DNA of 40,067 nucleotides, from NCBI RefSeq assembly GCF_004103825.1, contig NZ_RYFI01000004.1:231327-271393 (forward strand). Direction: 5' to 3'. Numbering within the stretch: position 1 is the first letter of the stretch; each line of letters begins with the position of its first letter. The notes under the pieces are model-generated. The model worked only from the letters and a program-made list of their open reading frames with translations. It was not told the DNA's origin and ran no database searches. The translations under genes were made by a program, and so were the position numbers. Below, one piece after another: positions 1 to 40,067 of the stretch. This DNA is from Hansschlegelia zhihuaiae (GTDB taxonomy: Bacteria > Pseudomonadota > Alphaproteobacteria > Rhizobiales > Methylopilaceae).

Positions 1-17
1 TGGGGAGAGGTGAGAAG
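1..17. repeat. Partial copy of the palindromic intergenic repeat at the window edge
   Basis: The first 17 bases closely resemble the right end of the 134-bp palindromic element at 1933-2066 (GGGGAGAGGTGA shared). This suggests a second copy starts just outside the window and that the DppC-type reading frame ends inside or next to it. Only an edge is visible. Confidence 0.4.
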
Positions 18-945
18 CCGCCCCGCCATCTTGCGCCTCCCGCTCCACCCGGGTCGCCGGCCCCGGGGCGTCGCGGCCGTCGGCCATGCGCGGGTCGAGC
101 AGGTCGCGCAGGCCGTCGCCGAGCAGATTGAGCCCGACCACCAGCAAGAAGGTCGCGACGCCCGGCGCCGCCGCGACATGAGGCGCGGAGGCCAGCACCT
201 TGCGGCCGTCGCCGAGCATCGAACCGAGATCGGCCTGCGGCGGCTGCGCGCCGAGCCCGAGGAAGGACAGGCCCGCGGTCTCGAGGATCATCCAGCCCAT
301 GGTCGTGGCGGCCGTCACCACGATCAGCGGCGCGACATTGGGCAGGATCTCGGTCGCGAGGATGCGGAGGTCCGAGAGCCCCGCCATCCGCGCGGCGTCG
401 ACATAGTCCCGGCCGACGACGCCGAGCGCCGCGCCGCGGACGGCGCGCGCGAAGAACGGCACGTTGACGATCGCGATTGCGAGCGCGGCGTTGGTCAGCC
501 CGGGCCCGAGCGCGGCGACGACGGCGAGCGCGAGCAGCAGGTAGGGAAAGGCCATCAGCACGTCGACGAGCCGCATCAGCGCGCCGTCGACGAGCCGGCC
601 GTAGAAGGCCGCGACGAGCCCGATCGTGGAGCCAACGAAGGCTGCTGCGAGGGTCGCCGCGGCGCCGACCGCGAGACTGACGCGCAGTCCCCAGATGACC
701 CGCGAAAGCACGTCGCGGCCGAGCTGGTCCGTGCCGAGCAGGCCTTGGCCGGACAAGGGGGGATGGAGCCGTTCGGCGGGCGCGGCGAGGTCGGGGGCGG
801 GGATCGGCAGGATGGGCGCCGCGATCGCGACGAACAGGAAGGCCGCGACGATCGCGAGCCCGGCGGCCGCCAGCGGCTGGCGGATAAGGCGCCCGACGGC
901 CCGTTCCCGACCTACGGCTCCGGCGATCGCCCCGGCGGCCGTCAT
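1..945 (-). CDS. Peptide ABC transporter permease, DppC type (3' end cut by window)
   Basis: Inner-membrane permease of a peptide/nickel-type ABC importer; it would pair with the adjacent DppB-type protein. I translated it from the complementary strand: it begins at an ATG overlapping the upstream permease stop (ATGA at 942-945) and stays open to base 1, giving 315 codons without a stop. One hydrophobic segment near residues 24-45 is followed by a periplasmic stretch with GTDQLGRD, a DppC/OppC hallmark, and then several membrane spans. The cytoplasmic EAA-like loop reads DYVDAARMAGLSD, followed by ILPN. The typical C-terminal LLDPR motif is present, so the conserved domain is complete; the remaining ~28 residues run into repeat-like sequence at the window edge. 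Substrate cannot be told from sequence. Confidence 0.93.
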   Translation of the reverse strand, partial: MTAAGAIAGAVGRERAVGRLIRQPLAAAGLAIVAAFLFVAIAAPILPIPAPDLAAPAERLHPPLSGQGLLGTDQLGRDVLSRVIWGLRVSLAVGAAATLAAAFVGSTIGLVAAFYGRLVDGALMRLVDVLMAFPYLLLALAVVAALGPGLTNAALAIAIVNVPFFARAVRGAALGVVGRDYVDAARMAGLSDLRILATEILPNVAPLIVVTAATTMGWMILETAGLSFLGLGAQPPQADLGSMLGDGRKVLASAPHVAAAPGVATFLLVVGLNLLGDGLRDLLDPRMADGRDAPGPATRVEREAQDGGAASHLSP

Positions 946-1907
946 GTCTTGATCCTCGGGTCGAGCGCGGCCTGGGCGAGGTCGGTCGCGACGTTGATCA
1001 GCACGTAGAGCGCAGCGATCACGAGCACGCCGCCCTGCACGAGGAGGACGTCGCGCCGGCCGATCGCCTCGACCAGCATGCGGCCGACGCCGGGCCACTG
1101 GAACACGGTCTCGACATAGACCGCGCCGCCCAGCACATAGCCGGCCTGCAGCCCGATCACGGGCGTGATCGCGGCCGCGGCGTTCTTCAGCGCATGGACG
1201 CCGATCACGCGCTCCTCAGCGAGCCCCTGGGCGCGGGCGGTGCGCACGAAATCCTGCCTGAGCGCCTCGAGCATCGCGGCGCGCATCAGCCGGCCGACGA
1301 TCGCGGTCGCGACCACCGCGAGGGTGACCGCCGGCAGCACGAGGTGGTGGGCGAGGTCGAAAAAGCCCTGGCCGCCGAACAGCGAGACCATGCCGCCGGT
1401 CGGGAACCAGCCGAGCCGGACCGAGAGCCATTGGATCAGCATGATGCCGAGGAAGAAGGACGGCGTGGAGATCCCGACCAGCAGGACGATGCGGATCGCG
1501 CCGTCGGTCAGCTTGTTCTGGCGGACCGCCGAGACGACGCCCGCCGCGATCCCGAAGGCGACGCTTAAAGCCAGCGCGGCGGAGGCGAGAATGAGCGTCG
1601 GCCAGAGCCGCTCCAGCACCTCGTCGGCGACCGGGCGGCCGAGCGTGTAGGAGCGGCCGAGGTCGCCGGTCAGCACGCCCTTCAGCCACACGACGTAGCG
1701 GATGGGCAGGGGCCGGTCGAGGCCGAGATCGGCGTTCAGCCGCGCGACCGTCTCGGGCGTCGCGAAGGTCCCGAGGATCGCGAGCGCCGGGGCGCCGGCG
1801 ATCAGCGAGATCGTCAGGAACACGACGACCGAGACCCCGACCAGCACTGGCACGGCGAGCGCGAGGCGGCGCAGCGCGTAGGCCGTCACGCGGACGACCT
1901 GCTGCAA
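942..1907 (-). CDS. Peptide ABC transporter permease, DppB type
   Basis: First permease subunit of the peptide importer, 321 residues, normal for DppB/OppB. The N-terminus has the usual Arg-Arg then hydrophobic segment (YALRRLALAVPVLVGVSVVV). LNADLGLDRPLPIRYVVWL and the GDLGRSY motif are typical of the family. The EAA loop is DFVRTARAQGLAEERVIGVH, and the protein ends with LDPRIKT. The annotated start is TTG at 1907, preceded by GGCGGGCG; a GTG at 1889 is an alternative that would shorten it by six residues. It overlaps the downstream permease by the four bases ATGA, which indicates translational coupling. Confidence 0.95.
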   Translation of the reverse strand: MQQVVRVTAYALRRLALAVPVLVGVSVVVFLTISLIAGAPALAILGTFATPETVARLNADLGLDRPLPIRYVVWLKGVLTGDLGRSYTLGRPVADEVLERLWPTLILASAALALSVAFGIAAGVVSAVRQNKLTDGAIRIVLLVGISTPSFFLGIMLIQWLSVRLGWFPTGGMVSLFGGQGFFDLAHHLVLPAVTLAVVATAIVGRLMRAAMLEALRQDFVRTARAQGLAEERVIGVHALKNAAAAITPVIGLQAGYVLGGAVYVETVFQWPGVGRMLVEAIGRRDVLLVQGGVLVIAALYVLINVATDLAQAALDPRIKT

Positions 1908-1932
1908 GATTCGCCCGCCGGGACACGCGCGT

Positions 1933-2066
1933 CTTCACCTCTCCCCGGTGGGGAGAGGTCGCGAGGCGGAGCCGAGCGGTTGAGGGGGAGCGGAGCTATC
2001 CGGAAAGGGCAAGGCCCCCTCACCCGGCCCTGCGGGCCGACCGCTCCCCGCCGGGGAGAGGTGAAG
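1933..2066. repeat. 134-bp long-palindrome intergenic repeat
   Basis: The element has perfect 14-bp inverted ends (CTTCACCTCTCCCC at 1933-1946, its complement at 2053-2066). Each end also contains its own small hairpin (CTCCCC/GGGGAG). An inner inverted pair TGAGGGGG/CCCCCTCA adds a second level, so the transcript would fold into one long branched hairpin. It lies between the binding-protein gene and the first permease gene. Such elements are common in alphaproteobacterial genomes. In this position it could lower permease expression relative to the binding protein by stabilising or terminating the upstream mRNA; that role is inferred. Confidence 0.85.
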
Positions 2067-2112
2067 CGGCGGAGCCTCGGCCGGGGCCTCAGCATCGGAC
2101 TGGGCGGCGATG

Positions 2113-3690
2113 TCATTGCTTCGCCACCCCCCGCAGGTCGAGCAGGAAGGAGGGCTGCAGAGAAAAGCCCGTCACCTCTTTCCGTGTCGCCGCGGTCTGC
2201 TTCCAGCTCGCGACCAGCGCCCAGGGCGCCTCGTCATGGACGAGGCGGTCGACCCGCCGATAGAGCGCGGCGCGCGCTTCGGGGTCCTGTTCGGCGCGGG
2301 CGTCGTCGAGCAGGCGGTCGAGCTCCGGGTTCTCATAGCCGCCGGCGTTGAAGCCGCCCTTCTCCGGCGTCGCGGAGCCCTTCAGCGCGAGCGAGGGCAG
2401 CGTGTCGGGGTCGCTCGTCATCCAGGCCATCTCGGCGGCCGCCGCCTGCTTCAGCCCGCCATTGACCCGCGCCAGATAGGCGTTCCACTCGAAGGTTTCG
2501 ATCCGCGCTTTCAGCCCCGCCTTGGCGAGATCGGACTGGATCGCGGTCGCCATCGCGATCGGCTCCAGCATGCCGGAGCCGCCGTCCGAGGCGAGCAGCG
2601 TGACCTCCGCTCCCTCGGCGCCGGCCTCCCTCAGCAGCGCCCGCGCCTTCCCGGGATCATGCGGATAGGGCTTCAGCTCCGGATCGCTCGCCGGCCCGAA
2701 GGCGGCGGAGATCGGCCCCGCCGGGACGGTCGCGATCCCGGACAGCACGTGGTCGACGATCGCCCGTTTGTCGATCGCATAGTTCACCGCCTGCCGCGCC
2801 CGCCGATCCTTCAGCGGCCCTTCGCGGGCGTTGAGGATCAGGAACCAGAGATGCGGTCCCGCGGCCTCGTGCAGCGCGAAGCGCGGATCTTCGCGGAACG
2901 TCGCCACGCTGTCGGGCGCGATCTCGACCATCAGGTCGAGCCCGCCCGCGAGCATCTCGCTCGCGCGGGCATTGGCGTCGGCGATCGGGCGGAACACGAC
3001 GGCCCTCAGTCTCGGCCGCCCCTCCCGATAGTCCGCATTCGCCTCGAGCCTCACCTGCCGCTCGCTCTCCCAGGCGACGAAGCGGAACGGCCCGGTCCCG
3101 ACCGGCGCGCGCGAAAACCCCTTGCCGAGCCGGCGGACCGCCGCCGGCGACACCATCAGCCCGGCTGGATAGGCGAGATTGGCGAGCAGCGGCGCGTGAG
3201 GCTCGTCGAGCCTGAGCCGCACGACGAGCGGCTCCACGATCTCGACCCGCTTCACCGCGGAGAAGAAATGCGCGAGCGGAAATGGTCCCGTGCCCGCCTG
3301 CGGATGCTTCGGGTCGAGCATCCGATCGAGATTGAACTTTACGGCCTCGGCGTCGAACGGCGTCCCGTCGTGGAAGCGCACGCCGGGCCTCAGGCGGACC
3401 TCGTAGGTCCGGCCGCCGTCGCGGATCTCCCAGCTCTCGGCGAGCGCGGGCTCGACCTCGAGCGTTCCCGGCCGGTAGCGGGTCAGCCCTTCGAAGATCT
3501 GGGTCAGGATGCGGAAATCGTTCGCGCCCGTGACGGTCGCGGGGTCGAGCCCCTTGGGCTCGGCGAGCTGGCCGACCACCAACGTGTCGCCGGGAATGGC
3601 GGCGCGCCCCGGCGCGAGCGCGACGAGGCCTGCGACGGAGGCCCCGAGCAGGCCGAAGGCGCCGAGCGCCGTCGCTCCCAATCGCCCCAT
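2113..3690 (-). CDS. ABC transporter substrate-binding protein, family 5 (peptide/oligopeptide)
   Basis: Periplasmic solute-binding protein that captures peptides or related ligands for the downstream permeases. I chose ATG at 3690 (525 residues): a strong AGGAGGAGG ribosome site lies just upstream, and the protein then opens with a classic signal peptide (MGRLGATALGAFGLLGASV, cleavage likely near GRAA-IP). The reading frame is open 56 codons farther upstream but that part is Arg-rich and lacks a leader. Family hallmarks: LVVGQLAEPKGLDPA, the signature around TYEVRLRPGVRFHDGTPFDAE, and the C-terminal DPEARAALYRRVDRLVHDEAP stretch. The typical length and the neighbouring permeases make the call firm; the substrate is unknown. 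Confidence 0.95.
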   Translation of the reverse strand: MGRLGATALGAFGLLGASVAGLVALAPGRAAIPGDTLVVGQLAEPKGLDPATVTGANDFRILTQIFEGLTRYRPGTLEVEPALAESWEIRDGGRTYEVRLRPGVRFHDGTPFDAEAVKFNLDRMLDPKHPQAGTGPFPLAHFFSAVKRVEIVEPLVVRLRLDEPHAPLLANLAYPAGLMVSPAAVRRLGKGFSRAPVGTGPFRFVAWESERQVRLEANADYREGRPRLRAVVFRPIADANARASEMLAGGLDLMVEIAPDSVATFREDPRFALHEAAGPHLWFLILNAREGPLKDRRARQAVNYAIDKRAIVDHVLSGIATVPAGPISAAFGPASDPELKPYPHDPGKARALLREAGAEGAEVTLLASDGGSGMLEPIAMATAIQSDLAKAGLKARIETFEWNAYLARVNGGLKQAAAAEMAWMTSDPDTLPSLALKGSATPEKGGFNAGGYENPELDRLLDDARAEQDPEARAALYRRVDRLVHDEAPWALVASWKQTAATRKEVTGFSLQPSFLLDLRGVAKQ

Positions 3691-3843
3691 CCGCCTCCTC
3701 CTGCCGCCCCATTCGCCGCGACGCGGCGCTCGGAAGCGCCGCCCATCCCGTCCGGTTATGGCGCGCGGCCGCGCATCGTCAGGGTCGGACGGGGGCGGAA
3801 GGGCGATGACAAGCGGCCACGCCTCGGCGTATGGCTGTCGCGG

Positions 3844-3919
3844 GGGCCTGTAGCTCAATGGTTAGAGCCGACCGCTCATAACGGTCTGGTTGCAGGTTCA
3901 AGTCCTGCCGGGCCCACCA
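3844..3919 (+). tRNA. tRNA with CAT anticodon, most like tRNA-Ile2
   Basis: A 76-base cloverleaf: acceptor stem GGGCCTG pairs with CGGGCCC (one T-G wobble), the D-arm holds TAGCTCAATGGTTAGAGC, the anticodon arm is GACCG-CTCATAA-CGGTC, the T-arm is GCAGG-TTCAAGT-CCTGC, and CCA is encoded. CAT anticodons occur in initiator Met, elongator Met and the lysidine-modified Ile2. The C4-G69 and C5-G68 pairs, the TGGTT variable loop and TTCAAGT T-loop match tRNA-Ile2 better than elongator Met; the TilS-modified form reads ATA. Initiator features (three G-C pairs flanking the anticodon, mismatch at 1-72) are absent. Confidence 0.9.
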
Positions 3920-3930
3920 TGTGTTCTCAA

Positions 3931-4173
3931 TCAATTAACGCCGCTGCGATGAAGTCCGACCGCGGCTGTTGCAACGATATCCGCAACGAAACGCGATTCG
4001 CGGCGTGCGCCCGGCCTTGACGGCCGGCCCTCATCCTCGGCCTCCTGTCGCTTGACCATCTGATCGAACGGCCGGCGGCTCGATCCGACGCGAAGCTCGG
4101 GCCGGAGCGGGATCTCAATCCAGACTGGCTTTCTCTCCGGTTCTTCTTCCCACCGGCCCAGAGTCCGGGGCAA
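3931..4173 (-). CDS. Possible small hypothetical protein or gene remnant beside the tRNA
   Basis: An 80-codon frame with TTG start and no clear ribosome site, lying between the tRNA and the fucose genes. The protein is charged (WEEEPERKPVWIEIPLRPEL, then Arg-rich), has no signal peptide or membrane span, and matches no family I recognise. It is in the same frame as the fcl gene after its stop, which may be chance. It could be a leftover of an element once inserted near the tRNA, or not coding at all. Confidence 0.22.
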   Translation of the reverse strand: MPRTLGRWEEEPERKPVWIEIPLRPELRVGSSRRPFDQMVKRQEAEDEGRPSRPGARRESRFVADIVATAAVGLHRSGVN

Positions 4174-4191
4174 GATCGGCCGTTGGACCGT

Positions 4192-5178
4192 TCAAACGGA
4201 TCGTTCTTCGGACGGGCTACGGCTGTCGCTCAGCACGCCGGTCTTCAGGCACCAGTCGTAGACAGATTTGACGCCCTCACGCAAAGGGATGCGCGGCGCC
4301 CAACCAAGGCCGAGCAGCTTGTCGGCGCTCATCAGTTTTCTTGGCGTGCCGTCGGGCTTGGTCCGGTCGAGAACGATCTCGCCATTGAACCCGACCGTCT
4401 CGGCGACCAGCTGCGCGAGCGAAAGGATCGAGAGGTCGGAGCCCGATCCGACGTTCACATGCTCGAAGTCCGAATAGCGGCCGAGCAGGAAGATCAGCGC
4501 GTCGGCGCAGTCGTCGACATGCAGGAACTCACGAAGCGGCGAGCCGGTGCCCCAGATCTCGAAGGACGGCGCGCCCGTGACCTTCGCCATATGGGCCTTG
4601 CGCAGCAGGGCCGGGAGCACGTGGCTGGAAAGCAGGTCGAAATTGTCGCCCGGCCCGTAGAGATTGGTCGGCATGGCCGAGATGTAGTCGACGCCATGCT
4701 GGCGCCGGTAGGCCTGCGCGAGCTTGATTCCCGCGATCTTGGCGATGGCGTAGGCTTCGTTGGTCGGCTCGAGAGGGCCCGTCAGCAGCGCGCTTTCCTC
4801 GATCGGCTGGGCCGCCATGCGCGGATAGATGCAGCTCGATCCGAGGAACAGCAGCTTCTCGACGCTCGCCCTGAAGGAGGCGTCGACGATGTTCGCCTCG
4901 ATCATCAGGTTGATGTAGAGGAAATCGGCCGGATAGGTGTCGTTCGCCAGGATGCCGCCGACCTTCGCGGCCGCGACGATCACGGCGTCCGGACGCCTGT
5001 CGGCGACCCAGCGTTCGACCTGCTCCTGGCGCGTGAGGTCGACCTCGGCGCGCTCCGAGACCAGGATTTCGCAATCCTCGCTTCCAAGACGGCGCACGAG
5101 CGCCGCCCCGACCATGCCGCGATGGCCGGCGACCCAGACCCGCTTGCCCTTGAGGCTATAGAGTGTCCCTGCCGACAT
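4192..5178 (-). CDS. fcl: GDP-L-fucose synthase
   Basis: Cytosolic NADPH-dependent epimerase/reductase that converts GDP-4-keto-6-deoxy-D-mannose to GDP-L-fucose. The extended-SDR fold is clear: dinucleotide-binding GHRGMVG at residues 18-24, catalytic Ser region GSSCIYP at 113-119 and the YxxxK pair YAIAK at 143-147. The [10 protein letters not shown] motif is also typical. From ATG 5178 the length is 328 residues, as expected for the family; an in-frame GTG/ATG farther upstream (to 5241) would only add low-complexity residues inside the gmd gene. It overlaps the gmd 3' end by 23 bases, so the two are transcribed together and probably translationally coupled. Confidence 0.97.
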
Positions 5179-6244
5179 TGACGCGCTGCTCGGATTTGAT
5201 CGCGACGAGGTCGTGATGGACCATTTCGGCGCAGAGATCACGCCATTTGGTCTCGTGCGTCCAGCCGAGCTTGCGGGCAGCCTTGGACGGATCGCCGATC
5301 AGAAGATCGACCTCGGTCGGGCGGAAGTAGCGCGGATCGACCTCGACCAGCACCCTGCCGGTCTTGCAGTCGCGGCCCTGCTCGGCGACCCCGGAACCGC
5401 TCCACTCGATCATGACGCCGACCTCCTCGAACGCCTGCTGGACGAAGGCCCGCACCTCGGTCGTCTCGCCGGTCGCAAGCACGTAGTCGTCGGGCTCGTC
5501 CTGCTGCAGCATGAGCCACATCCCGCGGACATATTCGCGCGCATGGCCCCAGTCGCGTTTGGCGTCCAGGTTGCCGAGATAGAGCTTGTCCTGCAGCCCT
5601 AGCTTGATCGCCGCCACGGCTCGCGTGATCTTGCGGGTGACGAAGGTCTCGCCGCGCAGCGGGCTCTCATGGTTGAACAGGATGCCGTTCGAAGCGTGCA
5701 TGCCGTAGGCCTCGCGGTAGTTCACCACGATCCAGTAGGCGTAAAGCTTCGCGGCCGCGTAGGGCGAGCGCGGGTAGAACGGCGTCGTCTCGCTCTGCGG
5801 GACCTCCTGCACCTTGCCGTAAAGCTCGGACGTCGAGGCCTGATAGAAGCGACTGTGCTTTTCGAGGCCGAGGATGCGGATCGCCTCGAGCAGGCGGAGC
5901 GCGCCGACCGCGTCGGCGTTCGCGGTGTATTCCGCGGTCTCGAAGCTGACCTGGACGTGGCTCTGGGCGGCCAGGTTGTAAATCTCGTGCGGCTGGGTCT
6001 GCTGAACGATACGGATCAGGTTCGTCGAATCCGTCATATCGCCATAATGGAGCACGAAGCGCTGATTGCGGTCATGAGGGTCTTGCACCAGATGATCGAT
6101 GCGGCCAGTGTTAAAAGAAGAAGACCGACGCTTGACCGCGTGTACGAAGTAGCCTTTCGAAAGTAGAAGCTCAGAAAGATAGGCTCCGTCCTGGCCTGTC
6201 GCGCCAGTGATTAAGGCCACCCTGCGGGAGGAACCTTGATCCAT
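5156..6244 (-). CDS. gmd: GDP-mannose 4,6-dehydratase
   Basis: First committed step to GDP-L-fucose (also GDP-rhamnose or GDP-perosamine): GDP-D-mannose to GDP-4-keto-6-deoxymannose, NADP-dependent, cytosolic. Shows TGATGQDG at residues 13-20, the [14 protein letters not shown] loop that contacts NADP and the neighbouring subunit, the Thr/Glu catalytic region STSELYG at 137-143 and YAAAK at 162-166. Length 362 is normal. I chose ATG at 6244, which has AGAGG nine bases upstream; a GTG two codons earlier (6250) is possible. It heads the minus-strand gmd-fcl pair, divergent from the methyltransferase-manB-manC arm, with 253 bases between them that must hold both promoters. Confidence 0.97.
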
Positions 6245-6497
6245 ATGCACGACCTCTAGCCTCGCAGTGGGGCGCTACACGACATACACTCGTTTGAGGC
6301 GCTGCAGCACGAAGTTGCCCGATTATCACGGCGGAAGCCCCGGAACAAGCGGATGTGGTCGGATCCTGCGACGGTTCGAAAGCCGACCGGCATGAGTCCG
6401 CCACCGCCGCCGGGACGCGAGGATCGCTTGCTGCGCTACGCTTGACAGGCGCCCTCCCCCACTGATTATGCAAGTCGCACAACAGGCGGGAGACCAA
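6245..6497. promoter_or_regulatory. Divergent intergenic region between gmd-fcl and the methyltransferase-manB-manC arm
   Basis: 253 bases without a supported gene between two start codons facing away from each other. Promoters for both arms must be here unless transcription enters from outside, but I cannot point to a convincing -35/-10 pair or operator. A minus-strand open frame across it gives an unlikely Cys/Ser/Arg-rich protein. Confidence 0.5.
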
Positions 6498-7052
6498 ATG
6501 ACGGAGGCGTCGTTAAAGCTTCATCTTGGGTGCGGTCCGAAATATATTCCTGGCTTTCTTCATGTCGACGCTCTAGATTTTCCTCACGTTGACGTTCGGG
6601 GGCCGGTCGACATCCTGCCCTTTGCCAAAGACCAGTCTGTCGAGATGATTTACGCGTGCCATGTTCTCGAACATTTCGGTCGTTATGAGATCAATCGAAT
6701 ACTGGCGGAGTGGTATCGTGTTCTGAAGCCGGGCGGCGTCCTTCGTCTCGCAGTGCCAAATTTCGAGGCAGTGGCGAAGCTTTACGTCTTGGGCCGGCTT
6801 CAGAACGGCCTCGACGAGGTCATGGGCCTGATCGTGGGCGGGCAGAAGGACGAGTACGACTATCATAAGGTCGCGTTCGACGGGGAAAGCCTCACCCAGC
6901 GGCTGAAGTCCGTCGGCTTCTCCACGGTGCGCGGGTGGGACTGGCGCGAGACCGAGCATTCAGCCCTCGACGACTACAGCCAAGCCTATCTGCCCCACAT
7001 GGATAAAACGAACGGCACGCTCGTCAGCCTTAACATCGAAGGCGTTCGCTGA
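6498..7052 (+). CDS. Class I SAM-dependent methyltransferase (Methyltransf_11-like)
   Basis: Predicted small-molecule or sugar methyltransferase, 184 residues. Motif I is KLHLGCGPKYIPGFLHVD near the N-terminus, the acidic SAM-ribose loop lies a little after, and HVLEHFGRYE with LKPGGVLRLAVPNFE gives the usual motif II/III region. ATG 6498 has GGGAG at a good distance; the frame is open ten codons upstream without another good site. It is the first gene of the plus-strand arm leading into manB and manC, so it probably methylates a sugar of the fucose/mannose glycan. Acceptor is inferred only from context. A GC-rich hairpin follows the stop. Confidence 0.85.
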   Translation: MTEASLKLHLGCGPKYIPGFLHVDALDFPHVDVRGPVDILPFAKDQSVEMIYACHVLEHFGRYEINRILAEWYRVLKPGGVLRLAVPNFEAVAKLYVLGRLQNGLDEVMGLIVGGQKDEYDYHKVAFDGESLTQRLKSVGFSTVRGWDWRETEHSALDDYSQAYLPHMDKTNGTLVSLNIEGVR

Positions 7053-7073
7053 CGCGACGCCCGACCGGTCAAA

Positions 7074-7100
7074 TGGCCCGCGCGCGGCGCGGGCGGGCCA
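7074..7100 (+). terminator. GC-rich hairpin between methyltransferase and manB
   Basis: TGGCCCGC at 7074-7081 pairs with GCGGGCCA at 7093-7100 around an 11-base GC-rich loop. There is no T-run, so it may attenuate or stabilise rather than terminate. Confidence 0.35.
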
Positions 7101-7124
7101 CGCCCTCATCAAAGGGACCAACGG

Positions 7125-8639
7125 TTGATCGCATCGCGAATATTCCCGAAGCCCCTGCCGTTTCTATCGCCCAATACACGCGACTACGAATCGCTTCCTC
7201 TGGTTAAGCCTACGGGCTTCCGCGAATACGACGCGCGTTGGCTGTTCGGCCAGGAACTGAACCTGATGGGCGCCCAGGCGGTCGGCCTGGGGCTCGGCAC
7301 GCTGATCCATGAGAGCGGCGTGAGGCCGGAGATCGTCGCCGGACACGATTTTCGGAGCTACTCGCTCTCGATCAAGCTCGCCATTGTGGCTGGCCTGATG
7401 GCCGCGGGCGTCCGGGTGCGCGACATCGGGCTTGCGCTCTCGCCAATGGCCTATTTCGCGCAGTTCGCACTCGATGTGCCCTGCGTGGCGATGGTGACGG
7501 CTTCTCACAACGAAAATGGCTGGACCGGCGTCAAAATGGGCGTCGAACGGCCAATGACCTTTGGACCGGTCGAGATGAGCCGGCTGAAGGAAATCGTCCT
7601 GAATGGCGAGTTCCGTCTGAAAAGCGGCGGGTCGTACAGCTATGAGGAGAACTTTGCCGAGCTCTATCTCGGAGCCATGCTTGACCGGCCGAAGCTCAAG
7701 CGCGCCATCAAGGTCGTAGCAGCCTGCGGCAACGGCACGGCCGGCGCCTTCGCGATCAAGGCGCTGGAGCGGCTCGGCTGCGAGGTTGTGCCGCTCGACG
7801 CGGAGCTCGACCACAGCTTCCCGCGCCACAATCCGAACCCCGAAGACATGAAAATGCTGCACGCCATCCGCGACGCGGTGCTGGAGCACAAGGCGGAAGT
7901 CGGCTTCGGCTTCGACGGCGACGGCGACCGGTGCGGCGTGGTGGACGACGAGGGCGAGGAGATCTTCGCCGACAAGGTCGGGGTGATGCTCGCCCGCGAC
8001 ATGTCGGCGGTCACTCCGGGAGCGACCTTCGTGGTCGACGTGAAGTCGACCGGCCTCTACAGGACCGACCCGGTGCTGCTCGCGCAGGGCGCGAGGACCG
8101 ACTACTGGAAGACCGGGCACTCCTACATCAAGCGTCGCGTCAACGAGCTCGGCGCGCTCGCTGGCTTCGAGAAATCCGGCCATTTCTTCTTCAACAGGCC
8201 TATCGGCTACGGCTACGACGACGGGCTGCTCTCGGCCTTCGCGGTGTGCGACATGCTCGATCGCAATCCCGACAAGTCAATGGCCGATCTTCGCCGCGCG
8301 CTGCCCAAGACCTGGGGAACCCCGACCATGTCGGCGCATTGCGCCGACGAGGAGAAATACGCGGTCGTGGCCAGCGTGACGGCGGCGTTCGAGGAGATGA
8401 AGCGCAAGGGCGAGCCCGTGGCCGGCGATACGATCGAGACGCTCTTCACCGTCAACGGGGTGCGGCTGACGACAGCCGACGGGACCTGGGGCCTCGTGCG
8501 CGCCTCTTCGAACAAGCCCGAGCTGGTGGTCGTGATCGAGAGCCCGGTCTCCGAGGCGCGGATGCGCGAGACGTTCCAGGCCGTCGACGCGCTGTTGCGC
8601 ACCCATCCGCAGGTCGGGGCCTACAACCAGACGATCTGA
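7125..8639 (+). CDS. manB: Phosphomannomutase/phosphoglucomutase
   Basis: Interconverts mannose-6-phosphate and mannose-1-phosphate for GDP-mannose synthesis. All four alpha-D-phosphohexomutase features are present: the phosphoserine loop TASHNENGWTG (Ser127), metal-binding DGDGDR at 264-269, the sugar-binding loop GFEKSGHFFF from 347, and a C-terminal phosphate-binding domain with the loop near RASSNKPELVV. Length 504 fits the family. The start is a TTG with AAGGGA seven bases upstream. It is followed by a strong hairpin and then manC. Dual phosphoglucomutase activity is common in this family and cannot be excluded. Confidence 0.95.
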   Translation: MIASRIFPKPLPFLSPNTRDYESLPLVKPTGFREYDARWLFGQELNLMGAQAVGLGLGTLIHESGVRPEIVAGHDFRSYSLSIKLAIVAGLMAAGVRVRDIGLALSPMAYFAQFALDVPCVAMVTASHNENGWTGVKMGVERPMTFGPVEMSRLKEIVLNGEFRLKSGGSYSYEENFAELYLGAMLDRPKLKRAIKVVAACGNGTAGAFAIKALERLGCEVVPLDAELDHSFPRHNPNPEDMKMLHAIRDAVLEHKAEVGFGFDGDGDRCGVVDDEGEEIFADKVGVMLARDMSAVTPGATFVVDVKSTGLYRTDPVLLAQGARTDYWKTGHSYIKRRVNELGALAGFEKSGHFFFNRPIGYGYDDGLLSAFAVCDMLDRNPDKSMADLRRALPKTWGTPTMSAHCADEEKYAVVASVTAAFEEMKRKGEPVAGDTIETLFTVNGVRLTTADGTWGLVRASSNKPELVVVIESPVSEARMRETFQAVDALLRTHPQVGAYNQTI

Positions 8640-8640
8640 A

Positions 8641-8664
8641 CCGGGCCGACGCGTCCCGGCCCGG
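8641..8664 (+). terminator. Hairpin between manB and manC
   Basis: A perfect 8-bp GC stem (CCGGGCCG at 8641-8648 with CGGCCCGG at 8657-8664) immediately after the manB stop, followed by TATTGATCTTT. The T content is weak, so partial termination or mRNA end protection is more likely than full termination; manC begins 62 bases later. Confidence 0.45.
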
Positions 8665-8725
8665 TATTGATCTTTCCGCCCTGCTGCTTCAGGGGGGGCG
8701 AACGAAAGACCAAAAACGGCACGGC

Positions 8726-10147
8726 ATGGCGGACGTGAAGATCATACCAATCATCCTGTGCGGCGGCACGGGCACGCGGCTTTGGCCTGCCTCGCGCGAG
8801 AGCTACCCAAAGCAGTTCCTGCCGCTCTCGGGCGATAGGACGCTGCTTCAGGACACGGCCCTGCGGGTCTCCGACCCCGCCCGCTTCGACGACCCCATCA
8901 TCATCGCCAACGACGCCCACCGCTTCATCGTCTCCGAGCAGCTCGAGGACATCGGCGTGCGGCCGACCATCGCGCTGGAGCCGTGCCGGCGGGACTCCGC
9001 CGCCGCTGTCGGCGCGGCCGCTCGGCTCGCGGAACTGCGCAATCCGGACGCGCCCGTCCTGATCCTCGCCTCCGACCATGTGATCGGAGAGACCGAGGAG
9101 TTTTTGGCAGCCGTCGACGCCGGTCTGCCGGCGGCGCTCGCCGGAAAGATCGTGACTTTCGGGCTGAAGCCGACCGAACCGACTTCGCGCTATGGCTATA
9201 TCCGTGTGGGCGCCGCGGTCGCCGGGGCGCCCGGCGTCTCGCTGGTCGAGTCGTTCATCGAAAAGCCCGCGCGGCCCGCCGCCGAGAAGCTCGTGGCCGA
9301 GGGCTGCTACTGGAACTCCGGCAATTTCCTGAGCCTCGCGCGCACGCTGCTCGCCGAGCTGACACGGCTCGCGCCGGGCACGGCCGGGCCCGCGATCGCG
9401 TCCGCCGACAAGGCGGTCGCCGACCTCGTCTTCCAGCGGCTCGATCCAGCGAGCTTCGCCGAGGCCGAAGCCACGTCGATCGACTATGCGGTGATGGAGA
9501 AGACCCCGCACGCGGCCGTGGCCTCGGTCTCGTTCTCCTGGTCGGACGTCGGAAGCTGGTCGGCGCTATGGGAGATCTCCCCACGCGACGCGAGCGGCAA
9601 CACGCTCGTCGGTCCGAGCGCGGCCTTCGGCAGTTCCAACAGTTACGTCCGGTCAGACAAGCATCTCACCGCAATCGTCGGGATGCACGACGCCGTGGTC
9701 GTCGCGACTCAGGACGCCGTGCTCGTCACGACGCGGGACAACGCCGACAAGGTGAAGGAGCTCGTCGCCGAGCTCGCGGCGAAGCAGGAGCCGATGGCGA
9801 CCCAGGCGTCGCTCGCGCACCGGCCGTGGGGCTCCTATCAGGTCATCGACCAGGGCGAGCGCTTCCAGGTGAAACGCATCACGGTGAAGCCCAAGCGCAA
9901 GCTCTCGCTGCAGAGCCATGTCCATCGGTCGGAGCACTGGGTAGTGGTGCAAGGCGCCGCCCTCGTCACGGTCGATGGCGAAGTCAGCCTCGTACGCGAA
10001 AACGAGGCAGTTCATATCCCGCTCGGCGCCGTTCATCGGCTAGAAAATCCAGGGGTCGTTCCACTGCAATTGATTGAAGTACAAACTGGATCTCATCTTA
10101 GCGAAGACGATATAATCCGATATATGGACGATCATGGGGTTGAATAA
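8726..10147 (+). CDS. manC: Mannose-1-phosphate guanylyltransferase / mannose-6-phosphate isomerase
   Basis: Bifunctional enzyme: the N-terminal nucleotidyltransferase makes GDP-mannose from mannose-1-phosphate and GTP, and the C-terminal cupin isomerises fructose-6-phosphate to mannose-6-phosphate. Signature loop GGTGTRLWP at residues 13-21, the PKQFL motif at 28-32, FIEKP in the middle, and the cupin in the last ~110 residues (RPWGSYQVID, then SHVHRSEHWVVVQG and HIPLGAVHRLEN). Length 473 is typical of ManC/AlgA. I used ATG 8726 because the conserved N-terminus begins there; upstream sequence in the same frame overlaps manB and is not coding. With manB, gmd and fcl it completes the route to GDP-L-fucose. 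A 654-base gap follows. Confidence 0.96.
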   Translation: MADVKIIPIILCGGTGTRLWPASRESYPKQFLPLSGDRTLLQDTALRVSDPARFDDPIIIANDAHRFIVSEQLEDIGVRPTIALEPCRRDSAAAVGAAARLAELRNPDAPVLILASDHVIGETEEFLAAVDAGLPAALAGKIVTFGLKPTEPTSRYGYIRVGAAVAGAPGVSLVESFIEKPARPAAEKLVAEGCYWNSGNFLSLARTLLAELTRLAPGTAGPAIASADKAVADLVFQRLDPASFAEAEATSIDYAVMEKTPHAAVASVSFSWSDVGSWSALWEISPRDASGNTLVGPSAAFGSSNSYVRSDKHLTAIVGMHDAVVVATQDAVLVTTRDNADKVKELVAELAAKQEPMATQASLAHRPWGSYQVIDQGERFQVKRITVKPKRKLSLQSHVHRSEHWVVVQGAALVTVDGEVSLVRENEAVHIPLGAVHRLENPGVVPLQLIEVQTGSHLSEDDIIRYMDDHGVE

Positions 10148-10801
10148 AGAGCGTTATTTGCAGGCGCGGGAAGATCGTTTCCTGTCAGCGGATTGAGGCC
10201 GGGGTTCCTGGGGTCTCGGCGGGACGCCGTTACGCAAGGGGCGGCGCAAGCGTCTCCGAACCATGTGTGGTCTGAACGATGTCACGGACGAGGCGCCAGA
10301 CTGACAAATCGTCGTGGCGCAGCGGCAGCCAAGGGCGCCGACGGCGGCATGGCGACGACAGCGGGCTACGGAGCCCCCCAGGCGCACCACCGGCCGGCCT
10401 CGCCGGCCACCCAGCCCCGTCAGCACTTGGCCGGCCATCCAGAGCGCTCTCAATTTCTTGCCCTTGCCGGGGAGGAGGAGTAACAGTATCGCACCGTGTG
10501 ACTCACACATACCGCGCAGGTCGCGGCGATCTGCTGCATCAGCGAACAGGAGGATTGCCGAAGGAATCGGCGCGTAGCTTGCCTTTCTCGTTCAATTACA
10601 TAAAATCGACGTCATTTTCGATCGCACGTTGGTAGGACAATATTGTTAGATCTAAATTCTTGTGCATCAACATTGGCGCTCGTCATGATTTAGGCTATTG
10701 CTTCTGAATGGCGGGTCGCTCGCGGCGTATCGCTCTTCCGCGCTCGGTCACCGAGGGACGTTCGGGGCCGCTTGGAACGTTGCCGCCTTATCGGAGTTTA
10801 T
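10148..10801. other. 654-base gap with no convincing gene; AT-rich 3' part
   Basis: The first ~400 bases have open frames on both strands but none gives a recognisable protein; they may be decayed sequence. From about 10580 the base composition becomes AT-rich and includes a perfect 10-bp palindrome ACAATATTGT at 10637-10646. This part could hold the promoter of the next gene; no -35/-10 pair is certain. Confidence 0.5.
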
Positions 10802-11506
10802 ATGGTGAAATATTATTGCGTGATCTGCGAAGGGACGAATTTCACCGATTTCCGTGGGCGAAAATTAGAAGAGTGCACAAAATGTCGTTCGAAGGCCCGG
10901 ACGCGCGCCAGCTTTCTTGCCATGAAGATCACTGGGATTTTTGACATTCGTGATCGTCGTGTGCTTCACCTTGCTCCTGAAAAGGGATTGAGCGCAGTCT
11001 TGGCCCGGCATTTTGGGGCTGGTTATTATGCGTGCGATTTCGATCCAACAAGATACGCGTTCGACCACGCGCCAACGCATAAGCTTAACCTATGCGCGGA
11101 CGAGTACGACATCGGAACGTTTGACTACATATTGCACAATCATGTTCTTGAACATGTACCGTGCAATCCGCTGCTTGTGGTCTCGAAGCTGGACAAATTA
11201 CTTAATCCGGGCGGCATCCACATCTTCACCGTCCCGTTTAGCGGATCGATCACCCGCGAGAACCTCGATCCAGGGCTTTCGACCCTCGAAAGGGAAAAGG
11301 CTTTTGGTCAAGCTGACCATATGCGCGTATTCGGATCGGTCGACTTTCCCCACGCGCTAGCTGAACTGCGAGGCGTCATCAATCCAAAGTTTCCAATGCT
11401 TGCGCGTTTCTCGCGCGCTGATCTCGATCGATACCGAATCCCGGCAGAAGATCACAGCAAGGTCACGGGAGGAACGGTGTTTTTCTATCAGTCGCCGCTA
11501 CAATGA
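10802..11506 (+). CDS. Zinc-ribbon SAM-dependent methyltransferase-like protein (copy A)
   Basis: Predicted methyltransferase with an N-terminal zinc ribbon: Cys6-x2-Cys9 and Cys25-x2-Cys28 flank a short basic segment. The body shows HLAPEKGL in the place of a classical glycine-rich motif I, then CDFDPTRY for the ribose-binding acidic loop, HNHVLEHVP and NPGGIHIFTVPF. ATG 10802 follows GGAG; the frame is open ten codons upstream. It is a paralogue of the protein at 16806-17504: both keep the two Cys pairs, APEKGL, LEH and the Gly-x-x-x-HMR-x-FG region. Such proteins occur in glycan loci; the acceptor is unknown. 234 residues. Confidence 0.82.
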   Translation: MVKYYCVICEGTNFTDFRGRKLEECTKCRSKARTRASFLAMKITGIFDIRDRRVLHLAPEKGLSAVLARHFGAGYYACDFDPTRYAFDHAPTHKLNLCADEYDIGTFDYILHNHVLEHVPCNPLLVVSKLDKLLNPGGIHIFTVPFSGSITRENLDPGLSTLEREKAFGQADHMRVFGSVDFPHALAELRGVINPKFPMLARFSRADLDRYRIPAEDHSKVTGGTVFFYQSPLQ

Positions 11507-11582
11507 GAATAATTCGTGATTCTATGTTTCGTGAGTCGGCTTGGACGCTGAGTCACGACTGCCGGTTCTGTGAGAGCATGGA

Positions 11583-14500
11583 ATGAACGTCCGCACACGA
11601 GGTGTCCCGCTTACGCATTTCCCGATCAACGGCGATCTTCAGGGTTTAACTCCGAGCGATCCGGTGACTTTGATCCGTCCCGCGACGTCCTTCGCGCCGG
11701 GGTGGAGGCTCCTCGTTCGCCCTTCTGAGTCCGACATCGCAGTCAGCCCGAAGGTTTTTGCTGCGGAGGGTGGGGCTGGCCGGATTTCGCTGTACGGGCT
11801 TGAGGCGCGAGGCGCCTTGGACCGGAGTTACTTTAGAACCGAGATCGAGATTGATCCAAAGCTTTGGATCGAACGGAAGCCCAATGTCCTCTCTTTCTTC
11901 GCGTCCAGTTTGCCCGAACTCGGCCGTTCGGCGAGCTTTGCATCGATTTGCGTTTGTCGTCGGGTGGAAGGCCGCCTGGACGGAGAAATCGTTGAACTTG
12001 CTAAGAGTCACCGACTTGGCTTGTCGTTGACGGAGCATCGGCTCACGCTTGAGCTCGATGACGCCGAGACACTCTATCGCGCCGCCTGCTCAGCCCAGGA
12101 AGACGGCGCCCAAAGTCTCTGGCTGAGCTTTATCAGCAGGTCGCCACGGATAGGGTTCCAACTCGCGCGCGTGGAATTCGTGACGGTGACGCTCGAAGGC
12201 GACGCCCAGCGCCTCCAGGCTGTGACGACTATGACGCCGCTCGCGCGGACCGTTCCCGTTTCACAGGACGACGCCGAACGGGTCGCTCGCGAGAAATTGC
12301 TCGTCAGGCGGATCGAGCAGGAGCTCATCGATCTTGAGAAGAAGTTGTGGGGCGGGTTTTCCGAACTGGCGCGCAGGGAGCTTGGTCGGATCGTTGGCTC
12401 TAACCTAGCTCACCCCGAGGCTCGAGCTCGGGCCGCATGGGAACTTGCCCGCTGGTCGGCGAGCCAAGGGGACTATGTTGAGTGCCTTGCAATGTTGCGT
12501 TCAGTGCGGACCCACTCGAAGGTGTTCGCACGGCGCCGTAATGTCAGATTAATAGAATACTTTGCGTTAACTAGTCTAGGCGCATTCAAGGACGCAATCG
12601 AAGCTATCGAAAGGGCCCGCGTCTTCAATAAGGACGACGCGAATTTTTCGCTTTCGCTCGCCAATGTCTATTTGGCGATGGCCGAGGCTGGCGAAATGGC
12701 GCGAGCGGATGCAGATGCGCGACGGCTTGCTGAGATCAATGCGATCTATGCGAAGGACGGCCTGCTTCCAGTCTTCAACAGCGATGCATCCGAACCGCTG
12801 ACAATCAGCCGATTGCGCTGCGACACCCGAAGACATCACCGTTCGGGCGGACCGAAGGTCAGCGTCCTCATGGCCGCCTTTAATGCCGAGGAGCACCTAG
12901 AAATCGCCGTTGATTCGATGCTTGGGCAGACATGGCGGAATCTCGAACTCGTTATCGTTGACGACTGTAGTGAAGATCGCACATGGGATAAGATTAAAAG
13001 CTATGAGAAGCGAGATTCTAGAGTTAAGGCGCTTCGAAATGAAACGAACATGGGGGCCTATCCGACGAGAAATCGAGCTCTGGCCGTGTCCGATGGAGAC
13101 TACGTCACTGTCCACGACAGCGACGACTGGTCTCATCCTCAGATGTTGGAGCGACAGATTGACCTGCTCCTAACGCAGTCGAGCGCCCGCTTCAGTTTTT
13201 CAATGATGAGCCGGGTGACAGAAGACCTCCGTTTCGGCGTTCGTCCGAGTCGGAGAAACATGGAGATCGTGCACCGCAGCTATCCGTCGTTGATGATTTC
13301 GCGTGCCGATTTGGCGGAGTTAGGCGTGTGGGACGGCGTCAGAGCGAACGCCGACGCCGAACTCGTCAAGCGGGCTCGCATGCATTTCGGCGACGCCGCG
13401 ATGGCCGACGCGGCGGGCTCGTCGCCGCTGTCGTTCTTTTTGGTTAGACCTGAATCGCTTACCGAGCAGCGCGGCACGGGACTGCTCAGCCTGACGTTCG
13501 GCGCGCGTCACGAGTACGACCGCCAAGCGGATTACGTGCACCGACAGATGATGGCCGCCGGCGCAATCGGACTTCCAAAGCGAACGTCTCGCAAGGCGCC
13601 CTTCGCCAGTCCATCGGGACTATTGCCGAAAGAACTAATTGGCAGCCGCCATTACGACATTATACTAATTTCTGATTTGTCGCTGAAGGGTGGAACGCGA
13701 AGCTGCAACCTGTCTTATATCGACGCTGCCACTGCTTCAGGAAAACGCGTCGGATTATTCCACTGGCCTCGAGGCGACCTGAAGCTTTTGCCGGACATCG
13801 AGCCGGGCTATCGCGACCGCAACCAGACCGAGTGCGTCGATATCATCACCTGCGATGAAGAAGTTTCGTGTGACGCGTTGATCGTTCACCATCCGCCCAT
13901 AATGGCTTCAAAGCTAGATTCCGTGCCCCAGATCGCAGCCAAGTCCGGATATATTCTTGTAAATCAGTTGCCCTACCAACTCGAAGGCCAGGCGAACGTC
14001 TTTTACGAACCTCTGTTGGCGGAGCGCGATTTCGTCCGTCTCTTCGGCCTCAAGCCGACATGGCTGCCGATATCGCCGCTGGTGCGGAGGCACCTTTCAT
14101 TCGCGGTCGCGCACGGATCTATCGACGACGTCGACTGGTATCCCCCTCTTCTCATGGCGGAGAGAGCCAAGGACGCCCTCCGCTCCGAGGGGCCGCTTGT
14201 CATCGGCCGGCATGCGCGGGATCACTGGACCAAGTGGCCAGCCGACATTGACGCTTTAAAATCGGCGTATTGCGTGGACAGCGATATCGAGGTCAGACTG
14301 CTTGGCGGGGCCGACCACGCTGTGAAACTGCTGGGTCGCGTCCCGCCAAACTGGCAGGTCCTTGAGTTCGACTCGGTAGCGGTCGAAGACTTTATCGATC
14401 AACTCGACGCCTTAATTCACTTCCCGAACGAGGAATATATCGAAGAGTTTGGCCGGACGGTCGCTGAAGCGATGGCCCGTTCAGTCCCTTGCATTCTTCC

Positions 14501-14759
14501 CCATAAGTTCGAGGAGGTTTTTGGATCGGCTGCGTTGTACTGCGCTCCCGAGGACGTGCCGGCGGTCCTTCGCAAGCTTGTCGCGGACCCCGTCCTGTCC
14601 GCGGAAATTGCGTCGAGAGGCCGCGCGTTCGTGCGGGCTCACTGCAGCGCGACGGCCCTAGCCCGGCGCCTTGACCGCGTTCTGGGTAGGCCGCTCAGCG
14701 ACGCGCGTCCGGAGATGACGCCCTCTTCCCGTCGACACGTACTCGAGTCCACGCGCTAA
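11583..14759 (+). CDS. Large two-domain glycosyltransferase (GT2 plus GT-B-like C-terminus)
   Basis: A 1058-residue cytosolic protein without signal peptide or obvious membrane spans. Residues 1-240 look like a beta-rich domain I cannot name. About 250-410 is helical and TPR-like. Around 423-535 is a family 2 glycosyltransferase core: PKVSVLMAAFNAEEHL, VIVDDCSEDRTWDKI, NMGAYPTRNRAL and the metal-binding DSDDW near 512. The region from about 650 to the end looks like a second, GT-B glycosyltransferase: GPLVIGRHARDHWTKWP near 870, then EEYIEEFGRTVAEAMARSVP near 950 with the EFG-EAMA arrangement of GT1/GT4 enzymes. It likely adds two sugars to a growing glycan. Spacing to neighbours suggests its own transcript. 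Domain calls are by motif only. Confidence 0.88.
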   Translation: MNVRTRGVPLTHFPINGDLQGLTPSDPVTLIRPATSFAPGWRLLVRPSESDIAVSPKVFAAEGGAGRISLYGLEARGALDRSYFRTEIEIDPKLWIERKPNVLSFFASSLPELGRSASFASICVCRRVEGRLDGEIVELAKSHRLGLSLTEHRLTLELDDAETLYRAACSAQEDGAQSLWLSFISRSPRIGFQLARVEFVTVTLEGDAQRLQAVTTMTPLARTVPVSQDDAERVAREKLLVRRIEQELIDLEKKLWGGFSELARRELGRIVGSNLAHPEARARAAWELARWSASQGDYVECLAMLRSVRTHSKVFARRRNVRLIEYFALTSLGAFKDAIEAIERARVFNKDDANFSLSLANVYLAMAEAGEMARADADARRLAEINAIYAKDGLLPVFNSDASEPLTISRLRCDTRRHHRSGGPKVSVLMAAFNAEEHLEIAVDSMLGQTWRNLELVIVDDCSEDRTWDKIKSYEKRDSRVKALRNETNMGAYPTRNRALAVSDGDYVTVHDSDDWSHPQMLERQIDLLLTQSSARFSFSMMSRVTEDLRFGVRPSRRNMEIVHRSYPSLMISRADLAELGVWDGVRANADAELVKRARMHFGDAAMADAAGSSPLSFFLVRPESLTEQRGTGLLSLTFGARHEYDRQADYVHRQMMAAGAIGLPKRTSRKAPFASPSGLLPKELIGSRHYDIILISDLSLKGGTRSCNLSYIDAATASGKRVGLFHWPRGDLKLLPDIEPGYRDRNQTECVDIITCDEEVSCDALIVHHPPIMASKLDSVPQIAAKSGYILVNQLPYQLEGQANVFYEPLLAERDFVRLFGLKPTWLPISPLVRRHLSFAVAHGSIDDVDWYPPLLMAERAKDALRSEGPLVIGRHARDHWTKWPADIDALKSAYCVDSDIEVRLLGGADHAVKLLGRVPPNWQVLEFDSVAVEDFIDQLDALIHFPNEEYIEEFGRTVAEAMARSVPCILPHKFEEVFGSAALYCAPEDVPAVLRKLVADPVLSAEIASRGRAFVRAHCSATALARRLDRVLGRPLSDARPEMTPSSRRHVLESTR

Positions 14760-15082
14760 CTGTTCGTCCACGCACCAAGCCATGACGTGCTGGGACTGAA
14801 CGCTTCGTGCGGGCGTTTTGGCTGCGGGGCCGCGCGTGCCCTAAGCGGGAGGGCTACGCGGCAGTTCACGGTGCGCCGTCGCGGCCTCCGTAAGCGGGTC
14901 CTGGGAACGCCGCGACGGATCGGGAGGCCGCCACGGCGCCTGACGAGGCCATTGGACACCCCGTCGACCGCAATGCTAGAGGCCAGATCGAGAAGGCCGC
15001 TGCGCCTGCAGCGAATGTGATATCTGACGCCGACACGCAGCGCTCGTTGCTGCTTCGTCATCCCAAGACAGAGAATAGAACC
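14760..15082. other. 323-base gap without a supported gene
   Basis: A 101-codon minus-strand frame fills this gap, but it is Arg-rich, lacks a ribosome site and resembles no protein, so I left it out. An open frame continues 22 codons upstream of the next methyltransferase without a better start. I see no clear promoter or hairpin terminator. Confidence 0.4.
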
Positions 15083-15730
15083 ATGACCTCACGCTTTGAT
15101 CAATCGTCATACTGGATCAAGCGGCATCGTTCGTTGGTGGGTGATCCCAGATCCGTCGGACACCTCGGAAAGACCCTCGATCAGAACAAGCGTAGTGAGG
15201 CCGTCATGGTCCACGTCGTCGACCGCGCCGTGGATATTCTCCAGCCTGTAGACAGCGTGCTCGATGTGGGATGCGGTTATGGCAGGGTCTCTGGTTGCTT
15301 CACGTCGCGCAAAATTCGGTATCTCGGCGTTGACGTCTCACCGGAAGCCATCAGCCAGGCGAGAGATCGCAATCCAGACGCCGAGTTCGTCATCGGCGAC
15401 CTCGCCACATGGACGGCGCCTCGCCTTTTCGACATCGTCAGCGTCTTATACGTATTCGTGCACTTTGTGGATGACTCCGCTTGGAGGAACATGGTGATCA
15501 GGGCGTTGTCGTGGGTCGCTCCAGGTGGAGCTCTGTTGTTCGCTGACGTATTCCCTGAACAGCGCGGGAGCGAAGCTCAGCATTACGTAAGCCGTCCCTT
15601 GTCCGACTACCTGGCCATTTTCAGTGTCGCAGGCTTCGAGTTGGATTCAAGCTTCCAAAATAAATTGACAGAAGATGAAACTGTCGGCGCGTATGCCGGT
15701 CATTTCCGGTTGGCTCGTAGACTTAAATGA
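15083..15730 (+). CDS. Class I SAM-dependent methyltransferase
   Basis: 215 residues from ATG 15083. Motif I is VLDVGCGYGRVSGCF, the acidic residue follows in YLGVDVSPEAI, and FVIGDLATWTAP plus APGGALLFADVF complete a standard class I fold (Methyltransf_11/25 type). A frame extension to 15017 would add 22 residues with no family support. It stands alone between a large glycosyltransferase and another methyltransferase, so it probably decorates the same glycan; the acceptor cannot be told. Confidence 0.87.
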   Translation: MTSRFDQSSYWIKRHRSLVGDPRSVGHLGKTLDQNKRSEAVMVHVVDRAVDILQPVDSVLDVGCGYGRVSGCFTSRKIRYLGVDVSPEAISQARDRNPDAEFVIGDLATWTAPRLFDIVSVLYVFVHFVDDSAWRNMVIRALSWVAPGGALLFADVFPEQRGSEAQHYVSRPLSDYLAIFSVAGFELDSSFQNKLTEDETVGAYAGHFRLARRLK

Positions 15731-15772
15731 TGTTGTTGTATATACTTATCAGGCACAGATAGAGGTTGCATC

Positions 15773-16387
15773 ATGAAAGAAAGTCAGTTCATTGAACTGA
15801 GACGCCAGAAGAAGGCGGCCATGCCGCGTGTCTTATTGTCCGAGCACCATACCGAGCAGTGTAGAGTGCTGCCAGATCGAAAATCTCTGCTTCACGCTCT
15901 TCCCAAAGGCGGGGTTGTGGCCGAAATTGGCGTGGCCTTTGGAGATTTCTCGAAACTCATCTGGCAGCTCTCCAAACCGGCCAAGCTTCACCTAATCGAC
16001 GCCTGGCAAGGCGATCGGTATGCGCCGGGCCTGACGGCTATCAAGAAAGAGTTCGCGGGACCTATATCTTATTCAGGAATCAGCATTCACCAAGGCTTAT
16101 CGATTGACGTCATTCGCCAGTTCCCCGAGAATTATTTTGACTGGGTCTATATCGATACCAACCACCAGTTCGATACGACATACGATGAATTGGTCATCGC
16201 AAGCAGCAAAGTCAGGGATGCTGGCATCATAGCGGGTCACGACTTCTGTACGGGCAATGTTGTCGGAGGCGTTCCCTACGGGGTCATTGAGGCCTGCAAT
16301 AAATTTTGCGTCGATCACAATTGGTCATACCGTTATATAACGCTCGAAAGTCACGGGCATTTTTCCTTTGCTCTTACACAAATATGA
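15773..16387 (+). CDS. Class I SAM-dependent methyltransferase (Methyltransf_24 type)
   Basis: 204 residues, ATG 15773 preceded by GAGG at a good distance. Shows VVAEIGVAFGDFSKLIW as motif I, LHLIDAWQGDRY, FDWVYIDTNHQFDTTYDEL and the late IIAGHDF motif seen in Methyltransf_24 proteins that act on sugars and glycosylated compounds. Relatives are found in capsule, lipopolysaccharide and macrolide-sugar clusters. It lies 42 bases after the preceding methyltransferase, so the two may be co-transcribed. A 418-base gap follows. Confidence 0.85.
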   Translation: MKESQFIELRRQKKAAMPRVLLSEHHTEQCRVLPDRKSLLHALPKGGVVAEIGVAFGDFSKLIWQLSKPAKLHLIDAWQGDRYAPGLTAIKKEFAGPISYSGISIHQGLSIDVIRQFPENYFDWVYIDTNHQFDTTYDELVIASSKVRDAGIIAGHDFCTGNVVGGVPYGVIEACNKFCVDHNWSYRYITLESHGHFSFALTQI

Positions 16388-16805
16388 TCATGCGCCCCGC
16401 GCAGTGGGCGGGTGGCTCTGGCGATTTTGATGCGCGAGACGGCTTTTGACCAGCAACGCCTCTGGATGCGCTCGACCTCTCGCACCTTAAAGGCGGAGCA
16501 CGTGGCGCATATGTCAGAACACACCGAAGTTCACGACCAATTGGATGATCATGGCTGGCTTGGCGCGTCGCGACCGCGACCTACTGCGCTCGACCAAGAA
16601 GTAACCCATTACTTCCAAAATCCTCGGACGATCTGGCAGCGTTCGGCGACAAAATGATGCTCTCGCGGAGTGAATTGTTCGGCGTCCACAAGATCGCCAC
16701 GTCGCAACTGATCTGGCGCCCTTGGCCGACCAGGCGACGAACGCGCTTGTGTTGAATTCCAGCTCGGCCGTCGCCGGCGCCAGCGAGAGTTAAAGAGGAC
16801 AGCCC
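16388..16805. other. 418-base gap without a supported gene
   Basis: Short frames exist on both strands (a GTG-started 81-codon plus frame, and a minus frame of 140 codons that runs into the next gene), but none has a ribosome site with a recognisable product. The sequence could be a decayed gene. The next gene has its own AGAGGA ribosome site. Confidence 0.4.
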
Positions 16806-17504
16806 ATGCGTCAGAAGTGCCCTCTCTGTCAGTCGACCCAATTCCTTGAACACCGAGGCAGGCCAAACGAGCGATGCCGCGGATGCGGGTCTTTGGCCAG
16901 AACGCGGTATCTTGCGCTGGCGATCAGCAAGCTGGCCCCGCCGCCTTCCGGCTATCAGGTCGTCCACTTCGCCCCTGAAAAAGGTTTGGCGAAGTTGCTT
17001 CATGCCAAGTACGCGTCACACTATGTAGCGGCCGACTACGCTCCTGAGCGCTACTCCAACATCGGCCTCCCGGTCAAGTTTGTGGACCTCCGTGAGCCAG
17101 GATCCCACTTTCCTCCTGACTCGGTGCAGGGCTTTATACACTCTCACATTTTGGAGCATATTCCGGCGCCGATAGACAAAGTCGTGACGGATATGAACAA
17201 CGCTGTGCGCAAGGGCGGATTTCACATTTTTGTCCTGCCGGTTCGTGGCCAAAGGTATCGAGAGGATCTGTCTCCCGATCTCTCGCCGGAGGAGCGGAGC
17301 GTTCAATTCGGCCATCCGGAACATATGCGGGATTTCGGCCGCCGAGACCTCCCCGACCTGCTTGCGCGTTGGTTTTCCGGGTGGTCCCAACAGGATATGT
17401 CCCTTCACATTACGGAAGACGAGCTGATGTCAGCGAATATACCAGCGACGGCGCAGAGCCAGATGACCGGACACAGTGTCTTTTTCTTCAGTAAGAATTC
17501 TTAA
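16806..17504 (+). CDS. Zinc-ribbon SAM-dependent methyltransferase-like protein (copy B)
   Basis: 232 residues, ATG 16806 with AGAGGA upstream. N-terminal zinc ribbon Cys5-x2-Cys8 and Cys24-x2-Cys27, then HFAPEKGLAKLL, a DYAPERY acidic loop, HSHILEHIPAP and GGFHIFVLPVRG. It aligns along its full length with the protein at 10802-11506, but is too diverged to be a recent duplicate. Both likely methylate sugars of the same or related glycans, perhaps at different positions. The zinc ribbon may aid folding or acceptor binding; no direct evidence. Confidence 0.83.
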   Translation: MRQKCPLCQSTQFLEHRGRPNERCRGCGSLARTRYLALAISKLAPPPSGYQVVHFAPEKGLAKLLHAKYASHYVAADYAPERYSNIGLPVKFVDLREPGSHFPPDSVQGFIHSHILEHIPAPIDKVVTDMNNAVRKGGFHIFVLPVRGQRYREDLSPDLSPEERSVQFGHPEHMRDFGRRDLPDLLARWFSGWSQQDMSLHITEDELMSANIPATAQSQMTGHSVFFFSKNS

Positions 17505-17596
17505 TCGCGTTGACCGCCGCGGGAGCAGGACAGGGTCGACGAGGTGGGATGAACTGACCTTGTTTGATTATAAAATCCCACATGGAAGGCGCGTTG

Positions 17597-18970
17597 ATGA
17601 AATCTGATCAGAAAGTATTCCTTTCGGTTAGAACTGATGGTCTGGGGGCGCGTCTTAGGTCACTTCTAAATGCATCCTACCTTGCTAAGCGGCACGGCGT
17701 TCATTACCGCTTCATATGGACAAAGAATAATGACAAAAGTCACGCAATATACAGTGCTGATAAAACGTTTGCGTCAGAATATCTATCGCATCATCTATCT
17801 GAACCGACCCGTGATGGATACCTGGAGTTGCCGCCGGGCCTTCATTCAGCGCAGGGGGTAAGTCAAACGCTGGATGCCTCCGATAGAGGCGTGATCGTGC
17901 ATTACGATACATTGCCCCTGCACATGGTGGATGATGACTCAGATCAACTGGTTGGGTTTCGCGGTCTGTTCGATCAGATTGGTTTCCAGTCGCGTTATAA
18001 GCGCCTTATAGCAGCGACATACGAGATCACTTTGCCCGAAAATCCGATCGCCCTACATCACCGTACAGGTGATATCGTTTACGGGTCGTATCGATACATG
18101 AGTAACTACAATAGAAAGGCGCTACCCGTCCCGATAGCCAAGCAAGAGATTCTTTCTCTTATGGATTCCGGTTCCAATCCGATTATATTCGGACAAGACG
18201 AGCCTACGTGCAAACACCTTGCCGCATCTGGCGCGCGCGCCTGCCTTCTGGCCCAAGATTTGATTCATTTTGTCCCGCGCGACGATCGTCTCGGCGTAGC
18301 CCTTTGCGAAGTCGTGTTGATGTCCCGCTGTCGGGAGATCCGCGCAGGTAGCAGCGCGTTTGCTGAACTGGCCGCGATGATTGGCGGGATAGAGATCGTT
18401 GATCCACGGTCTGGAATGGACGATCGCGAGTCCGTTGAGATGCTTGTTGGCGCCGTGGAAAGGGGTGATCTATCTCAACTTCATCCTCTACAAATTTCTT
18501 ATGCGATATTTTCGGCAGTTCACCTTGGCCGCAATGTATTGAGTGTCGCCCGGCGTATCGAGTTGATGAATAGCGCCCTGGTGCACGACGCAAAAAATCC
18601 GTTTTATTGGATCCTGTTGATGAGCTTGCTGCTTGCGGATGATCGAATGGACGCCGCCCGAGAGGCGGCGGCGGCGTGCGTAACCCATTGCTTCGACAGC
18701 GAAAACGTCTTCATGAGCTCGTTATACTTGGCGATTTCGAAGAGCGTCGGAAAAGCGAAGTCGCCTTTGGCTATGTATAAGACCCGTGTGCGAATGGTTG
18801 CGAACCAGCACCGGGGGGCTGCGTCATTCATAATGGCGCTCTATTCGTTGGCTGAGAAGGACATCAAAAGGGCGAAGCAACATCTTGAGGCTGCGTACAC
18901 TTCGGTTGAGATGCGCGGGCACGTCGATCGTATGAACGCCGCTTTGGCGGCGGTATCGGTTTCGCCGTAA
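17597..18970 (+). CDS. Fucosyltransferase-like glycosyltransferase with helical C-terminus
   Basis: 457 residues from ATG 17597, chosen because GGAAGG lies seven bases upstream (ATG 17582 and a start at 17564 are poorer). The N-terminus SVRTDGLGARLRSLLNASYL resembles the glycine-rich first loop of GT11/NodZ/O-fucosyltransferase-type enzymes, and HHRTGD at 154-159 resembles their HxRxGD motif, which binds GDP-fucose. EIRAGSSAFAELAAMIGG resembles the late Ser/Ala-rich motif of the same superfamily. The last ~170 residues are helical and TPR-like. The GDP-fucose genes in this window support a GDP-fucose donor. The exact family is not certain, and it could use another donor. Confidence 0.7.
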   Translation: MKSDQKVFLSVRTDGLGARLRSLLNASYLAKRHGVHYRFIWTKNNDKSHAIYSADKTFASEYLSHHLSEPTRDGYLELPPGLHSAQGVSQTLDASDRGVIVHYDTLPLHMVDDDSDQLVGFRGLFDQIGFQSRYKRLIAATYEITLPENPIALHHRTGDIVYGSYRYMSNYNRKALPVPIAKQEILSLMDSGSNPIIFGQDEPTCKHLAASGARACLLAQDLIHFVPRDDRLGVALCEVVLMSRCREIRAGSSAFAELAAMIGGIEIVDPRSGMDDRESVEMLVGAVERGDLSQLHPLQISYAIFSAVHLGRNVLSVARRIELMNSALVHDAKNPFYWILLMSLLLADDRMDAAREAAAACVTHCFDSENVFMSSLYLAISKSVGKAKSPLAMYKTRVRMVANQHRGAASFIMALYSLAEKDIKRAKQHLEAAYTSVEMRGHVDRMNAALAAVSVSP

Positions 18971-19078
18971 TGGAGGGGTCGAGATTGGATACGGGCCCCC
19001 GATGCGGCGGCCGCCCCACGAATACAATCCGCATTGTTCTTCGGCGTTCTTCTCGGGACATGTTTGGGGGATCACTTG

Positions 19079-20107
19079 GTGTACGCCCGCCTCACAGCCA
19101 ACGTAGTCGTCATACTGTTCAGTTGTTTTTGGGCCGCCGGGCAGGCGGGGGCTTATCAGTGCCCGTCCACGCCGCCTGTGGTTCGCGATCTGAGGATGAA
19201 GCCTTTCTATGCGGACGGTGAGAAGTCTGTCATCGATCCTCAAAGGAGGGCTAAGTATGTCCAGGCTTCGCGTGGCCTGAACCGTTACTTGAGGGTCGTA
19301 TTGGGGCAGGCGGATGCTTTCGCCGCCACTCACGATGAGAACGCTCGTTCTTGCGCTATCAGTCTACTGGGCGCGTGGGCGGCCGCTGATGCGATGAACG
19401 GGCGGCACACGTCACAGGGCCAGCACAATCGCGCCTGGGCGCTCGGCTCTCTTTGCCTGGCTTACATCAAGCTCGGAGGCAAGGAGAGGTCGTCCAACGA
19501 CGGGGCGATCGGAGCTTGGTTCTCGCGGCTAGCAGACGGGGTGGTCGCGCATCAGACCAGCCGACGGAACGAGCACGGCGCCGACGCCGAGACGAATTTG
19601 TATTACTGGGCCGGCATGTCCGTGGGCTGCGTGGGCGTCGTTCTCGACAGGGCGGACTATTGGCGGTTCGGCGCTGAGGCGTTCGAGCGGGCGACGGCTA
19701 ACATCGGGCCGGACGGCGTGCTGGCCATCGAGTCGCGCCGCGGCAGACGCGCGGCTTTGTACCATGACTTCGCGGCCCAACCGCTCGTGTTGCTCGCTCG
19801 CCTGGGCCGGTATGGGGGCGACGACATTTATGGACGTGATGGCGAGGCGCTCGATCGCCTGGTCGGTCTCGTGAAGCGCCTACTCGCAGACCCGCAGATC
19901 CTCGCGCGCTCTGCTGGCGTCGAACAGGAGGCGCTGCCGAGAGCTCGGTGGATGGGGCTATATGAGCGGCTTCGGGGCGCAGAAGCCTATTATGCGGCGC
20001 CAGAAGATGAAGAGCGCGACCAAGACAGCCGACTAGGAGGGCGGGTGGCGGCCCTCGACAAGGCGCTGCAAGGAAGCTCCTCGACGGCGAAGAGCTCTTC
20101 GCCGTAA
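19079..20107 (+). CDS. Secreted AlgL-like (PL5 alginate lyase family) protein, probably inactive
   Basis: 342 residues from GTG 19079, chosen for the GGGGGA site seven bases upstream and the signal peptide that follows (LTANVVVILFSCFWAAGQAGA). The mature part begins CPSTPPVVRD and keeps the AlgL layout: FYADGEKSVIDPQ, ADAMNGR, a Q-x-x-x-x-R-A-W helix, YYWAGMSV and RRAALYHDFAAQPL. By eye, the AlgL catalytic NH pair is Asn173-Leu174 and the catalytic Tyr of the YHNY motif is Phe231, while Arg224 is kept. Known PL5 enzymes use that His and Tyr for beta-elimination of mannuronate. This copy may bind a polymer rather than cleave it, or act differently. No alginate synthesis genes are nearby. Confidence 0.8.
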   Translation: MYARLTANVVVILFSCFWAAGQAGAYQCPSTPPVVRDLRMKPFYADGEKSVIDPQRRAKYVQASRGLNRYLRVVLGQADAFAATHDENARSCAISLLGAWAAADAMNGRHTSQGQHNRAWALGSLCLAYIKLGGKERSSNDGAIGAWFSRLADGVVAHQTSRRNEHGADAETNLYYWAGMSVGCVGVVLDRADYWRFGAEAFERATANIGPDGVLAIESRRGRRAALYHDFAAQPLVLLARLGRYGGDDIYGRDGEALDRLVGLVKRLLADPQILARSAGVEQEALPRARWMGLYERLRGAEAYYAAPEDEERDQDSRLGGRVAALDKALQGSSSTAKSSSP

Positions 20108-20483
20108 CCGGAGCGAACGCCTTATTAGACCGAACTCCGAAGCGATTTGCGCAAGAAGATGTCCGCGGTGAACGTCGCCCGTCCGCGTCAGGCCTCGGCA
20201 GTTTCTTAGATTCGCTGATTGTCACAAGGCGGCCATGCCAACGGCTCATGCTTCGTTAATCATGTCCGCTTGCTGGCCCGGCGGCGCCAAGAAAAATAAT
20301 ATCGTAGTATTGGTCGGCTCTCCAACTTGGCTCTAGATTGTCCAAGAGCCCGGACGCGGGGGAACGCGGGTCTTCTTAGATTGGATGAAACGCCGCCGGT
20401 CTTCGCCATTGGCTTCTCGTCATGGGAGCGTGGGCGCCGGCTTGCTGGCGGGGTCGCTTTAGACGCACAAGGGGGTGCGCAGC
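20108..20483. other. 376-base gap without a supported gene
   Basis: Between two secreted-protein genes. Only shadow frames with biased composition are seen. An AT-rich patch near 20290-20340 could hold a promoter for the downstream gene, but no defined site stands out. Confidence 0.4.
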
Positions 20484-21269
20484 ATGCATCGCATTTTCGT
20501 GACCGGAGCGGCTTGCGCCGCGATCGTCATCGGTTGCCTCGCCCAAAGCGGCGTCCGCGCCGCCGAAATGTCGGCGCAGACGGCCGCCGTCAGCTTGGAG
20601 GAGCTTTACAAGAGCTCGATCTACGACGCCGCGGTCAAACGGCGGTCCTTTCGTCGTCCTTTGACGCCGATCGACGCGTCGCTGCCCAAGGTGACGGTCG
20701 TGACGCTCACGACCAAGAGCGACGACCCTGTCGAGCCGACACGGTTCAACGTCACGAAAGGCGTCCTCAAGCTTGATCGCAAGGACGGCGTGTCTGGGGT
20801 GTTGCTCCAACCCACCTGGGTCTCGTTGCCGGCGGAGTCGAGGCCGGCATGCAAGGGCGCGCGCAATCCGGTCTTAAGGCTTCAACAAATCCTAGGGATG
20901 CCTCCCGTGGGAGGGCAATGGGAACTCGTGCAGTTCAAAGTCGCGCCAAAGCACATTTTCCGGCCGTGCGGCAGTGGGCCGGACATTACGACCACCGAGT
21001 GCGCCTTCAAATTGCCGACCAAGTTTTCCTCGCCGGAGGAGCGGCGCGCGGTCGAGAAAACACAGCTCTTCGTCTTCGAGCAGATGTGGAGCTCGTTTAT
21101 CGAGGGCTTCCCGGAACCGGGCTATCCGTTCACTGGCATGGGCTGGACCTACGACTGGAGCGAGACTTCGGAGGACCACTTCGGCATCTCCGAGTACGTC
21201 GTGGACGAGAAGGCGCCGGTGACCGACATACGCGTCCTCACGCCGGAACAGTTCTGCCGCAGCCGCTAG
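20484..21269 (+). CDS. Hypothetical secreted protein
   Basis: 261 residues with an evident signal peptide (MHRIFVTGAACAAIVIGCLA, cleavage likely after GVRAA). ATG 20484 follows AGGGGG; a GTG three codons earlier is possible. I do not recognise the family. The mature part has three Cys (Cys near FRPCGSG, one in TTECAF and one near the C-terminus QFCRSR) and one in the middle (RPACKGA), which could form two disulfides. It has several aromatic-rich segments (YPFTGMGWTYDWS). Downstream of the AlgL-like gene; it may be a periplasmic glycan-handling partner, but that is only from position. Confidence 0.75.
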   Translation: MHRIFVTGAACAAIVIGCLAQSGVRAAEMSAQTAAVSLEELYKSSIYDAAVKRRSFRRPLTPIDASLPKVTVVTLTTKSDDPVEPTRFNVTKGVLKLDRKDGVSGVLLQPTWVSLPAESRPACKGARNPVLRLQQILGMPPVGGQWELVQFKVAPKHIFRPCGSGPDITTTECAFKLPTKFSSPEERRAVEKTQLFVFEQMWSSFIEGFPEPGYPFTGMGWTYDWSETSEDHFGISEYVVDEKAPVTDIRVLTPEQFCRSR

Positions 21270-21540
21270 GCGTCCCAGAGAATCGTCACGTATTCCGGGC
21301 CGAGAGGCGGTGGAGACCTCATGGCGATCGTTCGCACGGGAGCGCTTGCGCGACGCTGCGATTGCGAGCCGAACTCCAGACGTCGAAAGAGCCGACCGGC
21401 GCCTCGGCCCAACGCCCGGGGTGAGGCGGACGGCGGTCGCGAGCCAGGACGTCAGACGGGCCGACGGGACCCCGATCCGCCCAACGCGGCGCTGACGCCT
21501 ATCGACGCAGCCATGTCGGCGGCCCAGCGTCGATAGCGTC
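21270..21540. other. Intergenic sequence before the IS3 fragment
   Basis: About 270 bases with no supported gene. Together with the transposase fragment up to the next start codon the gap is 377 bases. The sequence is GC-rich and its short plus-strand frames are Arg-rich without family likeness. Confidence 0.4.
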
Positions 21541-21620
21541 GGTCTTGACTTCTCAAAGTCCATAATGGACCGACAACGCGTTCGTCGAGGCGTTCGACGC
21601 GTGCATCCGCGCCAAATGCG
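21541..21620 (+). pseudogene. Decayed IS3-family transposase (OrfB) fragment
   Basis: Two pieces of the integrase core are readable in different frames: LDFSKS at 21544-21561, then TDNAFVEAF at 21569-21595, continuing to IRAKC. In intact IS3-family (IS407/IS511-like) OrfB these join as LDFSRPGKPTDNAFIEAFN...FRAEC, just before the last catalytic glutamate region. The frame break and the short length show decay. I see no inverted repeats or other transposase parts. It lies directly upstream of the coupled operon starting at 21647. Confidence 0.7.
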
Positions 21621-21646
21621 GGTGTCCCCTTGAAAGGGCATAGTCT

Positions 21647-23176
21647 TTGAGCATTTCCAATGCCGTGCCGTTGGCGGTCTGCTCGGATCAGGCGTTCTCT
21701 TCGCTGGATCCGCTGTCGCAACTCGCGATCTGGCACGGCACAGACAAATATGGCGAGCATTTTTACACGCCTCATTACCATCGACACTTCGAGGCGCTCA
21801 GAGATCGCCCCGTCACATTGCTCGAGGCCGGCATTGGCGGGTATGACGATCCGGAGGCAGGCGGCGAAAGCCTGGCCATGTGGCGAGACTACTTTCCCTC
21901 CGGTCGTATCATCGGCATAGACATCGCTCCGAAGCGGCTGGATCTCGGTTCCCGGGTCGAGATTCGGCAGGGCTCGATGTCCGACGGCCATTTTCTCGAG
22001 ACGCTGAACGCCGAGTTCGGGCCGTTCGACATCGTCATCGACGATGGAAGCCACGTCTCCGCCGACACGATCGGCTTCTTCGAGGCCAGCTTTCCATTCG
22101 TCGCCGACGGCGGCTTCTTCGCAATCGAAGACACCCAGACCTCCTATTGGCCTGCGTTCGCCGGCGGCCTCTCGCCGAGCCGACGCACCACGATGAACTT
22201 CGTGAAGGCCTTGATGGACGAGGTCGACCACGCCGAGCGGGCGTGGGCGCCCGACGCGCCCAGGCCTCACCCGTTCGCGGCCTCCATCCACGCGATCCAC
22301 CGCTTCCACAATCTTGTCCTGATCGAGAAGGGCTCGAACACGGAGACGTCCAACTTCGCGCGGCCCACGAGCCGCGCCGCGGATCCGGCGAGGCAGGCCG
22401 CCCTCGCCGCTTTTCGCGCCCTGCTCGAGTCCGGCGCCGGGAGCGAAGCCGCCGCCTTGGCTTGCGCTCGGATGACGCTGGAGAGCGGCGACGCCGAGGA
22501 GGCGCTACGCCGAATCGAGGCGTCGCTCGCCCAGTTTCCCGATTCGCGCCGCCTGCTCCTGCTTGGCGCCCGCATCGCTTTGGATCTCGGCCGCGTGGAC
22601 GAGGCCGCCGCGCATGCGCGGCGGAGTATGCGCCACGGTCGCCTCGACGCCGAGGTTTTCATTGCGGCGTCGTCGCAATTGCGGCAGCGCTTCCCGGACC
22701 TCGCTGCAGACGTCGAGGGCGCCGCGGGCGGCCCCGACGCCGACGCTGGCGTCTGCCTTCAGGCGGCTCGGGTGCTGGAGTCCTTGAAGATCAGGGAGCG
22801 CGCATTGCATTGGCTGAAAGCGGCCGCGTCCCGACTTCAGGCGCAGCACAGCCACCTTCTCAATGACCTGACCGATGCGTTTCGGCGCCTCGGGGAGCCG
22901 TTGGAGGCGTTGGCCCATAGCCAGGGCTCCACAAGCCAGCCGCCATTCCCGGCCCGCCTGCTGAGACATGGGGCTCTGCTCCGCGCGGCCGGACGCCTCG
23001 AGGAGGCGGAGGACGCGTTGTCGGAGGCCGTCGCTCTGGACTGGCGGCAGCCGCGAGCACATGCCGAACGGAGTCGCACGCTCGCCGCGATGGGGCGCCA
23101 CAGCGAGGCGTTCGAGGCGGCGAAGGCCGTGCTGGCGAGCGCCCCGCGGTCGCGCGCCGGCGAGGGCGCGCCATGA
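21647..23176 (+). CDS. MycE-like sugar O-methyltransferase fused to TPR domain
   Basis: 509 residues. The N-terminal ~240 residues match MycE/demethylmacrocin-type sugar O-methyltransferases, which are metal- and SAM-dependent: HGTDKYGEHFYTPHYHRHF, LLEAGIGGYDDPEAGGESL, IIGIDIAPK, FDIVIDDGSHV (metal-binding acidic cluster) and IEDTQTSYWPAF. The remaining ~260 residues are Ala/Leu/Arg-rich helices in TPR arrangement, including AGRLEEAEDALSEAVALD. The start is TTG at 21647 with GAAAGGG upstream. It opens a coupled operon; its stop overlaps the next ATG (ATGA at 23173). The TPR part may scaffold other glycan enzymes. Confidence 0.88.
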   Translation: MSISNAVPLAVCSDQAFSSLDPLSQLAIWHGTDKYGEHFYTPHYHRHFEALRDRPVTLLEAGIGGYDDPEAGGESLAMWRDYFPSGRIIGIDIAPKRLDLGSRVEIRQGSMSDGHFLETLNAEFGPFDIVIDDGSHVSADTIGFFEASFPFVADGGFFAIEDTQTSYWPAFAGGLSPSRRTTMNFVKALMDEVDHAERAWAPDAPRPHPFAASIHAIHRFHNLVLIEKGSNTETSNFARPTSRAADPARQAALAAFRALLESGAGSEAAALACARMTLESGDAEEALRRIEASLAQFPDSRRLLLLGARIALDLGRVDEAAAHARRSMRHGRLDAEVFIAASSQLRQRFPDLAADVEGAAGGPDADAGVCLQAARVLESLKIRERALHWLKAAASRLQAQHSHLLNDLTDAFRRLGEPLEALAHSQGSTSQPPFPARLLRHGALLRAAGRLEEAEDALSEAVALDWRQPRAHAERSRTLAAMGRHSEAFEAAKAVLASAPRSRAGEGAP

Positions 23177-24471
23177 CGGGGCGCCGGTCCGACGCGCCGC
23201 TCCGCGTCCACATCACGGGCGTCTCCGACGTTCACAATTTCGGCGACGCGCTGTTCCCGCTGATCGCCGCGCATCGGCTGGCGCCGCATGGGATTTCGGT
23301 GACGCCGGCGTCGCCCACGGGCGCGGCCCTGTCATGGCCGGACGCGCTTCCCTCCGTGCCCATCGAGAGCGTGCTGCTCGGGAGCGAGCCGACCGACGGA
23401 CTGCTGATCGGAGGCGGCCACATCGTCATGTGCGGCTTCAGAGACGGGTTGTTCGAGGGTCCTTCCGGAGCGGATTATGCGACCGCGTTGCCCTCTCTCT
23501 GGCTGGGCGCGTCCTTGGCCGCGGCGCTTCGGAAGGTGCCGGTCGCGTGGAACGCCCCAGGCGTGTTTTCTCCGCTGATCGGCGCAGACCTCAAGGCGGT
23601 GGCCAACGCCGCCATACGGACGGCGGGCTATCTCAGCGTCCGGGACGCGGAAAGTCGGGCGCATCTGGGCGATCATCACGAGCGGGACATTCAGGTGGTC
23701 CCCGACACTGTTTTCGGCGTCGAAGCGATGTGGCCTCGCGCCCAGCTCGAGCCTGTGTTTCGAGCCATGCTGCAGCGGAAGAGCGTCGAGCGGCCTTCGA
23801 CCCTGTTGGCGGTTCATTTTCGTGGAATGGCGCTTCAGCAGGCCGCTCTCGCCGAGATCGCCGCGCGGCTTGACGACATGGCGGGCGCGCACGGCGTCGT
23901 CCCGCTCCTGGTGGCCGTTGGACCGGGCGTGAGGGATGATGAGACGGCGCGAGAGATCGCGCTGCGGATGACCCGCCCCCACATCCTCCTTGACGATCCG
24001 CGCTCGCTAAAGGAGATCGTCGCGGCTTTGGCCCTGTCCGATCTCTATGTCGGGCAGTCGCTGCACGGCTATGTGGTCGCGGTCGCTTATGGCGTTCCCG
24101 GAATTCTGATCGGGAAGCCGCCCGCGCGGCGCTTCCGCGGCGTGCTGAAGCAGATCGGACGGCCGCAGGATCTCTTTCGCACTTTGCCCGAAGCCCTGGA
24201 GGCCGCCGCCTGCCGGCTGCGGGCTGGTGCCATCCAAGTGGCGGCGCCGACCACCGCAGGCGCTCTCGACCGACATTGGGCCTCTGTCTTGGCCACCTTC
24301 CGTGAATCGGGCGAGCCGGCGACTTCGGAGCGGCTCGCCCTCCCCCGGCGCCTACCTCTCACTGGGCTTGCGGCGGAGCGGGGCGCCATGGTTCCTCCAG
24401 CCGTTCGCCGCCCCGGACATCGCGTTCGGCGCCCGAAGCAGCGCCGCGCCCGCTGTGACATCCGCAGATGA
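23173..24471 (+). CDS. Polysaccharide pyruvyltransferase-family protein
   Basis: 432 residues. The N-terminus HITGVSDVHNFGDALFPLIAA is the family's NxGD opening, the middle holds LLIGGGHIV, and the C-terminal half has the GQSLHGYVVAVAYGVPGILIG motif that corresponds to the SxRxH-x-x-I-x-A region of CsaB/WcaK-like enzymes. These transfer pyruvate from phosphoenolpyruvate to sugars, forming ketals, although some relatives have other roles. Here the usual Arg before His is replaced (QSLHG). The last ~60 residues are Arg-rich and not conserved. It shares ATGA overlaps with both neighbours (23173 and 24468), so it belongs to the coupled operon. Confidence 0.85.
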   Translation: MTGRRSDAPLRVHITGVSDVHNFGDALFPLIAAHRLAPHGISVTPASPTGAALSWPDALPSVPIESVLLGSEPTDGLLIGGGHIVMCGFRDGLFEGPSGADYATALPSLWLGASLAAALRKVPVAWNAPGVFSPLIGADLKAVANAAIRTAGYLSVRDAESRAHLGDHHERDIQVVPDTVFGVEAMWPRAQLEPVFRAMLQRKSVERPSTLLAVHFRGMALQQAALAEIAARLDDMAGAHGVVPLLVAVGPGVRDDETAREIALRMTRPHILLDDPRSLKEIVAALALSDLYVGQSLHGYVVAVAYGVPGILIGKPPARRFRGVLKQIGRPQDLFRTLPEALEAAACRLRAGAIQVAAPTTAGALDRHWASVLATFRESGEPATSERLALPRRLPLTGLAAERGAMVPPAVRRPGHRVRRPKQRRARCDIRR

Positions 24472-26195
24472 CTGATACCGTCGCCCCGACCGAAGCGCCG
24501 GACTTCCTCACCGCATTCCGCCGGCACGCGGCGGCGCGGGCCGACCAGACCGCGTTGCGCTGGCTGGAACGCGGAGAGCGGCCCACCGACCACGCGACCT
24601 ATGCCGACCTCGACGCCATGGCTTGCGTCACGGCCGCGAACCTGCTGCGTCTCGGGCTGCGCGGCCGGCCGGTGCTCTTCCTCCTGCCGCAGGGCCTGGA
24701 TTTCGTCCGCTGCTTCCTCGGCTGTCTCTATGCGGGCGCCATCCCCGTGCCGGCGCCGCTCTCTCCCGGCCGGCGTAACCAGGACCGCGCCCTCGCGATC
24801 GCGCAGGCCGCGCGCCCGGCCGCGGCGCTCGCCCGTTCCGCGGACGCCGAAGCGGCCGAAGGCGTTTCGGCCGCGTTGCGTCTGTCCGGCGTCTCCGACA
24901 TCCAATTGATCGCCAGCGAAGACCTGTTGTCCGGCGCCGCCGCCGAAGCGCCCGTGACGCCTGACCCCGACCAGATCGCCTTTCTGCAATACACGTCGGG
25001 GTCGACCAGCGCGCCGAAGGGCGTCGTGGTGACGCACCGCAATCTCGCCGCCACGCTGGACCTGATCCGGCAGGCCTTCAGGCAGGAGGCCGACAGCAGC
25101 GCCGTGAGCTGGCTGCCGCTGCACCACGACATGGGTCTGGTCGGCTGCGTGCTGGAACCCCTCTACCTCGGAGCGCGCGTCTCGCTGATGTCGCCGCTCG
25201 CCTTCCTCCAGCGCCCTGCCCGCTGGCTGCAAGCCATGCACGACTGGCAGGCCACGACTGCGGGCGCGCCGAATTTCGCCTATGACCTGTGCGCCCGGCT
25301 TGTGACCGAGGAACAGTCGCGCGGGCTCGATCTGTCGCGCTGGACGCTCGCCTTCTGCGGCGCCGAGCCGGTGCGTCCCGCCACGCTGCGCCGTTTCGCC
25401 GAGCGCTTCGCCCCCCACGGCTTCGGCTCCAACGCCTTCTACCCTTGCTACGGCCTCGCGGAAGCCACACTGCTGGTCACCGGCGGCGCCGCGGGCGAAG
25501 GGGTCCGGACGCGCAATCTCCCTTTGCCGCAGGGCCGGGGCGAGCGCGAAAGCGTCTCCTGTGGAGTTGGCTACGGCGACACCCGCATCATGATCTTGGA
25601 TCCGGGTTCGGAGGAAATCTTGGCTCCGGGGCGCCCTGGCGAAATCTGCGTTTCAGGCTCCCAGGTGAGCCCCGGCTTCTGGAGCGGCGAAACCGGCCGC
25701 GCTCTGCCTGATCCTTCCAGGGAAGTGCGGCTCGACGGCCGTTCCTGGCTGCGCACCGGGGACATCGGACTGATCGCGGAGGGAGACCTGCACGTGATCG
25801 GCCGGCTCAAATCGATGATCATCGTCCGCGGCGCCAACATCTACGCCGAGGACGTCGAACAGACCGCGCTTGCGGTGGATGCGGCGCTCGCCGCCGCGGC
25901 CGCCATTCCGATTCACGGCGAGGCCTCGGAAGACCTGGTGCTGATCTGCGAGGCGGCGCGTGGCCAGCCGCTGGACGACCCCGAGGAGATCTTGCGCCGA
26001 CTCTCCGCCGCCGTCGCCGAACAGCACGGCCTGCTGCCGGCCGAGGTGCTTCTGGCGCCATTCGGCGCGATCGAGCGCACGCCGAGCGGCAAAATACAGC
26101 GTCTTCGCCTGCGCGACCGCTACGCGGCGGACGATCTGACCGTCATCGCGAGGTTGCGTCGTCCCGTTACGACGTCCGAAATGGCGCGGGCATGA
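24468..26195 (+). CDS. Fatty acyl-AMP ligase (FAAL-type adenylate-forming enzyme)
   Basis: 575 residues. Activates a fatty acid as acyl-adenylate and probably loads it on the ACP encoded two genes later. Motifs: the phosphate loop YTSGSTSAPKG at 175-185, LPLHHDMGL at 216-224 (typical of FAAL rather than ordinary acyl-CoA ligases), the adenine-binding FYPCYGLAEATL, the RTGDIGLI hinge region and the catalytic lysine in TPSGKIQR (Lys542). A FAAL-specific insertion is suggested by IVRGANIYAEDVE context but cannot be proved by eye. ATGA overlaps on both sides (24468, 26192) show tight coupling to a P450 and the ACP. Found normally in lipopeptide or polyketide clusters; here inside a glycan operon. 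Confidence 0.93.
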   Translation: MTDTVAPTEAPDFLTAFRRHAAARADQTALRWLERGERPTDHATYADLDAMACVTAANLLRLGLRGRPVLFLLPQGLDFVRCFLGCLYAGAIPVPAPLSPGRRNQDRALAIAQAARPAAALARSADAEAAEGVSAALRLSGVSDIQLIASEDLLSGAAAEAPVTPDPDQIAFLQYTSGSTSAPKGVVVTHRNLAATLDLIRQAFRQEADSSAVSWLPLHHDMGLVGCVLEPLYLGARVSLMSPLAFLQRPARWLQAMHDWQATTAGAPNFAYDLCARLVTEEQSRGLDLSRWTLAFCGAEPVRPATLRRFAERFAPHGFGSNAFYPCYGLAEATLLVTGGAAGEGVRTRNLPLPQGRGERESVSCGVGYGDTRIMILDPGSEEILAPGRPGEICVSGSQVSPGFWSGETGRALPDPSREVRLDGRSWLRTGDIGLIAEGDLHVIGRLKSMIIVRGANIYAEDVEQTALAVDAALAAAAAIPIHGEASEDLVLICEAARGQPLDDPEEILRRLSAAVAEQHGLLPAEVLLAPFGAIERTPSGKIQRLRLRDRYAADDLTVIARLRRPVTTSEMARA

Positions 26196-27409
26196 CCATG
26201 TCCGACGTCGGCCCTCTGCATGATCTCCCCGAATGGGTCGAGCCCCCGCGCCCGCCGGAGTTCCATCCGCGCGGCGGCAATTCCTGGGTTATCAGCCGGT
26301 ACGCCGACGTCTCAACCGCGCTGCGCCATCCGGGCGTTGAGGCTGAGGAGCCGGAGAAAGCCATCCATGCGCTCGCGGAGCGGACCGGGGCTGCGTTTCC
26401 CTACTTCGAGCTCCAGCTTCGCTGCTTCCTGTTCTCGACCAATCCCCCCTGGCATGCGAAGGCGCGCCGTTTCATCCGTCAAGCGGTCCGCCAGATCGAG
26501 CAAGCGCTTTCGCTCCCAGTCAGCGGCGAGATCGCCGACGAACTGCTCGCCGCGACGCCGCGAGGCGTCGAGATCGACGCCATGCCGTGCCTGTGCGACG
26601 ACTTTCCCGACAGCGTCATGGCGCGGGGATTCGGCGTCGATAAGGACGCTCTGGCTGAGGTGTCGCGGCGAACCACGGCCCTGTTCAACTCCCTCAAGCG
26701 CCAACTGCCGCTGCGGGTCGTGCGCGACTACGAAGCGCAGGCCGAACATTTGGCGGGGCTTCTTGATCGAACGATGAGGGGAACGCCTACCTTGGACGCC
26801 ATCCGCGCGGCAGGGCGTCAGGACGGTGAATTCACCGATGCGGAGATCGGCGCGCTGTTGGCGTTTCTCGTGCTCGCCTCGACCGACACCGCCTCGACGC
26901 TCCTCGGGAACACGCTGAGACTTTTCGGCCGCCACCCCGAGATCGTGGCGGCGATTCGCGACGAGCCGGATCTCTTGCGGACAGGATTGGACGAGCTGTT
27001 TCGGTTTGGCGCTCCGATCAGGCGGTTGGCCCTGCGGATGACGACCGAGGAGGTCGAAATCGGCGGCCGCGTGATTCCCGAAGGCTCCCGGCTCCTGCTC
27101 GACGCGGAACGCGCCCATTTCGATCCTGCGGCCTATCCGGATCCGGGCAAGGTGGACCTGCGCCGTGGCGGGCCGCCCAGCCTGGCGTTCGGGGGCGGAG
27201 CACACACCTGCGTCGGGATGCTCTTGGGCCGTCAGATAGCCGCGACTTTTCTCGCGCGTCTTGTCGAGAGATGTGAGATCAGTCTGACCGACGCCCCGGC
27301 CGACTGGTCGGCGGCCGACCTCACGCGTCGGCTGAGGAGCCTGCCGATCATCATCCAGGACCATGCGCCCCAAGCGCCATCGACAGCTCGCAAGGAAACG
27401 ACGACATGA
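26192..27409 (+). CDS. Cytochrome P450
   Basis: 405 residues, soluble bacterial type with no membrane anchor. The heme ligand loop is FGGGAHTCVGMLLGR at 333-347 (Cys340), the K-helix ExxR is ELFR at 268-271, and the I-helix ASTDT at 229-233 keeps the acid-alcohol pair Asp232/Thr233 although the usual Gly is Ser. It lies between the acyl-AMP ligase and the ACP with ATGA overlaps at both ends, so its likely substrate is the ACP-bound acyl chain, as for P450s that act on carrier-bound substrates. The product (hydroxy, ketone or cleaved chain) cannot be inferred. Redox partners are not in this window. Confidence 0.95.
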   Translation: MTMSDVGPLHDLPEWVEPPRPPEFHPRGGNSWVISRYADVSTALRHPGVEAEEPEKAIHALAERTGAAFPYFELQLRCFLFSTNPPWHAKARRFIRQAVRQIEQALSLPVSGEIADELLAATPRGVEIDAMPCLCDDFPDSVMARGFGVDKDALAEVSRRTTALFNSLKRQLPLRVVRDYEAQAEHLAGLLDRTMRGTPTLDAIRAAGRQDGEFTDAEIGALLAFLVLASTDTASTLLGNTLRLFGRHPEIVAAIRDEPDLLRTGLDELFRFGAPIRRLALRMTTEEVEIGGRVIPEGSRLLLDAERAHFDPAAYPDPGKVDLRRGGPPSLAFGGGAHTCVGMLLGRQIAATFLARLVERCEISLTDAPADWSAADLTRRLRSLPIIIQDHAPQAPSTARKETTT

Positions 27410-27678
27410 ATGACGTTCCGACAGTCACGCTGGACGCCGTGCGCGAATGGATGATCGGATATGTCAGCTCGACGCTCGAGATTCCGCGCGAAGTGGCGGC
27501 GCCCGACGCGACGTTCGACACCTATGGCCTCGACAGCGCCGAGGGCGTGATCATGGCCGGCGTCATCGAAGAGGAGTTCGGGATCGAGATCGACCCTGCG
27601 GTGTTCTTCGAGGACCCGACGATCAACGGCGTCGCGGCCGTCGTGGTCCGCCTTCGGCGCGAACAGACCGGCGGCTAG
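27406..27678 (+). CDS. Acyl carrier protein
   Basis: 90 residues. One carrier-protein domain with the phosphopantetheine site YGLDSAE at 40-46 (Ser44), followed by the acidic recognition helix GVIMAGVIEEEFGIEIDP and DPTINGVAAVV, all as in freestanding ACPs. Overlaps the P450 stop (ATGA at 27406). It is the likely acceptor for the acyl-adenylate made by the ligase and the substrate platform for the P450. The Ala after Ser (DSA rather than DSL) is common in carriers outside primary fatty acid synthesis. Confidence 0.95.
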   Translation: MNDVPTVTLDAVREWMIGYVSSTLEIPREVAAPDATFDTYGLDSAEGVIMAGVIEEEFGIEIDPAVFFEDPTINGVAAVVVRLRREQTGG

Positions 27679-27687
27679 GCCCGCCGG

Positions 27688-28566
27688 ATGGTTGTGGAAG
27701 CGCCGGAGATCAGCGTCGTCGTCATCAGCTACAACATGGCTCGGGAGATTCCCCGCACGCTCTTCTCGCTCTCATCGCCCTACCAGACGCTGTGTCCTCG
27801 CGGCCGCCACGAGGTTCTTCTGGTCGATAACGGATCGAGCGCGCCGCCGCGTCCGGAAGACTTCGCCGCCCTCGACGTGGACGTCGCGGTGCATCACTGG
27901 CCAAAGCCGACTCACTCGCCCGTCGCTGCGCTGAATTTCGGCTTGGCGCAGGCCAGGGGCGAGTTGATCGGGGCCTGGATCGACGGCGCCCGCCTCGCCT
28001 CGCCCGGCCTCATCGACGCCTGCGCAAAGGCGTCCCGGCTTCACGCCCGGCCTGTGATCGTGACCGAGAACCGCCATCTCGGACCGAGGGTGCACCCGCT
28101 CTCGCTTCGCTCCGGATATGACAGGCGCTCGGAGGACGCGTTGCTCGCTTCGATCGCCTGGGAGACCAATGGGTATGGGCTGTTCGGCGTGTCGACGCAT
28201 GTCGACAGCGCCGCAAGCGGCGGCCCCATCCTAGAGAGCAACGCGATCTTCATGCCGCGGCCGCTTTGGGAGGAACTCGGGGGCTACGACGAAGCATTCG
28301 ACAGTCCGGGCGGCGGCGCGGTCAATCCGGACCTGCTGATACGGGCCTGCGCGCTTCCAGGCGCCCAGCTCATCCGCATCGTCGGCGAGGCGACGTTCCA
28401 TCAGATGCATGGCGGCGCGACGAGCGGCGATCCGGACGTCTTCGACCGGGTCCTGATCGCCTGCAGCCGCGAATATTTCCGAATCCGCCGCAAACCGCTG
28501 AGACCGGTCCGCGATCCGGGCTGGCTGTTCGACGCCAGGCTTGGTCGGGTGGTTTCTCCGCCTTGA
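27688..28566 (+). CDS. Family 2 glycosyltransferase
   Basis: 292 residues. SVVVISYNMAREIPRTLFSL opens a GT2 fold, followed by EVLLVDNGSS and GAWIDGARLASPG; the DGA in the last motif stands where DxD is usual, as in a known GT2 subgroup. Later, ILESNAIFMPRPLWEELGGYDE gives the acceptor-side motif. It starts nine bases after the ACP stop, so it ends the coupled operon. It could glycosylate or transfer sugar to the acyl chain or to the glycan. Its stop lies two bases from the convergent stop of the next gene. Confidence 0.9.
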   Translation: MVVEAPEISVVVISYNMAREIPRTLFSLSSPYQTLCPRGRHEVLLVDNGSSAPPRPEDFAALDVDVAVHHWPKPTHSPVAALNFGLAQARGELIGAWIDGARLASPGLIDACAKASRLHARPVIVTENRHLGPRVHPLSLRSGYDRRSEDALLASIAWETNGYGLFGVSTHVDSAASGGPILESNAIFMPRPLWEELGGYDEAFDSPGGGAVNPDLLIRACALPGAQLIRIVGEATFHQMHGGATSGDPDVFDRVLIACSREYFRIRRKPLRPVRDPGWLFDARLGRVVSPP

Positions 28567-28568
28567 GC

Positions 28569-30371
28569 TCAGCCGGGGAGACCCAGATCCTCGTGCAGAA
28601 GTTGGTCCCAGAACGCGGTTCCGATGATGTCGAGGGGCAGAGCCGACTGATCCAGGACGGGCACAGGGCGCAGAACGACGTTGGCGACCCCGATCAGCCG
28701 AGCCGCATTGTGGTCGCCGCGCGCCGTGCCTGAGGCGAAATAGTAGAAGTTCCGCGTATCAGGATTGGCGGCGAAGAGGTCCACAAGATCGGCGTTGGGA
28801 CTGGCGGACGCGAGTATTTTGGCCCATCTGCGGATCCGGTGCATTCGGTTGTATGGCGAAGCGCGCTCGCCCTGGATCGGTCCGGTATCGAACGTCGTCG
28901 GCGCTCCCAGCAGGACCGCTGCGTCGGCGCTCAGCGCGGCTCCGATCCGCGCCGCGGCATGACCCCCGATCGACGCTCCCAGGGTGACGACCCGCTCGGC
29001 CTTCATGTCCGCAAGCAGGTCCCGCAGCCCTGCGACGGTCCCTTCCAACGATCCGCCGAAGCTCTTCAAGCCGCGCAGATAGCCGCGCATCCTCGCGTCG
29101 CGGAGATAGATCATATGCGCCGGCAGGCCGGCGAAAAGCGCGTCGAAATAGCAGAACGGCAGATACGAATGTCCGCCGGTCGCGCCGCCGAAGACGAGAA
29201 TCGCCGTCTGCGCGCCGTCGCATGGTACGACCTGCACCTCAGCGGCCCGATCGTCGCCGAGGCGCGAATAGCGGTCCCAAACCTCCGCCGGCATCGTCTC
29301 CAGTATGCGCCGAAGCGGCTCTGACATCGCCCCCGTCACGCCGTCTGGAACAATTCCGTTCAGCAAACCGAGCGCTTCCTCGGTCCTGCGCAGGTTCAGC
29401 AGGCTGAGGGCGATCTGGAAGCGCGAGATCTCCGGAAGAGCGGCTGGGTCGGTCCGCCGCGTGGCGAGGTCGACCACATGCTCGATCCGCTCGCGCGGCG
29501 CGGCGAGGACATTGAAGCGTGACAACAGCACCCAATCGCCCGGCCAACGCTCCAGCGCGGCCGTGAGCGCCTCGGTCGCCTCTTCGGGGTCGCCGGCGAG
29601 AAAAAGAGCTCCGACCAAGCGACGCGCGTGGTCGATCTGATCCGGCTCTTCCGCGGCGAGCTGGCGCGCGAGCGGCAACAGATCCGCCGCTCGTCCCTCG
29701 GCCAGCATGAGATCCGCTTCGACGGCGCGAGCGCGCAAAGGAGCCGTCTCAATGCTCCCGATCCGCGCCAGGACGCGACGCGCCTCCTCCTCCCTTCCCT
29801 GACGAGCCTTGAATTCCGCGAGTTTCGAAAGGGCCGCAGCCGCAAGCGCCGGCTCCGGGGCGCCGGCGAGGCGCTCCAAGAACCCTGCCGCGTCGTCATT
29901 GTCGTCCGTCGCGGGCACGAGCCAGCCGAGCCCCCGAAGCTTGGCGTCCTCCGGCGCGGGGCCGCTCCAGATCTCCGCAGCGAAGACTTCGCGGGCCTGG
30001 GCAAGGTCGCCGCTGTCGCGCAGCAACCGGACGGCCCGCAACAGCGGCCAGTGGCCTTCTGCACTTTCGCGGCCGAGCTCAAGATACCCCTCGATCGCGG
30101 CGGCGGGATCATTCAAGCGCTGCAGGATCTCGGCGCGCCGAATGCGAAGGCCATAATCGCGCGGCCAGCGCCGAAGCGCCTCCTCGGCGATATGGCGGGC
30201 GCGCTCCAGCTCCCCGCCGTCTAGCGCTGTCGAGATTTTGCTCCTCGACTCTGCTAGATCCTCTGCAGCCTTCGTCACGGCATCCTTCACCAGATCGTGT
30301 GCGGCCTTCGCCTCCGCGCCGTTATCCATAGGTTCGCCCGCCTCGTCCCGCTGTCGCGCAACATTGTCCAT
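28569..30371 (-). CDS. TPR-containing alpha/beta-hydrolase-fold protein
   Basis: 600 residues from ATG 30371 (ATG 30329 or a start at 30458 are alternatives; none has a strong ribosome site). The first ~370 residues are helical TPR-like repeats (ELERARHIAEEALRRWP, DPAAAIEGYLELGRES, DPEEATEALTAALERWPGD). The last ~220 residues look like an alpha/beta hydrolase: AILVFGGATGGHSYLPF, the nucleophile elbow LGASIGGHAA, and a Asp-His pair in GTARGDHNAAR. Similar hydrolase-fold proteins can be glycan or acyl transferases or esterases. It is convergent with the acyl-module operon and divergent from the methyltransferase at 30416. A role in moving the acyl group to the glycan is inference. Confidence 0.8.
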   Translation of the reverse strand: MDNVARQRDEAGEPMDNGAEAKAAHDLVKDAVTKAAEDLAESRSKISTALDGGELERARHIAEEALRRWPRDYGLRIRRAEILQRLNDPAAAIEGYLELGRESAEGHWPLLRAVRLLRDSGDLAQAREVFAAEIWSGPAPEDAKLRGLGWLVPATDDNDDAAGFLERLAGAPEPALAAAALSKLAEFKARQGREEEARRVLARIGSIETAPLRARAVEADLMLAEGRAADLLPLARQLAAEEPDQIDHARRLVGALFLAGDPEEATEALTAALERWPGDWVLLSRFNVLAAPRERIEHVVDLATRRTDPAALPEISRFQIALSLLNLRRTEEALGLLNGIVPDGVTGAMSEPLRRILETMPAEVWDRYSRLGDDRAAEVQVVPCDGAQTAILVFGGATGGHSYLPFCYFDALFAGLPAHMIYLRDARMRGYLRGLKSFGGSLEGTVAGLRDLLADMKAERVVTLGASIGGHAAARIGAALSADAAVLLGAPTTFDTGPIQGERASPYNRMHRIRRWAKILASASPNADLVDLFAANPDTRNFYYFASGTARGDHNAARLIGVANVVLRPVPVLDQSALPLDIIGTAFWDQLLHEDLGLPG

Positions 30372-30415
30372 TCGACCCGCCGGTACTATCCGGATAAGAC
30401 ATTGACTCACAACCG

Positions 30416-31111
30416 ATGGAGAGCCTGCCTGTGTCGCTTGAGGATTTGCGCCGCGCACACCCCTGGCCAGATATTGAGAATGTGCCGAGCTATCGTTTCA
30501 GTCTCGACGGCGGCGGTCGTCATCATATCGTAGATCTAATCGGCCGGACCAAGCCGAAGGTGCTGGTGGAGGTCGGCTGTTTCCTCTGCGGCTCCGCTTT
30601 GACCTGGCTGGAAGCGGACTCCGACCTGACCGTCATCGGCATCGATCCCTGGGCGGGCAACTGGGAAGCGCATATGGAGCGCTGGCTCGGCATGAGCTGG
30701 GCCAGCGTCGTGTTCCGCGACGTTGGCGACACCGAGACCTTCGTCAGCGATCTGCGACGCTACGGACCGTTCCGGTCCGCGCTTGCGAATGTCCGCGACT
30801 ACAGCGATCGGTTCATCCCGATCAAAGGATTCTCGCCGGCGGCGCTGCAAGTCATCGCAGACGCAGGGGTTACGCCGGACATCATCTATATCGACGCGGG
30901 AAAGGTCGCCGCCGACCTAGAAGAAGCGCGCCGGCTTTTTCCGACGGCCCATCTGTGCGGCGACGACTGGGGTTGGGGGCCTGAGCAGGGCTTCCCTATG
31001 CGGCAGGTCGTCGAGAGCTTCGCGGCCGACCACGGACTCGACATTGTGGCGGAGCGCCAGACCTGGCTTCTCGTCGAGCCCAGCCGGGAGCCGGTCTCTC
31101 AGAGCTTGTAG
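30416..31111 (+). CDS. Class I SAM-dependent methyltransferase-like protein
   Basis: 231 residues. VLVEVGCFLCGSALTWLE gives motif I (with Cys in place of a Gly), VIGIDPWAGNW the acidic loop, and PDIIYIDAGKVAADLEEARRLF with LCGDDWGWG the late motif, as in Methyltransf_24-related sugar methyltransferases. It begins 44 bases from the divergent TPR/hydrolase start, and its 3' end overlaps the next, opposite-strand gene by 13 bases. Acceptor unknown. Confidence 0.82.
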   Translation: MESLPVSLEDLRRAHPWPDIENVPSYRFSLDGGGRHHIVDLIGRTKPKVLVEVGCFLCGSALTWLEADSDLTVIGIDPWAGNWEAHMERWLGMSWASVVFRDVGDTETFVSDLRRYGPFRSALANVRDYSDRFIPIKGFSPAALQVIADAGVTPDIIYIDAGKVAADLEEARRLFPTAHLCGDDWGWGPEQGFPMRQVVESFAADHGLDIVAERQTWLLVEPSREPVSQSL

Positions 31112-31866
31112 AACTGGTCGCCCCAGATGTTCAAACCATAGAGGTCGGGATCGGTTGGCGCCCGCTTTCGGGCGAGCGAAAAGCCGCGATAGCGGCTGTC
31201 GTTCTCAGTGCGCGCGAGATAACAATCTAACCCGGCGCCCCGCAGCAGAGCGGGCAAGCGTTCGAGGACGAAGGGGGCATAGAACGGGAAGTCGGCACGC
31301 CTGCAGAGATAAGCCTTGTTGTCTGCGTGCAGCAATATTTCGAGCTGCGAATCTTTAGTGTAAAGATGATGGAAGCAGGCGGCGATTACTTGCATGTAGG
31401 CGATGCTGCCATAGTCATCGAGAACCATGAGCCCGCGCGGCCGGATTCGGTTCTCCATCAACGCCATCTCGGTTGCGACGTTGCTGAAGGAGTGGCTGGC
31501 GTCGTGGTGAGAGAACCGCACGCCGGCGTCGAGGAGCGAGAGCAAATCTTTGTCGGTGCTCATCTTTTCAGAGCTGCCCTTGAACATCCGGAACCGCGTC
31601 GAGATGGCTGCGAGGCGATCAAGTTTCGGATGGGCCGACCAGTCGACGAGGGCCAATGTCTCCGATTCGCCTACGTCGCCCAGGACTATGGCGGCGGATC
31701 GGCCCTGATATACGCCGAACTCGGCGAAGTGCCCGGTCACGCCGTTCTCGCGCTGAAGATCAAGTAACGCGAGAAAGATCGCGACACTGAGTTCGCCTGT
31801 CATGCCCTCGAACTCAAAGGCGCGTTCACGCACGGCCTCGTACCGAGACCGGAAGTCCTCACTCAT
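31099..31866 (-). CDS. SAM-dependent methyltransferase (TylF/MycF-like or Methyltransf_24)
   Basis: 255 residues from ATG 31866, chosen because GGAGAT lies eight bases upstream; the frame remains open to 31980 with no good site. GHFAEFGVYQGRSAAIVLGD is motif I, TLALVDWSAHP the acidic loop, RFSHHDASHSFSNVATE and GLMVLDDYGS the metal/SAM region typical of sugar O-methyltransferases of macrolide type. It is convergent with the preceding methyltransferase (13-base overlap of coding ends) and its upstream region overlaps the divergent FkbM gene at 31950. Confidence 0.83.
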   Translation of the reverse strand: MSEDFRSRYEAVRERAFEFEGMTGELSVAIFLALLDLQRENGVTGHFAEFGVYQGRSAAIVLGDVGESETLALVDWSAHPKLDRLAAISTRFRMFKGSSEKMSTDKDLLSLLDAGVRFSHHDASHSFSNVATEMALMENRIRPRGLMVLDDYGSIAYMQVIAACFHHLYTKDSQLEILLHADNKAYLCRRADFPFYAPFVLERLPALLRGAGLDCYLARTENDSRYRGFSLARKRAPTDPDLYGLNIWGDQFYKL

Positions 31867-31949
31867 GCGCTTATCTCCGATGAGGTTCTGGATATATCCG
31901 CTCGGCGAAGCTGTGCCAATACATCGGCGCATGCTAGGGACTGCGGAAC

Positions 31950-32891
31950 ATGAGCCATTCTGTAGCGTCGGCCGCACCATATGATGAGATATTCGCGCGC
32001 ATCGAGCGGCGTCGCATCATAGTGCCCGCAGGTTTTCATATGGACAGCGTCGGTCAACTGACGCGGTTCGATCACATGCTGCCAACCGCGTATGTGCGGC
32101 GCATGCGCGCCGAAGCCCTCAAGCCATATCCCATGGCCCCCAACCCGCCGCCGCCTGAAAATCCGCACCGCTACGAACTGGGCGCCGTACTCTACGCAGC
32201 GCTCTCTTCGCGCGACCGGTTCACCATGATCGAGCTGGGCGCAGGCATCGCCCCATGGTGCGTCACGGCGGCTTGCGGACTTCGGGCTCTGGATCCGAAG
32301 CCGTTGCTCCTTGTAGGCGTCGAGGCCGAGCCCAGCCGGTTCGCCTGGATGCGGCAGCACCTCATCGACAACGACCTGAACCCCGACGCGCACATCCAGA
32401 TTCAGGCCGCCATTCTTCCCTCGGACGACTGGAAGCCGTTCGCGCTGTTTCCGAGGGGAGTGCCGAATTTCGGCGGGCACCGCGTAGTGACGGACCTTGC
32501 GCGCGAGCACGAAACGTCAGGGGTGACCGAAAGCCCGCATTTCGATCCGGGGCAGGACACCTTCTCGCTTGAACGGATCGAGGCGGTCACGCTCGAGATG
32601 GTGCTCGACCGTCTCCCGGCCGGGCCGGTGGACCTTGTGCACATGGACATCCAGGGGATCGAGGAGAGGGTGGTCGCAGCCGCCGTCGGCCCGCTCACCG
32701 AGCGAGTCCGGCATCTTGCGATCGGGACGCACAGCGTCGCTATCGATCAGGGGTTACGCGAACTCCTGTCGGGACAAGGTTGGACCCTTCACTTTGCGCT
32801 CGAGTCGCTGGCGATGAACCATGTCGGCGACGCCATGGTCGACCTCTCAATGGACGACGGCTTCCAGCATTGGATCAATTCGAGACTATGA
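31950..32891 (+). CDS. FkbM-family methyltransferase (copy A)
   Basis: 313 residues. FTMIELGAGIAPWCVTAA is motif I, VGVEAEPSRFAWM the acidic loop and VDLVHMDIQGIEERVV the FkbM signature. FkbM proteins methylate hydroxyls of sugars and related compounds. ATG 31950 follows GGAA. It is related to the protein at 37033-37908: both share ELGAG, VEAE/VEAD, H(M/I)D(I/M)QG and IGTH in the same order. Its stop overlaps the start of the SGNH hydrolase (ATGA at 32888), so the two form a unit. Unlike its paralogue it has a central insert (about RGVPNFGGHRVVTD). Confidence 0.88.
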   Translation: MSHSVASAAPYDEIFARIERRRIIVPAGFHMDSVGQLTRFDHMLPTAYVRRMRAEALKPYPMAPNPPPPENPHRYELGAVLYAALSSRDRFTMIELGAGIAPWCVTAACGLRALDPKPLLLVGVEAEPSRFAWMRQHLIDNDLNPDAHIQIQAAILPSDDWKPFALFPRGVPNFGGHRVVTDLAREHETSGVTESPHFDPGQDTFSLERIEAVTLEMVLDRLPAGPVDLVHMDIQGIEERVVAAAVGPLTERVRHLAIGTHSVAIDQGLRELLSGQGWTLHFALESLAMNHVGDAMVDLSMDDGFQHWINSRL

Positions 32892-34015
32892 GGCCGTCAG
32901 TCGGTGGGGTGCCATCGGTCTTGCGCGAAGCGAGCGAGCAGGAAGCCTTCGCCAATCGTCTGGCGCGACTGCTGACAGGCCAACGCACAATCCTTTATCT
33001 CGGCGCGAGCGTGACGGCGCAGAAGGAGTCCTACTGTCACGCCTTCCACGATCTGCTCTGCCGGGTCACGGGCCACGCGCATGAATTTCACCGGATCGCC
33101 GAAGGGGGCGCGAGCTCGGCCTATGCGCTAGCGCTGCTGCTGCAGAGCCTTCGCGATAGACCGAGGCGCTACGACCTCGTCTTTCTCGAAACCCTAACCG
33201 GTGATCTCAACCTGTTGGTGCCGCCCGCAGTGGTGCCAGCTGTCCTGGGAGCGACGGCTGACGCTGTGCGCGACCAGGGCGGCGAATTGTGCATGATCAA
33301 ACTGCCGCGCTTAGATCGGCCGGACGATCATCCCATCACGCTTGCCTATGACGAGAGCGCGGCCGAGCTCGGCCTGCCTGTGCTGGACGTGTCGGGCTTC
33401 GGCAGGCCCGAACACGGAGCCGAGCCGCTGAGCCGAATGGCTTTGCGGGACGGCATCCACACCACGGAGGCGGGATCGGTGCTGTTCGGCGCGAGCCTCC
33501 TGTCGCGCCTGCTATCGCCAGACGCGGCTTGGCCCGAGCCGCGATCTGCCCCCGGTTTCGGCGCCCCGCTGCGACAACGGTTGGGCAGGTTGCAGTGGCT
33601 CCTCGATGACCTCGACTGGCGTCGGACGGACGGTTTGGAGCGCGACGTCTTCCGGGCCCCCTCGGGAGAGCGGGTTCATCCCGTCGTCTTGGGGCCGGCC
33701 GAGCAGCCAATCGAATTCGCCTTCAGCGGCTACATCGCCTATTTCCTGTTCGTTTCGGCCCCGGATTCGGCGATGATCGAGCTCACTTTCCAAGGCGTCG
33801 CCCGGCGAACGCCGCTCCTGGACCGGTACGGCCATTTCCCCCATCTTCACATGAAGTCGGTCTTCCGCGACTTCCGTGAAGGGGACGAGATTCGGATCCT
33901 TGGACTGGATGAGTTGCCGCACCCTAACCCTGTCCCGAGCGAGCACCGACATCTGCTGAGCAAACACCGGAAGGTCCGCTTTCTCGGCGTCATCGGCGCA
34001 CCGGGACCGGACTGA
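32888..34015 (+). CDS. SGNH-hydrolase-fold protein
   Basis: 375 residues. ILYLGASVTAQKESY gives block I with Ser41 in GAS instead of GDS, EGGASSAYALA the block II glycine, and DGIHTTEAG the Asp188-x-x-His191 pair. SGNH enzymes in glycan loci remove or transfer acetyl or other acyl groups. The C-terminal ~150 residues add a beta-rich domain (IEFAFSGYIAYFLFVS, IELTFQGVARRT). No signal peptide, so it may act in the cytoplasm. ATGA overlap with the FkbM gene suggests both act on one sugar unit. The frame is open upstream of the ATG but that part is a shadow of the FkbM gene. Confidence 0.82.
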   Translation: MRPSVGGVPSVLREASEQEAFANRLARLLTGQRTILYLGASVTAQKESYCHAFHDLLCRVTGHAHEFHRIAEGGASSAYALALLLQSLRDRPRRYDLVFLETLTGDLNLLVPPAVVPAVLGATADAVRDQGGELCMIKLPRLDRPDDHPITLAYDESAAELGLPVLDVSGFGRPEHGAEPLSRMALRDGIHTTEAGSVLFGASLLSRLLSPDAAWPEPRSAPGFGAPLRQRLGRLQWLLDDLDWRRTDGLERDVFRAPSGERVHPVVLGPAEQPIEFAFSGYIAYFLFVSAPDSAMIELTFQGVARRTPLLDRYGHFPHLHMKSVFRDFREGDEIRILGLDELPHPNPVPSEHRHLLSKHRKVRFLGVIGAPGPD

Positions 34016-34259
34016 CCGATGTCGACCGCTGGCGCAGGCTCCCGCGCTCACGCCACATCCGACGTGTTCAAATGCGAACTGGGGTCGAAGGAAAATCGCG
34101 ATAACGAACAGTCCATTAAGGGGCGAGACGTAACGTCCGCCTCGATAAGAGGCTGGAGATTGCTCTTTGCAGAGTAGAGTAAAATTCGGCGGCCCGAGCG
34201 CCGCTTAGTCCCCCGCTCGCTCCCCAATGCGGCGCTGCTGATTTGACGAGATCGCCTTA
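34016..34259. promoter_or_regulatory. 244-base intergenic region
   Basis: Separates the FkbM-SGNH pair from the next large glycosyltransferase. The composition is more AT-rich near 34080-34190, so a promoter is likely here, but I see no certain -35/-10 pair or terminator. Confidence 0.4.
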
Positions 34260-36182
34260 ATGAGAAGCCTGAACGAAGCCCTCTCTTCGATAGAAATTCG
34301 GCGAGGGGCGCGACTTTGGGTCGTTTCGCTCTGCGAGCCTGATCAGGCTGCCAAGTTGGCGGAGATAAAAAGCGCGAAGCACAAGCTGATCGAGCTGGAT
34401 CTTTCGAATGCGACCGGGCGGTCGAGCAAGACCGCGAATGGAGTCAAGGAGGCCACGGACTGGCGGCCTCTTTCGAACGCACTCCTCGAAGGATTTCTGG
34501 CCGCGCGTCCAGCTGACTCGACTGCGGCGCTGAACATCCGGAACTGGCTGCTTCTGGTTAAGACGCTCAATCATCAGAAACTGTCCCTGGCGGGCGCGGA
34601 CGTAATCGCCGTAAGGGTCCCGTTGTTTCGGGAGGGTGCGCATCGCGACCCGATGTCGGGCGTTGTAAGGCTGTTGACCGAAGCGGGCTTTCGCATCTCG
34701 GAACTGGCCCTGGCGCCTGGCAAGGCAGCGACCGAGATGATCTATGTCGTCTGCGAGCGCACGACGAAGTGGGCGACGGTCGAAACTCGTTGGCACGCGA
34801 AAGGCGACGGGCCAAGTCTCTCGGATCCGCTTGTCGAGAATGAGCTCGGCTTCCCGGCTGCGGCCAAACCGGCGCTAGAAAACGATCGACCCCCCTACGC
34901 CGCTCCTTCGGCCGCGACCGGACAAAGTCCCGAGCCATTCCAGGCGCTCGCTGGGCCCTCCTCCGAAACGGTTAAGCCGGAGGAAGCGCTTGGGCATGGC
35001 GCGCCTGCGACGAGAGCGGACGGTCCGAATCTGAGCAGGGCGCCTTCATCGCCTGGGCGCAATCAGTTTGCCGCCCCTCTCGCCGTCAGTTCGGCGACGG
35101 TCGCGTTCCATAACGGCTTTGCGCAGGGCACGCTTTCACTCGCGACGGAAGCCGCAGGGCCAGTGCAAATCTGCGTTTGCGCGGAAGACGGTTCGCCAAT
35201 CACGATCGGGGCGGCGCATCCGGTCAGCGCCGCATCGAAACGTGACCTTGCCTTTAGGGTTTGGTCTTCCTCCCCCGAGCCGCTGGCCCAAGCCGGGAGC
35301 GCGACCAAGGTCGCCGCGTTCGTTATGCCATCCGCGGCCGTCATTAGGCTGCGAGCCGCCCCCGCGCCGCCGCCTGAGACCATGCCGGAGCGCGCGAGTT
35401 TTGGAATCCTCGTCGTCTATCACTCACGGCAGGAGGCTTTCAGGGCCACGTTGAGGAGCCTGTCGATGCAGGACGCTCAGCCCCTTACTCATGTTTGGCT
35501 GGACGGAGACCAGGGAAGGCCGGATCAACGCGCCCTTGTCGTTGCGAACGCGGACGCTGCGCGCGCCGCTGGTTTCGCCAACGTGACGCCCTTGCGCGGC
35601 CGCGCTGGGCCGCAGAAGCTCATGATCCACGCTCTCATGGCCATGTGCCAGCGATACGACGCCTTCCTGGTCCTCGAAGAAAACTGCTTCCCGAACCGGA
35701 GCGCAGTCAAAGTTTTCCAGGAAGAGCTGAGGCGGCATGAGACTGACCCTTCGATTTTCAGCGTCTATGGCCATCCTTTTGGACTGGAGGCCCCGGACGC
35801 GCGTTGGGGGCGATTCCAGAACTGGGGCTGGGCGACCTGGAGCGACAGGCTGCGTCCGCTGCTGCCGCAGCTCGCCCATCTATCTTCACTTGACGAGCCC
35901 TCGTATTTGGCTTGGACGGCGGAGCAGCTTACCCCGGAGATCCGAGAATACATCGAAGTCACGCCAGGCCGTCAGCCAACGACTATTCTCACCCGCTATT
36001 TCGACTGGAGCGAGACCTTGGGTTTGATAGCCGCTCTTAATGGTTTTTCCCATGTTGCGACACAGAAGCGAGTAGTTTACGCGTGTGAATCTTCCAGACA
36101 CTCCAGAGGACAAGATATAAACTGGTATCGACGGCCGCCATATAATATGATCGACGTTGAGGAGGCTTGGAAGAATTATTGA
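34260..36182 (+). CDS. Glycosyltransferase with N-terminal domain of unknown function
   Basis: 640 residues. Residues 1-180 form a domain I do not recognise, 190-270 is a Pro/Ala/Ser-rich linker, and 270-365 is a beta-rich stretch. From about 380 there is a glycosyltransferase fold: FGILVVYHSRQEAFRATLRSL, THVWLDGDQGRPD, a FLVLEENCFPN motif in the place where related enzymes carry LEDD, and NWGWATWSDRLRP, a hallmark of GT2/GT13-like bacterial transferases. The EEN in place of DD might alter metal use. ATG 34260 has only a weak ribosome site. It is followed by a methyltransferase gene starting 41 bases after its stop, so they are probably co-transcribed. Confidence 0.83.
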   Translation: MRSLNEALSSIEIRRGARLWVVSLCEPDQAAKLAEIKSAKHKLIELDLSNATGRSSKTANGVKEATDWRPLSNALLEGFLAARPADSTAALNIRNWLLLVKTLNHQKLSLAGADVIAVRVPLFREGAHRDPMSGVVRLLTEAGFRISELALAPGKAATEMIYVVCERTTKWATVETRWHAKGDGPSLSDPLVENELGFPAAAKPALENDRPPYAAPSAATGQSPEPFQALAGPSSETVKPEEALGHGAPATRADGPNLSRAPSSPGRNQFAAPLAVSSATVAFHNGFAQGTLSLATEAAGPVQICVCAEDGSPITIGAAHPVSAASKRDLAFRVWSSSPEPLAQAGSATKVAAFVMPSAAVIRLRAAPAPPPETMPERASFGILVVYHSRQEAFRATLRSLSMQDAQPLTHVWLDGDQGRPDQRALVVANADAARAAGFANVTPLRGRAGPQKLMIHALMAMCQRYDAFLVLEENCFPNRSAVKVFQEELRRHETDPSIFSVYGHPFGLEAPDARWGRFQNWGWATWSDRLRPLLPQLAHLSSLDEPSYLAWTAEQLTPEIREYIEVTPGRQPTTILTRYFDWSETLGLIAALNGFSHVATQKRVVYACESSRHSRGQDINWYRRPPYNMIDVEEAWKNY

Positions 36183-36223
36183 TCATACGCAAAACTTTAT
36201 ATTGCAATTCTAAGGGATATATT

Positions 36224-36883
36224 ATGACCTTGGGAAACGTCGACGAGTTCTTGCGTTTTTTTAGTCATTGTGAGGCCCTCGGATTTCAGCCAGCGTTAGT
36301 CGTTGACGTCGGAGTCGGTGAGGGAACACCTGGCCTCATGTCGCGCTTTCCGAAGGCTCATTTCCTCTTGGTCGAGCCGCTTGAGGAGTATTATCCCACG
36401 GTTTCCAAGCTGGCCCGGGAATACGATGCGACTTTCCTGAACTGCGCGCTCGGTTCGACTGAACGGCTTGGCGAAATCAGCATCGGTGCGCCGCTTGAGA
36501 CTTCCTCCACATCGGGAGCGAGGTCGCCGCACAAAGAGACGCGGCCTGTCGAGATTCGACGCCTCGACGATCTGAAGAAGTGGGAGGTCGAGTCTCGCCC
36601 CATTTTTGGCCGTATCAGCGTCCAGGGCGCGGAGCAGGACGTCCTCAACGGAGGGCGACACTTTTTGGAGCACGCGGATCTGATCGTGATCGAATGCTCT
36701 TGCTTCCGCTTCAGAGGAGAACGACAGCCAATCCTCCACGAGATGATCGAGCACATGAATGGGGCGGGCTACTCGGTACTGAGTATGTTTAATCTTCAGT
36801 ATCGCCCTTACGATATGGCTATGGCGTCTGTTGATGTCGCCTTCGCTCGCCGCAAGGGTTCCCTGATGGCTGGAAAGAAATGA
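36224..36883 (+). CDS. FkbM-family methyltransferase with altered signature
   Basis: 219 residues from ATG 36224 with AAGGGA eight bases upstream; an earlier in-frame start at 36167 overlaps the previous gene and adds no conserved residues. VVDVGVGEGTPGLMSRFP is motif I, LLVEPLEEYYP the acidic loop and GRISVQGAEQDVLNGG the FkbM signature. In most FkbM proteins this reads K-x-D-V-Q-G-A-E; here Asp is Ser132. VIECSCFRFRG completes the fold. It probably follows the preceding glycosyltransferase in the same transcript. Confidence 0.85.
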   Translation: MTLGNVDEFLRFFSHCEALGFQPALVVDVGVGEGTPGLMSRFPKAHFLLVEPLEEYYPTVSKLAREYDATFLNCALGSTERLGEISIGAPLETSSTSGARSPHKETRPVEIRRLDDLKKWEVESRPIFGRISVQGAEQDVLNGGRHFLEHADLIVIECSCFRFRGERQPILHEMIEHMNGAGYSVLSMFNLQYRPYDMAMASVDVAFARRKGSLMAGKK

Positions 36884-37032
36884 AATTTGCGACAACCAAT
36901 CTTGGTTTCCCCGCGAAACGCCGCCTTCCTCTTGGGCAGGTAGTAAGCTTGCTGCCACATTGACCGAGATCGCAAAAATGGTCTGATCGCGCAAAGCGGG
37001 GACCGAGTTGGGCGACAATCGAGCCAGAATGG

Positions 37033-37908
37033 ATGGTCGCCTCGCATGACAAGAGGTGGAAATTGGCGCACGCCCGGATTTTTTCTGATTTCACGCCCGT
37101 CTCGGTCCGAGCGGACGGCGCTAGTATTTACGATTTTCTCGGCGTCGGCACGGCGGCGAAGTTCCGCAAGGGCTGGGACGCTCATTGCGTCGCAGCTGGT
37201 CGCGAGGTGACGCCGCGCCTGCCGCCCCCCAACGAGCATTATTTTGACTGGGTGCTGCTCCTCGAAAGCGTCGTGCGAGCCAAAGGCGCCTTCCGAATGG
37301 GGGAACTCGGCGCCGGCTGGGGCGCATGGATCGTCCGGGGCGCAGCGGCGGCGCGCCAGCGTCCTTCGATCGGAAAGGTCGAGTTGTTCGCAGTCGAGGC
37401 CGACAAGACCCATTACGAGTGGATGCTTCACCACATGGAAGCGAATGGGCTAGATCCAGCCGAACACCACCTGTTGCACGGCGCTGTCGCCGCCAGTTCG
37501 GGAACCGTCAAGTTTCCTGTGGTCGCCGACCCGGCGGAGAACTACGGCGCCTCCACGCGCGCGGTCACCGCCGGCACGCCGTTCGTCGTCGTCGAGGCCT
37601 ACACCATTGCGGACATCCTTGATCGCTGCAGCGGCCCGCTGGATTTTCTCCACATCGACATGCAGGGGGCCGAATACGAGACGATCCCCAAGTCGATCGA
37701 TCTCCTGAGCGGCAAAGTGAAGCGGATTATGATCGGCACCCACATTTCGGATGAGCTGCATAACGCGCTTGCTGAGAGCTTCGCTCAGGCGGGTTGGACA
37801 GAGCGGATGAACTTTCAGCGAGCATCGACCGCGGATAGCGAGCTTGGCCCGATCAAGCTCGGCGACGGGCTGATCGCAGTCGACAATCCTCGGGCCGAAG
37901 ATCTCTGA
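37033..37908 (+). CDS. FkbM-family methyltransferase (copy B)
   Basis: 291 residues. FRMGELGAGWGAWIVRGAA is motif I, FAVEADKTHYEWM the acidic loop, LDFLHIDMQGAEYETI the FkbM signature with its Asp kept, and RIMIGTHISDELH a strand shared with the paralogue at 31950-32891. The ribosome site before ATG 37033 is weak. It lies 149 bases after the preceding FkbM gene and 192 bases before a large glycosyltransferase. Likely a sugar O-methyltransferase. Confidence 0.88.
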   Translation: MVASHDKRWKLAHARIFSDFTPVSVRADGASIYDFLGVGTAAKFRKGWDAHCVAAGREVTPRLPPPNEHYFDWVLLLESVVRAKGAFRMGELGAGWGAWIVRGAAAARQRPSIGKVELFAVEADKTHYEWMLHHMEANGLDPAEHHLLHGAVAASSGTVKFPVVADPAENYGASTRAVTAGTPFVVVEAYTIADILDRCSGPLDFLHIDMQGAEYETIPKSIDLLSGKVKRIMIGTHISDELHNALAESFAQAGWTERMNFQRASTADSELGPIKLGDGLIAVDNPRAEDL

Positions 37909-38071
37909 GCGGCCTCTCTCGATGCGAGCCCAACCAGCGCCGCCGCGGCGCCAGCCGTCTCGGACCCTTCCGTGGGAGCGGCCGCAGGATTTCTTGAAGA
38001 GGCTTGCGCATTCGAATCGTGGCTCGTTCCAATGCGCATGCCCGAGCCGGCTACGTCGCAGCGGGAGCGAA

Positions 38072-38099
38072 ATCGGAGACAATATATCGGAGACAATAT
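38072..38099 (+). repeat. Perfect 14-bp tandem duplication carrying two ribosome-binding sites
   Basis: ATCGGAGACAATAT occurs twice head to tail (38072-38085 and 38086-38099), ending directly before the ATG at 38101. Each copy contains CGGAGA, so the gene has two Shine-Dalgarno-like sites 14 bases apart, of which the second is at the proper distance. Confidence 0.9.
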
Positions 38100-38100
38100 T

Positions 38101-39936
38101 ATGAGTATTGTTCTGTTTCTTCCGCTCTTCAATCCGGCCTCCGAAGCTCGTCGGTCCGAGTTGGAGGAGTGTCTCGCGCGCAACGTCGATTGCGCGCAAA
38201 TCAAGCAAATCATTTTGCTCATAGACGATGACGCAGTCCCGCATGTCGAGAGCGCGAAAATAAAGATTTTGAAACTCGATCATCGCCCGACATATGCCGA
38301 CTGGGTGAAGTATAGTTATAGTCTGGCTGAAGACAGTATTTCTATAATCGCAAACGCTGATATTTACTTCGACGCGTCTGTTGAAAAGCTCAAAGATTTG
38401 CTGTCCTATGACCCAACTGCGTTCGTCGCGATCAGCCGATACGACAGGGTGGCTGGCGTTGAGACGCTGCACGCCAATCCGCATTGGTCGCAGGACGCAT
38501 GGGCGTTCCTGCCGTCCGCCGCTCCCAACCCGCATCGAGACAAATGGCTCGATTTTCCGCTGGGAATCCCGCGCTGCGACAACAAGGTCGCCTATGTTTT
38601 CGCCGTCTATGGGCACCGCGTCTACAATCCGTGCGGGCAGGTGAAGATCGTTCACCTGCATGAAACCGGCCTCAGGACCTACAACAAGCGCGGGGATCAC
38701 CAACTGGTCGGCGGCGTCGCGATGGTTTATGCGAGCGACGATCTACTGGCCCCGGCCAAACTCGAAATCCAAGTTTGGCCGGTGGACGCGACCCAGATCA
38801 CTTCGGTGAGGCTCAACAACGCGCTCGAGCGCTGGAGCGCAGAAGATAGGGCGGAGCGAGAGGCGGCGATACGGCCTGTCGCTGAGACTGTCGGGACGAT
38901 GAAGGAGTCGCTCGAGCCGCCCTTCAAAATCGAGCCGAGCCTCGTGGCGTTCGACGATCATTGGCAGTTTCCCGCCATCACCGAGCGACACGCCTATGAG
39001 CAGATGCGGCTATTCGGCCGCCAGAATCCGGAGGTCGTCTATGTCGGCTTTCCTTGGGCGACGCTGATAGACATTTCGAAGCACAACAAGGCAGACACTG
39101 CAAGGATTGGAATGCTGCAACAGTCGTTGCAGCAACTTGCCACAAGGATTCAGGGGTACCGGCGAGTCGTCACTGTCTGCCAGCATATTCACATGCTTCA
39201 GTTTCTGTCGCTATTCGAGGATGCCGGCATCACGGACATCCTGTGGAGTCACTGCCCCAAGAATATCGCGCGAATGGGCCGCGAATCCTCAATCGCGATA
39301 CATCCCTTCCCTCTCTATCCAGTGCAAATCTCTCCACCTTCGAAGGTGACCTTCAGCGAAAGGCCCTATCTTTTCTCTTTTGTCGGCGCGAAGGCGACTG
39401 AGCGGCACCTCTCGGACGTGCGGACTTTTATTATAGAGGAGTTAAAGGGAAGACCCCAGAGTCTAGTGATCGATCGATCAATCTGGCACTATAACAAGAT
39501 CGTCTACGATGGGCAGGTGCTGGCCCGGGCTGCTGTCTCAGACAAGCTGGTGGACGCATCGGCCAGCGCTGAGTTTCGAGAGGTTATGGGACTGACCAAG
39601 TTTGCGCTGTGCCCATCTGGAACTGGGCCGAACTCCCTGCGGCTGTGGGAGGCGATCGCGAGCGGCGTGATACCTGTCGTGATGGCCGAAACCTACCTCC
39701 CCCCTTGCGATGAGGCCCTCTGGAGCCGCGCGGTCGTCATCTGTGGCGAAGACCGTGATAGCGTTCGCAGTCTGCCGGACAGACTGGTCAAACTGGCCAG
39801 TGATGAGGGTGGAATCCGCAGGCGCCTTCATGCGGGCCAGATCCTCCGGCAGCGCTACGGCCGAAACAATTTTGTCCATGATGTTCTCAGCTTGTTTGAA
39901 CAAGAGGACGTCGCCGTCAGGCGCCTCACTGCTTAA
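38101..39936 (+). CDS. Two-domain glycosyltransferase with exostosin-like (GT47) C-terminus
   Basis: 611 residues from ATG 38101, which follows CGGAGA at a good distance; the frame is open 43 codons upstream but without a better start. The first ~260 residues resemble a GT-A fold: SIVLFLPLFNPASEARRSEL, ISIIANADIYFDASVEKL (the NAD-x-Y motif in place of DxD) and CDNKVAYVFAVYGHRVYNP. The last ~300 residues resemble exostosin/GT47: PYLFSFVGAKATERHLSDVR and, near residues 495-525, FALCPSGTGPNSLRLWEAI followed by GVIPVVMAETYLPP. This suggests two transfer activities in one protein. It is the last gene in the window. Confidence 0.87.
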   Translation: MSIVLFLPLFNPASEARRSELEECLARNVDCAQIKQIILLIDDDAVPHVESAKIKILKLDHRPTYADWVKYSYSLAEDSISIIANADIYFDASVEKLKDLLSYDPTAFVAISRYDRVAGVETLHANPHWSQDAWAFLPSAAPNPHRDKWLDFPLGIPRCDNKVAYVFAVYGHRVYNPCGQVKIVHLHETGLRTYNKRGDHQLVGGVAMVYASDDLLAPAKLEIQVWPVDATQITSVRLNNALERWSAEDRAEREAAIRPVAETVGTMKESLEPPFKIEPSLVAFDDHWQFPAITERHAYEQMRLFGRQNPEVVYVGFPWATLIDISKHNKADTARIGMLQQSLQQLATRIQGYRRVVTVCQHIHMLQFLSLFEDAGITDILWSHCPKNIARMGRESSIAIHPFPLYPVQISPPSKVTFSERPYLFSFVGAKATERHLSDVRTFIIEELKGRPQSLVIDRSIWHYNKIVYDGQVLARAAVSDKLVDASASAEFREVMGLTKFALCPSGTGPNSLRLWEAIASGVIPVVMAETYLPPCDEALWSRAVVICGEDRDSVRSLPDRLVKLASDEGGIRRRLHAGQILRQRYGRNNFVHDVLSLFEQEDVAVRRLTA

Positions 39937-40022
39937 ACGATGCCCAATGCGAAGCCGCAATCGAGCAGGGAAGACGGTTCTTCTCCGCCCTCGACGTGCT
40001 CGGCAACCGAGCTCCTCTAGAG

Positions 40023-40040
40023 CGGATTCGCGTTAATCCG
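40023..40040. repeat. Small inverted repeat after the last gene
   Basis: CGGATT and AATCCG form a 6-bp stem around a CGCGTT loop, preceded by CTCTAGAG. It resembles the edges of dispersed intergenic repeats in alphaproteobacteria; with only 27 bases left in the window its extent and role cannot be judged. There is no T-run to make it a clear terminator. Confidence 0.4.
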
Positions 40041-40067
40041 GATCGTATCCAGCGGCTTTGAAGAAGT

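Follow-up and report, generated by a model that had tools for sequence, protein, structure and literature searches.

A fatty acyl-AMP ligase, cytochrome P450 and acyl carrier protein cassette of alphaproteobacteria and a possible route to sugar-linked oxidised lipids

In a stretch of 40,067 nucleotides from Hansschlegelia zhihuaiae (hereafter the window), genes for a fatty acyl-AMP ligase (FAAL), a cytochrome P450 and a free-standing acyl carrier protein (ACP) are surrounded by glycosyltransferase and methyltransferase genes, and the question arises what an acyl-activating and acyl-oxidising gene set could be doing in such a setting. A sequence-only reading had regarded the three genes as a coupled cassette for decorating or anchoring a surface glycan. 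We see about an even chance (roughly 0.5) that they belong to one copy of an alphaproteobacterial cluster with a self-contained pathway, which would join an oxidised fatty acyl group to a sugar.

Genes and motifs of the window cassette

The compact biosynthetic cluster spans roughly 21.6-30.3 kb of the window and comprises the following genes.

21647..23176, + strand: methyltransferase-like N-terminus with TPR repeats (Pfam TPR_19 5.3e-07, above cut-off; Methyltransf_24 1.5e-04, just below cut-off)
23173..24471, + strand: polysaccharide pyruvyl transferase family protein, PSpyr (PF04230, 5.2e-18)
24468..26195, + strand: FAAL (Pfam AMP-binding 8.7e-67; tree grouping with the cassette FAALs)
26192..27409, + strand: cytochrome P450 (Pfam 8.6e-20; in one clade with cassette and trio P450s)
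27406..27678, + strand: free-standing ACP (PF00550, PP-binding, 5.3e-14)
27688..28566, + strand: GT2-type glycosyltransferase (PF00535, 4.6e-08)
28569..30329, - strand: TPR repeats with an alpha/beta-hydrolase-like C-terminus (TPR_19 1.7e-10, scanned from a longer start, 30458)

The first five of these genes, from the methyltransferase/TPR gene to the ACP gene, form a run joined by ATGA overlaps, of which the DNA shows four, at 23173, 24468, 26192 and 27406. The FAAL, P450 and ACP reading frames proposed from the sequence, with their ATGA junctions and intact motifs, were confirmed in the DNA, in family searches and in alignments. The coupling, which had been claimed for these three genes, holds for them but extends further, as the overlaps at 23173 and 24468 tie in two genes upstream of the FAAL, PSpyr and methyltransferase/TPR. 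The latter is possibly local to the window, because it found no match in the five other full cassettes described below at the thresholds used. The GT2 gene starts 9 bases past the ACP gene, and behind it lies the convergent TPR/hydrolase-like gene. The Pfam scan recognised no ferredoxin or reductase among the cassette genes of the window; such a partner within the cluster is common and not required.

By its sequence matches, the ligase is predicted to be an AMP-binding protein with a fold nearest to that of FAALs. Among NCBIfam models, the top match is to the N-terminal portion of the peptide synthetase/polyketide synthase (NRPS/PKS) model PRK05691, followed by FAAL models (PRK05850, 1e-109), and none of the 25 models listed attains its curated cut-off. 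The nearest solved structures are FAAL-type (7r7f, 572 residues, 2e-112, with a chain named polyketide synthase; 3kxw, FadD23 and FadD32). Counted by eye on the translation, Lys542 (in TPSGK) and the ACP Ser44 (in GLDS) are at the positions claimed for them. A variable-length segment lies between GLAEAT and SCG, where a FAAL-specific insertion would be expected, in all seven FAALs compared with one another, and it is a candidate for that insertion. Beside the LPLPQGRGERE stretch of the FAAL, not at the stretch itself, there is a short palindrome; a repeat origin of the stretch was rejected, as only 12-16-base matches were found as a second copy in the 92,907 bases tested.

The heme Cys, the ExxR motif and the I-helix acid/alcohol pair are kept in all six aligned P450s, one of which (L035) has Ser for Thr. 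The second-best NCBIfam model of the window P450 is a P450-derived glycosyltransferase activator, matched at 77 bits (cut-off 343). Such activators are not known to carry the heme Cys, and this assignment was set aside because the window protein retains it. The ACP has a predicted PP-binding fold (best solved match 2n98, 2.3e-10); the Ser of the DS(x) motif is present in all seven ACPs compared, and identity to the ACPs of the other full cassettes is 40-59%.

Recurrence and grouping of the cassette

PSpyr, FAAL, ACP, GT2 and TPR/hydrolase genes recur together in five other alphaproteobacterial loci, on a plasmid of the phycosphere isolate Sphingobium sp. RAC03 and in G345, G602, G634 and G514, and the conservation of GT2 and PSpyr with the cassette bears out the earlier suggestion of sugar-gene partners. 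The P450 is found in four of these five and a pair of PhyH dioxygenases in three; no P450 was seen in G345, where contigs end. A sixth other genome (G281) carries the bare FAAL-P450-ACP trio, the sugar genes of the set being absent in the 40 kb compared, so that sugar linkage would not be essential to the trio. An oxygenase thus occurs in all seven loci (P450 in six, PhyH pairs in three). The three genes stand side by side only in the window, G602 and G281, and further cassette genes lie between them in Sphingobium, G634 and G514; as a linked set they are supported by their recurrence and tree grouping.

In the P450 tree, the proteins of five cassettes and the G281 trio form one clade (support 100/99) against 21 outside P450s, drawn from 24 outside loci by a length and no-stop filter that removed L003, L010 and L028. 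In the FAAL tree, five cassettes and the trio group at 96/90. All seven together reach 86/81 and are separate from the paralogue of the window genome and from 12 plasmid FAALs (13 of 13 outside loci passed; the plasmid FAALs were hand-chosen from the best 40 of 179 records). Grouping the cassette FAALs alone, to the exclusion of the trio, needs two changes, and the position of the G345 FAAL, on a long branch, is unsure. Judged from these data, the association of FAAL, P450 and ACP is more than chance, because the families recur together and group in the trees.

GT2 is the best-conserved gene in four of the five cassette comparisons, the exception being G634, where the ACP ranks above it. Its identity is 53-59% in Sphingobium, G602, G634 and G514 and, in G345, 49-55% across two fragments. 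The ACP gene adjoins GT2 in the window and in four of the five other full cassettes. PSpyr homologues (five of five, 41-44% identity to the best copy) belong to a family in which the window protein exceeds the PF04230 cut-off and falls below the CsaB equivalog cut-off (45 versus 213 bits). TPR/hydrolase homologues are likewise found in all five, at 28-32% identity. In their alignment a nucleophile Ser is kept in six of six and a His in five of six, the window copy having Gln for His; both are putative catalytic residues. The window protein has a weak profile match to the hydrolase 5a62 (E 0.0054), and a single-sequence structure prediction placed its residues 326-586 below pLDDT 50. A defence-system reading of four proteins was set aside after PADLOC gave no hit.

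GT2 homologues of at least 49% identity lie inside a cassette in all five loci. At ten distinct loci with GT2 at 48% identity or less, no FAAL, ACP, PSpyr or TPR/hydrolase match was found in the stretch compared; one of those counted as cassette-free, Rhodobacter CZR27, carries a gene annotated as pyruvyl transferase some 12 kb away from the GT2 gene. GT2 served as bait for most of the cassettes, which means that any lacking GT2 would be missed. A P450 search of the class gave five hits besides the window's own, with FAAL and ACP adjoining only in G281 (20 kb compared for G454, G283 and G329, about 4 kb for G104). In a P450 search of 101 relatives, the other matches were of 25-30% identity, and the 3-4 kb or so compared for each gave neither a FAAL nor an ACP match. 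The sole weak named match, from Saccharopolyspora (30%), was rejected: an AMP-binding protein (27%) lies about 2.7 kb off, and neither an ACP nor any other cassette gene was matched. No GT2 match was found in 50,697 phage records. The compact cassette is rare and is carried by some alphaproteobacteria.

Possible products of the cassette

How the acyl group is loaded, oxidised on the ACP and linked to sugar, and what the product and the P450 substrate are, we infer as follows. The FAAL would activate a fatty acid as acyl-AMP and load it onto the dedicated ACP, and the P450 would oxidise the ACP-held chain, a step to which two PhyH dioxygenases may contribute in some relatives or which they may take over. 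GT2, the pyruvyl-transferase-family protein and methyltransferases would then lead to an oxidised lipid that is glycosylated or linked to a sugar; the TPR/hydrolase-like protein is a candidate for acyl release or transfer. Tentatively, the loci may represent an undescribed compact cluster class for oxidised acyl-glycans, in which P450 and/or paired PhyH enzymes oxidise the FAAL-loaded acyl-ACP and a dedicated GT2, PSpyr and TPR/hydrolase set joins the sugar, PSpyr perhaps using a carrier-bound or acyl-sugar substrate and not a polysaccharide. A conserved FAAL cluster with sugar enzymes and chain oxygenases, usually without an assembly line, would extend FAAL chemistry towards glycolipids in Gram-negative bacteria. 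The cassette is also a small, cloneable set with which carrier-bound acyl oxidation is directly testable.

Some observations point away from the proposed pathway: no acyltransferase of a known sugar-acylating family was recognised in the proteins scanned, and there are the Gln in the window TPR/hydrolase protein, the G281 trio without sugar genes, the G345 ketosynthase and the CZR27 locus.

The earlier proposal, in which the cassette would decorate the polysaccharide made by the surrounding glycan genes or supply its lipid anchor, seems unlikely to us, although the window cassette does lie among glycosyltransferase and methyltransferase genes and the Vi antigen offers a precedent for acyl-ACP-dependent lipid anchoring of a capsule (PMC9597891). 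The cassette is clearly outside a larger glycan operon in G602 (PEP-mutase/2-hydroxyacid-dehydrogenase genes on one side, TPP-enzyme/CoA-transferase genes on the other) and in Sphingobium RAC03 (kdp genes and sulfatase/GH3 genes). As far as annotated, the same applies to G634 and G514, whose flanks show no long glycan-gene run, though each has a glycosyltransferase gene close by and G514 a Kdo transferase gene as well. The G+C content of the window cassette (68%) is nearer to that of the chromosome (70%) than to that of the flanking glycan genes (56-64%). Among the 22 window proteins scanned, all from 10772 onwards and several of them without any family match, neither an established sugar acyltransferase family nor a VexE-like, LPLAT-type acyl-ACP:sugar acyltransferase was recognised; a weak GDSL-lipase-like match at 32780-34015, below its Pfam cut-off, might conceivably be a sugar acyltransferase and would then suit this proposal.

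We also doubt that the product is a free oxidised fatty acid acting as signal or antimicrobial, with the sugar genes serving only for tailoring or export. PKS/NRPS-free clusters with FAAL, ACP and oxidation do make free lipids, as PMC8406139 describes for polyynes, and the G281 trio lacks the sugar genes. However, no desaturase, rubredoxin or recognised thioesterase is found among the cassette genes of the window, and the strong conservation of GT2 speaks against a merely accessory role of sugar genes.

That the oxidised acyl-ACP is a starter passed in trans to a PKS elsewhere in the genome is very improbable: G345 has a polyketide ketosynthase within its cassette (one of six other loci) and contig C59 of the window genome encodes another in an open frame of 2549 residues, but the latter shows no link to the cassette, and a ketosynthase was unmatched in the window, in the 40 kb upstream and in the compared flanks of the other five loci. 

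Trios occurring solely beside PKS or NRPS genes would have spoken against the earlier reading; this is not the case, and a coupled set without need of such enzymes is supported. NRPS presence was gauged through the FAAL query only, which gave one further AMP-binding match (L042, in G345).

Comparison with known systems

FAALs are mostly known as starters of polyketide or peptide assembly lines. A 2025 review (PMC11837247), in the sections considered, presents them largely in this role, and its main text has no word starting with P450, glycosyl or saccharide. The literature searched gave no paper uniting fatty acyl-AMP ligase, glycosyltransferase, acyl carrier protein and exopolysaccharide, and none uniting the P450/FAAL features or most features of the cluster; one paper, PMC13291983, contains both polysaccharide pyruvyl transferase and acyl carrier protein as terms. 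PSpyr shares its family with the CsaB-like polysaccharide pyruvyl transferases, below whose equivalog cut-off it falls. VexE of the Vi antigen system is an LPLAT-type acyltransferase that acylates an activated sugar with beta-hydroxyacyl-ACP as donor (PMC9597891). The proposed likeness lies in acyl-ACP-dependent sugar acylation, whereas FAAL and P450 are features of the cassette.

On a plasmid of Nostoc sp. MS1, of the lipopeptide/polyketide type with a FAAL-P450 starter, a FAAL-type AMP-binding protein is likewise followed by a P450, but the ACP match lies within the FAAL-type gene and an NRPS/PKS gene, absent here, is directly next. In mycobacteria, sulfolipids and glycopeptidolipids are made with the help of large PKS or NRPS proteins, which the cassette lacks. 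The FAALs of mycobacteria feed these lipids (Table 2 of PMC11837247), and such a supply to glycolipids resembles the role proposed here.

The alkyne and polyyne clusters, such as JamABC (FAAL, desaturase, ACP), share with the cassette a stand-alone FAAL, an ACP and a chain-oxidising enzyme; a FAAL-desaturase-ACP run was also seen in this analysis on a Polaromonas plasmid. Polyyne clusters have FAAL, desaturases, ACP, thioesterase and rubredoxin in common, and in ten actinobacterial genomes a P450 apparently replaces the last two (PMC8406139). In the present cassettes, P450 or PhyH enzymes take the place of desaturases, of which none is among the annotated Sphingobium cassette genes, and GT2, pyruvyl-transferase-family, TPR/hydrolase-like and methyltransferase genes are added. 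The cluster is apparently an undescribed variant among the PKS/NRPS-free FAAL clusters.

Extent and setting of the gene unit

The sequence-only reading described three overlapping genes that would make an oxidised acyl-ACP for the decoration or anchoring of a surface glycan without PKS or NRPS genes. These genes, with their ATGA overlaps, were confirmed in the window DNA and in the ORF calls. Their identities as a fatty acyl-AMP ligase (FAAL), a bacterial P450 and an acyl carrier protein (ACP) are backed by family searches and structure-sequence searches, and FAAL Lys542 and ACP Ser44, counted on the translation, lie where they had been placed. The trio is real and conserved, and the unit is larger than reported, as the run of ATGA overlaps also takes in the genes starting at 21647 and 23173:

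21647: methyltransferase/TPR gene, within the ATGA-overlap run
23173: polysaccharide pyruvyl transferase family gene (PS_pyruv_trans, here PSpyr), within the same run
24468-26195: FAAL
26192-27409: P450
27406-27678: ACP
9 bases past the ACP: start of the GT2 gene
28569-30329: TPR/hydrolase, convergent

In its variable insertion the window FAAL has an unusual LPLPQGRGERE stretch (25515-25553), which is absent in the other 6 FAALs aligned; no second copy of the encoding DNA was found beyond 12-16-base matches in the approximately 93 kb tested.

The cassette has a G+C content of 68%, compared with 70% in the upstream chromosome and 56-64% in stretches of the glycan region on both sides (63% in the adjoining ones). 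A tRNA-Met (3844-3919) lies between sequence of 72% G+C, similar to the chromosome, and the lower-G+C glycan genes, and this junction is a possible island boundary. The glycan region also encodes an alginate-lyase-family protein (19034-20107; PF05426, 4.9e-32), and a protein encoded at 32780-34015, only a few genes away, gives a weak GDSL-lipase/acylhydrolase-like match (2.2e-05, under the family cut-off); lying so near the cassette, it could conceivably be a sugar acyl-transferring or deacylating enzyme. As the right end of the window (40067) is also the end of its contig, the glycan region may extend onto another contig.

Spread and conserved company

With the ACP as bait, 61 of 72,556 plasmid records contained a match, and the top rank was Sphingobium sp. 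RAC03, where the ACP gene adjoins a polysaccharide pyruvyl transferase gene. This strain, in co-culture with a haptophyte, is the subject of PMC5095461. Its proteins share 54% (GT2), 49% (ACP), 44% (pyruvyl transferase), 44% (FAAL), 30% (P450) and 28% (TPR/hydrolase) identity with those of the window.

The GT2 bait matched 7/297 genomes in the order draw at 1e-25 (strongly the own genome, G602, G634 and G514, more weakly G085, G080 and G552), 2/385 in the class draw (own and G345) and 8/349 in the phylum draw at 1e-30 (own and seven weaker ones). At family level, 1/11 genomes matched in the family of G602 and 3/10 in that of G634, all these genome draws overlapping one another; among plasmids there were 3 matches in 72,556 records, and among phages none in 50,697. 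Where the GT2 is at least 49% identical, homologues of FAAL, ACP, pyruvyl transferase and TPR/hydrolase adjoin it in all five non-window loci (Sphingobium, G345, G602, G634 and G514). At 48% identity or less, matches to these four proteins at the cut-offs applied were found in 0/10 distinct loci, covering about 6-18 kb on each side (Rhodobacter CZR27, Acuticoccus I52.16.1 = G552, G085, G080, G693, G713, G723, G726, G793 and G901). Rhodobacter CZR27 has an annotated pyruvyl-transferase-family gene about 12 kb from the GT2 gene, too far diverged in sequence to match. The distant GT2 homologues of Rhodobacter (L039 17998-19539) and Acuticoccus (L040 17980-19824) are extended at the C-terminus by further domains: a CmcI-type methyltransferase according to the annotation of the former, and a sulfotransferase-like one, judged by eye, in the latter.

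Gene order in four cassette loci outside the window
Sphingobium RAC03 (single strand, from annotation): pyruvyl transferase, TPR protein, pyruvyl transferase, ACP, GT, PhyH, fatty acyl-AMP ligase, PhyH, P450, large GT
G602: TPR/hydrolase, methyltransferase, PSpyr, PSpyr, FAAL, P450, ACP, GT2
G634: FAAL, methyltransferase, PSpyr, TPR/hydrolase, ACP, GT2, P450
G345: FAAL, ketosynthase, methyltransferase, TPR/hydrolase, PSpyr, ACP, PSpyr, two PhyH, convergent GT2

From PSpyr onward the order in G602 is that of the window; G514 and Sphingobium share a different order, which includes two PhyH genes. The GT2 gene of G345 is interrupted by contig ends. The flanks comprise PEP_mutase, 2-hydroxyacid dehydrogenase, TPP enzyme, CoA-transferase and DctM genes in G602, and kdp genes, a sulfatase and GH3 in Sphingobium. 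In the partly annotated flanks of G634 and G514, genes for beta-lactamase-family and Abhydrolase_10 proteins lie upstream and a GT downstream in the former, and a Kdo transferase upstream in the latter; the remainder was compared with the cassette proteins.

With the P450 as bait, 14/101 related genomes matched at E 1e-20 (own included; the others at 25-30% identity), among them 0/12 of the same genus, and 6/385 genomes of the class draw at 1e-30. Among the five non-own matches of that draw, adjoining FAAL and ACP genes were seen only in G281. There the three genes directly follow one another, close to genes for TauD, an FAD-oxidoreductase and EamA; apart from the trio, no match to the other cassette proteins of the window turned up in the 40 kb compared. 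The TauD-family dioxygenase gene (L030 7971-8897), convergent to the trio, may take the place that PhyH oxygenases have in other cassettes.

Trees and ketosynthase genes

In the P450 tree, one branch (support 100/99) separates five cassette P450s and that of G281 from 21 others. In the FAAL tree, support is 97/95 for five cassette FAALs, 96/90 with G281 added and 86/81 for all seven, the FAAL of G345 being a long branch of unsure placement. Because the G281 trio falls inside, the cassette label alone requires two changes on this tree. The seven are separate from 12 plasmid FAALs and the paralogue of the own genome; on contig C1 this genome has a second FAAL-like ligase (L021; 35% identical). 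Of these plasmid FAALs, 7/12 are part of annotated PKS or NRPS genes or at most 5 kb away from them; among the other five, one is near a ketosynthase-like gene and four are on records without annotation.

A ketosynthase query matched only G345 among the flanks tested, and its positive control was contig C59 of the own genome, where an open frame of 2549 residues includes a ketosynthase (L087). The ketosynthase of G345 was assigned by its PF00109 match (1.1e-73). The FAAL of G345 has, by eye, a carrier-like C-terminal extension.

Proposed pathway and known relatives

Carrier loading is the expected reaction of a FAAL with an ACP, and here the FAAL would load an acyl chain onto the ACP; the phosphopantetheinyl transferase family has one match in the own genome. 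An oxygenase, P450 or PhyH, would then oxidise the acyl chain, a step assigned because such an enzyme is present in 7/7 loci. The regular presence of GT2, PSpyr and TPR/hydrolase genes speaks for a product linked to sugar, and G281 shows that the trio is able to exist without these three. The TPR/hydrolase keeps the nucleophile Ser in 6/6 copies and the likely catalytic His in 5/6, the window copy having Gln instead; its step in this strain may therefore be lost, altered or taken over by a different enzyme, and the protein may be inactive or altered.

Literature searches, mostly outside subscription journals, showed no publication on this gene set among the matches listed. Considered beside the known relatives covered by a FAAL review (PMC11837247) and by PMC8406139 and PMC9597891, the gene set is an apparently undescribed variant of the PKS/NRPS-free FAAL clusters.
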